The notes under the pieces are model-generated. The model ran no database searches and was not told the DNA's origin. It saw only the letters and a list, made by a program, of their open reading frames with translations. Source: Planctomycetota bacterium (GTDB lineage Bacteria > Planctomycetota > Planctomycetia > Planctomycetales > Planctomycetaceae). From it: a DNA stretch of 64,000 nt. Location: positions 124,001 through 188,000 of the forward strand of contig JAURQH010000021.1 of assembly GCA_030836185.1 (NCBI GenBank), in the 5' to 3' direction. Made by a program: the position numbers and the translations under genes. Below are positions 1 to 64,000 of the stretch, piece after piece (within the stretch, counting starts at the first letter, position 1; every line of letters starts with the position of its first letter).

Positions 1-191
1 CAGAACGATCATCGGCTGACACTTATTAATGAGTATTAATCAATTGTCGTATCATGTATTTTACAGGCAACTTAGCGATGAACAAGGAAATTCACATTTC
101 CTCTTGCCCACGCAATCGATGAGATTAGAATGAACAAATACCGAGTTCGCTTTCTTATTGATGTTACACCACGCAAATGTGGTGATCTTTC

Positions 192-863
192 ATGACTCAC
201 GATAAATTGCGGCGTCAAATTCTGTCTGAAACCGCCCGCCTGTTGATCACTCAGCAGGAAACTCTTGTTGGACGTGCTCGTCTTCGAGCCGCTCGCAAAC
301 TGTACCGAGGCTGGGTGAAACCTGCCGACATGCCCAGCGATCGAGAAATTCATGCGGAATTGGATCGCATGTCGAATTTTCATCAGCCAGCTCCCGAGGA
401 TCGGTTTGCATTATTTCGCCAGTTGTTGATTGCTTTGGAAAAAGTGCAGCAACCCAAGAAAACACATCCCGAAGGAGACGCTCTCAACCACAGTTTGCAG
501 GTTTATGACCTCGTCTGTGACGAAGTTCCCTACGATGAAGAAATGCTGCTGGCGGCACTCTTACACGATGTTGGGAAAGGGATCGATCCAAAAAATCATG
601 TTGAAGCAGGACTCGGTGTCTTGGGAGAAACGATCACCGAACGAACCGCTTGGTTGATTGCCAACTGTCACGAAGCTCGAAAAATCAAAGAAGGCACTAT
701 CGGCATGCGTGCCCGCAAACGACTGCAAGAGTCGGAAAACTACGAAGATATTATTTTGCTGGCAGAAAGTGATCTTCAAGGCTGTCAGGTGGGAGTTTCG
801 ATTCCCGAACTCGATGACGCCTTGGAACATATTCGATCTTTAGAGACAGAGTTTGGTTTGTAA
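192..863 (+). CDS. HD-domain metal-dependent phosphohydrolase
   Basis: A 223-residue soluble protein with the HD-superfamily metal-binding pattern: H100 in DALNHSLQVY, the H125-D126 doublet in LLHDVGKG, H160 in NCHEARK and D194 in AESDLQG. HD proteins of this kind hydrolyse phosphoester bonds of nucleotides or related substrates; the substrate cannot be read from the sequence. The first 90 residues are a basic then amphipathic region without a recognised domain. There is no signal peptide, so it is cytoplasmic. The ATG has only a weak Shine-Dalgarno sequence. It is followed 66 bp downstream by a degenerate receiver protein on the same strand, so the two may be co-transcribed. HD fold certain by motif, role unknown. 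Confidence 0.8.
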   Translation: MTHDKLRRQILSETARLLITQQETLVGRARLRAARKLYRGWVKPADMPSDREIHAELDRMSNFHQPAPEDRFALFRQLLIALEKVQQPKKTHPEGDALNHSLQVYDLVCDEVPYDEEMLLAALLHDVGKGIDPKNHVEAGLGVLGETITERTAWLIANCHEARKIKEGTIGMRARKRLQESENYEDIILLAESDLQGCQVGVSIPELDDALEHIRSLETEFGL

Positions 864-929
864 GAGACACTCAGTACAATCGAGGACTCACCTCGGAATG
901 ATTATTATAAAAACCATAGGAGCCAAGGC

Positions 930-1304
930 GTGTCCAAACGAGTTCTCGATGTCGGTCAATGCAATCCCGACCATTCCTCCCTGAGTCATTTTCTGACCTC
1001 AAATTTCGATGTTCAGGTCGACCGATCCCACGAAATGAATGACACCTTACAGAAGTTGCAATCGAATCAGTACGATCTGGTCATGATCAATCGCAAGCTC
1101 GACCGCGATTATTCGGATGGCATGGAGATCCTTAAAATGATCAAGGCCGATAACACCATGAAAGATGTACCGGTTGTTCTCATCTCAAATTACGAGGACG
1201 CTCAGGAAACCGCCGTCAAAGCGGGTGCAGCCCCCGGCTTCGGGAAAGCCCAATTAAGCGATCCGGCAACTCTCGAAAAAGTCACCGCCATTCTGGGAAG
1301 TTAA
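930..1304 (+). CDS. Degenerate response-regulator receiver (pseudo-receiver) protein
   Basis: A 124-residue stand-alone protein with the alternating beta/alpha pattern of CheY-like receivers: an N-terminal VLDVGQCNPDH strand, DLVMINRKLDRD in the phosphoacceptor position, VPVVLISNY for the fourth strand and a final helix. The usual acidic pair after strand 1 is replaced (GQCN) and the phosphoacceptor Asp is Asn54, so phosphotransfer as in active receivers is not expected. The start is GTG, supported by AGGAG about 7 bases upstream. Pseudo-receivers usually act in protein-protein interaction. It follows the HD hydrolase on the same strand, which is the only context clue. No output domain is present. 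Confidence 0.7.
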   Translation: MSKRVLDVGQCNPDHSSLSHFLTSNFDVQVDRSHEMNDTLQKLQSNQYDLVMINRKLDRDYSDGMEILKMIKADNTMKDVPVVLISNYEDAQETAVKAGAAPGFGKAQLSDPATLEKVTAILGS

Positions 1305-1310
1305 AACGGA

Positions 1311-2267
1311 CTAACTGATCGGCTCAAAGAATCGGCTCAGTTCGTGTTCAAGATCCGAGGGATTAAAGCCGACGACGATTTCAACATCTTCAGTCGTCTG
1401 AGTTCGCATTCGCCGATCAATCACGCTCATCCCACGAGTCAAATCTCCTTGTAACTCGACATCGACATGCTGCATTTCTGTTGTGAGTTGTGCCGGTTCG
1501 GTCACAGCCATCAGTGCGAGCAATTCAGACAACGAGACCCCTTCGACACCCAGATGCGAATGGTGGGCGCGCAAAAAATAGGTAACCAGTTTCTTGAAGA
1601 GCCCTCCCAGAGCGCCCGCAGACTCAAACTGAAATCGATTCAGTTCTTCAAACGAAAACACAAATTGACTCGCCACATCAAGCGGAACCAGTGTTTTTGT
1701 GCAATGAGAATTCATAACCGCGTGAGCCGCATCGGGATCCGCATGAAAATTGAAATCGGCGACCGCCGTTACGTCGCCCGGTCCCTGATTGACGCCACCG
1801 AAACAGACCAAGCGATTCAGTTGTTCCAAAAAATCGGGCATGCGTTCTACGGCTAATTGGACATTCGTTAAAGGGCCAAATGTGAGCAAAGTGATGTCGC
1901 CAGGCGCTTCGCGAACCAAATCCGTCATCAATTTTACGGAATCCTTCAGATGTTGCAGCGAGCTGGCCGGAGGTTCGATCTCTCCCAAACCTCGCGTTCC
2001 GTGTAAATCCACCGGACGCGCGTTGCCTCCGAGCGAATCATACGAAGAGACGGGAATGGGATTTGAACAACATCCCAGTCGTGGCCATTTGACGGGATCG
2101 AGCGATTCGAGAATTGACTGCAAATTACGAGTCGCCTGTTCTCCCGAGACGACCCCTGCCGTTGCGGTCAACGCTAGAACATCCAATCGAGGGTCCGATA
2201 ACGCCAAAGCAATCGCCAGCGCATCACCAATCCCCGGATCCGCATCGATAATCACTTTGTGAGTCAC
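1311..2267 (-). CDS. Nucleoside hydrolase-like (IUNH superfamily) protein
   Basis: A 318-residue cytoplasmic protein starting at a GTG with AGGAA upstream. The N-terminus VIIDADPGIGDALAIAL matches the calcium-binding DxDPGxDD signature of inosine-uridine nucleoside N-ribohydrolases, except that the first residue of the DD pair is Gly. LLTFGPLTNVQLAV and FHADPDAAHAVM are typical later motifs. In the C-terminal third the family's catalytic His-Asp (usually in an L-H-D-P context) appears as SLSELLAL, so the active site looks altered. Family members cleave ribonucleosides to base plus ribose. Fold assignment is strong; activity is uncertain. It is convergent with the preceding gene, with only 6 bp between stops. 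Confidence 0.8.
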   Translation of the reverse strand: MTHKVIIDADPGIGDALAIALALSDPRLDVLALTATAGVVSGEQATRNLQSILESLDPVKWPRLGCCSNPIPVSSYDSLGGNARPVDLHGTRGLGEIEPPASSLQHLKDSVKLMTDLVREAPGDITLLTFGPLTNVQLAVERMPDFLEQLNRLVCFGGVNQGPGDVTAVADFNFHADPDAAHAVMNSHCTKTLVPLDVASQFVFSFEELNRFQFESAGALGGLFKKLVTYFLRAHHSHLGVEGVSLSELLALMAVTEPAQLTTEMQHVDVELQGDLTRGMSVIDRRMRTQTTEDVEIVVGFNPSDLEHELSRFFEPIS

Positions 2268-2468
2268 TGAATTCGTTCCTGAAAACGGAGTGAACTGTAC
2301 GTCTTCATCATACTCGCGAACACCCAGACAGCCAATGGTTGATCATTGAGGTTCTGGAAAAGTCCCCGAACGGCCAATGTACTCTGGGAATTCGCTCTGA
2401 TAGACTACATCTCACCGAAAAATATCATTTGCGGTTTTCGAGACTTGTTTGCGAAAGAGACTCCAGAA

Positions 2469-4775
2469 ATGAATGTTCTGACTCGTTGTTTGCTGGGTTG
2501 CCTCATCACTGTTTCGATAACAGTTGAGGCGGAGGATGATCTCACCTCCAAGTTTGGCTTCGATGGTCTGGAAATCTATAAAATCTCGTTCCGCTCGGGG
2601 AATTTGCTCGCGGGAGATTTTAATCACGATGGCAAGCAGGATGTCCTCGTGATCGATAACAGCAAAAGTCGCATCGATCTGTTTCAGCAAAGTCATCCAG
2701 CAAATAAGAAAGCAGCCAACTCCCCGAATTCGGTGAACGAAATTCTCAATGATGGGCGTTTTGAACATCGTAAACTTCCCGTCGATCATCGCATCTCTTC
2801 GCTCACCGTCGGTGATCTCAATCACGATGGACGAACTGACATCGCCTACATTGGTCTTCCCGACCGACTGATTGTTTTAGTGCAACAAGAGGATGCCAGC
2901 TTTGAAGCGATGCCCGAACAAAGGCTGGCGGGTGTTTCGAGTTCAAGCTGGGCTATTGATGCTGGCGATCTGAATCAGGACGGCAAAGAAGATTTGGTCG
3001 TTCTCGGCAAAGCAGAAACTTGGGTACTGCGACAGTCAGACAAAGGTTTCGAACGCCCTGAAAAACTACTCAATACGTCCGAAAAGCTGGCCATCGCTCG
3101 TATTGTTGATCTCGATGGTGATGGCAGAAACGATCTCTGCTACCTGGCTGCCAACGGTCAAGACACCATCTTCTGTGCACGATTGCAGGATCAGCAAGGC
3201 AAGTTGGGAGCCGAGCTTCAATTCGACGTGAAACGCCAACGCTCACTCACCACCGAAAATATTGACGGTGATCCAGGGGACGAAATTCTCACCATCGATC
3301 CGCTCACCAATCGAGTCAAGGTTCTCAAACTGGTCAAATCGCAACAACAAGCCGGTGAGCTGGCTGGCAAACTTGTCCAATACGGCTTTGGGGGAAGCGA
3401 AGGGGCACGAGACCGTGACCTGGCCATCGGCGACATTGATGCCGATGGAAAAACCGATCTCGTCGCGACCGATCCAGCAGGAGCACAAGTCTTTGTGTTT
3501 CGACAAACAGAAAATGCAGGGCTCGACTTGGGGACTGCATTCCCCGGACTGCAAGGAGCTTCGCAAGTTCGGGTTGGAAAGATCGCTGCCAACATACCAG
3601 CCGCAGTGATTACGCTCAGTTCCAAAGAAAAGTCCATCGGCGTGAGCCACATGAAAGACGGACGATTGTCGATCCCTACCATCTTGCCAACCGACGGTGA
3701 ACCGGTTGCGTTGGAAGTCGCCGACCTCAATCAGGACGGCCTCGATGAGATTGTCTACATAAGCCGAGAGCGCGAAGGGCGATCTTCTAAATATTTCGTC
3801 AAGGCATTGCAACTTGACGGCAGTGATTGGAAACTGATCAATGAAGAAGGAGTGGAAGTCGATCTTTCCTCTTCTCCCGACCGACTCTCGGTGGCCGATT
3901 TGAACCGCGACACTCATCCCGATTTCCTGATCTCACAAGGATCGGAACGCCCGCAATTGATCCTCTTGTCGGACGAGAAAGGACAATTGAAAGTAATCGA
4001 ACCGGCAGAAGGATTCACGCTGGGAACCGTTTATGCCGGGGCCATTTATCTTGGCACCGCAAAGAATCCCGCAGTCGTCGTGTCTCAAGACAATTTTTCC
4101 CGTAGCTTCCAACTCGATGAAAACAATCGCTGGAAACTCCTCGAACAATTCAATGCGAATGAACCGAATGCAAAACTTGCCGGTTCAGTATTACTCAATC
4201 TGGACGGTCAACCGGGTGACGAAATTGTGTTGGTCGATACCGGCGTGAAACGACTCCGAATTCTCCGCAAGGAACAACCCGACCAACAATACACGGCATG
4301 GAAAGAAATTGAACTCGGTGATTTCCCCTTCCGCTTCGCTCGACGAGGTGATCTGAATGGTGATGGTCAGGAAGATTTTCTCTTATTTGGAGGAAGCCGT
4401 TTTGCCGTTCTCTACGCCGGACGAACTGATCCTGAGTTAAAAGAAATTGCCTCCTTTGAAACGGCTCTCGAAAAAGTTTACTTCGCCGACGTGGTGGTCG
4501 GTGATCTCAGTCACGATGACAAGACCGATCTCATTATCCTCGACACCCGATCCCATTATCTGGAAATCCTCGACTACGATGCCGAAGCAGGACTCCGACA
4601 TGCTTTGCACTTCAAAATCTTTGAAGACAAAAGCTTCACCAGCTCTGATGAATCGGGCGGTGCCGAACCGCGCGAAGGCATCGTTGCCGACGTGACGGGT
4701 GACGGCTTGAACGATTTGATTATTCTGGTTCACGACCGCCTGATTGTTTACCCGCAAGATGCGGGCAGTAAGTAA
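2469..4775 (+). CDS. Secreted FG-GAP/VCBS repeat beta-propeller protein
   Basis: I take the ATG at 2469 because it begins a clear signal peptide (MNVLTRCLLGCLITVSITVEA), although the frame is open from 2346. The mature protein of about 745 residues is built of repeated units with Ca2+-binding loops of the D-x-N/D-x-D-G-x-x-D type: GDFNHDGKQD, GDLNHDGRTD, GDLNQDGKED, VDLDGDGRND, GDIDADGKTD, ADLNQDGLDE, GDLNGDGQED, GDLSHDDKTD and VTGDGLND. This is the integrin-like FG-GAP/VCBS propeller fold, probably two consecutive propellers. Such proteins are exported and bind other proteins or polysaccharides. No enzyme domain or dockerin-like sorting signal is visible. Convergent with the sulfatase that follows. 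Confidence 0.85.
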   Translation: MNVLTRCLLGCLITVSITVEAEDDLTSKFGFDGLEIYKISFRSGNLLAGDFNHDGKQDVLVIDNSKSRIDLFQQSHPANKKAANSPNSVNEILNDGRFEHRKLPVDHRISSLTVGDLNHDGRTDIAYIGLPDRLIVLVQQEDASFEAMPEQRLAGVSSSSWAIDAGDLNQDGKEDLVVLGKAETWVLRQSDKGFERPEKLLNTSEKLAIARIVDLDGDGRNDLCYLAANGQDTIFCARLQDQQGKLGAELQFDVKRQRSLTTENIDGDPGDEILTIDPLTNRVKVLKLVKSQQQAGELAGKLVQYGFGGSEGARDRDLAIGDIDADGKTDLVATDPAGAQVFVFRQTENAGLDLGTAFPGLQGASQVRVGKIAANIPAAVITLSSKEKSIGVSHMKDGRLSIPTILPTDGEPVALEVADLNQDGLDEIVYISREREGRSSKYFVKALQLDGSDWKLINEEGVEVDLSSSPDRLSVADLNRDTHPDFLISQGSERPQLILLSDEKGQLKVIEPAEGFTLGTVYAGAIYLGTAKNPAVVVSQDNFSRSFQLDENNRWKLLEQFNANEPNAKLAGSVLLNLDGQPGDEIVLVDTGVKRLRILRKEQPDQQYTAWKEIELGDFPFRFARRGDLNGDGQEDFLLFGGSRFAVLYAGRTDPELKEIASFETALEKVYFADVVVGDLSHDDKTDLIILDTRSHYLEILDYDAEAGLRHALHFKIFEDKSFTSSDESGGAEPREGIVADVTGDGLNDLIILVHDRLIVYPQDAGSK

Positions 4776-4838
4776 ACGGTTTCTATCAAAAGGACGTCGG
4801 TTCTTAGGTGAGTAAACCATTCATCTAAATATCGATGC

Positions 4839-6686
4839 CTACTTCACCAAATATTCCAACCGGCGTTTGACCTCTCCACTTTGCGAGGTCACATCTTTCG
4901 GAGTGATATTAAATTCGTAGCCGAGTGCGTCTCGTAGATAGACAATGTTATTGAGTACTTTCAAATTAATCGTTGGATCTTCGGCTTCTTTCAGAATCCT
5001 CATCAGGTGCGGTTGCGGTTCTTCGGCTTTGATAATCGAAAGAAACACCGTCGCTTGCAGTCGGACCAGTTCATCGTGGCTGTCGAGCTGGCTCCGAATG
5101 GCTTTCTCTAACGAGACAGCTTGATTTCCAAAAGAACAGCAAGCCGTTAATGCCCAATAGACAACACCCGGTTCGGGATCTTTCAGTGCTTCTTTTAATT
5201 TCGGCTCTGCTTCAGCGAACGGCAGCAACGCCAAGTCTCCCTGATTGATGAGATCAACGAGAAATCCTTTACCATCAACGGTAAACTTACGAAAGGGATC
5301 GATCTTAAACTGTTTCATTAACTTGACCATGATGGGTTCAGGAAAGATCGAGAGATCGGGCATTGAACGAACCCGTTTGCCCAGTTTCTCCCGCATGGTG
5401 ATCAGCTTCTCCGCGTAGGCGGGATCATCGGCCAGATTCACGGTTTCATACGGATCATTCGCCAGATCGTACAACGCCTCCGCTGCTTTTGGTTCGAAGA
5501 ACGCCGCTTGGACTGCGTTCAGTTTTCCCGCGTGATACAGCTCCCGCCATTCCTGATAGGCGAGCATCCTGTAACGATAATTGTTCTGTAACCCGTCAGG
5601 ATAATAACTTTGATAATTGCGGTGATACTTCAAATCACCCTTGCGCAATGTCCGCACCATGTCGTATTTCTCATCGAATCGGTCCGCATGGCCGAATGCT
5701 TCATCCCGTGCATTGACCTCCTTCATCGAGACTCCTTCACCCAGAAACGGCTTACCGTCCATATGCTCGGGAACATCCAGACCGGCCAGCTTGATCAAGG
5801 TCGGTCCAAAATCGATAAAGCTCACAAAGCCATCGACGCGCGTGTTGGTTTTCGTATCGACCAAATGTTTGAACTTCTCGGGAACACGCACGACCAATGG
5901 CACATGCAGACCCCGTTCGTTGGCGTAACCCTTCGATCCCGGCAACACACCGCCATGATCGCCGAAGTAGAAAATGAAGGTCTCTTCGAGCAGTCCGTCC
6001 TCTTCGAGCTGCTTGACCAGTTGCCCCACCTTTTGATCAATCGTCTGAATGCGATCATGATAACGGGCGTACGTGTAGCGGAAAGTGGGTGTGTCCGGGT
6101 GGACGGGTGCGATGAAGACCGAGTCAGGATCGGTCTTGGTCTTCTGGTTCTCCATCACCTTTTTGTTGAAGTGTAACGAACTTTCATGCGAATCGGTGAA
6201 AGTTTGCATGTGAAAGAAGGGCTGCGATTTGTCGGGACGATTCCGCCAAGATGACTTACGCGACGATTCGTTCCAGGTGTTCGGTGTCTCTTCCGCGTTG
6301 TAGTCTTTCTTGGAATTGTTGGACGTGTAATAACCGGCGTCATTCAGATACGCGGGAAACATCTTCCACCCCTCGGGCATTGACACGGTATAAATCTTGC
6401 GGTGATATTGTGTCCCCAATCGAGGAGCATAGACGCCGGTGATCAGTGTCGTTCGTGCCACAGAACAAACCGGGCTGTTCGAGAAGGCGTGATTGAAAAT
6501 CAGCCCTTGCTCGGGCAGTTTGGCGATGTTAGGTGTCTCGGCACCATGTTCGTCAAACAGTTTCAAGAAGTGCTTGGAGTTATCTTCTGAAAGGATCCAG
6601 AGGAAATTCGGACGATCTGCCCCCTGTAATGATGAAACGAAACCGAGCACCAGAAACGACAAAACAACGTGACAACGTAGCCGCAT
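4839..6686 (-). CDS. Secreted sulfatase with C-terminal HEAT-like region
   Basis: A type I sulfatase / alkaline-phosphatase-superfamily protein. The ATG at 6686 begins a signal peptide (MRLRCHVVLSFLVLGFVSSL) and has GAGG 5 bases upstream; the frame extends 12 codons further. Metal-binding RPNFLWILSEDNS lies near the mature N-terminus. The cysteine to be converted to formylglycine sits at about residue 74 in SPVCSVARTTLITG, a variant of the canonical C-x-P/A-x-R with Val at position 3. FYFGDHGGVLPGSKG carries the later D-H metal ligands. The last 150 residues (PEPGVVYWAL, HDELVRLQATVFLSII) look like HEAT repeats. Expected to remove sulfate esters from polysaccharides in the periplasm or outside. 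No maturase gene is adjacent. Confidence 0.88.
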   Translation of the reverse strand: MRLRCHVVLSFLVLGFVSSLQGADRPNFLWILSEDNSKHFLKLFDEHGAETPNIAKLPEQGLIFNHAFSNSPVCSVARTTLITGVYAPRLGTQYHRKIYTVSMPEGWKMFPAYLNDAGYYTSNNSKKDYNAEETPNTWNESSRKSSWRNRPDKSQPFFHMQTFTDSHESSLHFNKKVMENQKTKTDPDSVFIAPVHPDTPTFRYTYARYHDRIQTIDQKVGQLVKQLEEDGLLEETFIFYFGDHGGVLPGSKGYANERGLHVPLVVRVPEKFKHLVDTKTNTRVDGFVSFIDFGPTLIKLAGLDVPEHMDGKPFLGEGVSMKEVNARDEAFGHADRFDEKYDMVRTLRKGDLKYHRNYQSYYPDGLQNNYRYRMLAYQEWRELYHAGKLNAVQAAFFEPKAAEALYDLANDPYETVNLADDPAYAEKLITMREKLGKRVRSMPDLSIFPEPIMVKLMKQFKIDPFRKFTVDGKGFLVDLINQGDLALLPFAEAEPKLKEALKDPEPGVVYWALTACCSFGNQAVSLEKAIRSQLDSHDELVRLQATVFLSIIKAEEPQPHLMRILKEAEDPTINLKVLNNIVYLRDALGYEFNITPKDVTSQSGEVKRRLEYLVK

Positions 6687-6838
6687 ATCAACCTCGTCTA
6701 AAATGTGTGTGAATGAAATCATGCTAAGCGGTCAATCTGTCGGATGCTATCGGCAATTTATGTTTGCCAGCATTTGAGGGTGGCTGGCGGACTGAGCGCA
6801 GCGAAGCCCCCAGGGAGTCGCTAAATGATAAAACATTT

Positions 6839-7633
6839 CTAAGGAATTGGCGTGAGCTTAACGACTGAAAAGAACGCACGATGATCGGAAGCCACTGCTT
6901 CATCGAGAACTTTCGTTTCTTCAGTCGTAAAGCGTGACTTCGGTCGGTACAAGATGAAATCAATTTGTCGCGTCGGTTTCTTCACAGGAATTGTCGGCAT
7001 CGATTCGGGATTGGTCCTTGTCCATGATTTATCGAGAATCGAGAGCGTTTTGCTGCCGATGATGTCGTTGAAATCTCCCGCAATGATCATTGGCTGATTG
7101 GGAAGCTTGTTGATCCAATGATTCACATACTTTGATGAAGCAATCCGCTCGGTGTCATCAGGTCGATGATCGAAGTGAGTCGAAATGAACGTGAGATGAT
7201 CCGTCACGCCGGGGATCTCAATCTCTGCGGATAACGCGCCCCGTTGTTCTCCATTTTCATGATTGGGTAAATGATGATTTTGGGACTTCTTGATCGGATA
7301 CTTCGACAAGATGGCGTTGCCATAACTTCCCCCGCCGAACTCGATGTTCGGCCCGAAGACAACCTGCATCTTCGTCAGACTGGCGAGTTCTTTGGCCTGA
7401 TCGACTTTATTTGTCCGTGACGTTTTGTTGTCCACTTCCTGAAGTGCAATTAAATCCGGCTTCACGGCCAGCATCACTTTCGCAATCCGTTCGAGATCGA
7501 GCTTGCCGTCAATTCCTTCGCCGTGATGGATGTTGTACGACAGCACGCGTAAGGTGACCGGTTCGTCGGCTTTTACGCACGAGGACGTGAAAAGGAGGAC
7601 GACGATGAAGAGCAGAGGGATTGTTCGTTGCAT
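6839..7633 (-). CDS. Secreted endonuclease/exonuclease/phosphatase family protein
   Basis: Although the frame is open to 8029, I choose the ATG at 7633 because it starts a lipoprotein-like or Sec signal (MQRTIPLLFIVVLLFTSSC VKA) directly before the conserved domain. The 265-residue product has the EEP-fold signatures VLSYNIHHGEGIDG, DLIALQEVD (metal-binding Glu), STHFDHRPDD, MIIAGDFND (Asp/Asn pair) and the C-terminal catalytic ASDHRAFFSV. Family members hydrolyse phosphodiester bonds in nucleic acids, phosphoinositides or sphingolipids. The Cys after the hydrophobic core could be lipidated (FTSSC), which would anchor it in a membrane. The specific substrate is not determinable. Confidence 0.85.
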   Translation of the reverse strand: MQRTIPLLFIVVLLFTSSCVKADEPVTLRVLSYNIHHGEGIDGKLDLERIAKVMLAVKPDLIALQEVDNKTSRTNKVDQAKELASLTKMQVVFGPNIEFGGGSYGNAILSKYPIKKSQNHHLPNHENGEQRGALSAEIEIPGVTDHLTFISTHFDHRPDDTERIASSKYVNHWINKLPNQPMIIAGDFNDIIGSKTLSILDKSWTRTNPESMPTIPVKKPTRQIDFILYRPKSRFTTEETKVLDEAVASDHRAFFSVVKLTPIP

Positions 7634-7731
7634 CACGGTGTTTCGATTTTCGGTTTGCTGACAGGAGAATTGGTTGATTCGGCGGACGGTTCTTATGCAA
7701 TCATTATGCAGGCTGAACACGTGAATTGCTA

Positions 7732-7800
7732 AACGCTGAACGCCGTTTTCAAGATTTGAAGATTTGGAGATTCGGGGACACACCTTGACCGAATCTTGAC
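7732..7800. repeat. Dispersed structured repeat, copy A (GGGGACACACCT loop)
   Basis: The segment shares the order ACGCTGAA, TTTCAAGA, GAGATT and GGGGACACACCT with 26272-26340. Here the conserved GGGGACACACCT sits in the loop of a hairpin whose arms are AGATTCGG (7768-7775) and CCGAATCT (7789-7796). Copy B has a different, longer stem around the same core. The element lies between genes, and its left flank also carries the words AAGATTTG and CAAATCTT as further nested imperfect arms. REP-like or MITE-like elements have this architecture. Confidence 0.6.
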
Positions 7801-8133
7801 CAAATGTTGAATCAAATCTTCCCGAATCTTGATTCCGAATCTTCCATACTCTTGAGCAAGTGGTTGGCACCCATCGGTTTACGCTGATGACCTCGTTTTG
7901 GTGAGTGGTCACTTTTTCGGGGTGCGCATTTTCCACGTCACGCGAGATCGCTTCCTTTCTCACGTTGCAGCGGTCGTCATTGATGAACAATGAATGACAC
8001 TCAAACCTATCCAATGTGCTTGCGCACAATGGCTATGTGTAAGTCGAATTGCCAAAGATCGATTCGCCGTCAGGCGAACCACGAACGCTAACTCTGGTAC
8101 GAATGAAATTGCAAGATGACTTTTGAGAGACCA

Positions 8134-8276
8134 TTTTTTTGACGCAAAGCCTCGAAGAGCAAACAAACGCAAAGGGTTCATTCTCTTGTTGGGTGGCACT
8201 GGCGGCTTGCCCGCCAGTGAGATGGGAGGGAACCAAATTTAATTCACCGCAGAGTTCGCGGAGGACGCGGAGAAAT
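8134..8276. repeat. Low-complexity dispersed intergenic repeat with internal hairpin
   Basis: Two stretches of short, imperfectly repeated words (GACGCAAAG, AACGCAAAGG at 8141-8176; CACCGCAGAG, GCGGAGGACGCGGAG at 8246-8275) flank a hairpin at 8197-8219 with arms CACTGGCGG and CCGCCAGTG and loop CTTGC. Repeats of this wording are common between genes in environmental bacteria and give rise to spurious frames. No T-tract follows the hairpin, so it does not look like an intrinsic terminator. Confidence 0.5.
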
Positions 8277-8464
8277 GACAAGATGTGTGGCTGGGGATGA
8301 ACGTGGTGAGCCCACGGAGTTTGATGAAAATAATGAGTCTACCAAAACCCCCGCTGTGATGCCCCAATGATCGATGCCCAAAAAATAACTTGCCTCCGCA
8401 GACAATTCTGAGCATGCTATCAAGGTTTCGCACCCTGCCCTCGAATCTGATCAGGACCCCTCTC

Positions 8465-9136
8465 ATGTCTTTGCTAAAGTTGACAGTGACTTTCATCCTG
8501 AGTCTTTCATTGAGTCTATTTGCGGAAGAACCTCTTCCAGAAATTTCAGGCTGGGGAGTGCTCTTCAACAGTCAGCATGAGATCACTTGGGAATCGAAAG
8601 CAGGAACATTTTCTCTCACCGCTCCCGGACCGGTCCACGATTTGAGCATCGAAATCAAGCGGATGAACGCTCCGTTTGTGCTTCAGCACAAAACGGGTGA
8701 CTTTGACATCACGGTTCGTGTGGATGGGGAGTTCTCTCCAGGTGAAAAAACACTCCAAGTCCGCACGCCGTATCATGGGGCAGGGATTTTGTTGATGGCC
8801 GACCCTTACAATTACATGCGGTTGGAACGGGCGACTCTCACCAACAGCAGCGGCCAACGTCATTATGCCAATTACGAATTCCGCGTGAATGGCAAACACC
8901 AGAGGTTTGGTAAAGTGACAGATTTTCCTTTGAAGCCCGGTCTCTCGACATGGTTCAAAGTCTCACGTAAAGGGAATGAATTTATAACCGCTATTAAGCA
9001 GCCGGGAGGAGACTGGGTTCCGCTTCCCAATCGAAGTGTCAGTTACCCACCGAATCTGAATGTGGGAGTTGCCGCCGTGAATGTCTCGACGAAATCGTTA
9101 ACTGCAAACTTCAGCGAATTCCAATTGACGCCGTGA
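8465..9136 (+). CDS. Secreted DUF1349-like (concanavalin-like lectin fold) protein
   Basis: The ATG at 8465 starts a signal peptide (MSLLKLTVTFILSLSLSLFA) and has AGGA about 9 bases upstream; the frame is open from 8390. The 223-residue product has the layout of the DUF1349/regulation-of-enolase-like jelly-roll family: APFVLQHKTGDFDITVRV in the first half, then AGILLMADPYNYMRLERAT, and the closing GVAAVNVSTKSLTANFSEF. Proteins of this fold often bind carbohydrate. No catalytic residues are known for the family. It stands alone, with 460 bp of non-coding DNA after it. Confidence 0.7.
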   Translation: MSLLKLTVTFILSLSLSLFAEEPLPEISGWGVLFNSQHEITWESKAGTFSLTAPGPVHDLSIEIKRMNAPFVLQHKTGDFDITVRVDGEFSPGEKTLQVRTPYHGAGILLMADPYNYMRLERATLTNSSGQRHYANYEFRVNGKHQRFGKVTDFPLKPGLSTWFKVSRKGNEFITAIKQPGGDWVPLPNRSVSYPPNLNVGVAAVNVSTKSLTANFSEFQLTP

Positions 9137-9600
9137 CATTATCCTGACTGACGGCGACTTGGCTCGGACAACTCGTTCCCAAAGACCGACACTGCCCTAC
9201 ATTTCGTCTGAATTCTTGCGAATCCAGCTACTTGCTTGTTTCCTCGGTTCGGTAGGGCGACGCACCTGCGGAGCTATTTCTGCTTTCTTGTGATGATGAA
9301 ACTTACGACGTCAACAAGCACTACATACAGACGCTTCTAGCACCATTCGCCAATCAATTCACTTCACTATCAGTTGTGAGCATCCCGACACACTGCGCCG
9401 TCAAATCTACCACACATTGGCAACTTGGATCTGCTGGCAACTCGCCAACACAAAACTTCGTAAGTGATTTATTTTCAATGGGATGCGTCTCCTAATCCTT
9501 CCCGATGTGACCTTTGGCACTCAGGCTGCTTTTCTCTCTGGTAGACCCCCATGAATCAAGACGATTCATTCACCAGCCCTCCAAGACCGGGAGACTCATC
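9137..9600. other. Intergenic region without recognised features
   Basis: A 464-bp gap between two secreted-protein genes on the same strand. I found no convincing frame, tRNA, strong hairpin or repeat here. A GGGAG Shine-Dalgarno for the next gene lies near its right end. Confidence 0.5.
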
Positions 9601-10191
9601 ATGAAAACCTCATTCACCACCGCCGCTTTGATCATCCTCACACTTTCCGTCATGCCGACCGCTTTTGCCGGTCACGATCATGATGGAGTTGGAAGTCCTG
9701 AGAAGCTGGCCATCGCTTTGGCAAATCAGTCGCGTGAAATTGTCCAAGAGTTCCAACATCACTTCCCACACAAACAAGGACTCAACCAACGAGCGTATAT
9801 CATCTGTCGACTGGCAGAGTCATCGCAGCACGATGTCCTGCATCGGCACGACCTGCACAGCACGATTCGTCAGGTTGCCAAATTAGAAGACTTGCTCGAT
9901 GATTTGGAAGATGATCTCGACGATAAGTTGGATGATAAACGATACCGGAATGACCGCCATGTTCTTGGCACTGTGAAGAAGGCTGAGAAATTAGCGAAAC
10001 TGTTACGACGGTCATTACAGGACGCAGACCGTCACGCCCATCATGCTCCACCCCGCCCTGATTACTATCAACACAGCCATGCGGGACATCGATCTTCAGG
10101 TCACGCCCATCATCACCATCGGGTCGATAATCGTGCTCGTTATATCACTTTTAATCGAGGAGGATTCTCGTTCGGAATACGGCTTCGTTGA
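9601..10191 (+). CDS. Secreted acidic/His-rich protein of unknown function
   Basis: The ATG at 9601, with GGGAG upstream, begins a typical signal peptide (MKTSFTTAALIILTLSVMPTAFA) cut before GHDHDG. The mature protein of about 173 residues has a helical region, an acidic tract (LEDLLDDLEDDLDDKLDD) and a C-terminal third very rich in His (HAHHAPPRP, SSGHAHHHHR). The acidic and His-rich segments suggest binding of divalent metals, but that is inference from composition. It ends with RGGFSFGIRLR. I do not recognise a named family. An intrinsic terminator follows at 10223-10249, so it is probably a single-gene transcript. Confidence 0.7.
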   Translation: MKTSFTTAALIILTLSVMPTAFAGHDHDGVGSPEKLAIALANQSREIVQEFQHHFPHKQGLNQRAYIICRLAESSQHDVLHRHDLHSTIRQVAKLEDLLDDLEDDLDDKLDDKRYRNDRHVLGTVKKAEKLAKLLRRSLQDADRHAHHAPPRPDYYQHSHAGHRSSGHAHHHHRVDNRARYITFNRGGFSFGIRLR

Positions 10192-10222
10192 TCGAAATGA
10201 GAACCCCTTCCAATCATCCTCT

Positions 10223-10249
10223 GCCCACGCTTGGCCGTGGGCCTTTTTT
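10223..10249 (+). terminator. Rho-independent terminator
   Basis: A 7-bp perfect stem GCCCACG/CGTGGGC (10223-10229 with 10236-10242) with a 6-base loop is followed by a run of six T (10244-10249). It lies 32 bp after the stop of the His-rich protein and before argB. Confidence 0.85.
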
Positions 10250-10429
10250 AAGCGCTGGCCAGATTTGAATCGACTCAGCAGTCACTCAAAGAGCGTAATT
10301 AAGACTTTCATTGCGATTCTGACCTGAAATTTGGGGCATCCCCGCGAATGTTGGGTTAAGTGCTGCTCATTTGACTCTCACATCCCGGCATGTCAAAATA
10401 TCCAGCTTATCTTAAACTACGGAAGAATC

Positions 10430-11320
10430 ATGGTTTCCGAAGCAATCAAGAAAGCCGATGTTCTGATCGAAGCTCTGAACTGGATTCAGCGTTTTCGAGG
10501 AAAATACGTCGTCATCAAGTTTGGCGGTTCGGCTCTCGAAGAAACCGAAGCCGTTAAAGCGTTTCTGACCGATGTGATTTTCATGTCGAGTGTCGGCATG
10601 AAGCCGATCCTGATCCACGGCGGTGGTAAGGCGATCAGTAAAGCGATGACCGACGCGGGCATCGAACCACGGTTTGTTCAGGGACGACGATATACTGATG
10701 AGAAAGCCATCGACATTGTTGCCAAAGTTCTCGCCGGAGATATCTGTCAATCGCTGGTTGCCGAGATCAACAATCGTCAGGGACAGGCTGTCGCTCTGAA
10801 TTACCAGACTCAGAATTGTCTCGTTGCTCGTAAATTGGATTTGACCAATGATCAGGGTGAACCTGTAGACCTTGGACGTGTCGGAGAGGTTTACGATATC
10901 AATCGGGAGTTACTCAAGCGGACTTGTGATAACGGCGTGATTCCCGTCATTCCGTCTATAGCCGTTGATCGGGGAGGACGTCTTTTCAACGTGAATGCGG
11001 ATACCGCAGCCGCAGCCGTTGCGGGCATTTTGGGAGCGGAAAAACTGATGTTCCTGAGCGATGTTCCCGGTATCTGTCGAGACAAGGATGATTTGAACAC
11101 TTTAATACGTCATGTGGATGGTGCCGATTGCCGTAAGCTGATCGAAGAGGGAGTCGTAGCGGCGGGGATGGTTCCCAAAGTGGAAGCCGCTTTGGAAGCG
11201 TTGGCGGCGGGTGTTGGGAAAGTCCACATTGTGGATGGCCGGACTCCGCATAGTATTTTGTTGGAGATTTATTCAGACACCGGTATCGGAACCGAACTCG
11301 TGCTACACGATTCCCAATAA
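10430..11320 (+). CDS. argB: Acetylglutamate kinase
   Basis: Second step of arginine synthesis: phosphorylates N-acetyl-L-glutamate with ATP in the cytoplasm. The 296-residue product has the amino-acid-kinase motifs [28 protein letters not shown] (acetylglutamate loop), the [16 protein letters not shown] region near the C-terminus and the final [13 protein letters not shown] use the ATG at 10430 rather than the frame start at 10331 because the conserved domain begins directly after it and GGAAG lies 6 bases upstream. argD follows after about 100 bp and argF further on, so this is the first gene of an arginine cluster. Confidence 0.95.
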
Positions 11321-11417
11321 TCCACTTATGAGACATCGATACGAATTCAAGAAGTCATTGCGACTTTGAGTTTTGTCTTCCCTGTTCCTAATAAGAACAG
11401 TTCAGAAAGCGAACATT

Positions 11418-12620
11418 ATGACAACGACATCCACGAGTCAGGAAACCATCGAACTGTTCGATCAGTATGTGATCCCGAACTATCGACGCTATCCGGTAAC
11501 ATTGGTTCGCGGAGAAGGGTCGTATGTCTGGAGTGCGGAAGGTCAGCGTTATCTCGATCTGTTTCCTGGTTGGGGGTGTAACATTTTGGGTTACTGCCCA
11601 CCGCAAGTGGTGGAGGCTGTCCAAAAACAGGCTGGGGAATTGATTCACGTCCCCAATACGTGGTACATCGAGTCGCAAGGAAAATTTGCCGAAGCGCTCT
11701 GCACACGAGGATTTGGCAAAGCATTCTTCTGCAACAGTGGAGCGGAAGCGATTGAAGGGGCCATCAAACTCGCTCGCTTGCACACTTCGGAAAAACGACA
11801 CAAGATCATCACGTTCGAGAACAGTTTTCACGGTCGAACTTATGCCGCCGTGACAGCCACCGCACAACCCAAATATCACGAAGGGATCGGCCCGATGGTG
11901 GCCGGCTTTCGTTATGCTCCCCACAATGATCTCGATGCTGTTGCCTCGATGATTGATGACGAAACGGCCGCGATTCTGATCGAACCGGTACAGGGTGAGG
12001 GAGGAGTGAACATCCCCGAGGAAGGATTCTTGGAGGGATTGCGGGAACTGTGTGACGACAATGAGCTGTTGCTGATCTTTGATGAAGTTCAAACCGGCAT
12101 GGGGCGTTTGGGAACATGGTTCGGCTACCAAACCTGGAATGTTCAGCCAGACATTATGACGCTGGCCAAAGGATTGGCGGGTGGAGTTGCTGTCGGTGCC
12201 ATTATTGCGACCGATGAAGTGGCCCCGAGTTTACGACCGGGAATGCACGCCAGCACATTCGGCGGAAACCCGATTGCCATGTCGGCAGGCTTGGCGACAG
12301 TCGCCACCATCGAAGAAGAGAATCTGTTAAGCAATGTCTCTGCTCGATCCGAACAGTTCCGCAAGTTCTTTCTCGATCTTCAGGCAGAGCTATCAATCAT
12401 TCGCGAAGTCCGCGTGCAAGGCATGATGGTGGGAATCGATCTGACGATTCCGGCGACTCCCGCAGTCGGAAAATGTATGGAACGAGGACTCCTCATGAAT
12501 GCCACTCATGAAACCGTTGTCAGATTGTTACCCGCTTTGAATGTGACGGCAGAGCAAGTCGATGAAGGTTGTGCAATCCTGAAAGAGGTCTTGCAGGAGA
12601 TGTCTGCAGACGCAGAGTGA
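11418..12620 (+). CDS. argD: Acetylornithine aminotransferase (class III PLP enzyme)
   Basis: Transaminates N-acetylglutamate semialdehyde to N-acetylornithine, the fourth step of arginine synthesis. The 400-residue protein shows class III aminotransferase motifs: [20 protein letters not shown], the phosphate-binding [45 protein letters not shown] and the PLP-lysine segment [17 protein letters not shown], followed by [11 protein letters not shown]. The ATG at 11418 has GAAAG upstream and starts just ahead of conserved sequence. It lies between argB and argF, separated from argF by an inserted four-helix-bundle cassette. Confidence 0.93.
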
Positions 12621-12698
12621 TCAAAAGTATTCAGATGACAGTGTTCAGTTTTCAGAAAGATTGAATATTAGTAGCCAATCGATTGCAGGTGATGAGTG

Positions 12699-12703
12699 AG
12701 GAG
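12699..12703 (+). promoter_or_regulatory. Shine-Dalgarno deciding the original start of the four-helix-bundle gene
   Basis: AGGAG lies 9 bases before ATG 12713, whose first codons (MFQSFEDLE) match the usual N-terminus of the family. This identifies 12713 rather than the GTG at 12696 as the ancestral start. Confidence 0.65.
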
Positions 12704-12712
12704 TTCATATTT

Positions 12713-13055
12713 ATGTTTCAATCTTTCGAAGACTTGGAAGCGAAGTTGCCAACTGGCAGTTAAGATCTACGAGGTCATGCGGGACAGCAGAGATTATGGT
12801 CTGAAAGATCAAATGCAGCGAGCAGCAGTTTCCATAGCCTCGAATATCGCGGAAGGATCTGAAGGGTCAAACAAGGAGTTTGCACGTTATTTGAAAATCG
12901 CAAGTGGTTCAGCAGCGGAATTACGAACTCAAACTTACATCGCATCGAGAGTGGGGTTGATAGAACTAGAGCAGATGCGAGAAATTATCGATGAATGTCA
13001 ACAGATCTCAAAGATGATCTATGGACTTCGAAAGTCACTGAACACCGAAAACTGA
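12713..13055 (+). pseudogene. Four-helix bundle (23S rRNA IVS-type) protein, N-terminally frameshifted
   Basis: The C-terminal ~105 residues (WKRSCQLAVKIYEVM, QMQRAAVSIASNIAEGS, KEFARYLKIASGSAAEL) are a clear member of the four-helix bundle / 23S rRNA intervening-sequence protein family, about 115-120 residues long, function unknown. ATG 12713 encodes MFQSFEDLE, the family's usual start, but that frame runs into a stop at 12761-12763. The two parts are in different frames; restoring 8 bases by duplicating TTGGAAG around 12734-12740 would give FEDLEVWKRS-like sequence. A GTG at 12696 can bypass the lesion by replacing the N-terminus with unrelated residues, so a product may still be made. It interrupts the arginine cluster. 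Confidence 0.7.
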
Positions 13056-13081
13056 TTACTGAAAACTAACTATCCATTCGG

Positions 13082-13131
13082 CGAACGACATTCCCTGTGC
13101 TCGGGAGATATCGTTCGTCATTTGTTTTTTT
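13082..13131 (+). terminator. Candidate terminator/attenuator hairpin ahead of argF
   Basis: CGAACGA (13082-13088) pairs with TCGTTCG (13111-13117), with an inner TCCC/GGGA helix (13092-13095 with 13103-13106). A T-rich tail with a run of seven T (13125-13131) follows, then AAGAGGAG and the argF start. It may end transcription of the inserted cassette or act in the argF leader; sequence alone cannot distinguish these. Confidence 0.5.
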
Positions 13132-13151
13132 AAGAGGAGTGGAGTCTTCAC

Positions 13152-14069
13152 ATGACACACCTCATATCATTACAGGATCTTGATCGAAAACAGGTCGAGA
13201 GTATTCTCGAAACATCGGCGGTCCTCAAACAAAAGTTTCAGGACGATGATCGCCCTCAGCCATTTGCGGGATATTTTTTGACGCAGATATTTGACAAACC
13301 CTCTCTGCGAACCCGCACCAGTTTTGAAGCGGCCATGGTAAATTTGGGTGGCAACGGAATGTTCATGACATCTGAAGAAGCGGGGCTCAACGGTCGGGAA
13401 TCACTCGAAGATGTTGCCCGAGTTCTCAGCAGCTTCACAGATGTGATTACGATTCGGACATTTTCGCATCAATTCATTATCGATTTTGCCAAGCACTCCA
13501 GCGTGCCGGTTATCAATGCGTTATCCGATGAACTGCATCCCTGCCAGGCGCTGGCTGATATATTGACGGTACGCGAAGCATTCGGTGAATATCCAAAAAA
13601 TCGACGCCTTGTTTACATTGGTGATGGGAACAATGTTGCCGCTTCGTTGTGTAACATCACGGCGATTCTTGAAATTCCGATGACGGTTTGTACGCCGGAA
13701 AATTACACACTTTCAAAGTCATTTCTGGAGAGCTATCAACAGAATTACCCTGATGCTGACCTCGTACAGACGACTGATATTAAATTGGCTGTCAAAGACG
13801 CCTGTGTTCTCTATACCGATGTTTGGGCGAGTATGGGGCAAGAGACAGAAGCCGCGCAACGGAAAAAAGACTTCGCACCTTATCAGATCAATGAGGAGAT
13901 ACTGTCAGCAGCCCCGAACGATTCCAAGTTCCTGCATTGCCTGCCCGCGAAACGCGGCTTGGAAGTGACTGATGGCGTCATGGAATCGTCGCAAAGCATG
14001 GTTTTCCAACAGGCGGAAAATCGCATGCACATTGCCCGCGGATTGTTCCATTGGCTATTGGTGAAGTGA
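13152..14069 (+). CDS. argF: Ornithine carbamoyltransferase
   Basis: Transfers carbamoyl from carbamoyl phosphate to ornithine, giving citrulline. The 305-residue length is typical. Motifs: the carbamoyl-phosphate loop KPSLRTRTSFE (S-x-R-T-R, near residue 52), HPCQALAD (His and Gln contacting carbamoyl phosphate), YIGDGNNVAASL for the ornithine side, VLYTDVWASMGQE and the catalytic LHCLPAKRG with Cys near residue 260. RAGGAG-type Shine-Dalgarno (GAGGAG) lies upstream. Third arginine gene of the cluster. argG and argH are not in the window. Confidence 0.95.
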   Translation: MTHLISLQDLDRKQVESILETSAVLKQKFQDDDRPQPFAGYFLTQIFDKPSLRTRTSFEAAMVNLGGNGMFMTSEEAGLNGRESLEDVARVLSSFTDVITIRTFSHQFIIDFAKHSSVPVINALSDELHPCQALADILTVREAFGEYPKNRRLVYIGDGNNVAASLCNITAILEIPMTVCTPENYTLSKSFLESYQQNYPDADLVQTTDIKLAVKDACVLYTDVWASMGQETEAAQRKKDFAPYQINEEILSAAPNDSKFLHCLPAKRGLEVTDGVMESSQSMVFQQAENRMHIARGLFHWLLVK

Positions 14070-14072
14070 ATT

Positions 14073-14330
14073 ATGATTCGCGATGAAGATGACAAATATT
14101 GGTATCTCGACGAATGGCATGATCGAGAGTATCACATCGAGCTATACGAGAGCATGATGTCAGAAGAAGATACGTTTAGATGCTTATATGAGAAATTCAC
14201 CTTTCTGAATAATTTAGGATACAAGAGAATAAGAAAGTGGAGCGGCCAGGAAGGTACTGTCATTGAATACAGAAACGCTCAGTTGGACATGGAATTGGAC
14301 TTTCATTTTGGTGGGATCGTTGGCGATTAG
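14073..14330 (+). CDS. Small protein of unknown function
   Basis: An 85-residue, strongly acidic and aromatic protein (DEDDKYWYLDEWHDREYH at the N-terminus) with no signal peptide or membrane segment. I do not recognise a family. It starts 3 bases after the argF stop, which suggests translational coupling or coincidental insertion. Its codon use differs from neighbours: several Arg codons are AGA and the sequence is AT-rich, which is a mild sign of recent acquisition. Paired with another small unknown gene 8 bp downstream. Confidence 0.55.
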   Translation: MIRDEDDKYWYLDEWHDREYHIELYESMMSEEDTFRCLYEKFTFLNNLGYKRIRKWSGQEGTVIEYRNAQLDMELDFHFGGIVGD

Positions 14331-14338
14331 AGTTCACC

Positions 14339-14587
14339 TTGAAGTCGAGTACCAATCAAGTAGATCAACAATTGCTAAATGAGTACGTTCTGAAGCTTTG
14401 TCGTTCACAAACAATATTTGATACTTGGAGTAAAACCTTCATCGGAATAATTCCAAAGTCTGAATCTGAATGGGATCTGCGTCTGCCTGATGCATTGAAA
14501 GCAAAATTGGATTGGTATTCGTATTTGTTCAAAAAGCATCTTGATAAATTGTTGAGAGCAGATTTTTCTGAGCTGGATGCTCGGTAG
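14339..14587 (+). CDS. Small protein of unknown function (TTG start)
   Basis: An 82-residue frame starting at TTG, 8 bp after the previous small gene; no ATG is available upstream in frame. The product is predicted helical and basic at the C-terminus (KLDWYSYLFKKHLDKLLRAD). No known motif was recognised. Like its neighbour it is AT-rich. The close spacing and shared composition suggest the two arrived or work together, but no function can be assigned, and the start codon is uncertain because no good Shine-Dalgarno is seen. Confidence 0.4.
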   Translation: MKSSTNQVDQQLLNEYVLKLCRSQTIFDTWSKTFIGIIPKSESEWDLRLPDALKAKLDWYSYLFKKHLDKLLRADFSELDAR

Positions 14588-14643
14588 ACACCAGTGTTGA
14601 GATTTTTACTAACTTCTAATTCCTAGTTTCTAATTACTTAATC

Positions 14644-15399
14644 ATGCGACACGACAATCGAAAACCTGATCAGCTACGCCCTATTTCCATTCAACGTGAT
14701 TTCACCGGATCGGCTTCGGGAAGCGTCTTGATCAAAGCGGGGCGTACCACGGTGCTTTGCACCGCATCGTTGGAAGAGTCGGTCCCTCCCTGGAAAAAGT
14801 ATGGCCTTGCGGAAGGCGAAGAGCCAAGCGGTTGGGTGACGGGTGAGTACAGTATGTTGCCGGGCAGTACGTCTCCGCGAAAACGCCGTGAACGGAGTAA
14901 AGTCGATGGACGGACCACAGAGATTCAGCGATTGATTGGGCGCAGTTTACGTGCCGTGGTCGATTTCAAAGCATTGGGTGCGCGAACAATCACCATCGAT
15001 TGTGATGTGCTCGAAGCGGATGGTGGCACTCGTACGTTGAGTATTACCGGCGGATTCATTGCGCTGTGTGATGCGGTCGCCCGGAATGAAAATCTGGATC
15101 CCTCTGCTGTCATCACCGATGCTTTGGCGGCGGTCAGTATTGGTGTCTACGATGACGAACTTCTGCTCGATTTGGATTACTCCGAAGACAGTCAGGCAGA
15201 TGTCGATATGAATGTCGTCATGGTCGGGAATGGTGAATTTGTCGAAGTACAAGGGACTGCCGAAGGACGGACTTTCAGTCGCGATCTCCTCAATCGCCAA
15301 CTGGAACTCGCGGAAAGCGGAATTCAAGAGTTGATGACTCTCCAAGCCGCAGCTCTCGGCGATCATTGGCCTCTGGACAAAAAATCGGAAAAGAGCTAA
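14644..15399 (+). CDS. rph: Ribonuclease PH
   Basis: Phosphorolytic 3'-5' exoribonuclease that trims tRNA 3' ends, acting as a ring-shaped hexamer in the cytoplasm. The 251-residue protein has the family's N-terminal [37 protein letters not shown], the RNA-binding [20 protein letters not shown] (Arg-rich), [16 protein letters not shown], then [15 protein letters not shown] with the conserved metal/phosphate region, and [10 protein letters not shown] near the C-terminus. Length is typical. Stands after the two small unknown genes with a 56-bp gap. Confidence 0.93.
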
Positions 15400-15490
15400 A
15401 GTTCGCGGCAGTTTTAGTCGAAAGGCCACGAATCGGCCTTCATAAAAAGTCGTAACTTCAGCAATTTGATTATGTTACGACTTCGCCCTC

Positions 15491-15498
15491 GGAAGGAG
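15491..15498 (+). promoter_or_regulatory. Shine-Dalgarno deciding a GTG start
   Basis: GGAAGGAG lies 6 bases before GTG 15505 and is much stronger than anything before the ATG at 15472 or the TTG at 15466, so the SPOR-like secreted protein should begin at 15505. Confidence 0.7.
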
Positions 15499-15504
15499 TC
15501 TGTC

Positions 15505-16581
15505 GTGCGAAAACTTGATCAAACGCTGTGTCTTATTCCCGTTTGTCTGCTTGTGATGTTGTTTTCGTCAACATCATTCGTTGGCGCGGCCGGCATTGAA
15601 GCCGTCAAAGGGAAAGAATACACGATCACGAAACAGCATGGTCCCTGGATGATCATGGCTGCTTCTTTCTCTGAGGTTCGTGATGAGAACTTTCGCAAAG
15701 AAGGGTTTACCGCTCGTCAGGCAGCCGTCGAGTTGGTGTATGAACTCCGCAAAAAAGGGATTCCCGCCTATGTGTTCGAGCAGGATGCCAAGCTGGGTAA
15801 AATTGAAACCAGTAATCGCATGCAACGACGCGAACAGCGAGTCTACACTGCCCAGCGAAACATGATCTCCGTGCTGGCCGGCAATTACTCCAGTATTGAA
15901 GACAAAAAAGGTCAACAAACGCTGACTTGGATTAAAAACTACAAAGCAGATTTCTTATTGAAGAACGGCGGTCGCTTCAAGTCGACTCCGGGACAGCCAA
16001 AACCTCTGAGTGGTGCATTCTTCACGGTTAACCCGTTACTGACACCTGAAGAAGTGAAAGACGCCTCTGCGAATCCTCTGCTGATTCGCCTGAATACAAA
16101 CCACAACTATTCGTTGTTCGAAAATCCGCATCAGTATACCTTGATCATTGCCACCTTCTCGGGAACCGGTACGAAAATCATGCTGGGTGGAGATGAAGAA
16201 AAGCAGAATTCGTTATTCGACCAAATCAAACCCTCGAATGCACTCGATAAAGCCGCTCAAGACGCATTGGAATTAGCCACCTCGATGCGAAATGCTCAAA
16301 AGGCAGGTTACAGCCAAGATTACGAGGTTTATGTTTGGCACGATGAGAATAAATCGGTTGTGACCATCGGTGGCTTTGATTCGATGGACGACTCTCGCAT
16401 TAAAACTATGATGAAAACCTATGCGGCCAAGCAAAAGCCGTTACCGAATAATCCTGCCAAGTTTGTCACAGTGGCAGAATTCTTCACCGTTCCCAAGACG
16501 ATTGACTTCACGCAGGCTCAAAAAAGCTGGATATTCGACCCCGTACCGCGCGTGATGAAAATTCCCCGGTATCGTCGATAG
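15505..16581 (+). CDS. Secreted SPOR-like repeat protein of unknown function
   Basis: From the GTG at 15505 the product has 358 residues and starts with a signal peptide (MRKLDQTLCLIPVCLLVMLF, cleaved near FVGAAG). GPWMIMAASFSEVRDENFRK followed by ARQAAVELVYELRKKGIPAYVF resembles the beta-alpha-beta layout of SPOR peptidoglycan-binding domains, and a second such unit can be read near the C-terminus (QDYEVYVWHDENKSVVTIGGF, then MDDSRIKTMMKTY). I infer a cell-envelope protein on this basis; no catalytic motif is present. Convergent with the MBL-fold gene, 6 bp apart. Confidence 0.6.
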   Translation: MRKLDQTLCLIPVCLLVMLFSSTSFVGAAGIEAVKGKEYTITKQHGPWMIMAASFSEVRDENFRKEGFTARQAAVELVYELRKKGIPAYVFEQDAKLGKIETSNRMQRREQRVYTAQRNMISVLAGNYSSIEDKKGQQTLTWIKNYKADFLLKNGGRFKSTPGQPKPLSGAFFTVNPLLTPEEVKDASANPLLIRLNTNHNYSLFENPHQYTLIIATFSGTGTKIMLGGDEEKQNSLFDQIKPSNALDKAAQDALELATSMRNAQKAGYSQDYEVYVWHDENKSVVTIGGFDSMDDSRIKTMMKTYAAKQKPLPNNPAKFVTVAEFFTVPKTIDFTQAQKSWIFDPVPRVMKIPRYRR

Positions 16582-16587
16582 TTCGCA

Positions 16588-17988
16588 TTAAACCTCAAAT
16601 GAATCGAATCGTTGAGGAATGATCGGCTCGCTATCGCAGAGGTTGTCAATCAAGCTGGCAAGTGATTTGGCCGGGTCTTCTTCTCCATGGACAAGAAAGA
16701 CCTGCCCCGCCCCACCAACTTCGCACAGCTTCTCAAACCACCACTGAAAATCGTGAGCATCGGCGTGTGCCGATAGCCCGTTTAAGACCTCGACTCGTGC
16801 GCGAAGTTTGAGTTCCTGGTCGAAGATTTTGACGCGTGGCTGGCGTTCGACAATGCGACGACCGAGTGTGTGTTGTGCCTGGTAGCCAATAATCACAATT
16901 GTACTGTTCTCATCTTCCACCGCATGTTTCAGATGATGGCGGATTCGCCCGTTCTCACACATTCCCGATGAGGCAATCACCACAAAAGATCCTTTACGTC
17001 GATTCAGGGCAATGCTCTCTTCCTGTGATCGAGTGTAGTGCAGCTTTTCAAAGCCGAAGATATCACCATCTTCATCATCGCGTAAAACTTGCGTGACATC
17101 CTCATCCATCTCGGCTTGATAGTATCGAAATACGTTTGTGAGTTTGGTGGAAAGTGGTGAATCGACAAAAACCGGGATATTGGGCAACTCGCCCGAGTTG
17201 TACAGATCATTGAGAAAATAGACGACTTGCTGAGTCCGCCCGAGGCTGAACGCGGGAATAATCACCTTGCCGTTTTTTGCCGCGGTTTCTTGAATGATTT
17301 TGCGAAGTGCTTCTTTCAAGTCTCCGGGAGGAACATGTACGCGGTTGCCGTAAGTCGATTCGCAGATAACGACATCCGCACGATCAATCGGTTGCGGATC
17401 GTGCAGAAGAGGCAACCCGCGCCGGCCCAAATCACCAGTAAATACCACACGACGAATTTCGCCTTTCTCGGTAATATTCATTTCGGTAATCGCAGAACCA
17501 AGAATGTGTCCCGCACGACGAAAGCGAAGTGAAAAATCGGGAGAAAGTTCGTGCCATACGTCATAACTCAAAGTCTCGAACTGCTTGCGCATTTTTTTGA
17601 CATCATCAACTGTATAAAGCGGTTCTACGGGAGGATGATCGCCTTTAAGACGTTTGGTGAGATAACGCGCATCTTCCTCCTGAATTTTTGCCGAATCTTC
17701 CAGCATGATCTCTGCGATGTCGGCAGTCGCTTCTGTGCAAAATATGGGGCCCCGATAACCGGCACGATACAGTCCTGGTAAATTCCCACAATGATCGATA
17801 TGGGCATGCGAAAGCACGACGCCATCCAGCTTGCGAGGCTGACAGTGAAATTCTTCGTTTTTCTTTCGAGACTCGGCTCGTCGTCCTTGGAAGAACCCAC
17901 AATCGAGCAGTAATCTCAGGCGATCAGTTTCGAGAAGATGTTGGCTGCCGGTCACTTCACCTGCAGCGCCTAGAAAAGTCAATTTCAT
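16588..17988 (-). CDS. MBL-fold/beta-CASP exonuclease (RNA-processing type)
   Basis: A 466-residue metallo-beta-lactamase superfamily protein of the beta-CASP/RMMBL group (CPSF-73-like), which cleaves RNA endo- or exonucleolytically using two zincs. ATG 17988 starts MKLTFLGAAGEVTGSQHLL. The zinc signature HAHIDHCGNLPGL is at about residues 60-72, GHILGSAITEM supplies a later His, FTGDLGR the bridging Asp, and CESTYGNR, IPAFSLGRTQ and VVIASSGMCENGRI are the beta-CASP segments. NGLSAHADAHDFQWW with VHGEEDPA is the C-terminal RMMBL domain. Its own upstream region of about 180 bp separates it from the divergent mechanosensitive channel gene. Confidence 0.9.
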   Translation of the reverse strand: MKLTFLGAAGEVTGSQHLLETDRLRLLLDCGFFQGRRAESRKKNEEFHCQPRKLDGVVLSHAHIDHCGNLPGLYRAGYRGPIFCTEATADIAEIMLEDSAKIQEEDARYLTKRLKGDHPPVEPLYTVDDVKKMRKQFETLSYDVWHELSPDFSLRFRRAGHILGSAITEMNITEKGEIRRVVFTGDLGRRGLPLLHDPQPIDRADVVICESTYGNRVHVPPGDLKEALRKIIQETAAKNGKVIIPAFSLGRTQQVVYFLNDLYNSGELPNIPVFVDSPLSTKLTNVFRYYQAEMDEDVTQVLRDDEDGDIFGFEKLHYTRSQEESIALNRRKGSFVVIASSGMCENGRIRHHLKHAVEDENSTIVIIGYQAQHTLGRRIVERQPRVKIFDQELKLRARVEVLNGLSAHADAHDFQWWFEKLCEVGGAGQVFLVHGEEDPAKSLASLIDNLCDSEPIIPQRFDSFEV

Positions 17989-18166
17989 AAAGATTCCGTT
18001 CAGCAAAAGTTACGGTGGATGCCATGCTATCCGAAGGGCAGACATCAATGCCAGTGGTTCAGAGGTACTGTTGCCCCTGTTCAACGCAAAAGGAATCACT
18101 ATAGTAAAGATCACAGCGCATGGTCGGATGGATTCCGGCATTCGGTTACAAGGAGGAATACCGCAT

Positions 18167-21100
18167 ATGAGTCGTCATCGATTTTCGAAATGGATTTTTC
18201 ACTGCTTCATTTTAGTCAGTCTGGTGAGCCTTCTCTCGCCTTCTCTGTGGGCACAATCGGATGCTGGTCCAGGAAATCTGATTATCCAGGGAGCGACGAA
18301 ACCGTCATCAGACTCAAAACCCGATGCATCGACCGCTCCTCAAGAATCTGCCACACCTGAGGGTAACGGCTTGCGTCTTCAAGCGGTCCAGGATCAGCTC
18401 GAGGCTGTTCAAAAGCTGGAACTCCCGGAAGATCAAAAGAAGAAGCTGACCGACCTCTACAGTAATGCGATTTCGCATTTGCAAGAGTCACAAAATTATC
18501 AAGCCAAAATGCAGAAGGTGACCTTCGACCCACAGGAGATCGAACAGAGAGTTTCTGCTCAGAAAAAACTACTCGCGGAAGAAACTGCGAAACAGGAAGA
18601 ATTTCTGAAACCGTTTCAAACAACTCCTAACCCAACTCTCGATGCCATCGATGCCAAGCTGGCGGCTGCGAAGCAGCAACTGGCTGAACTGCAACAAAAA
18701 CTGATCGAGAAAGAAAATGAACTAAAGGCCAAAGATACACAAATAGCCTTTCGTGAAGATCGAATTCCCAAGAATCCGGTAGAGCTGAGCACGGTGGATC
18801 AACACCTGGAAGGGATTAAAAAACTTCTCCAAGAACCGGCACCCGCCGAGACAGCGGTGGCCGTCGTCAATGCTTCGAAAACCGTTCTTCAAGCCGAGCA
18901 GCAAAGACTTCTCGATCAACGCAAGTATCTGAGTCAAGAGATTCCGTTCTATACGGCCAACAAAGAGTTGCGCACGCTGGAGAAACAGGTGCTGCAAAAA
19001 GAAGTCAGCCAGTTGCAGCGTAAAGTCGAGATGCTTCAAAAACAAGTTGTGTCTCTGGAGAAGAAGAAAGCGACTGTTCAAGTTGACGAACTGCAAGTGC
19101 TGATTGACCAAACCTCTGACCCACTGAAGCCTCTCGCCAAAGAAATTGCAGAGACAATTCGCGCTCGGAATCAGGAAAAAGAACCTGACCAAGAAGCGGG
19201 ACCATTGGAGATCACCTCTGAGTTACGTGAGAAACTGGAAAAATCACGTGAGACGCTGCAGTTTCTTCAGAAGGAACAGAAGGATACTCAAGGCCGACTG
19301 AGTCAGGATTCACGCGTCGAAACTTTGGCGCCGATTCTCAATTATCAGCGAGACATTATTCCGTCGATCTATCAATATGAAGAAGCAGAAATCACCCATC
19401 ATCGTTTGGCGATAGAATACCGAAGCGAGAAACTGAAATACGAGTCTCAAGAAGAAGATCTGGTCGCGGTTGAAGATGAAATCAACGAACTTTTAGGTGA
19501 CTTGACCCTCGACAAAGAGCAACGATCCAACTTGGAAGCAGAGGCTCAGAATCTATTGAGCCGAAAAAAGGAAGCGCTCGCAACTCTCAAAACCGATTAT
19601 GAAAATCTTCTTACGGTATTAACCGAACTCAGTAAGACAGAAGGAGAACTGGTTGTTCTGATCCAGAGCTATCAGGAATATCTGGACGAACAATCGTTAT
19701 GGGTGCCTGTGGCACCTGTGATACAATGGCGCGATTTGAAAAATGCTCACAATGGTCTGGCACCATTGTTAAATGTGGCCAACTGGAAAATGTTGGGGGA
19801 AGAACTGGGGGGAGAAATCCTGTTGAATCCCGCTTGGACAGCCTCCATTGCGTTTGCGTTGATCTTGTTTATTTTGTTGCAAACACGTCTCAAAAGACGG
19901 TTAATGCAATTATCGAATCAGTTTTCCGAAAATTTTCTTGCTCCTTTTGAACTGACGCGAGAAGCTTTTCTGATCACTTTAATTTTGCCGATCTGGATTC
20001 CGAGTCTCATCTGGTTAGTTGGCAATCGCCTGTTACGAGTGATTCCTCCCACTGATCTTCCCGGTGTCAATCCGGCGTTTGTTCCGGGCTTTGGAAGTTC
20101 TTTGATCTCTGTGGCATTTGTCCTGAGTGTGCTGCGACTGACACGCTACCTCGTCCGTCCGAACGGGCTTGGTGAAGTTCATTTCCGCTGGCCACAACAG
20201 CAACTGAGTCGCGTTCGACTTAACCTGCACTGGTACACACTTTCTGTCGTGCCGATGGTATTTGTGATTACCATGATTTATAAAGTCGGGATTCTTGAAG
20301 ATCGAAGATCTCTGGGCCGACTATTAATGCTGGTGCTCATGTTGGCAACTTCTTGGTTTCTCTATCGCGTCTTGATGCCATCGAAGTCGACAGATAAACG
20401 TTCCGTGAAAGTTGAAATGAACTTATGGAAGAAATTATTAACATACGGCCCCTGTTGCATACCACTATTCTTCGTGCTCTTATCGGTTTCAGGCTACACC
20501 TTCACTGCGAACGTGCTGATGGGTCAGTTAATTCTCTCTGCCGGTGTATTACTCGTTCTCGTGATGCTCAATGAACTCGGGTATCGTTGGGTCTACATTG
20601 CGCGTGGGAAGTTGGCTCTCGAACAAGCCAAGCAAAGGCAGGAAGCCCGTGCGAAAGAGGAAGCCAGTCAATCAGAAGGAGGAACTTCTGAAAGTAATTC
20701 TGTCTTTGATCCAAAGTCGGCAGGTGTCGATTTGTCGTCCATTAATGCTCAAACACGACAACTACTGAGCACAACATTCGGGCTCGCAGTGTTTGTCTCG
20801 ATGTGGATGATTTGGAGTGATGTGACACCGCAAATTGAGTTTTTAAGTTGGACCGTCATCGGGCAAACGGAACTGGTGGAAGGGCTGGGAGGTGATGAGG
20901 GTGAGCCTGTCGAGCAGATTTATCAAGCCTCCGAGGCTGCCGTCACTGTGGGTGATTTGATCCTGCTTGTCTTGACGATTGTTGTCACTGTGATTGCTTC
21001 GAAGAATTTGCCCGGCCTGTTAGAGATCACAGTTCTCCAGAATCTCCCTTTGGACACTGGTATTCGTTACGCCATCGGGTCCATTGCCCGTTATGTTGTG

Positions 21101-21781
21101 ATGGCGATTGGTATCACCATCGGTTGTGGGATGCTGGGGATCGGGATGACTCAGGTTTCGATTTTGCTCGGTGGATTGGCGGTGGGACTCGGCTTCGGCT
21201 TGCAGGAAATGTTTGCCAACTTTGTGTCGGGAATCATCCTGCTCTTCGAGCAACCATTGCGAGTGGGTGATATCGTCACGTTAGGAAATGTCACTGGTTC
21301 GGTGACGCGAATCCGCATTCGTGCCACCACGATCACAGACTGGGACCGTAAAGAGTTCATCGTACCTAACAAAGAGTTTATTGTTGGTCAGTTCAATAAC
21401 TGGACACTCACCGATACGATCAATCGGGTCGTCATTTTGGTCGGAGTTGCCTATGGCTCGGATACCGAGAGAGCACGTCACATCTTATTGAAAGTCTGTG
21501 CCGATCATCCTGAAATCATGGACGAACCAATGGCATCGGCAGTGTTCGACGGTTTTGGGGATTCGACTTTGAATTTCACAGTCCGCTGCTTTTTGCCAAA
21601 ACTTGAGAATCGATTGCAGACCATTCACGAGTTGCACACCTCCATTGATCAAGAGTTTCGCAAAGCCGATATCGAAATTGCCTTCCCACAACGGGATCTG
21701 CATCTTCGTAGCATTGATCAGATCAAGAACCCTCTACCGTTGACTCAAGAAAAGGTCGCAGGCAACGAAGAACTCGAATAG
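18167..21781 (+). CDS. Giant mechanosensitive channel, MscK/KefA type
   Basis: A 1,204-residue inner-membrane protein. ATG 18167 has AGGAGG (18151-18156) 10 bases upstream and starts a signal peptide ending near SLWAQSDA. Then comes a periplasmic region of about 500 residues dominated by coiled coils (QQKLIEKENELKAKD, LQRKVEMLQKQV), a run of membrane helices from about residue 590 to 800, a charged Gln/Glu-rich cytoplasmic linker, and the MscS core: GGLAVGLGFGLQEMFANF with the pore helix, LLFEQPLRVGDIVTLG, VTRIRIRATTITDWDRKEF and VPNKEFI. This is the layout of MscK, which releases solutes on hypo-osmotic shock. No partner gene adjacent. Confidence 0.92.
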   Translation: MSRHRFSKWIFHCFILVSLVSLLSPSLWAQSDAGPGNLIIQGATKPSSDSKPDASTAPQESATPEGNGLRLQAVQDQLEAVQKLELPEDQKKKLTDLYSNAISHLQESQNYQAKMQKVTFDPQEIEQRVSAQKKLLAEETAKQEEFLKPFQTTPNPTLDAIDAKLAAAKQQLAELQQKLIEKENELKAKDTQIAFREDRIPKNPVELSTVDQHLEGIKKLLQEPAPAETAVAVVNASKTVLQAEQQRLLDQRKYLSQEIPFYTANKELRTLEKQVLQKEVSQLQRKVEMLQKQVVSLEKKKATVQVDELQVLIDQTSDPLKPLAKEIAETIRARNQEKEPDQEAGPLEITSELREKLEKSRETLQFLQKEQKDTQGRLSQDSRVETLAPILNYQRDIIPSIYQYEEAEITHHRLAIEYRSEKLKYESQEEDLVAVEDEINELLGDLTLDKEQRSNLEAEAQNLLSRKKEALATLKTDYENLLTVLTELSKTEGELVVLIQSYQEYLDEQSLWVPVAPVIQWRDLKNAHNGLAPLLNVANWKMLGEELGGEILLNPAWTASIAFALILFILLQTRLKRRLMQLSNQFSENFLAPFELTREAFLITLILPIWIPSLIWLVGNRLLRVIPPTDLPGVNPAFVPGFGSSLISVAFVLSVLRLTRYLVRPNGLGEVHFRWPQQQLSRVRLNLHWYTLSVVPMVFVITMIYKVGILEDRRSLGRLLMLVLMLATSWFLYRVLMPSKSTDKRSVKVEMNLWKKLLTYGPCCIPLFFVLLSVSGYTFTANVLMGQLILSAGVLLVLVMLNELGYRWVYIARGKLALEQAKQRQEARAKEEASQSEGGTSESNSVFDPKSAGVDLSSINAQTRQLLSTTFGLAVFVSMWMIWSDVTPQIEFLSWTVIGQTELVEGLGGDEGEPVEQIYQASEAAVTVGDLILLVLTIVVTVIASKNLPGLLEITVLQNLPLDTGIRYAIGSIARYVVMAIGITIGCGMLGIGMTQVSILLGGLAVGLGFGLQEMFANFVSGIILLFEQPLRVGDIVTLGNVTGSVTRIRIRATTITDWDRKEFIVPNKEFIVGQFNNWTLTDTINRVVILVGVAYGSDTERARHILLKVCADHPEIMDEPMASAVFDGFGDSTLNFTVRCFLPKLENRLQTIHELHTSIDQEFRKADIEIAFPQRDLHLRSIDQIKNPLPLTQEKVAGNEELE

Positions 21782-21794
21782 GCCCGATGATTTA

Positions 21795-22385
21795 CTACCG
21801 GCCGAATAACCAGAACGATTTCTTACGGCAATAGTTCGGGTCATCGCAATCGTCACTGGTGGGATCGTGCATGTCACGGTATCGGGAGTAATATTGCGGC
21901 CCATATTGAGTATCGCTTGGCACAATGGTATAGGGAGCGTAGTCCATACGATATGCACTGCGATGTTGAGGGGTGCCGTTACCCATGGGATTAAATCTTA
22001 ACGGTTGACTCCAATGATCGGTCCCCGCGTATCCATTAGGGCGATACCAGATGCCGTGCATGGCAGACCGATTGTCGAAATGAGGATATCCGGCAGCGGG
22101 AGAGCCGTTGCTTCCGTAATGAGGATGTTCGCCGAGTTCTGTGTCACGGAAGTAAGGAGTCTGCGAGCCTGCCTGAGGCCCGTTTGACATCCAAGGCATT
22201 CCGTGCCAGCGAGGCACAACGACTTTGGAGGGACTATCGACCCATCCACTTCCATTGCTGCTACCGACCGTATACTCCACAAAATCGGAAACCGGTGCAG
22301 GTGGTTGTGCTGACAATGGAGCTTGGGATGTCGCAAACGATGCGATTAAAACTCCCAGTGTAACAGCAGATTGTGAAACGCGCAT
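21795..22385 (-). CDS. Secreted Gly/Pro/Tyr-rich protein of unknown function
   Basis: ATG 22385 starts a signal peptide (MRVSQSAVTLGVLIASFATS, cleaved near PLSAQ); the frame is open for 16 more codons. The mature part (about 170 residues) is low in hydrophobic residues and rich in Gly, Pro, Tyr and His (GEHPHYGSNGSPAAGYPHF, ATGCC-free of Cys except near the end: CDDPNYCRKKSFW). It looks like an extended surface or envelope protein. No family recognised. The last residues include a Cys pair that could form a disulfide. Convergent with the mechanosensitive channel gene, 13 bp between stops. Confidence 0.6.
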   Translation of the reverse strand: MRVSQSAVTLGVLIASFATSQAPLSAQPPAPVSDFVEYTVGSSNGSGWVDSPSKVVVPRWHGMPWMSNGPQAGSQTPYFRDTELGEHPHYGSNGSPAAGYPHFDNRSAMHGIWYRPNGYAGTDHWSQPLRFNPMGNGTPQHRSAYRMDYAPYTIVPSDTQYGPQYYSRYRDMHDPTSDDCDDPNYCRKKSFWLFGR

Positions 22386-22542
22386 GACTGACTCCAGATC
22401 GAAAGAATTCCCCGTGCTCTGTTCATCGACCATTTATTAAAGCAACGTGTAGCATCTCACTCGTGTGCGGAATAATCCGCACAGCTCCTACAACTCTGGA
22501 CGAGGTTGCCCAGTATTTCATCGATAACACAGGAAACGGTGT

Positions 22543-23502
22543 TCACTGAGGAGTTCCAAATCGATCACCCGGCTGTAATGCGTAGCCGTTCATCAGGTCT
22601 TTCGCGAGCATACGGCGTTTCCCTTCGGGTTGAAGTTCCACGATGTTCAAGACACCTTCGCCCGTTGCCACTTGAACTCCTTCCTCCGAGACATTCAAGA
22701 TGACCCCGTGAGGCTCGGTTGTCTCTTCCGAGAGAACCGTCGTTTTGTGAATCAGAATTCGTTGCGGTTTCCGGTCCGCGTGTTGGAACCAGGAGAAAGT
22801 TTTAGGCCAGGGATTAAACGCGCGGATATGATCGTGAATCTGTTGTGCCGACTTTGTCCAATCGATGATGCCGTCTTCTTTTTTGAGACGAGGCGCGTAA
22901 AGCGTGTCCGATTCTGCTTGTGTCAGTGGTTCGAATTGACCAGCTTCGATGTCGTCAACAGTCGCAACAATGACTTCGGAACCAAGCTGTGCGAGCCGGT
23001 CATGCAATTCACCAGCAGTTTCGTCGGGGCCGATGGCAATTGCGTCTTTGCGGATGATGGGACCAGCATCGAGTTTCGGTTCGATCTTGAAAATGGTGAT
23101 GCCGGTTTCGGTTTCTCCATGCAACAACGCATATTGAATCGGCGATGCCCCGCGATACTTCGGTAACAACGAACCATGAATATTGAATGCCCCCAGAGAA
23201 GGCATCTCGAGCAATTCTTTCTTCAGGATTTGACCGTACGCCGCCACGATAAAGACATCCGCATTCAAGCCGCGCAATTCTGCAAGTGACTCGGGCGTGT
23301 TAATATTATCGGGCTGAAACACAGGCACGCCGTGCTCGATGGCCGCTTCTTTCATGGGATGGGGCTGATTCGAGTGATGACCACGACCGGTCTTATCCGG
23401 TTGTGTATAGAGACCGACGATGTCGTGGTCCGAATCGCACAACGCCAAAAACGCGGGGAGGGCAAATTCACCCGTTCCCATCATGACAACTTTTAAGGTC
23501 AA
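22543..23502 (-). CDS. fmt: Methionyl-tRNA formyltransferase
   Basis: Formylates Met-tRNA(fMet) using 10-formyl-tetrahydrofolate. I start it at TTG 23502 because AAGGAAG lies 7 bases upstream and the product then begins MTLKVVMMGTGEFALPAF, the family's usual N-terminus; the open frame continues upstream only through a tandem repeat. The formyl-transfer signature HGSLLPKYRGASPIQYALL with Asn/His active-site residues (FNIHGS) and the AILRRIEG-like equivalent GETETGITIFKIEPKLDAG are present. The C-terminal domain contains FNPWPKTFSWF and binds tRNA. The 319-residue length is typical. The companion def lies elsewhere in the window (49567). Confidence 0.93.
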   Translation of the reverse strand: MTLKVVMMGTGEFALPAFLALCDSDHDIVGLYTQPDKTGRGHHSNQPHPMKEAAIEHGVPVFQPDNINTPESLAELRGLNADVFIVAAYGQILKKELLEMPSLGAFNIHGSLLPKYRGASPIQYALLHGETETGITIFKIEPKLDAGPIIRKDAIAIGPDETAGELHDRLAQLGSEVIVATVDDIEAGQFEPLTQAESDTLYAPRLKKEDGIIDWTKSAQQIHDHIRAFNPWPKTFSWFQHADRKPQRILIHKTTVLSEETTEPHGVILNVSEEGVQVATGEGVLNIVELQPEGKRRMLAKDLMNGYALQPGDRFGTPQ

Positions 23503-23586
23503 CGCATTCTTCCTTGATTGGGGAATATGACGGGCGTTTGAGGCTCGTCGATTATTCTGAGAACGAAACACTGTAACAAACTCAAT

Positions 23587-23687
23587 GCTGGCAATAAATC
23601 GGCGCTGGCAATAAATCGGCGCTGGCAATAAATCGGCGCTGGCAATAAATCGGCGCTGGCAATAAATCGGCGCTGGCAATAAATCGG
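23587..23687. repeat. 17-bp tandem repeat array upstream of fmt
   Basis: Five perfect head-to-tail copies of the 17-base unit GGCAATAAATCGGCGCT (23590-23674) are followed by a 13-base partial copy (23675-23687) and preceded by GCT. The array lies 85 bp upstream of the fmt start, on the side from which fmt is transcribed. There are no spacers, so it is not a CRISPR. The copies are identical, which implies recent expansion and probably variable copy number. Confidence 0.9.
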
Positions 23688-23728
23688 AATTGTTGCCCTC
23701 TCAACAATTCAAATATCGTCACCTGCCT

Positions 23729-25156
23729 TTACCCGAATTGCGCACCACCCGAAGAGATTTGTCGATTGATCCTGTTGGCCGAATAGAGACCATGTAGCAC
23801 AAACTCTCCGACGGAAACCAATAGTTCCTCTTTCAACGGACTATTGAAAATCTCGGGTTCCAAATCCTCGGCAACCGTTTCGAGTTGTTGCCGAAACTGG
23901 GGAATCATGTCGAACGCCGCCAGAATTGTCTCAGTAGGACTATTGTCACTCAGATCCACCGTCTTGCCCATATCCAAATGCTCGACCACATTGCGGAACT
24001 GCTTGGGACTTAAACTGGCACCAAAAATAACACTAATCGCTTCGTCCATAATACGACGAAGCAGTTCATCTTCTTCGCCCGGCTCCTCACTCATCGTGAG
24101 TTCCATTTTCCCTCGTGCGCTGGCTGTCAGAAACGATAGATCGGCGGGACGTGCAATGGTGGCCGATTGTCCCAATACGGCAGCTCGTCGTTCGCCATTG
24201 GAGATCATATTTTCGTAGTTGGCAATGGACATTCTCACGCTGACGCCGGATGCTTGATTCACGTGCGGCGATGTTCGTGCAAGACGGGCAATTTCTTCGA
24301 TCACTTCCTGGAGATACCTGGGAACTTGCACGTCGATGTCGGCATCCCGATCCGTCCAGGCATTCTCTTTGGTGATCTCGATTCCCAATTCTCGCGTCAG
24401 TGGATAATGCGTGCGGACGACCGAGCCAATCCGGTCTTTCAAAGGTGTGACAATGCGTCCTCGATTTGTGTAATCTTCCGGGTTCGCACTGAAAACAAGA
24501 CTGAGATCGAGTTCGAGACGTATCGGAAAACCGCGAATCTGAATATCGCGTTCTTCCAAGACATTAAACAGGCCGACCTGAATCTTCGGACTCAAGTCGG
24601 GTAGCTCGTTCATGCAGAAGATGCCGCGATGACTGCGAGGAATGAGACCGAAGTGCAAAACGTCTTCACTCGCCAAATGTCGTCCCTCGGCATGTTTGAT
24701 AAGATCCACTTCACCGATTAGGTCAGCGATGGTCACATCGGGAGTCGCCAGCTTTTCGTGATAGCGGCCTTCTCGGCCAATCCATTCAATCGGTGTGTCA
24801 TCTGCTTTTTCGGCAATCAGATCACGGCTGTACTTGGAGAGTGGTTTGAGCGGATCGTCGTGGATTTCAGAACCGGCGACAATCGGCATCCACTCATCCA
24901 GTAAATTGACCAGTTGTCGCAACATTCGCGTCTTCCCCTGCCCGCGAAGGCCAAGAAACAGCATGTCGTGTTGCGAGAGAATGCCGTTATAAATCTGAGG
25001 CAAAACAGTCTCTTCGTAGCCGAGAATTCCGTCAAAAGGAGTTTCTCCCTCTCGGAGAAATCGCAGCAGATTGGTTCGCATTTCCTGTTTCACGGGGCGG
25101 GATTGATAGCCGGACTCTTTGAGTTCGCGGAGCGTCTGAGGTTGATTGACGGACAT
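23729..25156 (-). CDS. MoxR/magnesium-chelatase-like AAA+ ATPase
   Basis: A 475-residue cytoplasmic AAA+ protein. Walker A is GLRGQGKTRML (about residues 69-79), followed by IADLIGEVDLIKHAEGRH (the region that in MoxR/ChlI proteins contacts the N-terminal insert), Walker B-like RGIFCMNELPDL where the usual Asp of DE is Asn, the helix PKIQVGLFNVLEERDIQIRG and the sensor-1 segment VFSANPEDYTNRGRI. The C-terminal third carries the lid domain (SGVSVRMSIANYENM). Such ATPases act as chaperones that insert metals or remodel protein complexes, normally with a VWA-domain partner, which is not adjacent. Divergent from the ExbB-like gene with a 223-bp spacer. Confidence 0.85.
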   Translation of the reverse strand: MSVNQPQTLRELKESGYQSRPVKQEMRTNLLRFLREGETPFDGILGYEETVLPQIYNGILSQHDMLFLGLRGQGKTRMLRQLVNLLDEWMPIVAGSEIHDDPLKPLSKYSRDLIAEKADDTPIEWIGREGRYHEKLATPDVTIADLIGEVDLIKHAEGRHLASEDVLHFGLIPRSHRGIFCMNELPDLSPKIQVGLFNVLEERDIQIRGFPIRLELDLSLVFSANPEDYTNRGRIVTPLKDRIGSVVRTHYPLTRELGIEITKENAWTDRDADIDVQVPRYLQEVIEEIARLARTSPHVNQASGVSVRMSIANYENMISNGERRAAVLGQSATIARPADLSFLTASARGKMELTMSEEPGEEDELLRRIMDEAISVIFGASLSPKQFRNVVEHLDMGKTVDLSDNSPTETILAAFDMIPQFRQQLETVAEDLEPEIFNSPLKEELLVSVGEFVLHGLYSANRINRQISSGGAQFG

Positions 25157-25379
25157 AAACAGAAAAACCTTTGTGAATGCGATGTTTGCAGAGCTGGATA
25201 AGCGATTATAGGGGGCAACCCGTTTTGGTCAACGAGTGGAGAAAATAGGTGTTCTGGGGGTGAAAGGGGGCGGGAATCTTTCGATCTGTCTTTTCAAGAG
25301 ACGCTGTCCTGTTAGAATCTGTGAACGCATCACAAGATGCCTTTCCTTGAGACGTTCCCCGCGAAGCGGTTTTCTCGAT

Positions 25380-26255
25380 ATGAAGACAAACTCTACACGA
25401 CTTGTCGTTCCATTTGTTGCACTCATTCTGGGGTGTGGAATTGCGGTCTCGTTGACTCCCTCGATTTCTGCACAAGAACCCGTTCCGATCACTGATGAGG
25501 AAGCGGAACTGCTCGATGAAGCAGGCCCTACCCCGGCAGAATCGGAAACTCCTGAAACCAACGAAGACAAACCTTCGATTCCACAAAATCCGCAAGAAAT
25601 TCTGGAAGCACTCGGCTGGCCGTTTGTGGCCCCATTTCTGGCTGCTTCTTTTATCTCGCTCTGGTTCGGTTTGGAACGCCTCGTTGTTTTGCGTCGTGGT
25701 CGCGTGATTCCCAGGGCGTTTGTCCAACGGTTCATCAAGCATCTCGAACAAGGAAAAATCGAGCCGCAAAAAGCGCTCGACTTGTGTGAAGATAACGGTA
25801 GTCCGACGGCGGTCGTCTTTGCGCACGGTGTCCGCAAATGGGGACGACCGAGCGTCGAAGTGGAACAAGCGATTCTTGATGGTGGCGAACGACAAGTCAG
25901 CCTCTTGCGGAAACACCTTCGCGTTTTGAATGGCGTGGCGACGGTCACACCGCTGATTGGTCTGTTAGGAACGGTGATTGGAATGATCCGGGCGTTCAAC
26001 GAAATCGCCGGGGCCGACGCGATGGGCAAAGCTTCACAACTGGCCTCCGGCATCGCACTCGCATTGCTGACCACGGCCGCTGGGTTGATCATCGCGATTC
26101 CTTCATTGATCCTCTACATGTATCTGGCTGGTAAAGTCGATTCGGTTGTCATGGATATGGATCGATATGCTCAACGGGTTGTGGAACTGATTTCCAGCGA
26201 AGGGCTATCGGCTCGTGGAAACGATTCACCTTCTGTGAGCAAAAAAGCGTCCTGA
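25380..26255 (+). CDS. MotA/TolQ/ExbB proton-channel family protein
   Basis: The ATG at 25380 starts a signal peptide ([20 protein letters not shown] ..., cleaved after SISAQ); the open frame begins earlier at 25236 but without a plausible start. After an acidic Pro/Glu-rich linker of about 50 residues, the family's three membrane helices follow: [20 protein letters not shown], then [18 protein letters not shown] (signature) and [20 protein letters not shown]. The product has 291 residues. ExbB/TolQ proteins form a proton-driven motor with ExbD/TolR; no such partner, nor TonB, is next to it, and the short downstream region holds a dispersed repeat. An orphan motor subunit or one served by a partner elsewhere. 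Confidence 0.85.
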
Positions 26256-26271
26256 TGCTTGCTACATTCTG

Positions 26272-26340
26272 AACGCTGAAACCTATTTCAAGAGTTCAAG
26301 AGTATGAGATTTGGGGGACACACCTGGTCATACTCTTGAA
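26272..26340. repeat. Dispersed structured repeat, copy B (GGGGACACACCT loop)
   Basis: Here the GGGGACACACCT core lies in the loop of a perfect 13-bp inverted repeat: TTCAAGAGTATGA (26295-26307) and TCATACTCTTGAA (26328-26340), loop 20 bases. The preceding ACGCTGAA and TTTCAAGA words are shared with copy A at 7732-7800 while the stem sequence differs. No T-tract follows, so it is not a standard terminator despite its position between the ExbB-like gene and the convergent sulfatase. Confidence 0.65.
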
Positions 26341-26430
26341 AGGGGTGTTGAGTATTCGGGAATAAGGGGCGTCTCGAAGTTGTGGTCGATTGGTCATTCA
26401 TCCTCAAGCAGAGCTTGAGGCATCTCCCAT

Positions 26431-27903
26431 TCACTTCTTCCCATACCACTTCGGTGTGCCGAACCAGTCGTGCATTTCTTTCTCGAAGGGGCCGACGATT
26501 CCGGCAGGTTCCAGCACCTGTCCGCGATCTCCCGTTTCGACAATCCAGACATCGAGTGCCGCTCGCATTTCTTTTAACACCGTTTGGATCTCAGGATCAT
26601 TCGAGTCGGCAAGATTTTTGATCTCGTGTGGATCGGCTTCAGTATCGAACAACTGTTCGCGAGGCAGGACTGGTTGCATCAAGTCGGCAGGCGGACCCTT
26701 TAACTGACCTTCCGCCATCATCTCACGCATCAGGGGTTTGACGGGAAAACATTTTTCTTTGTAACGGTTGAGCGACAAGAAACTCATTTTGGGGAAGTCA
26801 TTGCGTAAGTAGTGATACTTTTTTCCGCGAACAGATCGAATACGCATGACGGTTTCATCGACACGATCCCGCGCACTGAAGGCATACCGTCGGGAAGAGT
26901 CTGCGTCTTTTCCAAGAATATTCCGCGACTGCATCAACGATGGTTTCTCGATGTCGGCAGTGCCTAATGTGGTCGCAGTGAGATCGAGCAGACTGACGAC
27001 GTCGTGATTGATGGCTCCCGGTTTGATCTGTGGAGGGGCGTCATGATTTTTGGGCCAACGAATCACCATGGGGACATGGATGCCGCTGTCATAACACCAA
27101 TGAATGCCTCGGGCTTCGAGTCGTCCATTGTCTCCGAAGAAGATCACGACCGTATCATCCCAGACACCATCTTTTTTGAGCCGGTCGATAATCCAACCGA
27201 CACGCACATCGATGCCGCTGACGGAATTGAGATAGCGGGCCCATTCTTCGCGAACGAGCGGGTGATCGGGATAGTAGGGCGGTGGCGTCACATTTTCCGG
27301 TGTGGCAATTTTGGGATGCCATTCTTCGCCCACCCAAACCACGCGATCATGTTTGTAAGTTTGACGGTCGTAGATATCGTACTCTACTTCGGGCGTATTG
27401 ATCATCGCGAAGAACGGTTCTTGCTTGACCAATGTCTCCCAGCTCTCCGTATTGTAGAGCGGTCCTTCGTTGACGAAGTTGAGATCGAGCTTTCCCGTGC
27501 CGACCACTTTGTCGCCGATGGTTTTGATGTTGGCTGTTGAGTAGCCAGCGTCCTGCAAGCGATGTGTGATCGGTCGGACTCCGGGCGGCAAACGATAATC
27601 GTCTTCTCGATGTGACCGCATGTTGTGCATATCGGTTGTCGTCTGATACATGCCGACCATGAAGCAAGATCGACTCGGTGCACAAACGGGCGAGGTCGAG
27701 AAGACGTGCGTGTAACGTGTCCCTTCCGCTGCCAGAGAATCGACATTCGGCGTACGGACGTTTTTGGCGCCGTAACATTCAAAGTCGAGCTTCACATTCT
27801 CGGCCACAATCCAGACGATATTGGGAGGCTTGGCTTCGACTGCTGTCCCAATATTCGTCGAGATCAGACACAAACAACAGAGAACGAACCGACAGTCAAT
27901 CAT
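26431..27903 (-). CDS. Secreted sulfatase
   Basis: ATG 27903 has AGGAAAG upstream and begins a signal peptide (MIDCRFVLCCLCLISTNIGT, cleaved near VEA). The 490-residue protein is a type I sulfatase: PPNIVWIVAENVKLDFECYG holds the first metal ligand segment, TSPVCAPSRSCFMVGMYQ holds the canonical C-x-P-S-R formylglycine site, and VVIFFGDNGRLEARG provides the later D-N metal ligands. It would hydrolyse sulfate esters of polysaccharides in the periplasm or outside. Compared with the sulfatase at 4839-6686 the modification motif is canonical. It is preceded on the same strand by the TerB-like gene with a 27-bp gap. No maturase nearby. Confidence 0.92.
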   Translation of the reverse strand: MIDCRFVLCCLCLISTNIGTAVEAKPPNIVWIVAENVKLDFECYGAKNVRTPNVDSLAAEGTRYTHVFSTSPVCAPSRSCFMVGMYQTTTDMHNMRSHREDDYRLPPGVRPITHRLQDAGYSTANIKTIGDKVVGTGKLDLNFVNEGPLYNTESWETLVKQEPFFAMINTPEVEYDIYDRQTYKHDRVVWVGEEWHPKIATPENVTPPPYYPDHPLVREEWARYLNSVSGIDVRVGWIIDRLKKDGVWDDTVVIFFGDNGRLEARGIHWCYDSGIHVPMVIRWPKNHDAPPQIKPGAINHDVVSLLDLTATTLGTADIEKPSLMQSRNILGKDADSSRRYAFSARDRVDETVMRIRSVRGKKYHYLRNDFPKMSFLSLNRYKEKCFPVKPLMREMMAEGQLKGPPADLMQPVLPREQLFDTEADPHEIKNLADSNDPEIQTVLKEMRAALDVWIVETGDRGQVLEPAGIVGPFEKEMHDWFGTPKWYGKK

Positions 27904-27930
27904 GGGAAGTCTTTCCTGGAGTTCCAACGC

Positions 27931-28500
27931 TTATTCGACAGTCACAAACGCGGACTCAATGTGGCCAAGAATCTTGCGTTCCTCATCGGAGATGCCGCCG
28001 CGACCCAAAAAGCCCCCTGCAGCCTCGGCCACTGTGCGACAACGCTCCAAAATGTGTTGCTGCATGTCGGCGATTTTCTCTTTTGGTAGCTCCTTGCAGA
28101 GCTGGTTGATGTAATGCCGCCAGGCTTCCAATAATTCGGGGTCTGGCGCTTTCATCAACCAGGAAATTAATAGTTCGTGACTCGGAGTATCTGGTTCGAG
28201 TCCTTCTTCGATGGCCGCATCAAGAATTGCGTCCTGCTCTTTGTCATCAACAACTTTATCGGCACGAGCGACAAAAATCAGTGGGATCAGAGACAAGGCG
28301 ACAATTGATTCCGCTCGAAAATTGGCGTTGAGAAGTTCTTGTAGCACATCGTGATTGTGTATCCCGGTTGCAGCGGCCAGTTTTTGAATGCCAGCCTCCT
28401 CCTGTTCGTGCTGGCGAAGCTGTTCAATCAACTTTTGATCTTGTTCGTAGAAGAAACGATTTTCGAGGGACTGCTCTCAATGTTGGAACGCATCGGTCAT
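27931..28500 (-). pseudogene. TerB-like (TerB/DUF1476-like N-terminus) protein interrupted by in-frame TGA
   Basis: From ATG 28500 (AGGAGA 6 bases upstream) the frame reads MTDAFQH, then TGA at 28477-28479, then EQSLENRFFYEQDQKL and 166 further residues in the same frame to the stop at 27931. The continuous sequence looks like one intact family member; replacing TGA by CGA (Arg) needs a single C-to-T change. The C-terminal part has the helical TerB-like layout (VALSLIPLIFVARADKVVDD, EAGLLAA-free, then GGFLGRGGISDEERKILGHI). A TTG at 28431 could restart translation without the first 23 residues. Either a recent nonsense mutation, a sequencing error, or a shortened functional gene. Located directly upstream of a sulfatase. 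Confidence 0.7.
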
Positions 28501-28506
28501 GGGCTT

Positions 28507-28512
28507 TCTCCT
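28507..28512 (-). promoter_or_regulatory. Shine-Dalgarno supporting the original start of the TerB-like gene
   Basis: AGGAGA (read on the minus strand) lies 6 bases before ATG 28500. Its spacing supports 28500 as the ancestral start, which places the TGA inside the gene. Confidence 0.65.
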
Positions 28513-28647
28513 GTCATACGGTATGAACGCAAACCGTCAGAAACACTCACCAGACGCAATCATGCAGTGCAAGTGTTCCACGACCTTTAGTGTGACGAGT
28601 GAATTCTTGCAGGTCAAAGGAGGATTTTGAAAGATTTCTCAGACCGC

Positions 28648-29472
28648 TCAGGATCGATGAGTCGCGGCGACTAAACCATCTGCCATTTGGCGAATAGCCT
28701 TAAGAGCCATAGCTTTACTGGCGTCATCGGTCACGTTTTCCAGATGACGAACGATGGCTGAGCCCACGATAATACCATCGGCGACATCGCGCAGAATATC
28801 AACTTGTTCTGGCTTGGAGATTCCGAAACCGACGGCCAGCGGTAAATCGGTCCGTGATCGCAAGTCGCGGAGTTGATCGTTCAGTTCTGGGGGAAGTTCA
28901 TCGCGAGCACCCGTGATGCCGGCGACCGAGATGCAGTAAAGAAAACCCGAAGCGGTGTTGAGAATTTTCTCGACGCGATGATCGGGTGTCGTGGGGGCGA
29001 TCAGTTGTACAAGATCGAGTGAAGAGCCGCTAATCAATGCGGCAAATTCTTCGGCTTCATCTCCCGGGAGGTCGGGAACAATCAGGCCGCTGAAACCGGC
29101 TACTTCGGCCTTCTTGATAAATGCTTCGGGACCGACGCGGAAAATGATCGCGAAAGAGACCATCGCCACCAGCGGTGGTAGGCTGTCTTCAGCAGTGGTC
29201 AGCTTCTGGACGGTTTCAAAAATCTGCTCGACCTTGAGGCCTTTATCGAGTGCTCGTGTGTAGGAGGCCTGAATGACCGGTCCATCGGCAATCGGATCGC
29301 TGTAAGGAAAACCGACTTCGATCAGATCAACGCCTGCGGACGAAAGCTCTTTGATGATCTCAGCCGTGGTGGCGAGATCGGGATCACCGGCTGCGATGTA
29401 AGGCATGAATGCCTTGTGTCCAGCAGCTTTGAGGTTGTCGAAGGTTTGGGAGATTCGCGAGGAGTCTGTCAC
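28648..29472 (-). CDS. trpA: Tryptophan synthase alpha chain
   Basis: Cleaves indole-3-glycerol phosphate to indole and glyceraldehyde-3-phosphate; the indole is channelled to the beta chain. The 274-residue TIM-barrel protein starts at GTG 29472. Catalytic Glu is in DLIEVGFPYSDPIADGPVIQ and Asp follows in SGLIVPDLPGDEAEEF; the phosphate-binding loops LPLAVGFGISKPEQV and DGIIVGSAIV are intact. It follows trpB with a 50-bp gap on the same strand, so the two form an operon, as is usual. No other trp genes are in the window. Confidence 0.95.
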   Translation of the reverse strand: MTDSSRISQTFDNLKAAGHKAFMPYIAAGDPDLATTAEIIKELSSAGVDLIEVGFPYSDPIADGPVIQASYTRALDKGLKVEQIFETVQKLTTAEDSLPPLVAMVSFAIIFRVGPEAFIKKAEVAGFSGLIVPDLPGDEAEEFAALISGSSLDLVQLIAPTTPDHRVEKILNTASGFLYCISVAGITGARDELPPELNDQLRDLRSRTDLPLAVGFGISKPEQVDILRDVADGIIVGSAIVRHLENVTDDASKAMALKAIRQMADGLVAATHRS

Positions 29473-29522
29473 GTTGTTCTTTCGTCGTCGGTATGAGCAA
29501 TCAAAGTCAAAGGCGATCGCGT

Positions 29523-30755
29523 TTAGATATCTTTTCTGAGAATGCGGGCCAGTTCGTAGACGTCTTTGTCACCACGCCCGGAAAGACAGATAACAACATT
29601 TTCATCTTTGGATCGTTTGCCGGCCGCCTTGATGCCATGAGCGATTGCGTGAGAACTTTCGAGGGCTGGTAAAATCCCTTCGGTTCTCGCTAACAATTGA
29701 AACGCTTCGAGCGCTTCATCGTCTGAACAATTCACGTAATTGACGCGTCCCGTGTCTTTCCAATAACTGTGTTCGGGGCCGACACCCGGATAATCGAGTC
29801 CTGCAGAAATCGAATGCACGTCGCTCGTTTGACCGCTGCTATCTTGCAATACATAACTGTAGCTGCCGTGCAATACGCCTTTTTCCCCATGAACCAACGT
29901 GCTGGCATGTTCTCCGGGGGCGCTTCCTTTTCCACCCGGTTCGACGCCGGTGAGGACCACATTTTTGTCATCCACAAAGGGATAGAACATGCCGGCAGAG
30001 TTCGAACCGCCGCCGACACAGGCGATCACTTCGTGAGGTAAAGAGCCCGTATGTTCGAGTGCCTGTAACCGCGTCTCGAGACCAATAATCGATTGAAAGT
30101 CGCGAACCATCATTGGAAAAGGATGAGGCCCCACGACCGAGCCGATGATGTAGTGAGTCTCTTTCACGGACGACATCCAGTCTCGCATCGCTTCGTTGAT
30201 GGCATCGCGAAGTGTCCGGGATCCCGACGTGACCGGACGAACTTCCGCACCCATCAATTTCATATTGAAAACATTCAACTTTTGCCGACGAATGTCTTCT
30301 TCCCCCATATAGACAACGCACGGCAACCCAAATCGAGCACATGCCGTCGCAGTGGCGACTCCGTGCTGACCGGCGCCGGTTTCTGCAATCACTCGTTTTT
30401 TACCCATCCGCATCGTGAGGAGAGCTTGCCCGAGAGCATTGTTGATTTTATGGGCGCCGGTGTGATTAAGATCTTCTCGCTTCAGGAATATTTTCGCGCC
30501 TCCCGCATGTTCGGTCAGGCGTTCCGCAAAATAGAGTGGGTTTGGGCGACCGACATACTCTCTGAGCAAGTCAGAAAGCTCCATCTGAAACTCTGCGTCC
30601 TGTTTGACGTTTGCGTAATGAGCGGTCAAATCTTCGAGAGCGTGCATGAGCGTTTCGGGGACGAAACGGCGTCCAAACTCGCCAAAGCGACCTCGTTCAT
30701 CGGGAACCTGGCTGGTGGCGACTGTGTGTGGCGAAGAGAGAAATGGTGAACTCAT
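29523..30755 (-). CDS. trpB: Tryptophan synthase beta chain
   Basis: PLP enzyme joining indole and serine to tryptophan. ATG 30755 is chosen because it starts just ahead of the conserved [16 protein letters not shown]; the open frame extends 25 codons further. The 410-residue length is typical. Motifs: [16 protein letters not shown], the PLP-lysine [28 protein letters not shown], the phosphate-binding [12 protein letters not shown], and LSGRGDKDV at the end. Upstream of trpA on the same strand. A compact hairpin lies in the 246-bp divergent region to the next gene. Confidence 0.95.
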
Positions 30756-30921
30756 GATCGGCTTCTTCTCGGTTGATTCAAAAAACAGGCTGCTTACATT
30801 ATTGATGTCCGGCAACGGAGGGTCAATCAAACAGGAAAAACCCTACGCAGATTCTAGTTTTTACAGGGTGAAAATCTAGGCTGGTCTCAGTAGAGTAGCA
30901 GATACCAATCAGAAACCCCAC

Positions 30922-30938
30922 AGGCGAGCTCCTCGCCT
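30922..30938. repeat. Compact intergenic hairpin
   Basis: AGGCGAG (30922-30928) and CTCGCCT (30932-30938) form a perfect 7-bp stem with a 3-base loop, between divergent trpB and the zinc-ribbon gene. No T-tract. Similar perfect GC-rich hairpins stand at 8197-8219 and 47249-47268. Confidence 0.5.
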
Positions 30939-31001
30939 ACTGCGGCTCCTTTCCGGGCCCGATCAAATTCAAACACACACGCAATAGATGCGGAGAGCGG
31001 A

Positions 31002-32534
31002 ATGCCAGTGAAGGTTCGTTGTTCCAGTTGCGAAAAAGTGCTCAATGCACCCGATAAACTGCGCGGGAAAACTGTGAAGTGCCCTAAATGCGAGGCACCT
31101 CTGAAAATTCCTTCTGGACAAAAGAAAAAAACAATAGAGGATTCAGACTCCTCTGATGATAATTTTCTGGCCGATCTCGATTTAAGTCGCGCCGAAGATC
31201 ATTCTCAACAAGTTTGCCCTCGTTGTGGGGCTCGTGTCAAAGAAGACGATATTGATTGCCGGTCGTGTGGAGCCGACTTGTCTTCGGGAGGAACTCCTAT
31301 TCCTGCCGCTGGTAGTGGGGGACCGATTGGCCGGAAGAAACGAAAAGGCCCCAATAAAGGAGAATTTCTCAAAGCGGTTTGGGGGGATGCGTGGCGATTC
31401 TTGATGAAGAATAAAGGGTACGCCATTAAAACCAGCATTTTTTTACTGGTTCTCGTCAGTTTAGATTTGGCATTTGGATGGATGCTGTGGTGGTGCGTCA
31501 ATCCTCCTCCGCAAATGTTCTGGCTGTTGCTGACGTTTGTCTTCGCCATGGCGCCCATCGGTTGGGTGTGGCACCTGGTCACGGAAACAATTAATCATAG
31601 TTTGAAAAAGAAAGATGTGTTGATACGCGTCAACTTCGACTTCTTTACGAATGTGTCTTTTGGAATCAAGTTTTTTGTTTGGCAACTTGTCGCAGCGTTC
31701 CCCTTCGTCATCGTATTTGGAGTAGGAGGCGGGATGATGATCAAAAATGGGAGTATCGTTCCCGGCGCAATTTTAATTGGAATCGGAGAACTGTTGATCT
31801 TCTCGATGTTCCCTATCGGCATGACACACATGGCAATGCCTCAACAAAAGAATGGATGGCTGATTAACAAGGTTTTGTCCGGTTGGGGGAAATCGTTACT
31901 CGCAGTGGGGTACTGGATCGTATTCTTGGTGGTCACTTCCATTCCTGTGTTGGCATGCTTTGGGGGGATTGCGGCGACTTCTGGCCCCAAGATCGATCAA
32001 TTCGCAAAAGTAATGAATGAGAATGATTTCATCCACTACGCCCGAGAACTTGTCGCCGATCATGAAAAGAAACAGATCGAAGAGCCTTTGGATCCCAGTA
32101 TCATCAATCGTGCGGCTGTTGAGCTTACTCCAACCCCTTGGAATAACATGATTATACCGGGGATATTACTGGCTGTGGGGTTAGTTCTCAGTGGCCCCGT
32201 CATTGTGATGAACGCTCGGGTCGTTGGCCAACTTTCATACTACTACAGTCCTGACTGGGATTTGAACACTCTCGAAAAGCAATTGAAGTACACCGTCAAG
32301 GAAGTGAAGTACGACAAAAATGGACGGAAAATCGACCCCAACAAAAAACCTGCCTGGGTCACGGCAGTTGTGGGATTAGTGGTGGTGGTTGTCCTCTTCT
32401 TTGTCGCGAATTACTTGTCACATCAGTTATTTGAAAAGACGTTCCCTGCGGAATTGTTCGGCGGTTCATCAGGAACCAGTGCGCCAGCAGTAGAGACAGA
32501 GACAGAAGTAGAGACCTCTGCACGGGCTGAATAG
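31002..32534 (+). CDS. Zinc-ribbon polytopic membrane protein of unknown function
   Basis: A 510-residue protein. Two zinc-binding elements open it: CSSCEKVLNAPDKLRGKTVK plus CPKC (four Cys, residues about 6-34) and a zinc-ribbon CPRCGARVKEDDIDCRSCG (about residues 67-85). Then five or six membrane helices follow, e.g. SIFLLVLVSLDLAFGWMLWW, FWLLLTFVFAMAPIGWVW, AAFPFVIVFGVGGGM, SLLAVGYWIVFLVVTSIPV and VTAVVGLVVVVVLFFVANYL. The N-terminal zinc module is common in planctomycete membrane proteins; the membrane part resembles uncharacterised DUF4013-like permease-shaped proteins. The zinc domain should face the cytoplasm. The C-terminus is Thr/Glu rich. Function unknown. Confidence 0.75.
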   Translation: MPVKVRCSSCEKVLNAPDKLRGKTVKCPKCEAPLKIPSGQKKKTIEDSDSSDDNFLADLDLSRAEDHSQQVCPRCGARVKEDDIDCRSCGADLSSGGTPIPAAGSGGPIGRKKRKGPNKGEFLKAVWGDAWRFLMKNKGYAIKTSIFLLVLVSLDLAFGWMLWWCVNPPPQMFWLLLTFVFAMAPIGWVWHLVTETINHSLKKKDVLIRVNFDFFTNVSFGIKFFVWQLVAAFPFVIVFGVGGGMMIKNGSIVPGAILIGIGELLIFSMFPIGMTHMAMPQQKNGWLINKVLSGWGKSLLAVGYWIVFLVVTSIPVLACFGGIAATSGPKIDQFAKVMNENDFIHYARELVADHEKKQIEEPLDPSIINRAAVELTPTPWNNMIIPGILLAVGLVLSGPVIVMNARVVGQLSYYYSPDWDLNTLEKQLKYTVKEVKYDKNGRKIDPNKKPAWVTAVVGLVVVVVLFFVANYLSHQLFEKTFPAELFGGSSGTSAPAVETETEVETSARAE

Positions 32535-32930
32535 GCAATATTTTCTGGTTGCTGCCAGCGATCACGATAACCGACATAACCGTCAAAGTTCGCTATGCGT
32601 CTGCGACACGGTCAGGTGGAAACGCCGTTATTTCTGCTGCGATAAGTACCGCGAGGCTTCAAGTCGTGATGTCGTCAGGAATTCGAGTGAATCTGAATCC
32701 ACAAATACCCGATACCTTAAGTGGTGGTGGGACCACTTTCAAAGACGACACTTCACTTGTGCGGCCGGTTCACGGAACTTCGAACCCGGCGTGTCCTGTA
32801 GATGCACAGCCTTGAACGATCAAACCTGAACTGAGACAAGTGATGACTCTTTGCGATCATGATGTAACGCATCATGCCGTGTGTCGTTATACAATCCCGG
32901 TTCGAGTTTCAGCCGAATGAGGTGATCTCG
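32535..32930. other. Intergenic region, no supported feature
   Basis: A 396-bp gap. It contains an 88-codon frame (32549-32815) without family features or a Shine-Dalgarno. I checked it for tmRNA, SRP RNA and tRNA sequence patterns and did not find a convincing match; the TTCGAACCC word at about 32782 is not placed in a tRNA fold. Confidence 0.5.
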
Positions 32931-33413
32931 ATGAACCACTCTCACATGCCCGTCCAGCATTTTATTGCGCAGCTTGATCGCTGGAAAGAAGAACGGGAAC
33001 AACGCGACTCGCGTCCTGAATGGTTGCAGCATTTCATTGCCGATCTTGCCGAACTTTTTGACCCTGCCGAAGATGTCGCCCGTGTCGGGTTCGAATGCCT
33101 GCCGACCGAAACTGGCTGGGAAGTGGGATTGTTTCTCAGCCGTGTCGAAATCGTTGGTGGACGCTTCGATGGAAAAGCCGAATTGTGTCAATTCAGTTAT
33201 AACCTGAAAGGGCTTCGAGATCGGTTTGAGGAGATTACTGACTTTCAGTTGACGGCTCTCCCAAAATCGGATCGTGAAGAAGCCTTCTCGTTCGTCCAGG
33301 TTCAAGGTCTCGTGGAATCGACTCCTGTCAGCTTAAAAATCTTTTCGATTCCCCCACAAGATGCCGGGATCGGCCTGCGTCGCCACACGAACGGACAGTG
33401 TGAAACCGTCTGA
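32931..33413 (+). CDS. Conserved small soluble protein of unknown function
   Basis: A 160-residue soluble protein from the ATG at 32931; the frame is open from 32874, but MNHSHMPVQHFIAQLDRW is the more natural start. It has no signal peptide or membrane segment. Features: FIADLAELFDPAEDVARVGF, WEVGLFLSRVEIVGGRFDGK and ALPKSDREEAFSFVQVQG. The strand-rich second half suggests a beta fold. I do not recognise a family. It is followed by a bidirectional terminator-like hairpin shared with the convergent small membrane protein gene. Confidence 0.6.
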   Translation: MNHSHMPVQHFIAQLDRWKEEREQRDSRPEWLQHFIADLAELFDPAEDVARVGFECLPTETGWEVGLFLSRVEIVGGRFDGKAELCQFSYNLKGLRDRFEEITDFQLTALPKSDREEAFSFVQVQGLVESTPVSLKIFSIPPQDAGIGLRRHTNGQCETV

Positions 33414-33456
33414 ATCCATGAGTCTCTCAAGAAGAGAGATATTATACTCGACACTT

Positions 33457-33503
33457 AAAAAATGGCCCAACCTCATACTGATTGTGAGGTCGAGCCGTTT
33501 TTT
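33457..33503. terminator. Bidirectional intrinsic terminator
   Basis: ACCTCA (33470-33475) pairs with TGAGGT (33485-33490), extended by GGC (33464-33466) and GCC (33494-33496). A-run 33457-33462 on the left and T-run 33498-33503 on the right make it usable for both convergent genes. Confidence 0.75.
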
Positions 33504-33506
33504 GAT

Positions 33507-33815
33507 TTAGGGAACAATCACCTTAACGGGTTGCGTGTCAGCATTTTGAATCTGTCCCAGTTCTTCTCGATTCTTTTTCAGCTCGACTTCCAACTCGCGC
33601 AACTCTTCGTGCTGGAGGTCAGTGTTGATCGCACGACGGAACAGTTTTTCCTGCGTTTTGCGTAGCTGCCAAGTGAGAAGCACCAACGATCCAGTGATAA
33701 TCAGCAAACTGGGCCGTCCGAACGGCGTCGAAATTTCGAAGAGCACATCTGCTGCCAGAAATCCGGTCGCAAAGAGTAAAGTGATAGTCGTAATGGTTGA
33801 AAGAAGTGTTTTCAT
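33507..33815 (-). CDS. Small two-helix membrane protein with coiled-coil tail
   Basis: A 102-residue protein with two membrane helices (LLSTITTITLLFATGFLAAD and PSLLIITGSLVLLTWQL) followed by a charged helical tail (ELRELEVELKKNREELGQIQ) that could form a coiled coil. GAAAGAA lies upstream of the ATG. No family is recognised. It is a plausible regulator or scaffold of a membrane complex, but nothing in the context supports a role. It ends 4 bp from the shared terminator. Confidence 0.6.
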   Translation of the reverse strand: MKTLLSTITTITLLFATGFLAADVLFEISTPFGRPSLLIITGSLVLLTWQLRKTQEKLFRRAINTDLQHEELRELEVELKKNREELGQIQNADTQPVKVIVP

Positions 33816-34062
33816 AATCGATTCTTTCAGAGGAAATCAGGTAGGAAAAAGTCGGGTGGGAACGCATTCACTCTCTCTCAGGATGAAACACCCGTGATCA
33901 GAGAAAGTTTCGAGCGACATGTGACGGACAAACGAAATTTAGGTGGAGTTCGTTGACCGATCCATCTCTGCTAAGAATTATTACCCGCCACTTGAATTCG
34001 GCAAGAGGGTTTCTGGATGACCGCAAGTCGCCACAACAGAAAATCGGCTGTGGGGCGGGAAG

Positions 34063-35238
34063 TTACTCTTTGCCAGCCAGAAGATTAAAATACTCATCGC
34101 GAATACCGCGAGTCATCGTTTGATGCCGAAAGATGTCGGTAAACCGTTGGCGTCCCACTTGCCCCAAGCGTTCTCCCAGCAAGCGATCTTCCACGAGAGT
34201 AATCAATGATTCCGTCAATTGATCAGTCTCACCAAACGGTACGAGAAAGCCGGTCTCGTTCGGAATGACAACTTCTTTGGCTCCATCGATATCAAAGCTG
34301 ACCACCGGTTTTCCCGCCAGTAAGCCTTGCACTAACACTCTTGCCAAACCTTCCCACTCACTCGTATGAACGACCATATCCATCGCATGAATCAAATCGG
34401 GGACTTCTTGCGGCGGTACAAGACCCGTGAAGATGAAATGGTCGCTCAAGCCCGCCTCATCAATCTGCCGATGATACTCGTCTCGCAATACTCCATCACC
34501 GACAAACATAAATTTGACGTGCGGATATTTTGGGACGATTTTTTTCGCCGCCTCAATCACAAAGTGATGTCCTTTGAGATGAAACAATCTGGCGATCTTT
34601 CCAACGACGATGTCTTCTGGCAGGATGCCGAGCTCTTTGCGAATGTCGGCAACGGGCCTCGATGGATATAAAAAGGGATCAACATCCATCCCGGAATAGA
34701 TTGTCGTATAGTTTTCTGGAGAACGAATTCCTGCTTCCAGATACTGATCGCGCATCGCATCACACACCGTGATGAAATGGTCGGTACGCTTCCCCGCCCA
34801 TCGTTCGGCTCGTTGATAGAGATTGTGTAACAGGGCTGGTTGACCGTAATGAAACGCGGCTCCATGAATGGTATGCACGACGGGGATTTTGAGTTTCCTG
34901 GCCGCGGATCGACCAAGAATCCCCGCTTTGGAACTATGCGTGTGTAGAACTTGAGGAGGGGAAGATCTCAGCAACCGAATCAACGCACGATAACTTTTCC
35001 AGTCTTTCCAGGGATGCAATGATCGTCCGAGTTCGGGAATGATTTCGACGTTGACGCCCGCGTTTCGCGCAACTGTCAGAAGTTCTCCTTCAGGACCATT
35101 ATCGACACCGCTGATAAGTGTGACCCGATCTCCGTATTCCTGATGTTGGTCGAGTACCGTCCAGAGTGTGTTCTCCTGCGCACCGCCGACGATCATGCGG
35201 GTAATGAAGTGAGCAACATGCAGAGGTGATTCAGACAT
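34063..35238 (-). CDS. Glycosyltransferase family 4 (GT-B fold)
   Basis: ATG 35238 begins MSESPLHVAHFITRMIVGGAQ, the usual GT4 N-terminal strand with the GG-A-Q loop; the frame extends 8 codons further. The 391-residue cytoplasmic protein has the C-terminal nucleotide-sugar domain: VVGKIARLFHLKGHHFVIEAA, FMFVGDGVLRDEYHR and the E-x7-E region HTSEWEGLARVLVQGLLAG. It transfers a sugar from a nucleotide sugar to a growing saccharide; acceptor unknown. It lies on the same strand as an SGNH hydrolase and nrdR, separated by about 100 bp, so an operon is possible but not certain. Confidence 0.9.
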   Translation of the reverse strand: MSESPLHVAHFITRMIVGGAQENTLWTVLDQHQEYGDRVTLISGVDNGPEGELLTVARNAGVNVEIIPELGRSLHPWKDWKSYRALIRLLRSSPPQVLHTHSSKAGILGRSAARKLKIPVVHTIHGAAFHYGQPALLHNLYQRAERWAGKRTDHFITVCDAMRDQYLEAGIRSPENYTTIYSGMDVDPFLYPSRPVADIRKELGILPEDIVVGKIARLFHLKGHHFVIEAAKKIVPKYPHVKFMFVGDGVLRDEYHRQIDEAGLSDHFIFTGLVPPQEVPDLIHAMDMVVHTSEWEGLARVLVQGLLAGKPVVSFDIDGAKEVVIPNETGFLVPFGETDQLTESLITLVEDRLLGERLGQVGRQRFTDIFRHQTMTRGIRDEYFNLLAGKE

Positions 35239-35334
35239 TCGAGATCGAAATGGATTGAACAAATAGAGGTTCTTATCATGACATCAGGACCATATCGAAA
35301 ACAGTCTCGCGATGGCAAGGAAGTTGAAGTCTCA

Positions 35335-36192
35335 TCATTCCAAGACCGGTTTCAGCAGGCGTTCCATAAAATTGGCCAATTTTTCATGCCCCTTCTCAGA
35401 AAGATGCACAGAATCGACCGTCTTCCCTTCACCGACAATTGTCGCGAGTAGATATCGCTTGGGGATCAGTTGGACGTTGTATCGATTACAAAGAGTTCGT
35501 TGGCTATAAGCAATGTCGTATCGAAAGGGGGGCAGAGGCAATTCAAACATGAGAATCGTGCAGTTTGCCTCCGAGAGAGTTTGTAAAAGTCGATTCAGAT
35601 TATCATGGAACTCTTGAGACGGAGTGCTGCCGAGCAAATCGTTACCTCCCAATTCAATCAGCACTAACTGGCTGTCCAAATTTGCATCCTCAATCATGCT
35701 CAAGCCGTCTTTGACAACCGCGCCAACATGAGACAGATCAAGAATGGGGTAGTCCACGCGTTCAGCCAATCGTTCCGGCCAAGTGACATCTTTTTCTTCC
35801 AACCCGGCAGTCAGCGAATCGGCGAGAATCACTAACTCTCGAGTTTGCGGTGAGGCAAGACGCGGCAAAAGTGCATACGGCAGCTCCAGAACGAGAGCAC
35901 TCAAGACGCAGACCCAAATCCCGCGCACAGCCATCGACTCACGATCCGGCAGTGATTTCTTCCGGCGAAAAATCCACATCCAATAGACAGCCGCAACTCC
36001 CAGCATCGCGTACCACCAATAGGGGATGGGTGTCATCGAGACCGCAATCAAAATCAGACCTGCCAGTAATGCAATGGTTTTGAGTATCAGTAATGATCTC
36101 TTCCGCGAAGAATTCACCGCAATCAGAGAAATCAAAAGAACTCCTACCCAAAAGCTGTGTCCACCCGCGATGAATAGAATCAGAGGGTTCAT
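35335..36192 (-). CDS. SGNH/GDSL hydrolase with N-terminal membrane helices
   Basis: A 285-residue protein with three to four N-terminal membrane helices (LILFIAGGHSFWVGVLLISL, TIALLAGLILIAVSM, WWYAMLGVAAVYWMWIF, GIWVCVLSALVLELPYALL) and a C-terminal SGNH hydrolase domain: block I ILADSLTAGLEEKD (nucleophile Ser), block III IELGGNDLLG with the Gly and Asn, and block V VDSVHLSEKGHEKL with the Asp-x-x-His pair. Such domains deacylate lipids or deacetylate saccharides. Topology puts the domain on the outer face. Sits between a glycosyltransferase and nrdR, and may modify a surface saccharide. Confidence 0.85.
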   Translation of the reverse strand: MNPLILFIAGGHSFWVGVLLISLIAVNSSRKRSLLILKTIALLAGLILIAVSMTPIPYWWYAMLGVAAVYWMWIFRRKKSLPDRESMAVRGIWVCVLSALVLELPYALLPRLASPQTRELVILADSLTAGLEEKDVTWPERLAERVDYPILDLSHVGAVVKDGLSMIEDANLDSQLVLIELGGNDLLGSTPSQEFHDNLNRLLQTLSEANCTILMFELPLPPFRYDIAYSQRTLCNRYNVQLIPKRYLLATIVGEGKTVDSVHLSEKGHEKLANFMERLLKPVLE

Positions 36193-36215
36193 GAGAATTC
36201 AGTGGGGAGCGATTT

Positions 36216-36677
36216 TTATAACCGCCCACGCTCTTTCAGCATGGGACTGAGTTCATCGACGAAGTCGTTCACATCTTTGAATTCGCGATAGACCGATGCA
36301 AACCGAACGAAGGCTACTTGATCAACCTCCTTTAGCAACTCGAACACTTTTTCGCCAATCACCATCGAGGGGACTTCTCGTTCAAACCCCTGATAAACTT
36401 CCTGCTCGACTGTCGAGATGATTTCGTCGATTTGTTCGTTACCCACGGGACGTTTGTAGCAGGCTTTTTCTAAACCGGCACGAATTTTTTCCCGGTCGAA
36501 AGGAACTCGCAAGCCTTCCTTTTTGATGACCTTCATCGGAGCCTGTTCGATTCGCTCGTAAGTTGTGAATCGGCGGGTACATTGTAAACATTCGCGACGA
36601 CGACGAATTTCGGTCGGCTGACTCAATCGTGAGTCAACGACTTTTGATTCTCCATCTCGGCAAAATGGGCAGTGCAT
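36216..36677 (-). CDS. nrdR: Transcriptional repressor NrdR
   Basis: Represses ribonucleotide reductase genes when dATP/ATP bind. The 153-residue length is typical. The N-terminal zinc ribbon has CPFC at residues 3-6 and CLQC near residue 31, with [20 protein letters not shown] between. The ATP-cone follows with [20 protein letters not shown] and ACYKRPVG, then [19 protein letters not shown] at the end. First gene of the run nrdR-SGNH hydrolase-glycosyltransferase, with a 23-bp gap to the SGNH gene. No NrdR boxes are identified in the window. Confidence 0.95.
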
Positions 36678-36980
36678 GACAGAATTCCTCCGGTATGTCG
36701 ATTGGGGCTCTCAAAGATCAACCGACAACAACGGCAGGTTTTGAAGTTCCGTTCCAGATCTGTTCAGCATACCGCGAAAGAAACCTGTTGACCAGATAGA
36801 TTCACCATCGACACCAAAAGCCCTATTTTCACTTACAATATGGGCTTTTCCAAGGTTCTTCTGAAGTAAGCTCTCAAAGAGATCGCAACGTGAACAAGGA
36901 TAATTTAATCCCTGCTCCCAGATTTGGAACTTCCTCGGGTCTTTGTAGATCTGATTCTTTCACCAGCGGTCTCCTTCGAC
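36678..36980. other. Intergenic region, promoter space
   Basis: A 303-bp stretch upstream of nrdR and downstream of the unknown secreted protein. No convincing frame or hairpin was seen. The nrdR promoter should lie here but I cannot identify boxes. Confidence 0.4.
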
Positions 36981-38087
36981 TCATTTTCGTTCGAGGGCAT
37001 TCAGAATCGCATCGCGAGGTTTGACCAGAGAGAAGCCTCGACCCGCTTCATCGACGCGCATGTCATGCGTCATTTTATGTTGACTGAGGGCGGCAGTCAG
37101 GACGAGGCTCCAATTTCTTTTACGGCGTGGATGATCAATTTTTGTCTCTTCGAGTTTGATGCCGACTTTTCGAATGTTGTAGGTATCAAAGACGACCGGT
37201 GTGTCGGTTTGCACCGAGATGGCTTGAGCCACATCAAGTAACGGTGCCTGTGTCAGATTCACTTCCGTAATTTTCAAAAATTTACCGAAGACAAAATCGG
37301 GCGACTCCTTAAGTTCCCAACCGAGCGGCCACAGTTTTTTTCCGCCTTCAATTGGTTCGATGGCGAGCTCGATGGAACCTTTCGGTGTGCGCGCGGGCCA
37401 GAAGCCGTAACCAAAATGACGCAGGATGATGGAAACAGCCGCACCTTGAGCCATTCCTTCAGTTCGCTGCCACTCGGGAAATTTGAGTTCTCTCGTTTGT
37501 TTTTTTCTTGTTTCGGTAGCCTCCAGACTCCAACGGTAGGGAAGATTTTCAGGAGCCGGTATCGCGGCCAGACATTCTTCGAGAGTTTTGCCAGCCAAGT
37601 CCGTTTCTACGGGTTTGGCGAGTGCTTCGAAGATGCCTTCAAATTGTGTCTGTGATAATCCCCAGACCGGCTTCTCCTCGGGAGAACCCTGGGCTCCGAA
37701 TGATTTCAACTCGCGCAGCCATTCCACGAGATCGTTCACCTGATTTTTGTTGAATTGACGACGGGGAAAAATCAGATGGCCTCTACGATCTAGTCCACCG
37801 ACCAGTTTGACGACGCGCGTCCGACCTGACATTTTCTCGGTCACGCTGGGATCTTCGGAGAACTGCAAAGATCGAATTTGCACCGAATAGCCATGCTTGG
37901 CGAGTTCTCGGCTCCAATATTGACTGTGTTGAGTGGCCGTCGGGTCGGCAATCATGCGGAAGTCCACAATGGTCGTGCGCGGAACAACCTTGCCATCTTC
38001 AACCAACTTGGGTGTTTGCGCGGTGATGGCGTAGTTCGTACCGCTCATCAAAAACAAAATAACCAGGATCAGCTTGTATCGAGCCAT
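36981..38087 (-). CDS. Secreted protein of unknown function
   Basis: GGAGGAA lies 4 bases before ATG 38087, which starts a signal peptide (MARYKLILVILFLMSGTNYA, cleaved near ITAQ); the open frame extends 38 codons upstream. The 368-residue product has SQYWSRELAKHGYSVQIRSL near the start and TQAPLLDVAQAISVQTDTPV in the C-terminal half, which resembles the alpha/beta layout of secretin-N/STN-like domains (short amphipathic helix plus strand), but I cannot confirm a family. Divergent from the thioredoxin/PDZ fusion; only 166 bp separate the starts, so the two may share regulation. Confidence 0.6.
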   Translation of the reverse strand: MARYKLILVILFLMSGTNYAITAQTPKLVEDGKVVPRTTIVDFRMIADPTATQHSQYWSRELAKHGYSVQIRSLQFSEDPSVTEKMSGRTRVVKLVGGLDRRGHLIFPRRQFNKNQVNDLVEWLRELKSFGAQGSPEEKPVWGLSQTQFEGIFEALAKPVETDLAGKTLEECLAAIPAPENLPYRWSLEATETRKKQTRELKFPEWQRTEGMAQGAAVSIILRHFGYGFWPARTPKGSIELAIEPIEGGKKLWPLGWELKESPDFVFGKFLKITEVNLTQAPLLDVAQAISVQTDTPVVFDTYNIRKVGIKLEETKIDHPRRKRNWSLVLTAALSQHKMTHDMRVDEAGRGFSLVKPRDAILNALERK

Positions 38088-38253
38088 CGGTTCCTCCGTG
38101 AGTCTGCGAGAGATGGTCCAGAATAACAGATTTTCACAATCCTCGCATCGTCCATTTTTGCTTTGAAGAATCGAAAAACATGCTTTCTCCAAACCAATCA
38201 CTGCGTATATATTGAACAGGTTCGCTCCTCTTCTTCACCGTTAGGGAATTCTG

Positions 38254-39558
38254 ATGAAACGCTCAACGATCATTCAGGGAACGCTACTTATCGTCTGCTC
38301 GGCCCATCTTCTGAATGCTCAAGAGACATTGCGAGAAAGGCTCGATGATGAAAACGGAGTGCGCAGCGATGTCTGGGTTTATAACGATATCGAGGCGGCT
38401 CGCGAACAGGCTCGCAAAGAGAATAAGCCTGTCTTCGTAACTTTTCGTTGTGTTCCTTGCGAGGCGTGTGCTGCGTTCGACGCGGATGTGGCCAAGGGGA
38501 ATGATCGAATTCGTCAAATTGCAAAGGAACAATTTGTCTCTGTCCGTCAGGTGGAAATGAAAGGAGTCGATCTGTCGCTGTTTCAATTCGATCATGACTT
38601 GAACTGGGCCGCGATGTTTATCAATGCAGATGGGACCATCTACGCTCGCTACGGTACCCAATCGGCAGAAGGCCCCGATGCCTACAACTCGATCGAAGGG
38701 TTACTTGCCACCATGGAGAGAGTTCTCGAATTACACAAAAGTTATCCCACCAACAAAGCGCAACTTGTTGGAAAACGGGGCAAACGCAAAATTGACTCTG
38801 CGTTAAAGATGCCAGGATTGCAGAACCCGGCCAAGTACAAGTCAGAGACAACCCGCAAGAATTGTATTCACTGTCATAACATTCATGATGCAGAAAACTT
38901 TCAAGCACAATTGAGCGGCCCTATCCAGCATGACCTGCTGTGGCGATATCCATTACCCGATCAGATGGGGATTTCCATTGATCGCAAAGACGGAGTGACG
39001 ATTACCAAAGTCGCTTCGGAATCACCGGCAGAGAAAGCCGGCTTTCAGGTGGGAGAGAAAATTGAGTCCATGAATGGCCAAGCGATGACATCGATTGCCG
39101 ACATGCAATGGGCGTTACATCATCTCCCCTCCGAGTCGTGCAACGTGGATGTGATAGGCAGCAAGACAGGTCTCAAGACGGTCGCTTTGCAAGAAGGTTG
39201 GAAAGAATACGATGTTTCGTGGCGAGGATCGATGTGGTCGGTCTCCCCAAAACTGCGAGTTTGGATGCCAATTCTGGCGTCTGCAAAACGTCAGGAGTTG
39301 GGAATTGATGATGAAAACACGGCATTACAGGTGAAGTGGATTAACCGTGGTTCCCAGGGAGGGAAAGGCGCGCTGGCTTCGGGGCTGCGCCAGAACGATA
39401 TCGTAATCGCGATGGAAGGCCGGCCCCTCAAGGAAGGCATGAATCCCAAGTCGTTCAACACTTATATCAAGCTGAACTATCAAGTCGGTCAGGAACTACC
39501 GTTGACAGTTCTGCGTAACGGCAAAAAAATTGATCTCAAAATCAAACTGGTCGAGTGA
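38254..39558 (+). CDS. Secreted thioredoxin-like/CxxCH/PDZ fusion protein
   Basis: A 434-residue exported protein (signal MKRSTIIQGTLLIVCSAHLL, cleaved near NAQ). Three parts follow: a thioredoxin-like region with VFVTFRCVPCEACAAFD (C-x-x-C, about residues 68-75); a segment with NCIHCHNIHDAE, a CxxCH motif near residue 207 that could bind a c-type haem; and two PDZ-like regions, SIDRKDGVTITKVASESPAE with AGFQVGEKIESMNGQ, and later GALASGLRQNDIVIAMEGR. This layout of redox-active module, haem site and PDZ binding is a planctomycete/verrucomicrobial type whose function is not established. Divergent from an unknown secreted protein. Confidence 0.75.
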   Translation: MKRSTIIQGTLLIVCSAHLLNAQETLRERLDDENGVRSDVWVYNDIEAAREQARKENKPVFVTFRCVPCEACAAFDADVAKGNDRIRQIAKEQFVSVRQVEMKGVDLSLFQFDHDLNWAAMFINADGTIYARYGTQSAEGPDAYNSIEGLLATMERVLELHKSYPTNKAQLVGKRGKRKIDSALKMPGLQNPAKYKSETTRKNCIHCHNIHDAENFQAQLSGPIQHDLLWRYPLPDQMGISIDRKDGVTITKVASESPAEKAGFQVGEKIESMNGQAMTSIADMQWALHHLPSESCNVDVIGSKTGLKTVALQEGWKEYDVSWRGSMWSVSPKLRVWMPILASAKRQELGIDDENTALQVKWINRGSQGGKGALASGLRQNDIVIAMEGRPLKEGMNPKSFNTYIKLNYQVGQELPLTVLRNGKKIDLKIKLVE

Positions 39559-39596
39559 TCCACGAGTTGAATTGTGATCGCTTCATGGCAAAGACA

Positions 39597-40487
39597 TCAC
39601 GCCCAGGGAAAATCGTCACCAACTAACAAGCGATAGGCTTCGATATACTTGTCGCGTGTCTTGGCGACAATCTCATCGGGGAGCGTTGGTGGAGGGCTAT
39701 TTTTATCCCAACCGGTGGTTTCTAACCAATCGCGCACAAATTGTTTATCAAACGAGGGCTGTGAGCCTCCCGGTTGATATTGATCGGCGGGCCAATAGCG
39801 CGAACTGTCGGGAGTGAGAACTTCATCGATGAGAATCAGTTCGCCATCCACACGACCGAACTCAAACTTCGTGTCGGCCAATATCACTCCGCGATCGGCT
39901 GCGTATTCAGAAGCCCGGCTATATATCTCCAGACTCATTTCACGAAGTTGTTCGGCAGTGTCTGCCCCAACTTCATTGACCATGCGATCAAATGAAATGT
40001 TTTCATCGTGACCTTCTTCGGCTTTAGTCGCAGGTGTGAAAATCGGTTCGGGAAGCTGCGAGCTTTGCTGTAATCCAGGGGGTAATCCGATCCCACAAAC
40101 CGTCTCTGTTTGTTGGTACTCTTTCCACCCCGAGCCAGCGAGATAACCACGAACAACACACTCAATCGGAACGACTTCGGTCTTCCGAACAACCATCGAA
40201 CGACCTTTCAGATTGTTGAGATCGGTTCCGTCAGGCAGTGCAAGAATGGAAGGGTCTGTACTGATCAGATGATTTTTGACAGATAATTCATCAAACCACA
40301 TCAAACTGACACCGGTCAAAACGCGGCCTTTATCGGGAATGCCATTGGGCATGACCCAGTCAAATGCACTGATGCGGTCAGAAGCGACCATCAACAAACG
40401 ATCTCCAAAATCGTAAAGATCCCGGACTTTTCCCTGTTTTTTAGGGAGGCCTGGCAATTCGCTGTTCAAATACGCGGTCGAGGACAT
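39597..40487 (-). CDS. purC: Phosphoribosylaminoimidazole-succinocarboxamide synthase
   Basis: Ligates aspartate to CAIR with ATP in purine synthesis. The 296-residue form is of the longer SAICAR-synthetase type. Motifs: [20 protein letters not shown] at the N-terminus, [37 protein letters not shown], the signature [20 protein letters not shown] and [20 protein letters not shown] near the C-terminus. AGGGAA lies upstream of the ATG. The gene stands alone and is convergent with the thioredoxin/PDZ fusion. Confidence 0.95.
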
Positions 40488-40698
40488 CTGATTCCCTCGT
40501 GGGATACGATAAGGTTGATTGGCAAGGTGTTAATCGGCACTCTAACTCTGTTCCGTTTGTTGAACAACTCTCAATGCGGGACTACACTGAAAGCCTTGAT
40601 TTGACGAGTTCACCTTCAAGAACAGACAGCCTGAAGTGCCGGACGTTTTATAACAACTGATCGCGGTTTAATCGGAATCGCATGGAGATAATCATCGA

Positions 40699-42201
40699 AT
40701 GGGTGTGATGCGATTCCAGGTTTCGCCACCCGGTCTTCTCGCCCGGCTTCCCGAATGGGATCAAGCCTACATTACCGGTGCTGATAAACGAGTCTTCGCC
40801 TGCCGTGTTGAGGCAGAAGGGGATACGTTGACGATCTTGCGCCAAAAACAGGATAGTGGCAAGTTACACATTTGCTGGCCCGTCGAAGGGTATGGTCGTC
40901 CGGTCGCTTTTACGTGTAGTCTTCCCGAACGAGAAGAGCCGTTCATTCTTCCTCTCGAACTAGCTCGTGGGAAAATTGCCCGACTTCGCGACCAACTGGG
41001 AGCTTGGCAAATTGCCGGTATGGTGATCCCTCGCAACTTCCATGCGTTACAAAAAGACTCGCAGCATTTGCTCGCAAAAGCGGTGCAGCGACAAGATCAA
41101 CCCGAGGAATGTGGAGAGTTGGCGCAAAAGTCTCTCACTCTTGCGTATCAAGCGGCAGAGTTATTAACGGCAGCCTACACCCATCAACGGCTAGAGATCT
41201 ATCGCCGACGATCAACACAGCTCCCTTCACTACTGGGTTGTCATTTGGGTCAAGTGGTCCCTCAGAAAAAAGACGAAGAAGCCTTTCTGTCTTCGTTCAA
41301 CGCTGCATTCGTGCCTGTCGAATGGCGCAACATCGAGCCGGAGGAAGGCGAGTACAATTGGGATCTTCTTGACGAACAAGTGGAATGGTGCCAGGCGAAT
41401 AAATTGTTCATGCACGCCGGCCCGTTGCTCGATCTGACCCCACAAGGCATTCCCGATTGGTTGTCGAAGTGGAAAGACGATGTTCTGAACATGCAGAGCT
41501 TCGTCAGTGATTTTGTGGAGACCGCCATCGGTCGGTACTTCGGCAAGATTCGTTATTGGGAGGTGAGCGCCTTCGGAACAACTGGCGGTGCATTGGATTT
41601 GTCCGAAGAACAACGTTTAACCTTAGTTGCCAGAACTCTCGAAATCGCACGACAGGTTGATGATGAAATTCAACTTTCGATTCGAGTCGAGCAACCGTGG
41701 GGAGGATATCTGGCGGGTGGTCAGCACCGTCTCTCTCCTTTGCAATTTATCGACGCATTGATTCGTTCGGGAGTCGGTCTTTCCACTGTGAATGTTGAAC
41801 TGGGAGTTGGCTACGCACCACGAAAAACCGGCTATCGAGATCTGTTAGAAATCTCGCAACTGTTCGATCTTTGGGGAGGTTTGGGGATCCCCTTACAAGT
41901 GACGCTGGCCTATCCATCGACATCAGGACACGATCCTCATTCTTACGGAGAGATGTACGCCATCGAGACCGACGCAAAACATCCACCATCGATCGAGCAG
42001 CAGGCAGAATGGACACGGAATGTGGTACCGCTATTAATGGCCAAACAGTCGGTCGTCGGAATTTACTGGACGAACTACGATGATCGCAAACAACATCGCT
42101 ATCCATTTGCCGGAATGATTGACGCAGAAGGAACACAGAAACCAGCATTGCAGGTTTTCGATCATTATCTGAACGAATTCTGGTCTCAATCGAATGTTTA
42201 A
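40699..42201 (+). CDS. Glycoside hydrolase family 10-like protein, apparently missing both catalytic Glu
   Basis: A 500-residue protein with no signal peptide. Residues 205-420 resemble a GH10 barrel: FVPVEWRNIEPEEGEYNWDL, IPDWLSKWKD, and IYWTNYDD near the end. The acid/base site, normally W-D-V-x-N-E, reads W287-E-V-S-A-F here, and the nucleophile region, normally I-T-E-L-D, reads VTLAYPS (about 401). So neither catalytic Glu is in place. The N-terminal 200 residues are a strand-rich module, then a helical region, that I do not recognise. Either a sugar-binding pseudoenzyme, or a hydrolase with a different residue arrangement. It lies upstream of a sugar isomerase-like gene. Confidence 0.65.
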   Translation: MGVMRFQVSPPGLLARLPEWDQAYITGADKRVFACRVEAEGDTLTILRQKQDSGKLHICWPVEGYGRPVAFTCSLPEREEPFILPLELARGKIARLRDQLGAWQIAGMVIPRNFHALQKDSQHLLAKAVQRQDQPEECGELAQKSLTLAYQAAELLTAAYTHQRLEIYRRRSTQLPSLLGCHLGQVVPQKKDEEAFLSSFNAAFVPVEWRNIEPEEGEYNWDLLDEQVEWCQANKLFMHAGPLLDLTPQGIPDWLSKWKDDVLNMQSFVSDFVETAIGRYFGKIRYWEVSAFGTTGGALDLSEEQRLTLVARTLEIARQVDDEIQLSIRVEQPWGGYLAGGQHRLSPLQFIDALIRSGVGLSTVNVELGVGYAPRKTGYRDLLEISQLFDLWGGLGIPLQVTLAYPSTSGHDPHSYGEMYAIETDAKHPPSIEQQAEWTRNVVPLLMAKQSVVGIYWTNYDDRKQHRYPFAGMIDAEGTQKPALQVFDHYLNEFWSQSNV

Positions 42202-42347
42202 ACACCTCGACGAGTCGTTGACTTTCGCCTGTTGAGCGTGTCAAATCAGCATAAGAGAAGATAATATTATTGACGGTATTTAACCGCATTGCTCACATCA
42301 TTTTTCCATACAATTTTCCACACAAACGACACTTTGAAAGGGACACC

Positions 42348-43346
42348 ATGGGGAGACCAGTCACACTATTTACCGGTCAGTGGGCCGATTTACCGCTCGA
42401 AGAACTGTGTAAAAAAGCGAACGAGTTTGGCTATGACGGATTAGAGCTGGCGTGTTGGGGCGATCACTTCGAAGTCGACAAAGCACTTTCTGACGATACC
42501 TACTGTGCCCGCAAACGCGAGTTACTCGAGAAGCACGATCTCAAACTCTTCTCCATCTCGAACCACCTTGTCGGCCAGGCTGTGCTTGATAATGTCGACG
42601 AACGTCACAAGTCAATCTTGCCAGATTACATTTGGGGCGATGGTAATCCCGCCGCTGTGAACGAGCGAGCGGCAGAAGAGATGAAAAATACGGCACGCGC
42701 CGCTCAAAAATTGGGTGTCAGCGTGGTGAATGGTTTCACCGGAAGTAGCATCTGGCATTTAATCTATGACTTCCCCCCGATCCCAGCCGGAACCCTCGAC
42801 GCAGGCTTCCAATTGCTTGCCGACCGCTGGAATCCGATTCTGGATGTGTTCCAGGAATGCGGCGTCAAATTCGGGCTGGAAGTCCATCCCGGTGAAATTG
42901 CCTTCGATATTTACTCGGCAGAAAAAGCCTTGCAAGCACTCGATCATCGCGAAGAGTTCGGTTTCAACTTCGATCCGAGCCACCTGATCTGGCAAGGAAT
43001 CGACCCTGTCGAATTTATTAGATACTTCCCGGATCGTATCTATCACGTGCACATGAAAGATGCATCGGTCACTCTGAATGGTCGAACCGGTATTCTCGCC
43101 AGTCATATTCGCTTCGGCGATCCTCGACGCGGTTGGGACTTCCGTAGTGTTGGACGTGGTGGAGTGCGGTTTGAAGAAATCATCCGTGCCCTGAATGCCG
43201 TTCAGTACAATGGTCCGTTATCAGTCGAATGGGAAGACAGTGGTATGGACCGAGATCAGGGAGCAAAAGAAGCTTGTCAGTTCTGCAAGAACGTCGACTT
43301 CGCTCCTTCCGATGTCGATTTTGATGCCGCCTTCGGCGACGACTGA
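42348..43346 (+). CDS. Sugar isomerase/epimerase-like TIM barrel protein
   Basis: ATG 42348 is preferred over the 42270 frame start, because the conserved barrel begins directly after it and GAAAGGGA lies about 6 bases upstream. The 332-residue product has the xylose-isomerase-like/AP-endonuclease-2 layout with metal ligands Glu in [12 protein letters not shown], Asp in [10 protein letters not shown], His in [11 protein letters not shown] and Glu in [10 protein letters not shown]. Such enzymes isomerise or epimerise sugars in the cytoplasm. Located downstream of the GH10-like gene and followed by a strong terminator. Confidence 0.85.
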
Positions 43347-43381
43347 TCGACTTCAAGCGATCATTTCAAAATTTCCAAATG

Positions 43382-43412
43382 ACTCGGGAGCACCACTCTC
43401 CCGAGTTTTTTT
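43382..43412 (+). terminator. Rho-independent terminator
   Basis: ACTCGGGAG (43382-43390) pairs perfectly over 9 bp with CTCCCGAGT (43398-43406), loop of 7 bases, followed by a run of T to 43412. It ends the transcript of the isomerase-like gene before glgP. Confidence 0.9.
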
Positions 43413-43449
43413 ATGATGGACCGAATTCAAACAGTACGAGGTTCAGAAA

Positions 43450-45603
43450 ATGGACGTCAAAACAACATCCGACATCTACGACAAATTAAACTCACTCGCA
43501 CGCGATTTATGGTGGAGTTGGCAACCAGAAGTTGTCAGCATTTTTCGTGATTTGAACCCGACCAAGTTTCGGCAGGTCGACCATAATCCTGTCATACTAT
43601 TAGAAGAATACACTCGACAGGAACTCGAGAACCGTGCTGCTGAACTGATGCTGAATTCGCGCGTGAATTGGGCGTATCGGCGCTGGCAGGAATATCTGAA
43701 CTCCCATCAAACATGGGGAGCCACTCACACAGGCTTGCTGGGAAATCAACCAGTCGCCTATTTCTCAGCGGAATTCGGCATCCACGAATCACTTCCCAAC
43801 TATTCGGGTGGCTTGGGTGTTCTTTCGGGAGACCACTTAAAATCAGCGTCGGATTTGGATGTTCCGCTGGTTGCTGTCGGCTTGCTATATCAGGAAGGAT
43901 ATTTCCATCAGACGGTGGATGCAGAAGGTCGTCAGCAGGAATCGTATCACCGCATCAATACCGATCATCTCCCGGTAGAAATGGTGAGAACCGAAAGTGG
44001 TGAGGAAATGGTGATCGCCATTCAGACTCGTGGTGGTGATATCTTCGCTCGGATCTGGAAAGTACGAGTGGGGCGGGTCTCGTTATTTTTGCTAGATACC
44101 CACATTTCTCAAAATACCGAGGAGAATCAACGATTAACCGACCGTCTTTATGGTGGCGATCAATACAAACGCATTCGTCAGGAACTCCTCCTGGGTGTGG
44201 GGGGAGCGCGAGCTTTGCACGCGATGGGTATCACTCCCAGTGTCGTTCATATGAATGAAGGGCATTCGGCGTTTGCTCCGCTGGAATATGTACGACAACT
44301 CATACATGAAGATGGTCGGAGTTACGATGACGCCGTTCGCGACGTGTCGGCGATGAGCGTTTTCACCACACACACGCCGGTCGCTGCCGGGCACGACCGA
44401 TTCGACGCGTCTTTGATTGAAGAACATCTCGGACCGCTCGGTGACATGATAGGTCTCGACCATCACGGCATTATGGGGCTCGGTCGTGTTGACCCTCAGA
44501 ATCCCGATGAATCATTCTGCATGACAGTGCTGGCGTTCAAAATGAGTAGCTGTGCCAATGCGGTCTCAAACCTGCATGGAGTTGTCAGTCGCAGAATGTG
44601 GTCACACTTATGGCCCTGGAAAATTGAAAAAGAAATTCCCGTCGGCCATATCACCAACGGCGTACATGTTCCCACGTGGCTCTCGGGACAAATGCGAGTT
44701 CTTTACGACCGTGTGTTGCCTGAAGGTTGGTCAAGCCGCACCGGAGAACCCGAAGTTTGGTCCGACTTTGAAAAAATCTCGCCAGGAGAATTGTGGGAAA
44801 CTCACCAGTCTCTCAAAAATCGCCTGATTCAATACGCTCGCGTCAACGCGGCCAATCAAGCAGAACGCCGAGGAGAAAATCCAGAGCAGATTGAGCGTTT
44901 GCAGGCAGCATTAGATCCTCGTGTTTTGACGATCGGTTTTGCTCGTCGATTTGCTCCGTACAAACGGGCAGACTTGATCCTTCGCGATTTGTCCGAGTTC
45001 CGAAGAATCATTCTGGACTCCGAGCGACCCGTGCAATTGATTTTTGCGGGCAAGTCTCACCCGGCTGACGAAAACGGCAAAGCAATTCTGCAACGTATCT
45101 TCAAATTGATGCAAACTCCAGAGTTCAATGGACGTATTCTGTTCCTGGAAGATTACGACATCAACCTCGCCCGTCATCTGGTACAGGGAGTCGATGTGTG
45201 GCTGAATAATCCCCGAAGACCGTTGGAAGCATCGGGAACCAGCGGCCAAAAAGTCGTTCTTAACGGCGGGCTGAATTGTTCAATTCTGGATGGTTGGTGG
45301 GCCGAAGCATTTGACGGCGAAAACGGATTTGCCATCGGTGAAGGTCGCTCTCATTCCAATAACGATGTTCAGGACGAACGAGACGCTGTTGCCTTGCACG
45401 ATGTCCTCGTCAATGAAGTGATCCCCTTATACTACGATCGCGATGACGACGATCTGCCGCAAGCATGGATTCAACGAATGAAGCGGGCTGTCCGTACGTT
45501 GGGTTGGCGATTCAATGCCGACCGTATGGTGATGGATTATGTCCAATCAACTTATGTTCCTGCAGCAGGCGGGATTTCGTGCGATCTCAACTCGGTTCAC
45601 TAA
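43450..45603 (+). CDS. glgP: Alpha-glucan phosphorylase
   Basis: Cleaves alpha-1,4-glucan with phosphate to glucose-1-phosphate (glycogen mobilisation). The 717-residue length fits the short alpha-glucan phosphorylase form with an N-terminal DUF3417-type segment ([20 protein letters not shown]). Later motifs: [33 protein letters not shown], the active-site region [27 protein letters not shown], and the PLP-lysine [17 protein letters not shown], where Met of the usual GTSGMK is Gln. GAGG lies upstream. Convergent with zwf, only 13 bp apart. Confidence 0.93.
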
Positions 45604-45616
45604 AACGAAGAGGTTG

Positions 45617-47158
45617 TCATTTGGGAGGGGATGGCACCCGCCATTCACGCCCATCGTTTGTCATCAACTCCATGGCTTTATCTGGTCCCCACGATCCTCC
45701 CGCATACGGCAGGGGACCAGAACCATCATTCTGCCAGTGTTCGAGAACCGGAGTCACAAACTGCCAGGCAGCTTCTAACTCATCGCTTCGAGTAAACAAC
45801 GTCGAATCGCCTCGCAAGACATCCAGCAACAGTCGCTCATAGGCTTCGGGAAGCTCGAAGGTGAAAGAGTCCTCGTACTCGAAGTCCATCATGACGGGGT
45901 GTATTTGATACTGCATCCCGGGGCGTTTCGTACCAACTCGCAACGAAATCGATTCTTTCGGTTGGATACGAAAGATCAGCGTATTGGGTTGGGCTTCCAC
46001 CATCTGGCACATATCTCCATCACATTCAACCGTGGTAAACAAGTTTAATGGAGGATGTTTGAACTGGACGGCAATCTCGGTCACTCGTTGTGGCAAGCGT
46101 TTTCCTGTCCTCAAATAGAACGGCACACCGGCCCAGCGCCAGTTATCGACATTCACTTTCATCGAAACGTATGTTTCGGTTTCGGACTGATCACCAACGC
46201 GATCTTCTTCACGATAAGGCAGTGTAGACTCACCCTGATGAGTTCCTGCCACGTATTGTCCTCGAAACGCCCACTCATCGATTTCAGTCCCGGCCGGTTT
46301 GAGTGCCTGCAAGACTTTCAGTTTTTCGTCACGGATATCATTTGCCCGAAACAGCGCAGGAGGCTCCATGGCAATCAGGCAAAGTAATTGCAGCACATGA
46401 TTTTGAAGCACATCACGCATCGCTCCCGACGCATCGTAAAGCGCACCACGACCACGCTCCATTCCCTGATCCTCGGCCACGGTGATTTGGATATGATCGA
46501 CATGATTCCGATTAAGCAAAGGTTCGAAGATCGCGTTGCCGCAACGGAAAAGTAAAATATTCTGAACGGTCTCTTTGCCAAGGTAATGGTCGATGCGATA
46601 AATCTGATCTTCGGTCAGCAATCGGCTGAGATGCGCCGTCAACTCTTGTGCAGATTTCAGATCAGTTCCAAATGGTTTCTCAAATACGATTCGTAACCAG
46701 TGGTCATCATCGCGACCGGGAATCATGCCCTCTGCCGACATATTCTCAATGGCCGGCAAAAATAATTTTGGAGCGGTCGCCATATACACAACGCGATTTG
46801 GTTTAATGTCTGCCTCGACTTCAATCTCTCTCACATGTTGTTTGAGATTTTCATAATCGGCCTGCTGTGTGATATCTGTTTCAATGTAATAAAGTCGAGC
46901 CGAGAACGTCGCCCATTCGTCGTCGGTGATATGATCGGTGCGCGAAAATTCATTGACGGCTTGCTTCATCTCGGCTCGGAACTCATCATCGGTTTTTGTC
47001 CGTCGGGCCACACCAATAATCGGGCAGCTTTGCGGTAAAAAACCATCGCGAGAAAGCTGAAACAATGCCGGCATCAACTTACGAGCAGTGAGATCTCCTG
47101 ATGCTCCAAAGATGAGTAATGATGCGGGTTCTTTAATAAGATCAGACGCATTGGACAT
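45617..47158 (-). CDS. zwf: Glucose-6-phosphate 1-dehydrogenase
   Basis: Oxidises glucose-6-phosphate with NAD(P)+ to 6-phosphogluconolactone. The 513-residue length is typical. N-terminal Rossmann GASGDLTARKLMPALFQL, EKPFGTDLKSAQELT and the active-site signature RIDHYLGKETVQNIL with catalytic His are present, followed by YDASGAMRDVLQNHVLQLL and the C-terminal FYLRTGKRLPQRVTEIAVQF. The gene ends 13 bp from the glgP stop, tail to tail. Pentose-phosphate partners (pgl, gnd) are not in the window. Confidence 0.95.
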   Translation of the reverse strand: MSNASDLIKEPASLLIFGASGDLTARKLMPALFQLSRDGFLPQSCPIIGVARRTKTDDEFRAEMKQAVNEFSRTDHITDDEWATFSARLYYIETDITQQADYENLKQHVREIEVEADIKPNRVVYMATAPKLFLPAIENMSAEGMIPGRDDDHWLRIVFEKPFGTDLKSAQELTAHLSRLLTEDQIYRIDHYLGKETVQNILLFRCGNAIFEPLLNRNHVDHIQITVAEDQGMERGRGALYDASGAMRDVLQNHVLQLLCLIAMEPPALFRANDIRDEKLKVLQALKPAGTEIDEWAFRGQYVAGTHQGESTLPYREEDRVGDQSETETYVSMKVNVDNWRWAGVPFYLRTGKRLPQRVTEIAVQFKHPPLNLFTTVECDGDMCQMVEAQPNTLIFRIQPKESISLRVGTKRPGMQYQIHPVMMDFEYEDSFTFELPEAYERLLLDVLRGDSTLFTRSDELEAAWQFVTPVLEHWQNDGSGPLPYAGGSWGPDKAMELMTNDGREWRVPSPPK

Positions 47159-47248
47159 GAGAAACAGTCTTCACTATTCAGAATTTCGTGAGAGCAGCGC
47201 TTGGCTGATTCTATCTTAACTGCTGCTGGGTCATTCGGACAGTCAGGA

Positions 47249-47268
47249 GACAGGCGAGAAGGCCTGTC
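47249..47268. repeat. Compact intergenic hairpin
   Basis: GACAGGC (47249-47255) and GCCTGTC (47262-47268) form a perfect 7-bp stem with loop GAGAAG, between zwf and the broken sulfotransferase-like gene. No T-tract. Resembles the hairpins at 8197-8219 and 30922-30938. Confidence 0.45.
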
Positions 47269-47337
47269 GAATTGGTGGGGCAGAAGCCTGGACTCTGACA
47301 AAACCAGAGTTAAAACGCACTTTTTTCACTGAGACAA

Positions 47338-47897
47338 TTAGGAAGACTCGTTTGTCTGCTTCGGTTTGAAGTGGCTACGATCTGACTCCCAGAGAGGATG
47401 ATATTTGAGTTCTGTCGTGGCTTCTGAAGCATCGACTTCCATCCAATTCTGGAAGCGAGTTTTGTGAACTTCCCAAGCCTGCTTTTTAATGTCCGAAATG
47501 CACCCGGACTCACGGCCATAAAAGTAGAGTTCCGTCTTTTAAACTTTTCCTGCCAATCGATTCTCTCTTGCGAATCCAAGATCTCTTCTCGATTTCTTCG
47601 TAGAAACACGAGAAATGCTCCCGAGATTTTCGCGATCTGCGGCGCGTAGAGAGTGAAACTCGGGCATTGCAAAACGAACGGGGTCTCTGCATCAACTAAT
47701 TGATACGCAGCCCCAAGATTATAATTCATCCGATTTTCATCGACGTACTGATAACCGGTATCATACGCAATCATTTTTGCAGTAATCGTGGTACGAGAAC
47801 GCTGAGGCCCAATGACGAAAATGAATTTATGCTGTTTCAACGACTCAAACATCGATGTGACCTTTCGCACGACTTGTTCTTCTGATGACTCCATCAA
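47338..47897 (-). pseudogene. Sulfotransferase-like P-loop protein with a -1 frameshift
   Basis: From ATG 47897 the frame encodes a P-loop protein: FIFVIGPQRSRTTITAKMI (5'-phosphosulfate-type loop), FVLQCPSFTLYAPQIAK and FLRRNREEILDSQERIDWQE. Near 47537-47543 the original frame ends with low-complexity basic residues (MAVSPGAFRTLKSRL) typical of out-of-frame reading. Restoring one A in the TTTAAAAG tract (minus strand) continues instead as FKKTELYFYGRESGCIS, then KKQAWEVHKTRFQNWMEV, TTELKYHPLWESD, to a stop at 47338-47340, a sensible C-terminus. So the gene is one base short. Could be a true mutation, contingency slippage or a sequencing error. Confidence 0.7.
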
Positions 47898-47961
47898 TTG
47901 GCGAGACTAGGTCTGGTAGGACAGCGGTGTCAAGAAGAATGCCTGACACACAATACCAGCG

Positions 47962-48015
47962 CACAAAAACAGACTCGAAAAAACGAACCTTGTTAAAAGG
48001 CCGTTTCTCGAGTCT
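47962..48015 (-). terminator. Intrinsic terminator after ridA
   Basis: Read on the minus strand: AGACTCGA (48015-48008) pairs with TCGAGTCT (47978-47971), with inner AAACG/CGTTT and CCTT/AAGG segments and a GTTAA-type loop, and is followed by GTTTTTG. This 8-bp outer stem plus interrupted inner helix gives a long hairpin with a T-tract, 26 bp past the ridA stop. Confidence 0.6.
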
Positions 48016-48041
48016 GAAAGACTTTCAGCCTCAGCGGGCTA

Positions 48042-48500
48042 TTAAGCCAGTTCGGCAATCACTTCAATTTCAATCGCGATATTGCCGGGCAAGGAACCCA
48101 TTCCAATCGCAGATCGTGCAGCACGTCCTTCTTCGCCCCATAGCTCGACAAACAGCTCACTACAACCATTGATCACACTTGGATGTTCGGTGAAATCAGG
48201 AACTGCGTTGACCATGCCGAGAACTTTGATAATCCGTTTCACTTTATCCAGGCTGCCAAGTTGGTCTTTAATGGTTGCCAGCAGTGCGAGCCCGGTCTGC
48301 TGAGCGGCTGCTTTTCCTTCTTCCTGGGTTAGATCGCCGCCAACCTTTCCACTAATTAAAGTGCCGTCCGATTTGAGCGGACCGTGCCCGGAAAGATAAA
48401 TCAAGTTCCCGGTTTGCACCAGCGGGCTATACACTCCGGCTGGTTTCGGAGCGGGAGGAAGTTCGAGTCCCAGTTCGGCCAGTTTTGCGTCTGCACTCAT
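48042..48500 (-). CDS. RidA/YjgF-family protein
   Basis: A 152-residue protein of the RidA superfamily, longer than the classic 125-130-residue RidA. SPLVQTGNLIYLSGHGPLKS holds the start of the fold, TGLALLATIKDQLGSLDKV and VINGCSELFVELWGEEGRAA the middle, and ARSAIGMGSLPGNIAIEIEV the conserved Arg region (family position 105-like). Classic RidA deaminates reactive enamine/imine intermediates from serine and threonine metabolism; the longer group may have another role. Soluble, no signal peptide. Divergent from the methyltransferase gene. Confidence 0.85.
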   Translation of the reverse strand: MSADAKLAELGLELPPAPKPAGVYSPLVQTGNLIYLSGHGPLKSDGTLISGKVGGDLTQEEGKAAAQQTGLALLATIKDQLGSLDKVKRIIKVLGMVNAVPDFTEHPSVINGCSELFVELWGEEGRAARSAIGMGSLPGNIAIEIEVIAELA

Positions 48501-48683
48501 GATGAAAACTCCTGGTAGCTATCTTTGCGATGGATATGGAATTGGTCAGTAATCAGAGTCTAATCGAAACATCGGTCGAAATCTCGCCTTCGACAAAATT
48601 TTCAGGGTCAGGGTCGTTCGGCTTTGGAATCAATCTCGTTACACTTGTCCAACACAATCAGACGACTCGTAACAGGATACGAT

Positions 48684-49463
48684 ATGGAGACGATTCAGGG
48701 ACACCTCTACGATTACCCCAAATATTACGATCTGATTTTTGGTTCGGACTGGAAAGCCGAATTTGATTTTCTCGAAGACATTTTTGAAAAACACACCAAC
48801 CGTGTCGTCGAGAGACTGTTTGAACCTGCCTGCGGAACAGGGCGTCTTTTGATTAAATTTGCTCAGGCCGGATACACCGTCGCAGGGAACGACCTGAATC
48901 CCAAAGCCATCGCCTACTGTAATGCGCGTCTGGAGCGGAATCAGTACGCACCGACTGCCGTTGTTGGCGATATGACAGACTTCACGGTCACAAAGAAATT
49001 CGACGCTGCATTTAATACGATTAATTCCTTTCGACATATCGACAGTGAGAAGGGAGCTGTCGGGCATCTGAAGTGTGTCGCAGATTCTCTTTACAAAGGC
49101 GGGATCTATATTCTCGGTCTACATCTGACTCCGACCGTGGGGCCTCCCATTCAATCCGAATCATGGTCGGCACAGAAAGGCGCGTTATGCGTCAACTCGC
49201 ACATGTGGTCTATTGATCTCGATCTCAAGAAGCGGAACGAACATCTCGGGATGACCTTTGATATCTACACACCCAAGAAACAGTTCCGACTCGAAGATCG
49301 AATGGATTACCGGACTTACACGGCCAAGCAGTTTTCTTCTCTGCTGAACAAAGTCCCCGAATTCGAGACTCTGGAAATTTATGACTTTTCCTATGAAATC
49401 GACGATCCCGTCACAATCAACGAAACCTCTGAAGATGTCGTCTACATTTTACGGAAACGATAA
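48684..49463 (+). CDS. Class I SAM-dependent methyltransferase
   Basis: I start it at ATG 48684, with AGGAT 9 bases upstream, because METIQGHLYDYPKYYDLIFG is the natural N-terminus; the frame is open from 48624. The 259-residue protein has the SAM-binding motif VVERLFEPACGTGRLLIKFA (E/DxGxGxG-like), the acidic motif VAGNDLNPKAIAYC and the VGDMTDFTV segment. FDAAFNTINSFRHI resembles motif IV. The methyl acceptor is unknown. Its 3' end lies 103 bp upstream of the def start. Confidence 0.85.
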   Translation: METIQGHLYDYPKYYDLIFGSDWKAEFDFLEDIFEKHTNRVVERLFEPACGTGRLLIKFAQAGYTVAGNDLNPKAIAYCNARLERNQYAPTAVVGDMTDFTVTKKFDAAFNTINSFRHIDSEKGAVGHLKCVADSLYKGGIYILGLHLTPTVGPPIQSESWSAQKGALCVNSHMWSIDLDLKKRNEHLGMTFDIYTPKKQFRLEDRMDYRTYTAKQFSSLLNKVPEFETLEIYDFSYEIDDPVTINETSEDVVYILRKR

Positions 49464-49566
49464 CCCTTCTTGCGTGATCGAACACTCGCCTACCAAGGCT
49501 GTGAGTTCCATACTAAAATACTACCTCAACATCATCGATAGACGCCGACTTGGAAGCCTGATTGCC

Positions 49567-50142
49567 ATGCTGGAAATCGTTAATTATCCACACCCTGCCC
49601 TCCGCTGGAAATCGAAACCGATTCAGCGCATCGACGCCGAGTTACGAAAAACCGTCGAAGAGATGTTCGAGTTGATGTATGAATTCAAAGGCATCGGGTT
49701 GGCCGCCAATCAGGTGGCGTTGCCGTATCGACTTTTTATTGTTAATCCAACGGGCAACCCGGAGGAAAAGGACCAGGAAATCGTCTTCATCAATCCTGAA
49801 ATCTCACGCCGCAAAGGGAGCATCGAAGGAGAGGAAGGTTGCTTGAGCTTACCGGATGTCTACGGTCAGGTTCGCCGGGCGAACGACATCGTCGTGGATG
49901 CGTTTGATCTTTCCGGTCAGTCTTTTCAATACACGCTGGATGACTTACCGGGACGCGTGGTTCAACATGAATACGATCACATCGATGGCGTGATGTTCTT
50001 TGATCGCATGCAACCGGAAGGGCTCGAAGAGATTCAAACGAAGATTGACGACTTCGAACATACCTTTCGACAGTCACAGCAATCGGGAGAAACTCCTTCT
50101 GATGATGAGTTGAAGAAGCAACTCAAAGTTCTCGAACATTAA
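49567..50142 (+). CDS. def: Peptide deformylase
   Basis: Removes the formyl group from nascent N-terminal Met; partner in function to fmt (22543-23502). ATG 49567 with GGAAG upstream is chosen because MLEIVNYPHPALRW is the typical start; the frame is open from 49381. The 191-residue enzyme has all three motifs: GIGLAANQV, EGCLSLP with the metal Cys, and HEYDHIDG with the metal His pair and catalytic Glu. Its stop overlaps the convergent PVC-type gene by 4 bp. Confidence 0.95.
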   Translation: MLEIVNYPHPALRWKSKPIQRIDAELRKTVEEMFELMYEFKGIGLAANQVALPYRLFIVNPTGNPEEKDQEIVFINPEISRRKGSIEGEEGCLSLPDVYGQVRRANDIVVDAFDLSGQSFQYTLDDLPGRVVQHEYDHIDGVMFFDRMQPEGLEEIQTKIDDFEHTFRQSQQSGETPSDDELKKQLKVLEH

Positions 50143-53100
50143 TCGATGAACTGTTTGAACAATTCTTCCCGATGGAATTCTTCAGCGCCGCTAGACTCGT
50201 GCAAAATGACTGTCCAGCCGAGTTGAAATTTCTCCCCCTCTTTGACCTGAGTTTTCACGTAAGGCTCACGCCGTTCTTTGGGCTGCTTGGGGAATGGGTT
50301 CGTGACAATGACTCCGTAATCGCGTGCATGCAGCCATGAAGGACGCTCATTATTTTTATGGGGCACAACGATCACACCGACAGTACGTTCATTGATAGTT
50401 CCAAAGTAGTCGAACCACGTCGCCGGTTTCCCCCAAATCTCGGCACCATTTTTCTCACCGCGGTTGTTGAGAATGGTTCCTTTGCCTCCTTGTACTCGAA
50501 GAGGAGACGCGACACGCAAGCCTAACCCTGATTCTTCCTGATCCCCAAAGTAGAAATCGCGATCCGATTGATACGATGCCTGGATATCCATAACTATGTT
50601 CATCCCAATTTTTCGTATTGTGTACTGGACGATTTCAAAACAAACAGTTTCCGTTTTCGCTTCATTCCAGTAACGATTACGAATCGTGAATGAGACCCTT
50701 TCACGGTCAGCTTCCGGCTTCTCCACGAACTCGACGAATTCAACTTGAGCCTGTAACCGCCAGTAATCATTCCCGTTGACATCACCGTATCCAATCCATA
50801 ATCCCGGATGCATCACCGGATGGATAATTCCCTCTTCAGCAGTATAGCCGGGATCGATATCCTCTGGTTTACGAGGAGGAAAGTTTCGAGTGATCTGAAT
50901 GCCGCTGGGGAGTTTCACATTCACAAAGGCAGGGCGTGTCAATTGCTCATGTCTTTTTAGATAAGTTGCAATTTGTTGATCGGCAAAATGAATCTGTACC
51001 TGATCATCAGAATCCTGTAACCAAAACCCCTTGCGATCACCAATCACTGTTTTGGTGAGCAACCACGCCGTCATGTCGGCAATTTGTTGGGCCGACATCA
51101 ATTTATCGAACCCCGCTGGCATCGGTGAGAGTTTCGATCCAATTCGCTCTTCAATCTCAGTTTTGCGAATTTCAATCGGTTCTGCCTTTGGAGTAATCAA
51201 AGTCAATGAGAGTCCACTTTCTTCGATAATCGCTCCCGAATAGGTTTTTCCCTCATTGGTCACAATCGTTTGCTGAGCGAACCCTTCAGTAATCGCAGCG
51301 CTCGGATCAAGAATCGATTTGATAATGATCTCGGGTTTGCGAGCACGCGATCCAAGATCGGTGAGGTCGGGTGCGAATTTCGAGCCGTAGCCTTCCATCT
51401 GGTGGCATTTGATACAACCGGCTCCTTGGGGATGTAAAAATAGTTCGCGTCCCCGAGCAGGATTTGCTGTGGGCATTTTTGCTAATACTTCTTCTACGGT
51501 CACAGCTTGATCAGATGGAGAGAGAAATTTTCGATCAAAAATCACCATGTAGTTTCCGCGGCCAGAATCGTCGATGTGGTTCGTATTTCCTCCCAGCACA
51601 ATTTGACCTGCCGGGAAAGACTTACGATAGATGCGAAACGTAGGGTCGGTTGTCACAACTTTTAAGTCCGTCTGGTGAAAACCTTCCGGTTGTCCAATTT
51701 TCATCCATTTGAGAGGAGCATTGATCCGTTCGTCGACACCGACGAGGACATCAACATCCTCTTCGGAATAGAAGCCGAGCCACTGATACCCCCTCGAACG
51801 ATCATCGTTATTAGCAACTCGAAGAAAGGGCAATCCTTTCAACTCGATGGGCACTTGAGTGATGGAATAGTCTCGGTCTGTGTAATGTCGTTTACCGACC
51901 GCAAGCCCCGTCCAATCAAACTCGTACGCCGATGGGTTGGGCTTTCTGGGAGATCTCGTTTTCACATCTTTGAGATAGACACTGTGTCGATATGGGGGAA
52001 GTCGCTTAATGGCATATTGGGCAGTCACGACCTGACTGCTACCTGTTGTCCCACGATTCAGTGACACATTGATTGTTGTATTCTCAGAAACGACAACTGG
52101 CCCTTGTACTCGGGGCGATGTGAGCGTTGGCTGCGAGCCATCGAGCGTGTAAGTGAGAAAGGCTCCCGGCACATTCGATTTCAGTGTAAGTTGAACTGAT
52201 TCATGATATTCTCCGGGAGGCGGTGAGAACTCCACGAGTGGTGATCCACTCCCTGTTTTTTCAAACCAGTCATTGACCATTTGTGCGACGCGGGAATCTT
52301 TATCACTCCGAAATGGCGAAGCGAGCTCTGGGGCAATCGCACCCTCATGGAAAAGTCCCAATAGCGCGGCTAATCGAACTCCCGCGCGATCATCCCTCAA
52401 CCACGTATGACGTTGTTCGACAGTCCCCAATAACCGCATCGCTTGCCAAGCAGAATAAAAAGTGATGCGATCTTCTTCACGAGCTGCCAATGTCAGCAAG
52501 CTGGGCATCCACTCTGTTTGATTTGCTTGTTGAATTGCAAGAACCACTGCGTGTCGTAATCGCGTTTGAGAGTCTTCAAGCATCTTCACAAGTCCGACCG
52601 GAAGCTTCTGAATGGTGTCATAATTGCGAACGCGATGCGCGAGAATACGAATAGCTTGAATACGATCTGAGAGTGTCACTAAAGGGGATGTGACAATATT
52701 CATCAATTGTCGATCAATCTGAGAATCATCCGACATGCGTCCAAGCGTCCACAGAATCCAGGTTCGCGTTGCTTGAGGAAGATCAGGATCCTGAAGTTTG
52801 AGTTGTAAGTAGTTTGAGGATTCTGTTTCACGTTGCAGGAATTCATCTTGAGCATCGATTCGCCAGCCGGGAATCGAACTTCCCAAATCCGCCAGGAGTT
52901 GATCGAAAGTCCACTCGGCGATTGGTTTTTGACGATGATCGGACTCCCATTTCAAAAGTGGGTTTCCCGTGTATCGAATTCGATAAACGCGACCGAGATC
53001 GACTTGTTTTCCATTTTCAATGGTACCGCCGTAACCGTGTCCCCAACTGAGAACATACAATGATTCATCCGGCCCCACTTCGATGTCGGTTGGCTCGAAG

Positions 53101-54224
53101 ACTCGCCCCGAACTCTCAGCCAAGGTGCGACCTCCGTCTGCGTGAGCGAAGACGCTGGGGAAAGCATCCTCACACTTCATCAAGGCACCCACCCATTCGG
53201 GCCGAAATGCATAAATCTCTCGTCTCATCCAGTCGTTGACGAAAAACAGATCACGGTACTTTTCTGGAAATTGCTGAGCGTGATAATGAATCACACCGGT
53301 TCCCGACCCTTCAAACAAAGTCGCGCTCGCGGGGACGCTGGGAAGATGAGACTCACCCGTCCAATGAAAGCTCCACGGATGTCCCCAACCAAAATGCGCA
53401 CCCTGAAACGGAGCAAAGATTTTGTCACCTTCCGTTTGATCATTGTCGGTCCCCAACCAATTGAAGCCGTCATCGAAGGAGATATCCCAAGGATTGCGAA
53501 ATCCACGGCTGACAATTTCCAAATTCGAACCGTCACGATCACACCGGAGGATGCCTCCTGATTGGCCCCAATCATCTTGGGGCGTGTGATAATTGCGTTG
53601 GTAATTCTCTTGGTTGAAAACGACCGGCTCAGGTATATCGGGAGCTCCGGCAGGATCGGGGAGTCCCCACAGTTCTCGAAACGGCTTAGGAGCTAGTTGT
53701 TCGAGAGTGTTATAGCCTTTCGAATTTCCCTTCGACATATAAAGTTTCCCGTCGGGGCCGAAATTGAGTCCATGTAAAGAATGTTCGAGATTGCCAAGTC
53801 CGGTATAGAGCCGAACGTATTCATCGGCGACGTCATCGCCATTAAGATCTCGAACAACAGTCAAATCGGGAGCATTTGCGATCCACAACTCGTCTCCTCG
53901 AAACGCGATGGACTGAATGCAATTGAAGCCTCGGGCAAACGTCTTGGTACCATCGGCTACCCCATCTCCATTATCGTCGATGAGAATGTCGACGCGGTCT
54001 CCCGGCGTCTCGGGAGTCGGTCCACGCCATTGCTGTCCTTGCGCAACGAACAATCTTCCTTGGCGATCAAACGCCATCGCGCAGGGATTGGAGACAACCG
54101 GTTCAGCGGCAACGAGGTCAACCGTAAACCCCTCGGGGACAATCGGGAATTGGTGAGAAAGATCGTCGGCTGACAATGAAGCTGTCAACTGTATGACAAA
54201 CATTGCGATTATAAGAGAGCGCAT
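50139..54224 (-). CDS. PVC-type haem-binding membrane-bound dehydrogenase-like protein
   Basis: A 1,361-residue exported protein (signal MRSLIIAMFVIQLTASLS, cleaved near ADD). N-terminal half is a soluble-glucose-dehydrogenase-like beta-propeller (VPEGFTVDLVAAEPVVSNPC, SIAFRGDELWIANAPDLTVV, GFRNPWDISFDDGFNW); a helical HEAT-like region follows (residues about 450-650: AVVLAIQQANQTEW), then a chitobiase-like strand segment (FLTYTLDGSQPTL), and a c-type haem domain with CIKCHQMEGYGSKFAPDLTD. The last 350 residues form a DUF-like beta domain. This is a family recognised in Planctomycetes/Verrucomicrobia whose electron-transfer role is inferred. It sits 24 bp downstream of a LacI-type regulator on the same strand, which suggests sugar control. 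Confidence 0.88.
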   Translation of the reverse strand: MRSLIIAMFVIQLTASLSADDLSHQFPIVPEGFTVDLVAAEPVVSNPCAMAFDRQGRLFVAQGQQWRGPTPETPGDRVDILIDDNGDGVADGTKTFARGFNCIQSIAFRGDELWIANAPDLTVVRDLNGDDVADEYVRLYTGLGNLEHSLHGLNFGPDGKLYMSKGNSKGYNTLEQLAPKPFRELWGLPDPAGAPDIPEPVVFNQENYQRNYHTPQDDWGQSGGILRCDRDGSNLEIVSRGFRNPWDISFDDGFNWLGTDNDQTEGDKIFAPFQGAHFGWGHPWSFHWTGESHLPSVPASATLFEGSGTGVIHYHAQQFPEKYRDLFFVNDWMRREIYAFRPEWVGALMKCEDAFPSVFAHADGGRTLAESSGRVFEPTDIEVGPDESLYVLSWGHGYGGTIENGKQVDLGRVYRIRYTGNPLLKWESDHRQKPIAEWTFDQLLADLGSSIPGWRIDAQDEFLQRETESSNYLQLKLQDPDLPQATRTWILWTLGRMSDDSQIDRQLMNIVTSPLVTLSDRIQAIRILAHRVRNYDTIQKLPVGLVKMLEDSQTRLRHAVVLAIQQANQTEWMPSLLTLAAREEDRITFYSAWQAMRLLGTVEQRHTWLRDDRAGVRLAALLGLFHEGAIAPELASPFRSDKDSRVAQMVNDWFEKTGSGSPLVEFSPPPGEYHESVQLTLKSNVPGAFLTYTLDGSQPTLTSPRVQGPVVVSENTTINVSLNRGTTGSSQVVTAQYAIKRLPPYRHSVYLKDVKTRSPRKPNPSAYEFDWTGLAVGKRHYTDRDYSITQVPIELKGLPFLRVANNDDRSRGYQWLGFYSEEDVDVLVGVDERINAPLKWMKIGQPEGFHQTDLKVVTTDPTFRIYRKSFPAGQIVLGGNTNHIDDSGRGNYMVIFDRKFLSPSDQAVTVEEVLAKMPTANPARGRELFLHPQGAGCIKCHQMEGYGSKFAPDLTDLGSRARKPEIIIKSILDPSAAITEGFAQQTIVTNEGKTYSGAIIEESGLSLTLITPKAEPIEIRKTEIEERIGSKLSPMPAGFDKLMSAQQIADMTAWLLTKTVIGDRKGFWLQDSDDQVQIHFADQQIATYLKRHEQLTRPAFVNVKLPSGIQITRNFPPRKPEDIDPGYTAEEGIIHPVMHPGLWIGYGDVNGNDYWRLQAQVEFVEFVEKPEADRERVSFTIRNRYWNEAKTETVCFEIVQYTIRKIGMNIVMDIQASYQSDRDFYFGDQEESGLGLRVASPLRVQGGKGTILNNRGEKNGAEIWGKPATWFDYFGTINERTVGVIVVPHKNNERPSWLHARDYGVIVTNPFPKQPKERREPYVKTQVKEGEKFQLGWTVILHESSGAEEFHREELFKQFID

Positions 54225-54248
54225 AATTATTTCCTCGGCGGCAATGAC

Positions 54249-55310
54249 TTAATTCAGACAGGCGACAGAGCACCCCTCGACAATCGTTGGATGAATTGTT
54301 CGCGAGACGAGCGGATCATCACGATGCGCAAGACGCCAAATCAATTGTTCAACAGCTTGTTGTCCAATCTGTTCTGCTCGAACATCAATCGTCGTGAGCT
54401 CAGGATACAAGCCTGCTAATAAAAGCTGTTCGTTGTTTGCGGAAATCAAACTGACGTCTTCCCCAACGACTAATTTTCGCTTAGCGCATGCTCGGTAGAC
54501 CCCCGCGGCAATCGAGTCTGCCGGCACAAAAATCGCTGTTGGTCGTTTTTTAAGTTGCATGAATCGATCAAACAATTTCTCCACGAGATCTGTTTCGTCA
54601 ACTGTTTGCAAAGGAAGCTTCCAATCACTCGATTTCCCCAACAACGTCACAACGTCCGCTCCATTCTGTTTGGCATTCCATTGAAAGGCAGCAGTTCGTT
54701 GACCTAACGTGACGTGATCGGGTTTGGGAGCCAACACAGCGATCCTGCGATGCCCGCGAGAGACCAGATACTCGGCTGCCAGCCGCCCGACTTCAATGTC
54801 GTTCGAGCCAACCTCGTCTCCCCAGTCGGCTTGTTGTGGACGACCGAGTAGCCACGCTGTCGGTAATGCCCGCAAGGCGTCAATCAATTCTGCATTCGCG
54901 TTTTGGATGAGTTGTCCTTGTAAGGCACCTTTGATGATCACACCATGCATTGATTTTCGGGCGAGCATCTCGGGCAATCGATCAGCAAGTGGAAGGTCAG
55001 AGAGAATGACATTTCCCCCCGCATCGTTCAGAGCGGCTTCTGCACCGTGTATTCCGCTGGCAACCGAAGGCAGGTTGGCAAGTGACCGATCCATTCCCAA
55101 CAACAACAAGCCGATATTTTTTTTGAGGAGTGGTTTTTCTGCATGAACAGCACGAGGCTTTCGCAATCGTGAATAGTTCAAAGCTGTGATTGCCTTTTGA
55201 ACCTTGCTAATCGTCGAGTCAGGAACATTAGGTTCTCCACGCAACACTCGGCTCACAGTGCCAACAGACACTTCAGCTCGATGAGCGACGTCTTTGATTG
55301 TAGCTTGCAT
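54249..55310 (-). CDS. LacI-family transcriptional regulator
   Basis: A 353-residue DNA-binding repressor type. The N-terminal helix-turn-helix TIKDVAHRAEVSVGTVSRVL with the hinge helix (KVQKAITALNYSRLRKPRA) is standard. The remainder is a periplasmic-binding-protein-like sensor domain: IGLLLLGMDRSLANLPSVA, VIIKGALQGQLIQ, LAAEYLVSRGHRRIAVLAPK, IFVPADSIAAGVYRACAKR and LTTIDVRAEQIGQQAVEQLI. The ligand is probably a sugar or nucleoside. It lies 24 bp upstream of the large PVC-type protein on the same strand, and an inverted repeat at 55321-55359 immediately upstream of its start is a candidate autoregulatory operator. Confidence 0.92.
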   Translation of the reverse strand: MQATIKDVAHRAEVSVGTVSRVLRGEPNVPDSTISKVQKAITALNYSRLRKPRAVHAEKPLLKKNIGLLLLGMDRSLANLPSVASGIHGAEAALNDAGGNVILSDLPLADRLPEMLARKSMHGVIIKGALQGQLIQNANAELIDALRALPTAWLLGRPQQADWGDEVGSNDIEVGRLAAEYLVSRGHRRIAVLAPKPDHVTLGQRTAAFQWNAKQNGADVVTLLGKSSDWKLPLQTVDETDLVEKLFDRFMQLKKRPTAIFVPADSIAAGVYRACAKRKLVVGEDVSLISANNEQLLLAGLYPELTTIDVRAEQIGQQAVEQLIWRLAHRDDPLVSRTIHPTIVEGCSVACLN

Positions 55311-55320
55311 ATGTAGTTAC

Positions 55321-55359
55321 TCATTGAAACAGAATCCATATAGTCTTTTGTTTCAATGA
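55321..55359. promoter_or_regulatory. 11-bp inverted repeat, candidate operator of the LacI-type gene
   Basis: TCATTGAAACA (55321-55331) and TGTTTCAATGA (55349-55359) are perfect inverted arms with a 17-base spacer, ending 10 bases before the LacI-type start codon. Each arm contains TTGAAAC, a word similar to LacI-family half-sites. It could also be an RNA hairpin in the leader. Position between XdhC and the regulator makes autoregulation the simplest reading. Confidence 0.55.
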
Positions 55360-55432
55360 AATAATCAACGGAAATCGTAGAAACACTCGTACTTCTACAG
55401 AAACCGCTCAAAACCTTTGGTTACCGCGTTTT

Positions 55433-56524
55433 TTAGCCTGGAATTTCAGAAAGCGGATTCTTGGCACGATATTCATCTGGGACACCGCCCAGATTACGAT
55501 GGGCGATCAACTCTGCCACCATGCTGATGGCAATTTCGGGAACTGTTTGTGAACCAATGTCAAAGCCAATAGGAGCATACACACGCGCTAACGATTCCGA
55601 CGAGAGTCCTCGCCGCAAAAGGTCTTCAAAAATCAGTTTGATTTTACGTTTACTGCCAATGAGCCCGACGTACGATGCATCAGTCTGTGCCAGATGATAG
55701 AGCGCTTCTTCATCATGATTGTGGCCGCGCGTCACGATCAGACAAAGTGTGTTGTGGTCAATTTCCAAACTCGGAAGCACCTCGGCAAACTCTCCCACGA
55801 TCAGTTTTTGAGCGAGAGGGAATCGTGCCGCGTTACAGTATTCTTCGCGATCATCGACAATTGTCAAATCAAAGCCAACATCGACCGCCAGCTCGGCAAC
55901 CTTTTCTCCCACATGACCGGCCCCCACAATCACCAGTTTGCATCGTTGCAGATACGTGAGATAGGAAATTCCTTCAACAACATACGGTCGAGGCCGACTG
56001 CGAACCGGTTTCACATGATCGCTGACAGGACCACTCAAATCGGACGCCCCCGTAGTGGCAATCAAACAGTCTTCGTGATCGAACAGGTAGCGATCACCGA
56101 GATGAACCTCAGAGAGTTCATCGTCTTTTGCCTCGATCACGATTGCTTCTGTCAGTCCTTCACCCTGTTCAAATTGTTGAATCAGGGTTTCGTAGTATTT
56201 GGTGTCTGATCCTTGCCGAATGGGATCAACCAACATCGTCATTCGACCGCCACAAATGAGACCATCGTCCCAGCCATAATCGGAATCGAGTTGAAAGGTG
56301 AGAAGCTGGCGTTCACCGGCTTGAAAAAGTTTGAGAGCCTGGCGTTTGACATCGGCTTCGACACATCCTCCACCCAACGTGCCGGATTGGGAACCATCGG
56401 GATAGACAAGCATTACGGCCCCCGCCTTTTGGGGCGTTGAGCCACGCGTTTCCACAAGGGCGGTATAGATCACGGGACGCGATTGAGCAATCGCTTGTTT
56501 CAGATCAGAAATCAACTGTTTCAT
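55433..56524 (-). CDS. XdhC/CoxI-family protein
   Basis: A 363-residue protein of the XdhC/CoxI group, which inserts or supports the molybdenum cofactor for xanthine dehydrogenase-type enzymes. N-terminal domain: IYTALVETRGSTPQKAGAVM and SGTLGGGCVEADVKRQAL with the conserved Cys. C-terminal Rossmann domain: CKLVIVGAGHVGEKVAELAV, LTIVDDREEYCNAARFP and ASYVGLIGSKRKIKLIFEDL. I use ATG 56524; an in-frame TTG lies 12 bases upstream. No molybdenum hydroxylase genes are adjacent. Confidence 0.88.
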   Translation of the reverse strand: MKQLISDLKQAIAQSRPVIYTALVETRGSTPQKAGAVMLVYPDGSQSGTLGGGCVEADVKRQALKLFQAGERQLLTFQLDSDYGWDDGLICGGRMTMLVDPIRQGSDTKYYETLIQQFEQGEGLTEAIVIEAKDDELSEVHLGDRYLFDHEDCLIATTGASDLSGPVSDHVKPVRSRPRPYVVEGISYLTYLQRCKLVIVGAGHVGEKVAELAVDVGFDLTIVDDREEYCNAARFPLAQKLIVGEFAEVLPSLEIDHNTLCLIVTRGHNHDEEALYHLAQTDASYVGLIGSKRKIKLIFEDLLRRGLSSESLARVYAPIGFDIGSQTVPEIAISMVAELIAHRNLGGVPDEYRAKNPLSEIPG

Positions 56525-56605
56525 GGTGGGAGTCAAACAGAGGAAGAGGCCGTTTCCTCCATGTTATGCGGAAAAAAACGGGGAGAACAGCCCGCGTCTC
56601 ACTTC

Positions 56606-57691
56606 CTAACCAGATTGACTGACCTTTTTACGAACCCCCCGATACATCACTTCTTTCCCGGAAATGAAGTTTTCAGTGAATGCTGGCAGATCTCCTTCAT
56701 GTCCGATCACAACCAAAGTCTCTCCCGCCTGCAAAACGTGTGGTTTCAGCTCTTCGGAGGAGAGCGTGCCTTGCAGAGTTTTGACGGCGACGATGATGAG
56801 TGCACCTTGTGATTGTTTCTCGACTTGAGTCACAGATTGCCCGACGAGAAGAGAATCCTCTTCGATCTGTAAATCGGTCAGATTTAACCCAACATGTGCC
56901 AAATGGTGACTGAGCGAGGATCGTTCCAGATCCTCATCAAGAAGTTCGGTGGCAGAAGGCTGAGTGATGAGATGTGTAATTCGCAAAGCGCCAATGTCGG
57001 CAGGCAGTACCACCCGATTCGCCCCCGCCTGAATGAGTTTTGATTCGGTAGACATCATCTCGCCCCGCGCGATGATTTCGAGTTCGCGGTTCAGGGTACG
57101 AGCCGTCAATGTGATAAACACATTCAAGGCATCATCGGGCAAAACGGTGGTGAGCACTCGGGCACGTTCAATTCCCGCAGATTGGAGAACATGCTCTTCA
57201 GTCGCATTTCCCTGAACAACCAGATAGCCGGCTTCTTTCGCCATGTCGACCCTTGGCTGATCCAAATCAACGATGACAAACTGTTTACCGGATTTCTCCA
57301 AATTTTTAGCCAGAGGCTGTCCGATACGCCCAAAGCCACAAATGATGGTGTGTCCTTTCAATTGCTCGATATCACGGGTTTTCTTTCGTTCCCCCAACGC
57401 TTTTTGAATTTCGCCTTCAGTCACCATTTGAATGAAACCTCCCACCGCAAAGATTGCCGACGAAGTGCCTCCCACGATGACGAATATCGTGAACACTTTA
57501 AGCTCTGGCGAGTCGAGCGGTTGAACCTCACCATAGCCAACCCCGAAGATTGTGATGACGACCATGTAGATCGCGTCCAACACATTCCAGCCGGGCGTCA
57601 TTGCGTAGCCCGTCACTGCGATCCCACAGGTGATCACAAAGAAGGTGACGCCGAGGGCAATGCGTCGAAAGGAACTGGACGGAGCGCGCAT
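56606..57691 (-). CDS. Potassium channel with RCK (TrkA-N/TrkA-C) module
   Basis: A 361-residue inner-membrane protein from ATG 57691; the frame is open from GTG 57721. The pore module has two helices (IALGVTFFVITCGIAVTGYA, VFTIFVIVGGTSSAIFAVGG) around a selectivity-filter-like MVVITIFGVGYGE, where the usual T-V-G-Y-G-D reads F-G-V-G-Y-G-E. The cytoplasmic part is an RCK Rossmann domain (GHTIICGFGRIGQPLAKNLE, FVIVDLDQPRVDMAKEAGY) and a TrkA-C domain (LVGQSVTQVEKQSQG). MthK-like gated K+ channel. Upstream of XdhC on the same strand, 81 bp gap. Confidence 0.85.
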   Translation of the reverse strand: MRAPSSSFRRIALGVTFFVITCGIAVTGYAMTPGWNVLDAIYMVVITIFGVGYGEVQPLDSPELKVFTIFVIVGGTSSAIFAVGGFIQMVTEGEIQKALGERKKTRDIEQLKGHTIICGFGRIGQPLAKNLEKSGKQFVIVDLDQPRVDMAKEAGYLVVQGNATEEHVLQSAGIERARVLTTVLPDDALNVFITLTARTLNRELEIIARGEMMSTESKLIQAGANRVVLPADIGALRITHLITQPSATELLDEDLERSSLSHHLAHVGLNLTDLQIEEDSLLVGQSVTQVEKQSQGALIIVAVKTLQGTLSSEELKPHVLQAGETLVVIGHEGDLPAFTENFISGKEVMYRGVRKKVSQSG

Positions 57692-57934
57692 GGATGACTC
57701 TTCTAGGAAAGCCTGTCCCACAATGGGAATATGATTGCTGCTAAAATTTGAGTGCAGGTCTCATGCCAGCACAATCAACAGAACAAACCGTTGCGTTAAG
57801 TCTCATCATAGATAGCACATACGACATCAAGACTGGGTTATTCAAAACCCGAGACGCGCAAGGGAGTGGCGATCATGCCAGTTTCAGATCCACACCGAGA
57901 GCCCCACAGCGGGGAAACTGCTCTGAAATCAGAT

Positions 57935-58885
57935 TCAGAGACTGACGGCTTCATTCGCAGAGAGCAGGGGGGCCTCGTTTCGCTCGGCGTCGCTCTGTCT
58001 CCAAAACAAACCGCGTAACGCGGAAAAGTCGTCATAAATCACGAAGCTCATCCAGCCTGTGATCATGATCCAATGGAACATCATCAGATTCATAGTGAGA
58101 TCGGTCATCAGGTGAAACGCCAGCAGCGCGATGATGGCTGGTAGCTGCGTCCGCTTGAACCAGATGAGAATGGGCGCACTGATTTCGAACAATATGACCG
58201 ACCAGGTCATCACTTTTAGTATCAACAGATTTTCGGTGATGAATTCGGGGAGTGGGAATTTCTGAAAATCATGCAGCCGAAAGACATAATACATGGCGGT
58301 GCCGTCTAACCAGGATTCTCCTCGTAGTTTCTGCCAGACACAAGCCAACATCAAGGCGGTCATCTGCACCTGAAACAATCGCAATGGCCAGATGGGATAC
58401 GGTGTCGAATTTGCTTGACCGGGCAAGCCCGCTTCTTTGATTTGCTGTGGCCCGGGGGCGAAAATCAGATAAAAGGCAAACAAGCGAAACACGGTATCTT
58501 CGCCATCGAAAATCAGGGTATTGGAGTTGTACAACCCCGAGAGCAACATAAAGACACACAGTGCCGAGCAGCGCGGATACCAGCCACAAATTAATGATCC
58601 GATGAAGAAGAAGAGGGACAGGAAGTAAGCATCGACTCCCCAAGCAGTCCTCGGAACAAAAGTGGTCATCCTCCAACTGGCGCTCGAAAATTTGTCATAA
58701 ATCTCATCAGGAAACAAACCCTCCGCTCCAAAAAAGAGCTGGCGGTCGGGCCATAGAAACAGCAGATTGATGGCCAGAAAAATGCCGAACATCGGGCGCA
58801 CGACATTCAGGATACGTAAATCGCCCGGTGCCAATAGAAAGCGATCAATTGCCGAAGAACATGATTTCAGATTCAGGAATTGCAT
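57935..58885 (-). CDS. HTTM-domain (vitamin-K-dependent carboxylase-like) membrane protein
   Basis: A 316-residue polytopic protein of the HTTM family. Segments: VRPMFGIFLAINLLFLWPDR, LSLFFFIGSLICGWYPRCSAL, LIFDGEDTVFRLFAFYLIF (the H/N-rich core in other members reads D-x-x), LRLFQVQMTALMLACVWQKL, MTWSVILFEISAPILIWF and AIIALLAFHLMTDLTMNLMM. HTTM proteins resemble the membrane part of gamma-glutamyl carboxylase but have no proven substrate in bacteria. The ATG overlaps the 3' end of the preceding gene by 41 bp, so the two are translationally coupled. Confidence 0.85.
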   Translation of the reverse strand: MQFLNLKSCSSAIDRFLLAPGDLRILNVVRPMFGIFLAINLLFLWPDRQLFFGAEGLFPDEIYDKFSSASWRMTTFVPRTAWGVDAYFLSLFFFIGSLICGWYPRCSALCVFMLLSGLYNSNTLIFDGEDTVFRLFAFYLIFAPGPQQIKEAGLPGQANSTPYPIWPLRLFQVQMTALMLACVWQKLRGESWLDGTAMYYVFRLHDFQKFPLPEFITENLLILKVMTWSVILFEISAPILIWFKRTQLPAIIALLAFHLMTDLTMNLMMFHWIMITGWMSFVIYDDFSALRGLFWRQSDAERNEAPLLSANEAVSL

Positions 58886-59417
58886 GGGGATACCAGGAAT
58901 AGAACTGTAGAGGTGCGTGAAATTCTGGGGTGGTGTAGGCTTTTCGCCAATGTTGATCGGGAGGCAAGATCGTCTCTGCTCGATATTTCAGATCTGCCCA
59001 ACGCACAGTTTTTTGTTCGGTGACAGACATCGTGCGAATGATGTGATCGCTCAAAGCCGGCCATAAGGAAGGGCCTTGGTTGGTAATCATGTTGTCGAAG
59101 TATTCATTTCGCCGAAAGTTTCGCATCCGTTGCCACTGCGACGCATTGGTCCAATCGAGAGTACTCCATGTGGATTCGGAACCGTCAGCCCACTTGATTT
59201 GGCATTCCAGATGAGTGTTCCAGGTATCGATTCCCGGCGCAAACAGATCCCAATTTCCCTGCCATAAACTGGTCGTTTCCAGCACCGGATTGATCAGGTC
59301 ATCGGCTTGCTGATGGAATTCCGAGACTTTCGGCGTGATCTCGATCAACGACACCGACCAGAAGCCGAGAACTGTGAGCAAAACGAGGGGTCGCGAGTGA
59401 TAGAGCGATTTCAACAT
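58845..59417 (-). CDS. HTTM-partner protein, single membrane helix
   Basis: A 190-residue protein from ATG 59417 (GGA about 11 bases upstream); an open frame with a TTG at 59486 would extend it by 23 residues, so the start is uncertain. One N-terminal membrane helix (PLVLLTVLGFWSVSLIEITP) is followed by a periplasmic region containing SLWQGNWDLFAPGIDTWNTH and WRKAYTTPEFHAPLQFYSWY. Proteins of this kind sit beside HTTM genes in many planctomycetes and are presumed partners. It overlaps the HTTM gene start by 41 bp, the usual sign of co-translation. Confidence 0.7.
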   Translation of the reverse strand: MLKSLYHSRPLVLLTVLGFWSVSLIEITPKVSEFHQQADDLINPVLETTSLWQGNWDLFAPGIDTWNTHLECQIKWADGSESTWSTLDWTNASQWQRMRNFRRNEYFDNMITNQGPSLWPALSDHIIRTMSVTEQKTVRWADLKYRAETILPPDQHWRKAYTTPEFHAPLQFYSWYPHAIPESEIMFFGN

Positions 59418-59899
59418 TTCCGAAATCCGTTTCGGGCCACGGTCAACGATATCTTCCAACTCTGGAACTGGTTGATTCCCGCGCAATGAATATCTGATCG
59501 TGGCAATTCTGACAACCGGAAATCAATCCTCAAGCCGCTCCCTTAAGAGATTCTGATGGTAGCGGTTGTATAGATTATCGGGGGGAAACATTGACATCCA
59601 CAACTCGTTCGCTCGGTTTACACGTACGTTAACCGGGGGGAGCGCGCAGCCAGATTTCGTCGTAAGTCCTGAATTCACCAAGAATATTTATGAATCTTTC
59701 TGGACTCATAAATCCCACTCAGCCAACAGATTAGGGTTTCTCCCAACCCTCAGGCTTCGGAAAGCTCCCATTTTACCCAGTTCGGCACGGCCTCTGCTTT
59801 TCATCTCATCGGGTACCCAAAATATGCGCGGAGGTTTCCGATTCCCTTAATCGGCTCCGACGCATGGACTAAAGCATTTTCGAGAAATGGAGAAGCAAA
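59418..59899. other. Intergenic region upstream of the pilin locus
   Basis: A stretch of about 480 bp (410 bp if the HTTM partner starts at 59486) between divergent genes. It must hold the promoter of the Tad-like locus. A small hairpin AGGGTT/AACCCT is present near 59737. I considered a c-di-GMP riboswitch here but could not find its conserved sequence. Confidence 0.4.
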
Positions 59900-60262
59900 A
59901 TGAAGAATTTGTTGACTCGTTTCCTGCGCGATGACGCCGGTTTTGTCATCTCGTCGGAACTCGTGCTCGTGGCCACCATTCTGGTCATCGGCATGATTGC
60001 TGGTCTCACGACCTTGCGTGACGGTGTTGTACAAGAACTGGGTGACGTTAGCACTGCTATCGGTGCCATCAGTCAGACGTACGTCTACAACGGTGTAGAT
60101 GGGCATACGTCTGGTACTGCAGGCGGTACTTTTGTTGATCAAACCGATTATTGTGACGTCCCTGCAGATGCTGTATTAACTGCACCAGCCTGTTTGAATA
60201 TCACGACGGGTACCGGCGGAGTAACGGGTGATTTTCAGATTGTTGTGGGAACATCACCGTAA
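59900..60262 (+). CDS. Flp-like pilin, atypical processing site
   Basis: A 120-residue small exported protein, first gene of a Tad-like locus. The N-terminal basic segment RFLRDDAG is followed by a hydrophobic helix (LVLVATILVIGMIAGLTTL). In classic Flp/type IV pilins the helix begins directly after the processed Gly with Glu at +5; here the Gly is followed by FVISSELVL, putting Glu at +6. The helix continues into DGVVQELGDVSTAIGAISQ, as in pilin-like proteins of planctomycetes. The C-terminal part has two Cys (DYCDVPADAV, APACLNI) that could form a disulfide. Followed by a strong terminator hairpin and a second pilin-like gene. Confidence 0.75.
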   Translation: MKNLLTRFLRDDAGFVISSELVLVATILVIGMIAGLTTLRDGVVQELGDVSTAIGAISQTYVYNGVDGHTSGTAGGTFVDQTDYCDVPADAVLTAPACLNITTGTGGVTGDFQIVVGTSP

Positions 60263-60276
60263 CGTCATTGCAGTGC

Positions 60277-60324
60277 CAATCTGTCCTGTGCTTTTTGCAC
60301 AGGGCCGCAGGCAGATTGTTTTTT
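60277..60324 (+). terminator. Terminator/attenuator between two pilin-like genes
   Basis: A nested hairpin: outer CAATCTG (60277-60283) with CAGATTG (60312-60318), inner CCTGTGC (60285-60291) with GCACAGG (60297-60303), loop TTTTT, followed by a run of six T (60319-60324). Its position after the first pilin suggests that most transcripts end here while some read on into the rest of the locus. Confidence 0.8.
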
Positions 60325-60375
60325 ACTGTTGATGGACACGGACGTCTTTTTTTGTTTTTTAGATGAATCACTCGA

Positions 60376-60906
60376 ATGATGAAAAATCTCACATTCACAA
60401 TCAGACAAACCTGGCGACGACTGCTTCACGATGATCGTGGTGCCGTCTATGCGTCGCAGATGATGTTGCTAACGGCAATTCTCGTGATTGGCGTCATTGC
60501 AGGTGCGGTCACATTAAGAGATGCCATGGTGCAGTCATATGGCGATGCCGGGATGGCCCTTCAGAATCTGAATCAATCATATTACTACACACTATTAGAT
60601 GCAGATGGGAATGTCATCAATCCGAATGGAAACGGTTATTCCGCTGAATATGATGATACAGTGGGAAGTTTGGCGTTAATGGATGATTACGATACCGATC
60701 CACCAACAGAAGGTGGCGCGGGGAACTCACCAGGAAACACTAATGTAGGACTGCTCGATCGAACTGATATGCCGGTCGAAGGTTTGGAAGTGAACATACC
60801 GGCGATTCCCGAAGGGGGAGCTGTGAGTAATTCCGTCACGGGAGCCAGTAATTTGCCCTTGGCGAATCGAATTCCGGCGGCTCCAGAAGGCACACCTTTA
60901 CCATAA
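60376..60906 (+). CDS. Second pilin-like protein, lacking the conserved Glu
   Basis: A 176-residue protein with the same layout as the first pilin: basic TWRRLLHDDRG, then AVYASQMMLLTAILVIGVIA as the helix, then TLRDAMVQSYGDAGMALQNL. At the position of the pilin Glu it has Gln (ASQMM), so classical recognition or assembly through Glu may not apply. The C-terminal 100 residues are Gly/Pro/Asn-rich and unique. It starts MMKN; the second Met could also be the start. Likely a minor or second pilin. A 133-bp gap separates it from cpaB. Confidence 0.7.
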   Translation: MMKNLTFTIRQTWRRLLHDDRGAVYASQMMLLTAILVIGVIAGAVTLRDAMVQSYGDAGMALQNLNQSYYYTLLDADGNVINPNGNGYSAEYDDTVGSLALMDDYDTDPPTEGGAGNSPGNTNVGLLDRTDMPVEGLEVNIPAIPEGGAVSNSVTGASNLPLANRIPAAPEGTPLP

Positions 60907-61039
60907 TCGCAAAGAAGTAGTTACTATGAGGCAGGCCCTTCGGGAAACTCCCGACCGGCATTACATTTCAGACAGAACCAGTTTCAAGCAAAGACAACTC
61001 ACAACCTCTCGGACGCGAGATGTGTGAAAGGAAAGAATC

Positions 61040-62011
61040 ATGGCAAAGATCAGCCCAGGTACAATGACGGCGGCCATTTTCGCGATCCTGTTGGGATTGG
61101 CGGGAGCGTACTCCGTGCGTCAATACCTCGATAACAAACCAACGGCCGAGCAGGTTGTTCAAGAGCGTCGAGCACGGCAGGTGATTGTGCCGATTGCCGC
61201 TCGCGACATTCAGCCGGGCGAAACCTTGTCCATTAACGACATTGTGATTCGTTCGTTCTCGCCAGAGGAATTCCCCAACACTGAATATGCCAAACAGTCC
61301 TTTATGCCGAACACCAAGCAAATCATGGAACGCATGGTCAAAGAAGAAATTCAAGCTGGAGCCGTCTTCCTGCCAACGCAGTTTTATCCCGATAATCAGG
61401 GACCGACCATCGCCGATTTACTCAAGCCGGGTTATCGAGCTGTGACCGTGCCGATTGAAAACATTGGTGCCGTCCAAGGCTTTGCTCGACCCGGTTCTGT
61501 CGTCGATGTATTGTTTCGGGCTCAACTCGGTGACGACCGACCCGAAGTGACGATCACTTTGCTGGAAGGCGTGAATGTCTTGGCACTCGGCCATAACATT
61601 GTCCCCGGACAAGTGGTCGATATGAATGATCGTCAAGCCTCGACTGGTTCGGTCACCTTGGCGGTTTTGCCCACACAGGCCCAGTCCTTAAAAGTGGCTG
61701 AAGGCCGCGGTGAGATGTCTTTGGCATTACGCCACCCCGATGAAGCAATGCAGTTGCAGCCGGTTTCCAAAATGTCTCAGAGTATGACGTTGGAAGAATT
61801 GGTCGGCATGCCCATCGTGCAAAATCGCAAAGTCGAAATCTACCGTGCCGCTCAAAAGCAGGTGGTCGAGTTTGGAAGTGACGCGGACAGTTATAACGAT
61901 CCATTGAACCAATTGATCAATGCTCCCGTCGTCAATGATCGTCCAGCCCCGGCAGTGACATCTCCCCCGGCAAATTCCGTTTCACAGGTTTCGGGAAACT
62001 CAGCACAGTAA
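61040..62011 (+). CDS. cpaB: Flp pilus assembly protein CpaB (RcpC)
   Basis: A 323-residue periplasmic protein of the Tad pilus, anchored by one N-terminal helix (MTAAIFAILLGLAGAYSVRQ). It carries an SAF domain typical of CpaB: IVPIAARDIQPGETLSIND, then FLPTQFY and LKPGYRAVTVPIENIGAVQG, with the RcpC-like region GSVVDVLFRAQLGDDRPEVT and VNVLALGHNIVP. CpaB is thought to shape or gate the secretin. The locus shows no cpaC/rcpA secretin between cpaB and cpaF, which is unusual. GAAAGGAAAGAATC lies upstream of the start. Confidence 0.9.
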   Translation: MAKISPGTMTAAIFAILLGLAGAYSVRQYLDNKPTAEQVVQERRARQVIVPIAARDIQPGETLSINDIVIRSFSPEEFPNTEYAKQSFMPNTKQIMERMVKEEIQAGAVFLPTQFYPDNQGPTIADLLKPGYRAVTVPIENIGAVQGFARPGSVVDVLFRAQLGDDRPEVTITLLEGVNVLALGHNIVPGQVVDMNDRQASTGSVTLAVLPTQAQSLKVAEGRGEMSLALRHPDEAMQLQPVSKMSQSMTLEELVGMPIVQNRKVEIYRAAQKQVVEFGSDADSYNDPLNQLINAPVVNDRPAPAVTSPPANSVSQVSGNSAQ

Positions 62012-62074
62012 TATCGCTCTCGCATTCACGAAGGTCTTTGACTTTTGAAGCCAATGGACAGGCAGGTCAAAATT

Positions 62075-63424
62075 ATGGCATCCATAAAAACCAAATTGAG
62101 CCTCGAAGAAAACAACGCCCATTTTCACGTGGTGGATGATGAAGAACTGCGCTTTCAAGAGTTGAAAGTTCAGATCCACGAGAAACTGGTCGATTCTCTC
62201 GATCTCTCCATGCTGGCCACGGTTCACGAATCGCAACTGGAAAAAGAAGTTCGCTTGGTGGCCGAAGATCTCTGCAAGGAAGAAGCGCCCCAACTGAAAG
62301 GAGATGCCCGCGAGCGGATGTTAATCGAATTGTATCATGAAGTGTTCGGCCTGGGGCCTCTCGAACTTCTGATGCAGGATGACGAGATCACCGACATCTT
62401 GGTGAATCATCCGCACGAAGTGTACTACGAACGTCACGGTCGTCTGCACGAATCGGATGTCATCTTTGCCAATGAACAGCATCTGATCCGCATTATTCAA
62501 CGGATTGTCTCGCGTGTCGGTCGACGGATTGATGAAGTGAGCCCGATGGTCGATGCTCGACTGCCCGATGGTTCACGTATCAACGCCGTCTTGCCACCAC
62601 TGGCTCTTAATGGGCCGACATTGTCGATTCGTCGCTTCGGTGCGTCGCCGCTATCATTAGACGATCTGATCTCCAGCAATTCCATCTCGGCCTACATGGT
62701 CGATTTTCTGACGGCGGCTTTGGAAGCGCGTCAGAGTTTCATGATCTCTGGGGGGACGGGTGCCGGTAAAACAACTTTACTGAATGCCTTGGCGGTCTGT
62801 ATTCCCTCTGACGAACGAATCATTACCATTGAAGACTCCGCTGAATTGCGATTGATGCACAAGCATGTCATCCGTATGGAAACACGCCCGGCCAATAGCG
62901 AAGGAAGCGGAGAAATTCCTCAACGGTCATTGGTCAAGAACAGCCTCCGTATGCGTCCCGACCGGATCATCGTGGGGGAAGTTCGCGGGGCAGAAGCCCT
63001 CGACATGTTGCAAGCCATGAACACTGGTCACGAAGGTTCGTTGACAACGATCCATGCCAACGACGCACGCGATTCTTTATCGCGTTTGGAGTTAATGGTG
63101 TCGATGAGCGGCTACGAACTCCCTGTGAGTGTGGTCCGACAATACATTGCTGCCGGCATCAAATTGGTGGTTCATCTGGCCCGATTGAAGGGTGGCATTC
63201 GTCGTGTGATGAAAGTCTCCGAAATTGTGGGAGTCGATGAAACTGGCTTCCATATGGAAGATATCTTCGGGTTTGAGCAGACAGGTGTCGATGAAGAAGG
63301 TAATGCCCGTGGTGATTTTTATGTCACGGGGTACCGTCCTCAGTGTTTGAACCGCTTACGAGCGTCGGGAATTCGCCTTCCCGATGAGATGTTTGACGAG
63401 CGACGTATTCCGACCGAATTTTGA
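62075..63424 (+). CDS. cpaF: Tad secretion ATPase (CpaF/TadA)
   Basis: A cytoplasmic ring ATPase that drives Tad pilus assembly. The start is ambiguous: TTG 62045, ATG 62054 and ATG 62075 are in frame; none has a strong Shine-Dalgarno, and I use 62075. Motifs (numbered from there): Walker [12 protein letters not shown] at about residue 225, [10 protein letters not shown] (Walker B-like Asp box), [20 protein letters not shown] and [14 protein letters not shown] (His box). The N-terminal domain contains [20 protein letters not shown], typical of CpaF. About 449 residues. Direct follower of cpaB with a 63-bp gap; normal cpaC, cpaD and cpaE are absent. Confidence 0.93.
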
Positions 63425-63527
63425 GACAGGGTTGCCCGGATTATTCACGGGGAATCCATAATTCGACATCACTTATAAATTCACAGTCAACTACAAATAA
63501 ACGCTGAAAAACAGAGTGTGTAATCAG

Positions 63528-63548
63528 CCGGAACGCGCTAGCGTCCGG
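63528..63548. repeat. GC-rich palindromic element 1 (GCTAGCG core)
   Basis: A 21-base imperfect palindrome with the outer arms CCGGA/TCCGG and central CGCTAGCG. Intergenic, upstream of tadB. Shares its centre and orientation with the element at 63580-63600. Confidence 0.6.
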
Positions 63549-63579
63549 TTTCCTTGGAATGACAGAGAAATTTAACAAA

Positions 63580-63600
63580 CCGTGGGCTAGCGCCCAGCGG
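63580..63600. repeat. GC-rich palindromic element 2 (GCTAGCG core)
   Basis: A 21-base imperfect palindrome with the arms CCGTGGGC/GCCCAGCGG around TAGC. It lies 31 bp downstream of element 1 and has the same GCTAGCG word in the middle, so the two are probably copies of one dispersed REP-like element. Confidence 0.6.
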
Positions 63601-63673
63601 CTGATGAATAATCCAGGCTAGTTCGATCACAGTGGTCGAGAACTAAGATCGAGAACTGAAATTGTTTGCTGCA

Positions 63674-63678
63674 AAGGA
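63674..63678 (+). promoter_or_regulatory. Shine-Dalgarno for the tadB GTG start
   Basis: AAGGA 6 bases before GTG 63685; it marks the tadB start because no ATG is close in frame. Confidence 0.6.
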
Positions 63679-63684
63679 TTGAAC

Positions 63685-64000
63685 GTGGACCCAACCATTG
63701 TCGCCATCATTTGTTTTTTTGCGATTGCTGCAACCATCATTGCGGTTTCGCTGTTGGTGCGCGATCTCGTCTTTTCGGGCCAGTCCGAGCGTTCTGTCTC
63801 CTTGGTCGAACGCAGTCGGATGTTACGACGAGCTTCTAAGGCGACCGAAGAAGAGGCCAAGTCGATTTCCGATCAAATTGATCGTGGATTCGACCGATTG
63901 GTTCTGGAAAGTGGTGTCGATTTTTCATCTTTGACGGCAGCCTTACTCTGTGTCGTCTCGGGATTGTTGGCGGGGGGGTTGGTTTTAATCACCCTCGATC
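63685..64000 (+). CDS. tadB: Tad pilus inner-membrane platform protein TadB (partial, runs off the window)
   Basis: The frame from GTG 63685 is open to the end of the window (105 codons seen). It encodes a membrane helix (IVAIICFFAIAATIIAVSLL), a cytoplasmic helical stretch (SLVERSRMLRRASKATEEEA, AKSISDQIDRGFDRLVLESG) and a second hydrophobic segment starting LTAALLCVVSGLLAGGLVLI. This is the beginning of a GspF/TadB-type platform protein, in the expected place after cpaF. The remaining part (T2SSF domain) is outside the window. No small protein in another frame in this region is supported. Confidence 0.8.
   Translation, partial: MDPTIVAIICFFAIAATIIAVSLLVRDLVFSGQSERSVSLVERSRMLRRASKATEEEAKSISDQIDRGFDRLVLESGVDFSSLTAALLCVVSGLLAGGLVLITLD

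Follow-up and report, generated by a model that had tools for sequence, protein, structure and literature searches.

A genus-limited family of hairpin repeats behind stop codons in uncultured planctomycetes, and its resemblance to MITE- and REP-like mobile DNA

INTRODUCTION

MITEs and the ERIC, RU and Correia/NEMIS elements of bacteria are non-coding sequences of 100 to 300 bp that lie between genes and fold as long hairpins. Integron attC sites also stand behind stop codons and are marked by GTT/AAC ends and RYYYAAC/GTTRRRY boxes. The repeat family described here, two copies of which (A and B) lie in the 64,000-nt stretch of planctomycete DNA that we analyzed (the window), resembles the former group in its intergenic position, its lack of coding capacity, its size of 100 to 300 bp and its long hairpin folds. 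It differs from that group in a strong bias toward the 3' side of genes, a long one-sided tail and the restriction of paired inverted ends to solo forms.

Closer comparisons can be drawn with repeats that are linked to transposases. According to the available sections of Di Nocera et al. (2013; PMC3733652), TIRYT genes are flanked by terminal repeats that share the motif GGGGWSAS. Like the TIR repeats of these TIRtrons, our family consists of dispersed inverted-repeat units of moderate number, some of them self-complementary, and the word GGGGACAC within its core fits GGGGWSAS (34 exact copies; subfamily 3 has GGGGGGGTG instead). Unlike the TIRtron repeats as set out in those sections, the units bracket no tyrosine transposase gene here (0/23 Y1_Tnp matches), and the motif forms the tip of a hairpin that is followed by a second domain of 115 nt. 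With REP/BIME sequences and their RAYT (TnpA-REP) genes, as presented in the excerpts available of PMC3733652 and PMC6006769, the family shares intergenic palindromes, the presence of Y1 genes and mosaic clusters with other palindromes. REPs have a length of 20 to 40 bp, whereas the hairpin part of our unit is several times longer; in further contrast to REP/BIMEs, it lies mostly in one orientation to the gene, and no cognate RAYT was found. A literature search returned no published account of this repeat.

RESULTS

Copies A and B in the window

The earlier note on this DNA had reported four words in the same order at two sites, and we find them as described: ACGCTGAA (7733 and 26273), TTTCAAGA (7747 and 26286), GAGATT (7767 and 26306) and GGGGACACACCT (7774 and 26314). 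The last of these, the exact core, has no further occurrence in the window. In both copies it is enclosed by an inverted repeat, likewise as reported, of 8 bp in copy A (AGATTCGG, 7768-7775, pairing with CCGAATCT, 7789-7796) and of 13 bp in copy B (TTCAAGAGTATGA, 26295-26307, pairing with TCATACTCTTGAA, 26328-26340). The places were thus right, but the extents had been drawn too short: the head of copy A measures 257 nt (7725-7981) with a tail reaching about 8220, and copy B is a closed palindrome (26266-26363) with a version of the 5' end of the head at each of its ends. The features are as follows.

7725..7981, plus strand: copy A, full head element (hairpin and second domain); profile match 7724-7997, E 7e-89; genome match C104:131732-131981 (window 7732-7981), 89% to consensus
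7731..7865, plus strand: copy A, 5' hairpin region, from outer word AACGCTGAAC to CTTGAGCAAGTGGTT; fold z -2.4
7768..7775, plus strand: copy A, left arm AGATTCGG of the 8-bp stem; from sequence
7774..7785, plus strand: copy A, conserved core GGGGACACACCT, first two G within the stem; exact pattern
7789..7796, plus strand: copy A, right arm CCGAATCT; from sequence
7866..7981, plus strand: copy A, second conserved domain, ending in TTTCTCACGTTGCAGCGGTCGTCATT; 21-nt pattern, 54 places in the genome, control 0
7982..8220, plus strand: copy A, variable tail with pieces common to other copies; copy comparison
8188..8219, plus strand: REP-like palindrome in the tail of copy A; identical to palindromes flanking a RAYT-type gene (L033)
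26266..26363, plus strand: copy B, solo palindromic form; profile match 26265-26339, and a minus-strand match of the head's 5' end at 26365-26332
26295..26307, plus strand: copy B, left arm TTCAAGAGTATGA; from sequence
26314..26325, plus strand: copy B, core GGGGACACACCT; exact pattern
26328..26340, plus strand: copy B, right arm TCATACTCTTGAA; from sequence

The repeat unit and its variants

Alignment of the copies defines a unit composed of a hairpin region of ~140 nt, a conserved second domain of ~115 nt and a variable tail. Its 5' edge is sharp, with ATTCCCGAACACTCAAC in most copies and unrelated flanks upstream; the hairpin region carries the core GGGGACACACC, and the second domain closes with TTTCTCACGTTGCAGCGGTCGTCATT. 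Past this point, over up to about 900 bp, the copies have only pieces in common, in varying combinations, and the tail is built partly of other palindromes. Terminal inverted repeats are present in two solo forms, copy B and locus L177, and absent from the long copies; inspection by eye revealed no target-site duplication at either solo form. At the base of the ~140-nt hairpin unit, where the word AACACTCAAC stands, no GTAG/GTGG foot was recognized when the alignment was inspected by eye.

Some second-domain places carry other cores, belonging either to a GGGGGGGTG subfamily or to older relatives with GAGTATG arms. In the genome from which the window comes (G000), GGGGGGGTG or GGGGGTGTG replaces GGGGACACACC at six loci with an unchanged second domain (L284, L290, L292, L296, L298 and L306). 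The older GAGTATG-armed hairpins, with their different core, are found just upstream of younger heads (L225, about 1900-2000; L296). At L012:66-373 the arm units are expanded into several repeats of GTCAAGAT and GGAGATTC, a sequence pattern that points to probable slippage within hairpin arms.

Copy number and distribution

Many genomic copies, more than five, had been predicted from the two in the window, and the prediction holds. The exact core occurs 34 times in G000 (5.16 Mb, 107 contigs), 48 times in a second genome, G052, and not at all in G051, a third member of the genus; the reversed control gave 0 in G000. One of the 34, L014, is a chance occurrence inside a long reading frame and lies outside the family. 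A 21-nt pattern from the second domain, allowed two mismatches and recovering 72/78 known copies, finds 54 places in G000, 57 in G052 and none in G051, with a control of 0 in all three. The 257-nt consensus matches at least 42 times in G000, from 40 scored of 83 candidates, and a head at C82:35.5 kb comes in addition to these.

Among the 170 genomes of the order that were searched, only G000 and G052 contain full heads, and these two share a genus. G051 has two short degenerate hairpins and no full head, and the other 167 genomes have none. G052 is identical, over the stretches compared, to the Planctomycetaceae MAG cluster2_bin.62 (JAQWSQ01). Occurrences of GGGGACACACCT in G118, G126 and other genomes do not belong to this element: that in G118 is an 18-bp array resembling coding repeats, and the others examined lie in different sequence. 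No match was found among viral contigs (exact 21-mer), among plasmids and phages (copy A head) or, for nine loci, in Rfam up to an E value of 1.

Position relative to genes

In 60 of the 83 copies for which enough flank and frame was available (out of 86 with a 5' end), the nearest upstream frame is co-directional and ends ahead of the head, the gap being most commonly 50 bp or less; in the other 23 it runs the opposite way. Neighbors were assigned here by the longest open frame and not by a gene caller. The bias is seen in both genomes (27/38, binomial P = 0.014; 33/45, P = 0.0025) and in the pooled copies (P = 6e-5, with shared sites counted twice). Copy A belongs to the minority, lying between divergent genes for Exo_endo_phos (minus strand) and DUF1349 proteins, and copy B lies between convergent genes for a MotA/ExbB-type protein and a sulfatase (Pfam). 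A few heads follow an apparent intrinsic terminator (L286 and L306, by eye), and many are too near the stop codon for one; at copy B no terminator-like site was found, and at copy A there was 1 against 0.9 expected.

Folding and the origin of differing arms

The hairpin region folds better than its dinucleotide shuffles, with a mean z of -2.2 over 86 copies, 55% of which fall below -2. For covariation we aligned the 54 of these 86 copies that have the same length and arm class, having excluded by hand L181, L183, L225 and L231, which belong to another arm class; the 28 others differ in length. RNAalifold returned -10.18 for this main class, with a covariation term of only -0.21. The 22-pair structure was paired in 93.4% of cells against 93.3% in shuffles, and 1 of the 22 pairs had changed on both sides, a figure reached by 273 of 500 shuffles. 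The earlier note had held that copies lacking compensatory changes would speak against a structured element, and in the main class, which comprises most copies, such changes are absent. Its observation of a conserved loop between different but pairing arms survives at another level, namely across subfamilies, while within the main class there is no compensatory change beyond that of shuffles. The innermost stems of the classes differ and yet pair (GTCAAGATTCGG/CCGAATCTTGAC, TTCAAGAGTATGA/TCATACTCTTGAA and TTCAAGATTTGAAGAT/ATTTCCGAATCTTGAA), as does that of G051 (AAGATTCGGGGA/TTTCCGGATCTT). For the second domain, RNAalifold gave neither a consensus fold nor covariation on the sense strand; on the other strand it gave one hairpin of -7.1, against -0.2 (SD, 0.6) in shuffled columns.

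The sequence CATAC[TC]CTTG is found in the right half of 46/86 copies, and its complement in the left arm of only two, copy B and L178. The stem of copy B looks as if a unit that many copies already carry had been copied there in reverse complement: given this distribution, a single templated copy across the hairpin would suffice, and no selection need be invoked. Template switching can both create and mend stems, as argued in the available part of PMC8794818, and we infer that it may have acted at this repeat.

Transposases and REP palindromes

The Y1_Tnp domain (PF01797) has 6 matches in G000, 7 in G052 and 10 in G051. None of these 23, across the three genomes of the genus, is bracketed by 5' ends of heads at distances of up to about 1.5 kb, so that the direct link to a Y1/RAYT gene proposed earlier finds no counterpart here. 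Three matches in G052 have a head on one side: a short frame of 105 aa within the tail of a head (C60), a gene embedded in a head's 5' end (C140) and a gene more than 1 kb from one (C204). The association of GGGGACA-type cores with such enzymes has a real basis, in that TIRYT-flanking repeats share GGGGWSAS in the available sections of PMC3733652; this is resemblance and not membership, and we regard the fit of the core as a possible lead, by analogy, to the kind of enzyme and not as proof.

Other palindromes do bracket Y1 genes. At L033 a Y1/RAYT-type gene is enclosed, in inverted orientation, by the palindrome GGTGGCACTGGCGGCTTGCCCGCCAGTG (L033:1115-1146 and 1867-1895), and the palindrome at window positions 8188-8219 is 100% identical to these over 32 and 29 nt. 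Because the bracketing palindromes differ from the head, the RAYT-linked REPs belong to the tails and not to the head. The tails of heads contain further members of the GGTGGCACTGGCGGCTTGCCCGCCAGTG family, and the whole resembles a REPtron with its scattered REPs; a second family, CCGCACGCTGGCGCGTTGCGGCTGAT, stands on both sides of the Y1 gene at L034 (1125-1157 and 1862-1893) and likewise recurs in tails. No integron integrase scored above the cutoff; seven matches fell below it, as did matches in 14/14 controls.

Homogenization and presence/absence

At 21 of 41 element loci in G000, the upstream flank matches that of a G052 element locus (by eye). Mean identity is 0.793 within G000, 0.787 within G052 and 0.753 between the two, among 20 site-matched pairs there is one in which the G052 partner is also the closest G052 copy, and the tree of copies splits mostly by species, with exceptions. 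Since copies are closer to others of their own species than to their site-matched partners, the likeness within species is, as judged from these comparisons, one of concerted evolution or replacement.

At L002 a head present in G000 is absent from the orthologous interval of G052, both flanking genes of which match. The spacer has diverged on both sides, and neither a clean empty site nor a target duplication was seen. Since most shared copies are old, the case for movement is drawn from the distribution. At the L002 position, G052 carries an insert of roughly 2 kb with a long membrane-protein-like frame, presumably acyltransferase-like (L246, G052:C85:9500-14700).

Gene order and assembly breaks

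Both genomes are drafts in which misjoins at repeats are possible, and only eight shared sites had some downstream sequence in both species. Among these eight, downstream order is kept at one (L020/L220), broken at five (L009, L013, L021, L224 and L226) and could not be compared at two with too little sequence (L223 and L229). At three of the five broken sites, the G000 downstream flank stands behind a different G052 head (L184, L201 and L209). Copy B marks a further break: the gene on its left maps to G052 contig C8 and that on its right to C183, and both have a head of their own next to them. A 19.9-kb head-free part of the window, the single control stretch, is colinear with one G052 contig. 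An origin of L013 by simple inversion between two G052 heads on C156 was considered and rejected, as G000 contig C40 matches only 2.2 kb past the head.

Of 39 heads on contigs of known length, 15 have the downstream contig end, and 2 the upstream one, no more than 350 bp away; G000 contigs that end in this way include C15, C24, C32, C39, C54, C77, C80, C91, C98, C100, C103 and C106. The repeat family is likely a main cause of the fragmentation of this assembly. This clustering of contig ends at heads also implies that assemblers struggled there and that some joins may be wrong.

DISCUSSION

We give a probability of roughly 55% to the reading that copies A and B are members of a MITE/REP-like family of mobile DNA repeats that is limited to one genus and non-autonomous, passive and mobilized in trans. 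Copies would have spread as DNA and persisted mainly behind stop codons, where little harm is done. They may have been moved by a transposase that acts on the hairpin in trans, most likely, by analogy, one of the single-strand HUH/Y1 type, with a DDE transposase as a possible alternative. Copies would then have exchanged sequence by recombination, and their arms may have stayed complementary largely through hairpin-templated copying (template switching) and not through selection on an RNA fold, while other palindromic repeats settled into the degenerate tail. Several points count against this reading: no transposase with head ends was found in a search that covered the Y1 and integron-integrase families, neither an empty site free of divergence nor a target duplication was observed, and the better-than-shuffled folding of the hairpin would also be explained by an RNA or DNA structure.

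The folding, the position and orientation behind stop codons and the arms that still pair in several types would all be expected of a structured RNA in 3' untranslated regions, whose hairpin would protect or terminate transcripts and be maintained by RNA-level selection. We consider this unlikely, given that covariation in 54 copies does not exceed that of shuffles, that the second domain has no sense-strand consensus fold, that nine loci have no Rfam match up to an E value of 1 and that 23 of the 83 copies do not follow a co-directional gene; the terminator counts (none at copy B, 1 versus 0.9 expected at copy A) argue in the same direction. There is no sign of the head being an RNA machine, and neither the RNA reading nor a direct RAYT reading is supported. 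Mobilization as a classical REP family, by a RAYT encoded in the genome, would agree with the six Y1_Tnp matches in G000 and with the other tail palindromes that flank RAYT genes on both sides, but it is very improbable in view of the 0/23 matches bracketed by the head and of the foot, GTAG/GTGG, that was not recognized by eye; the one-sided neighbors in G052 are the 105-aa frame in a tail, the gene in a 5' end and the gene more than 1 kb away.

Were the solo palindromes (copy B and L177) the intact unit, the family might be a miniature inverted-repeat element of a DDE transposase, and their inverted ends do match the 5' end of the head. The right inverted end is, however, missing from the long copies, inspection by eye showed no target duplication at either solo form, and the flanks examined revealed no autonomous partner, which makes this quite improbable. 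Scarcely credible is a kinship with attC-like integron recombination sites, for although ACTCAAC and, in L177, GTTGAGT fit the expected RYYYAAC/GTTRRRY boxes, the right box is not kept in long copies (by eye), no integron integrase passed the cutoff and the copies are dispersed and form no arrays.

In conclusion, the passive mobile DNA repeat remains our preferred reading, and the family itself is real and of a known general kind, with its 3'-side bias, its homogenization and its gene-order breaks as the unusual traits. The breaks raise the distinctly doubtful prospect that heads are preferred joints of rearrangement, at which a family fixed behind stop codons would swap partners, each gene with its head being rejoined to a new downstream neighborhood, and the genome would be reordered at the ends of genes with no integrase involved. 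If this were true, it would offer a simple system in which to watch genomes recombine at gene ends. The stems of the hairpin also carry a caution, in that differing arms that pair need not mean selection for structure. For the uncultured planctomycetes concerned, the finding provides a clear and countable repeat family, and one that explains where these assemblies break.
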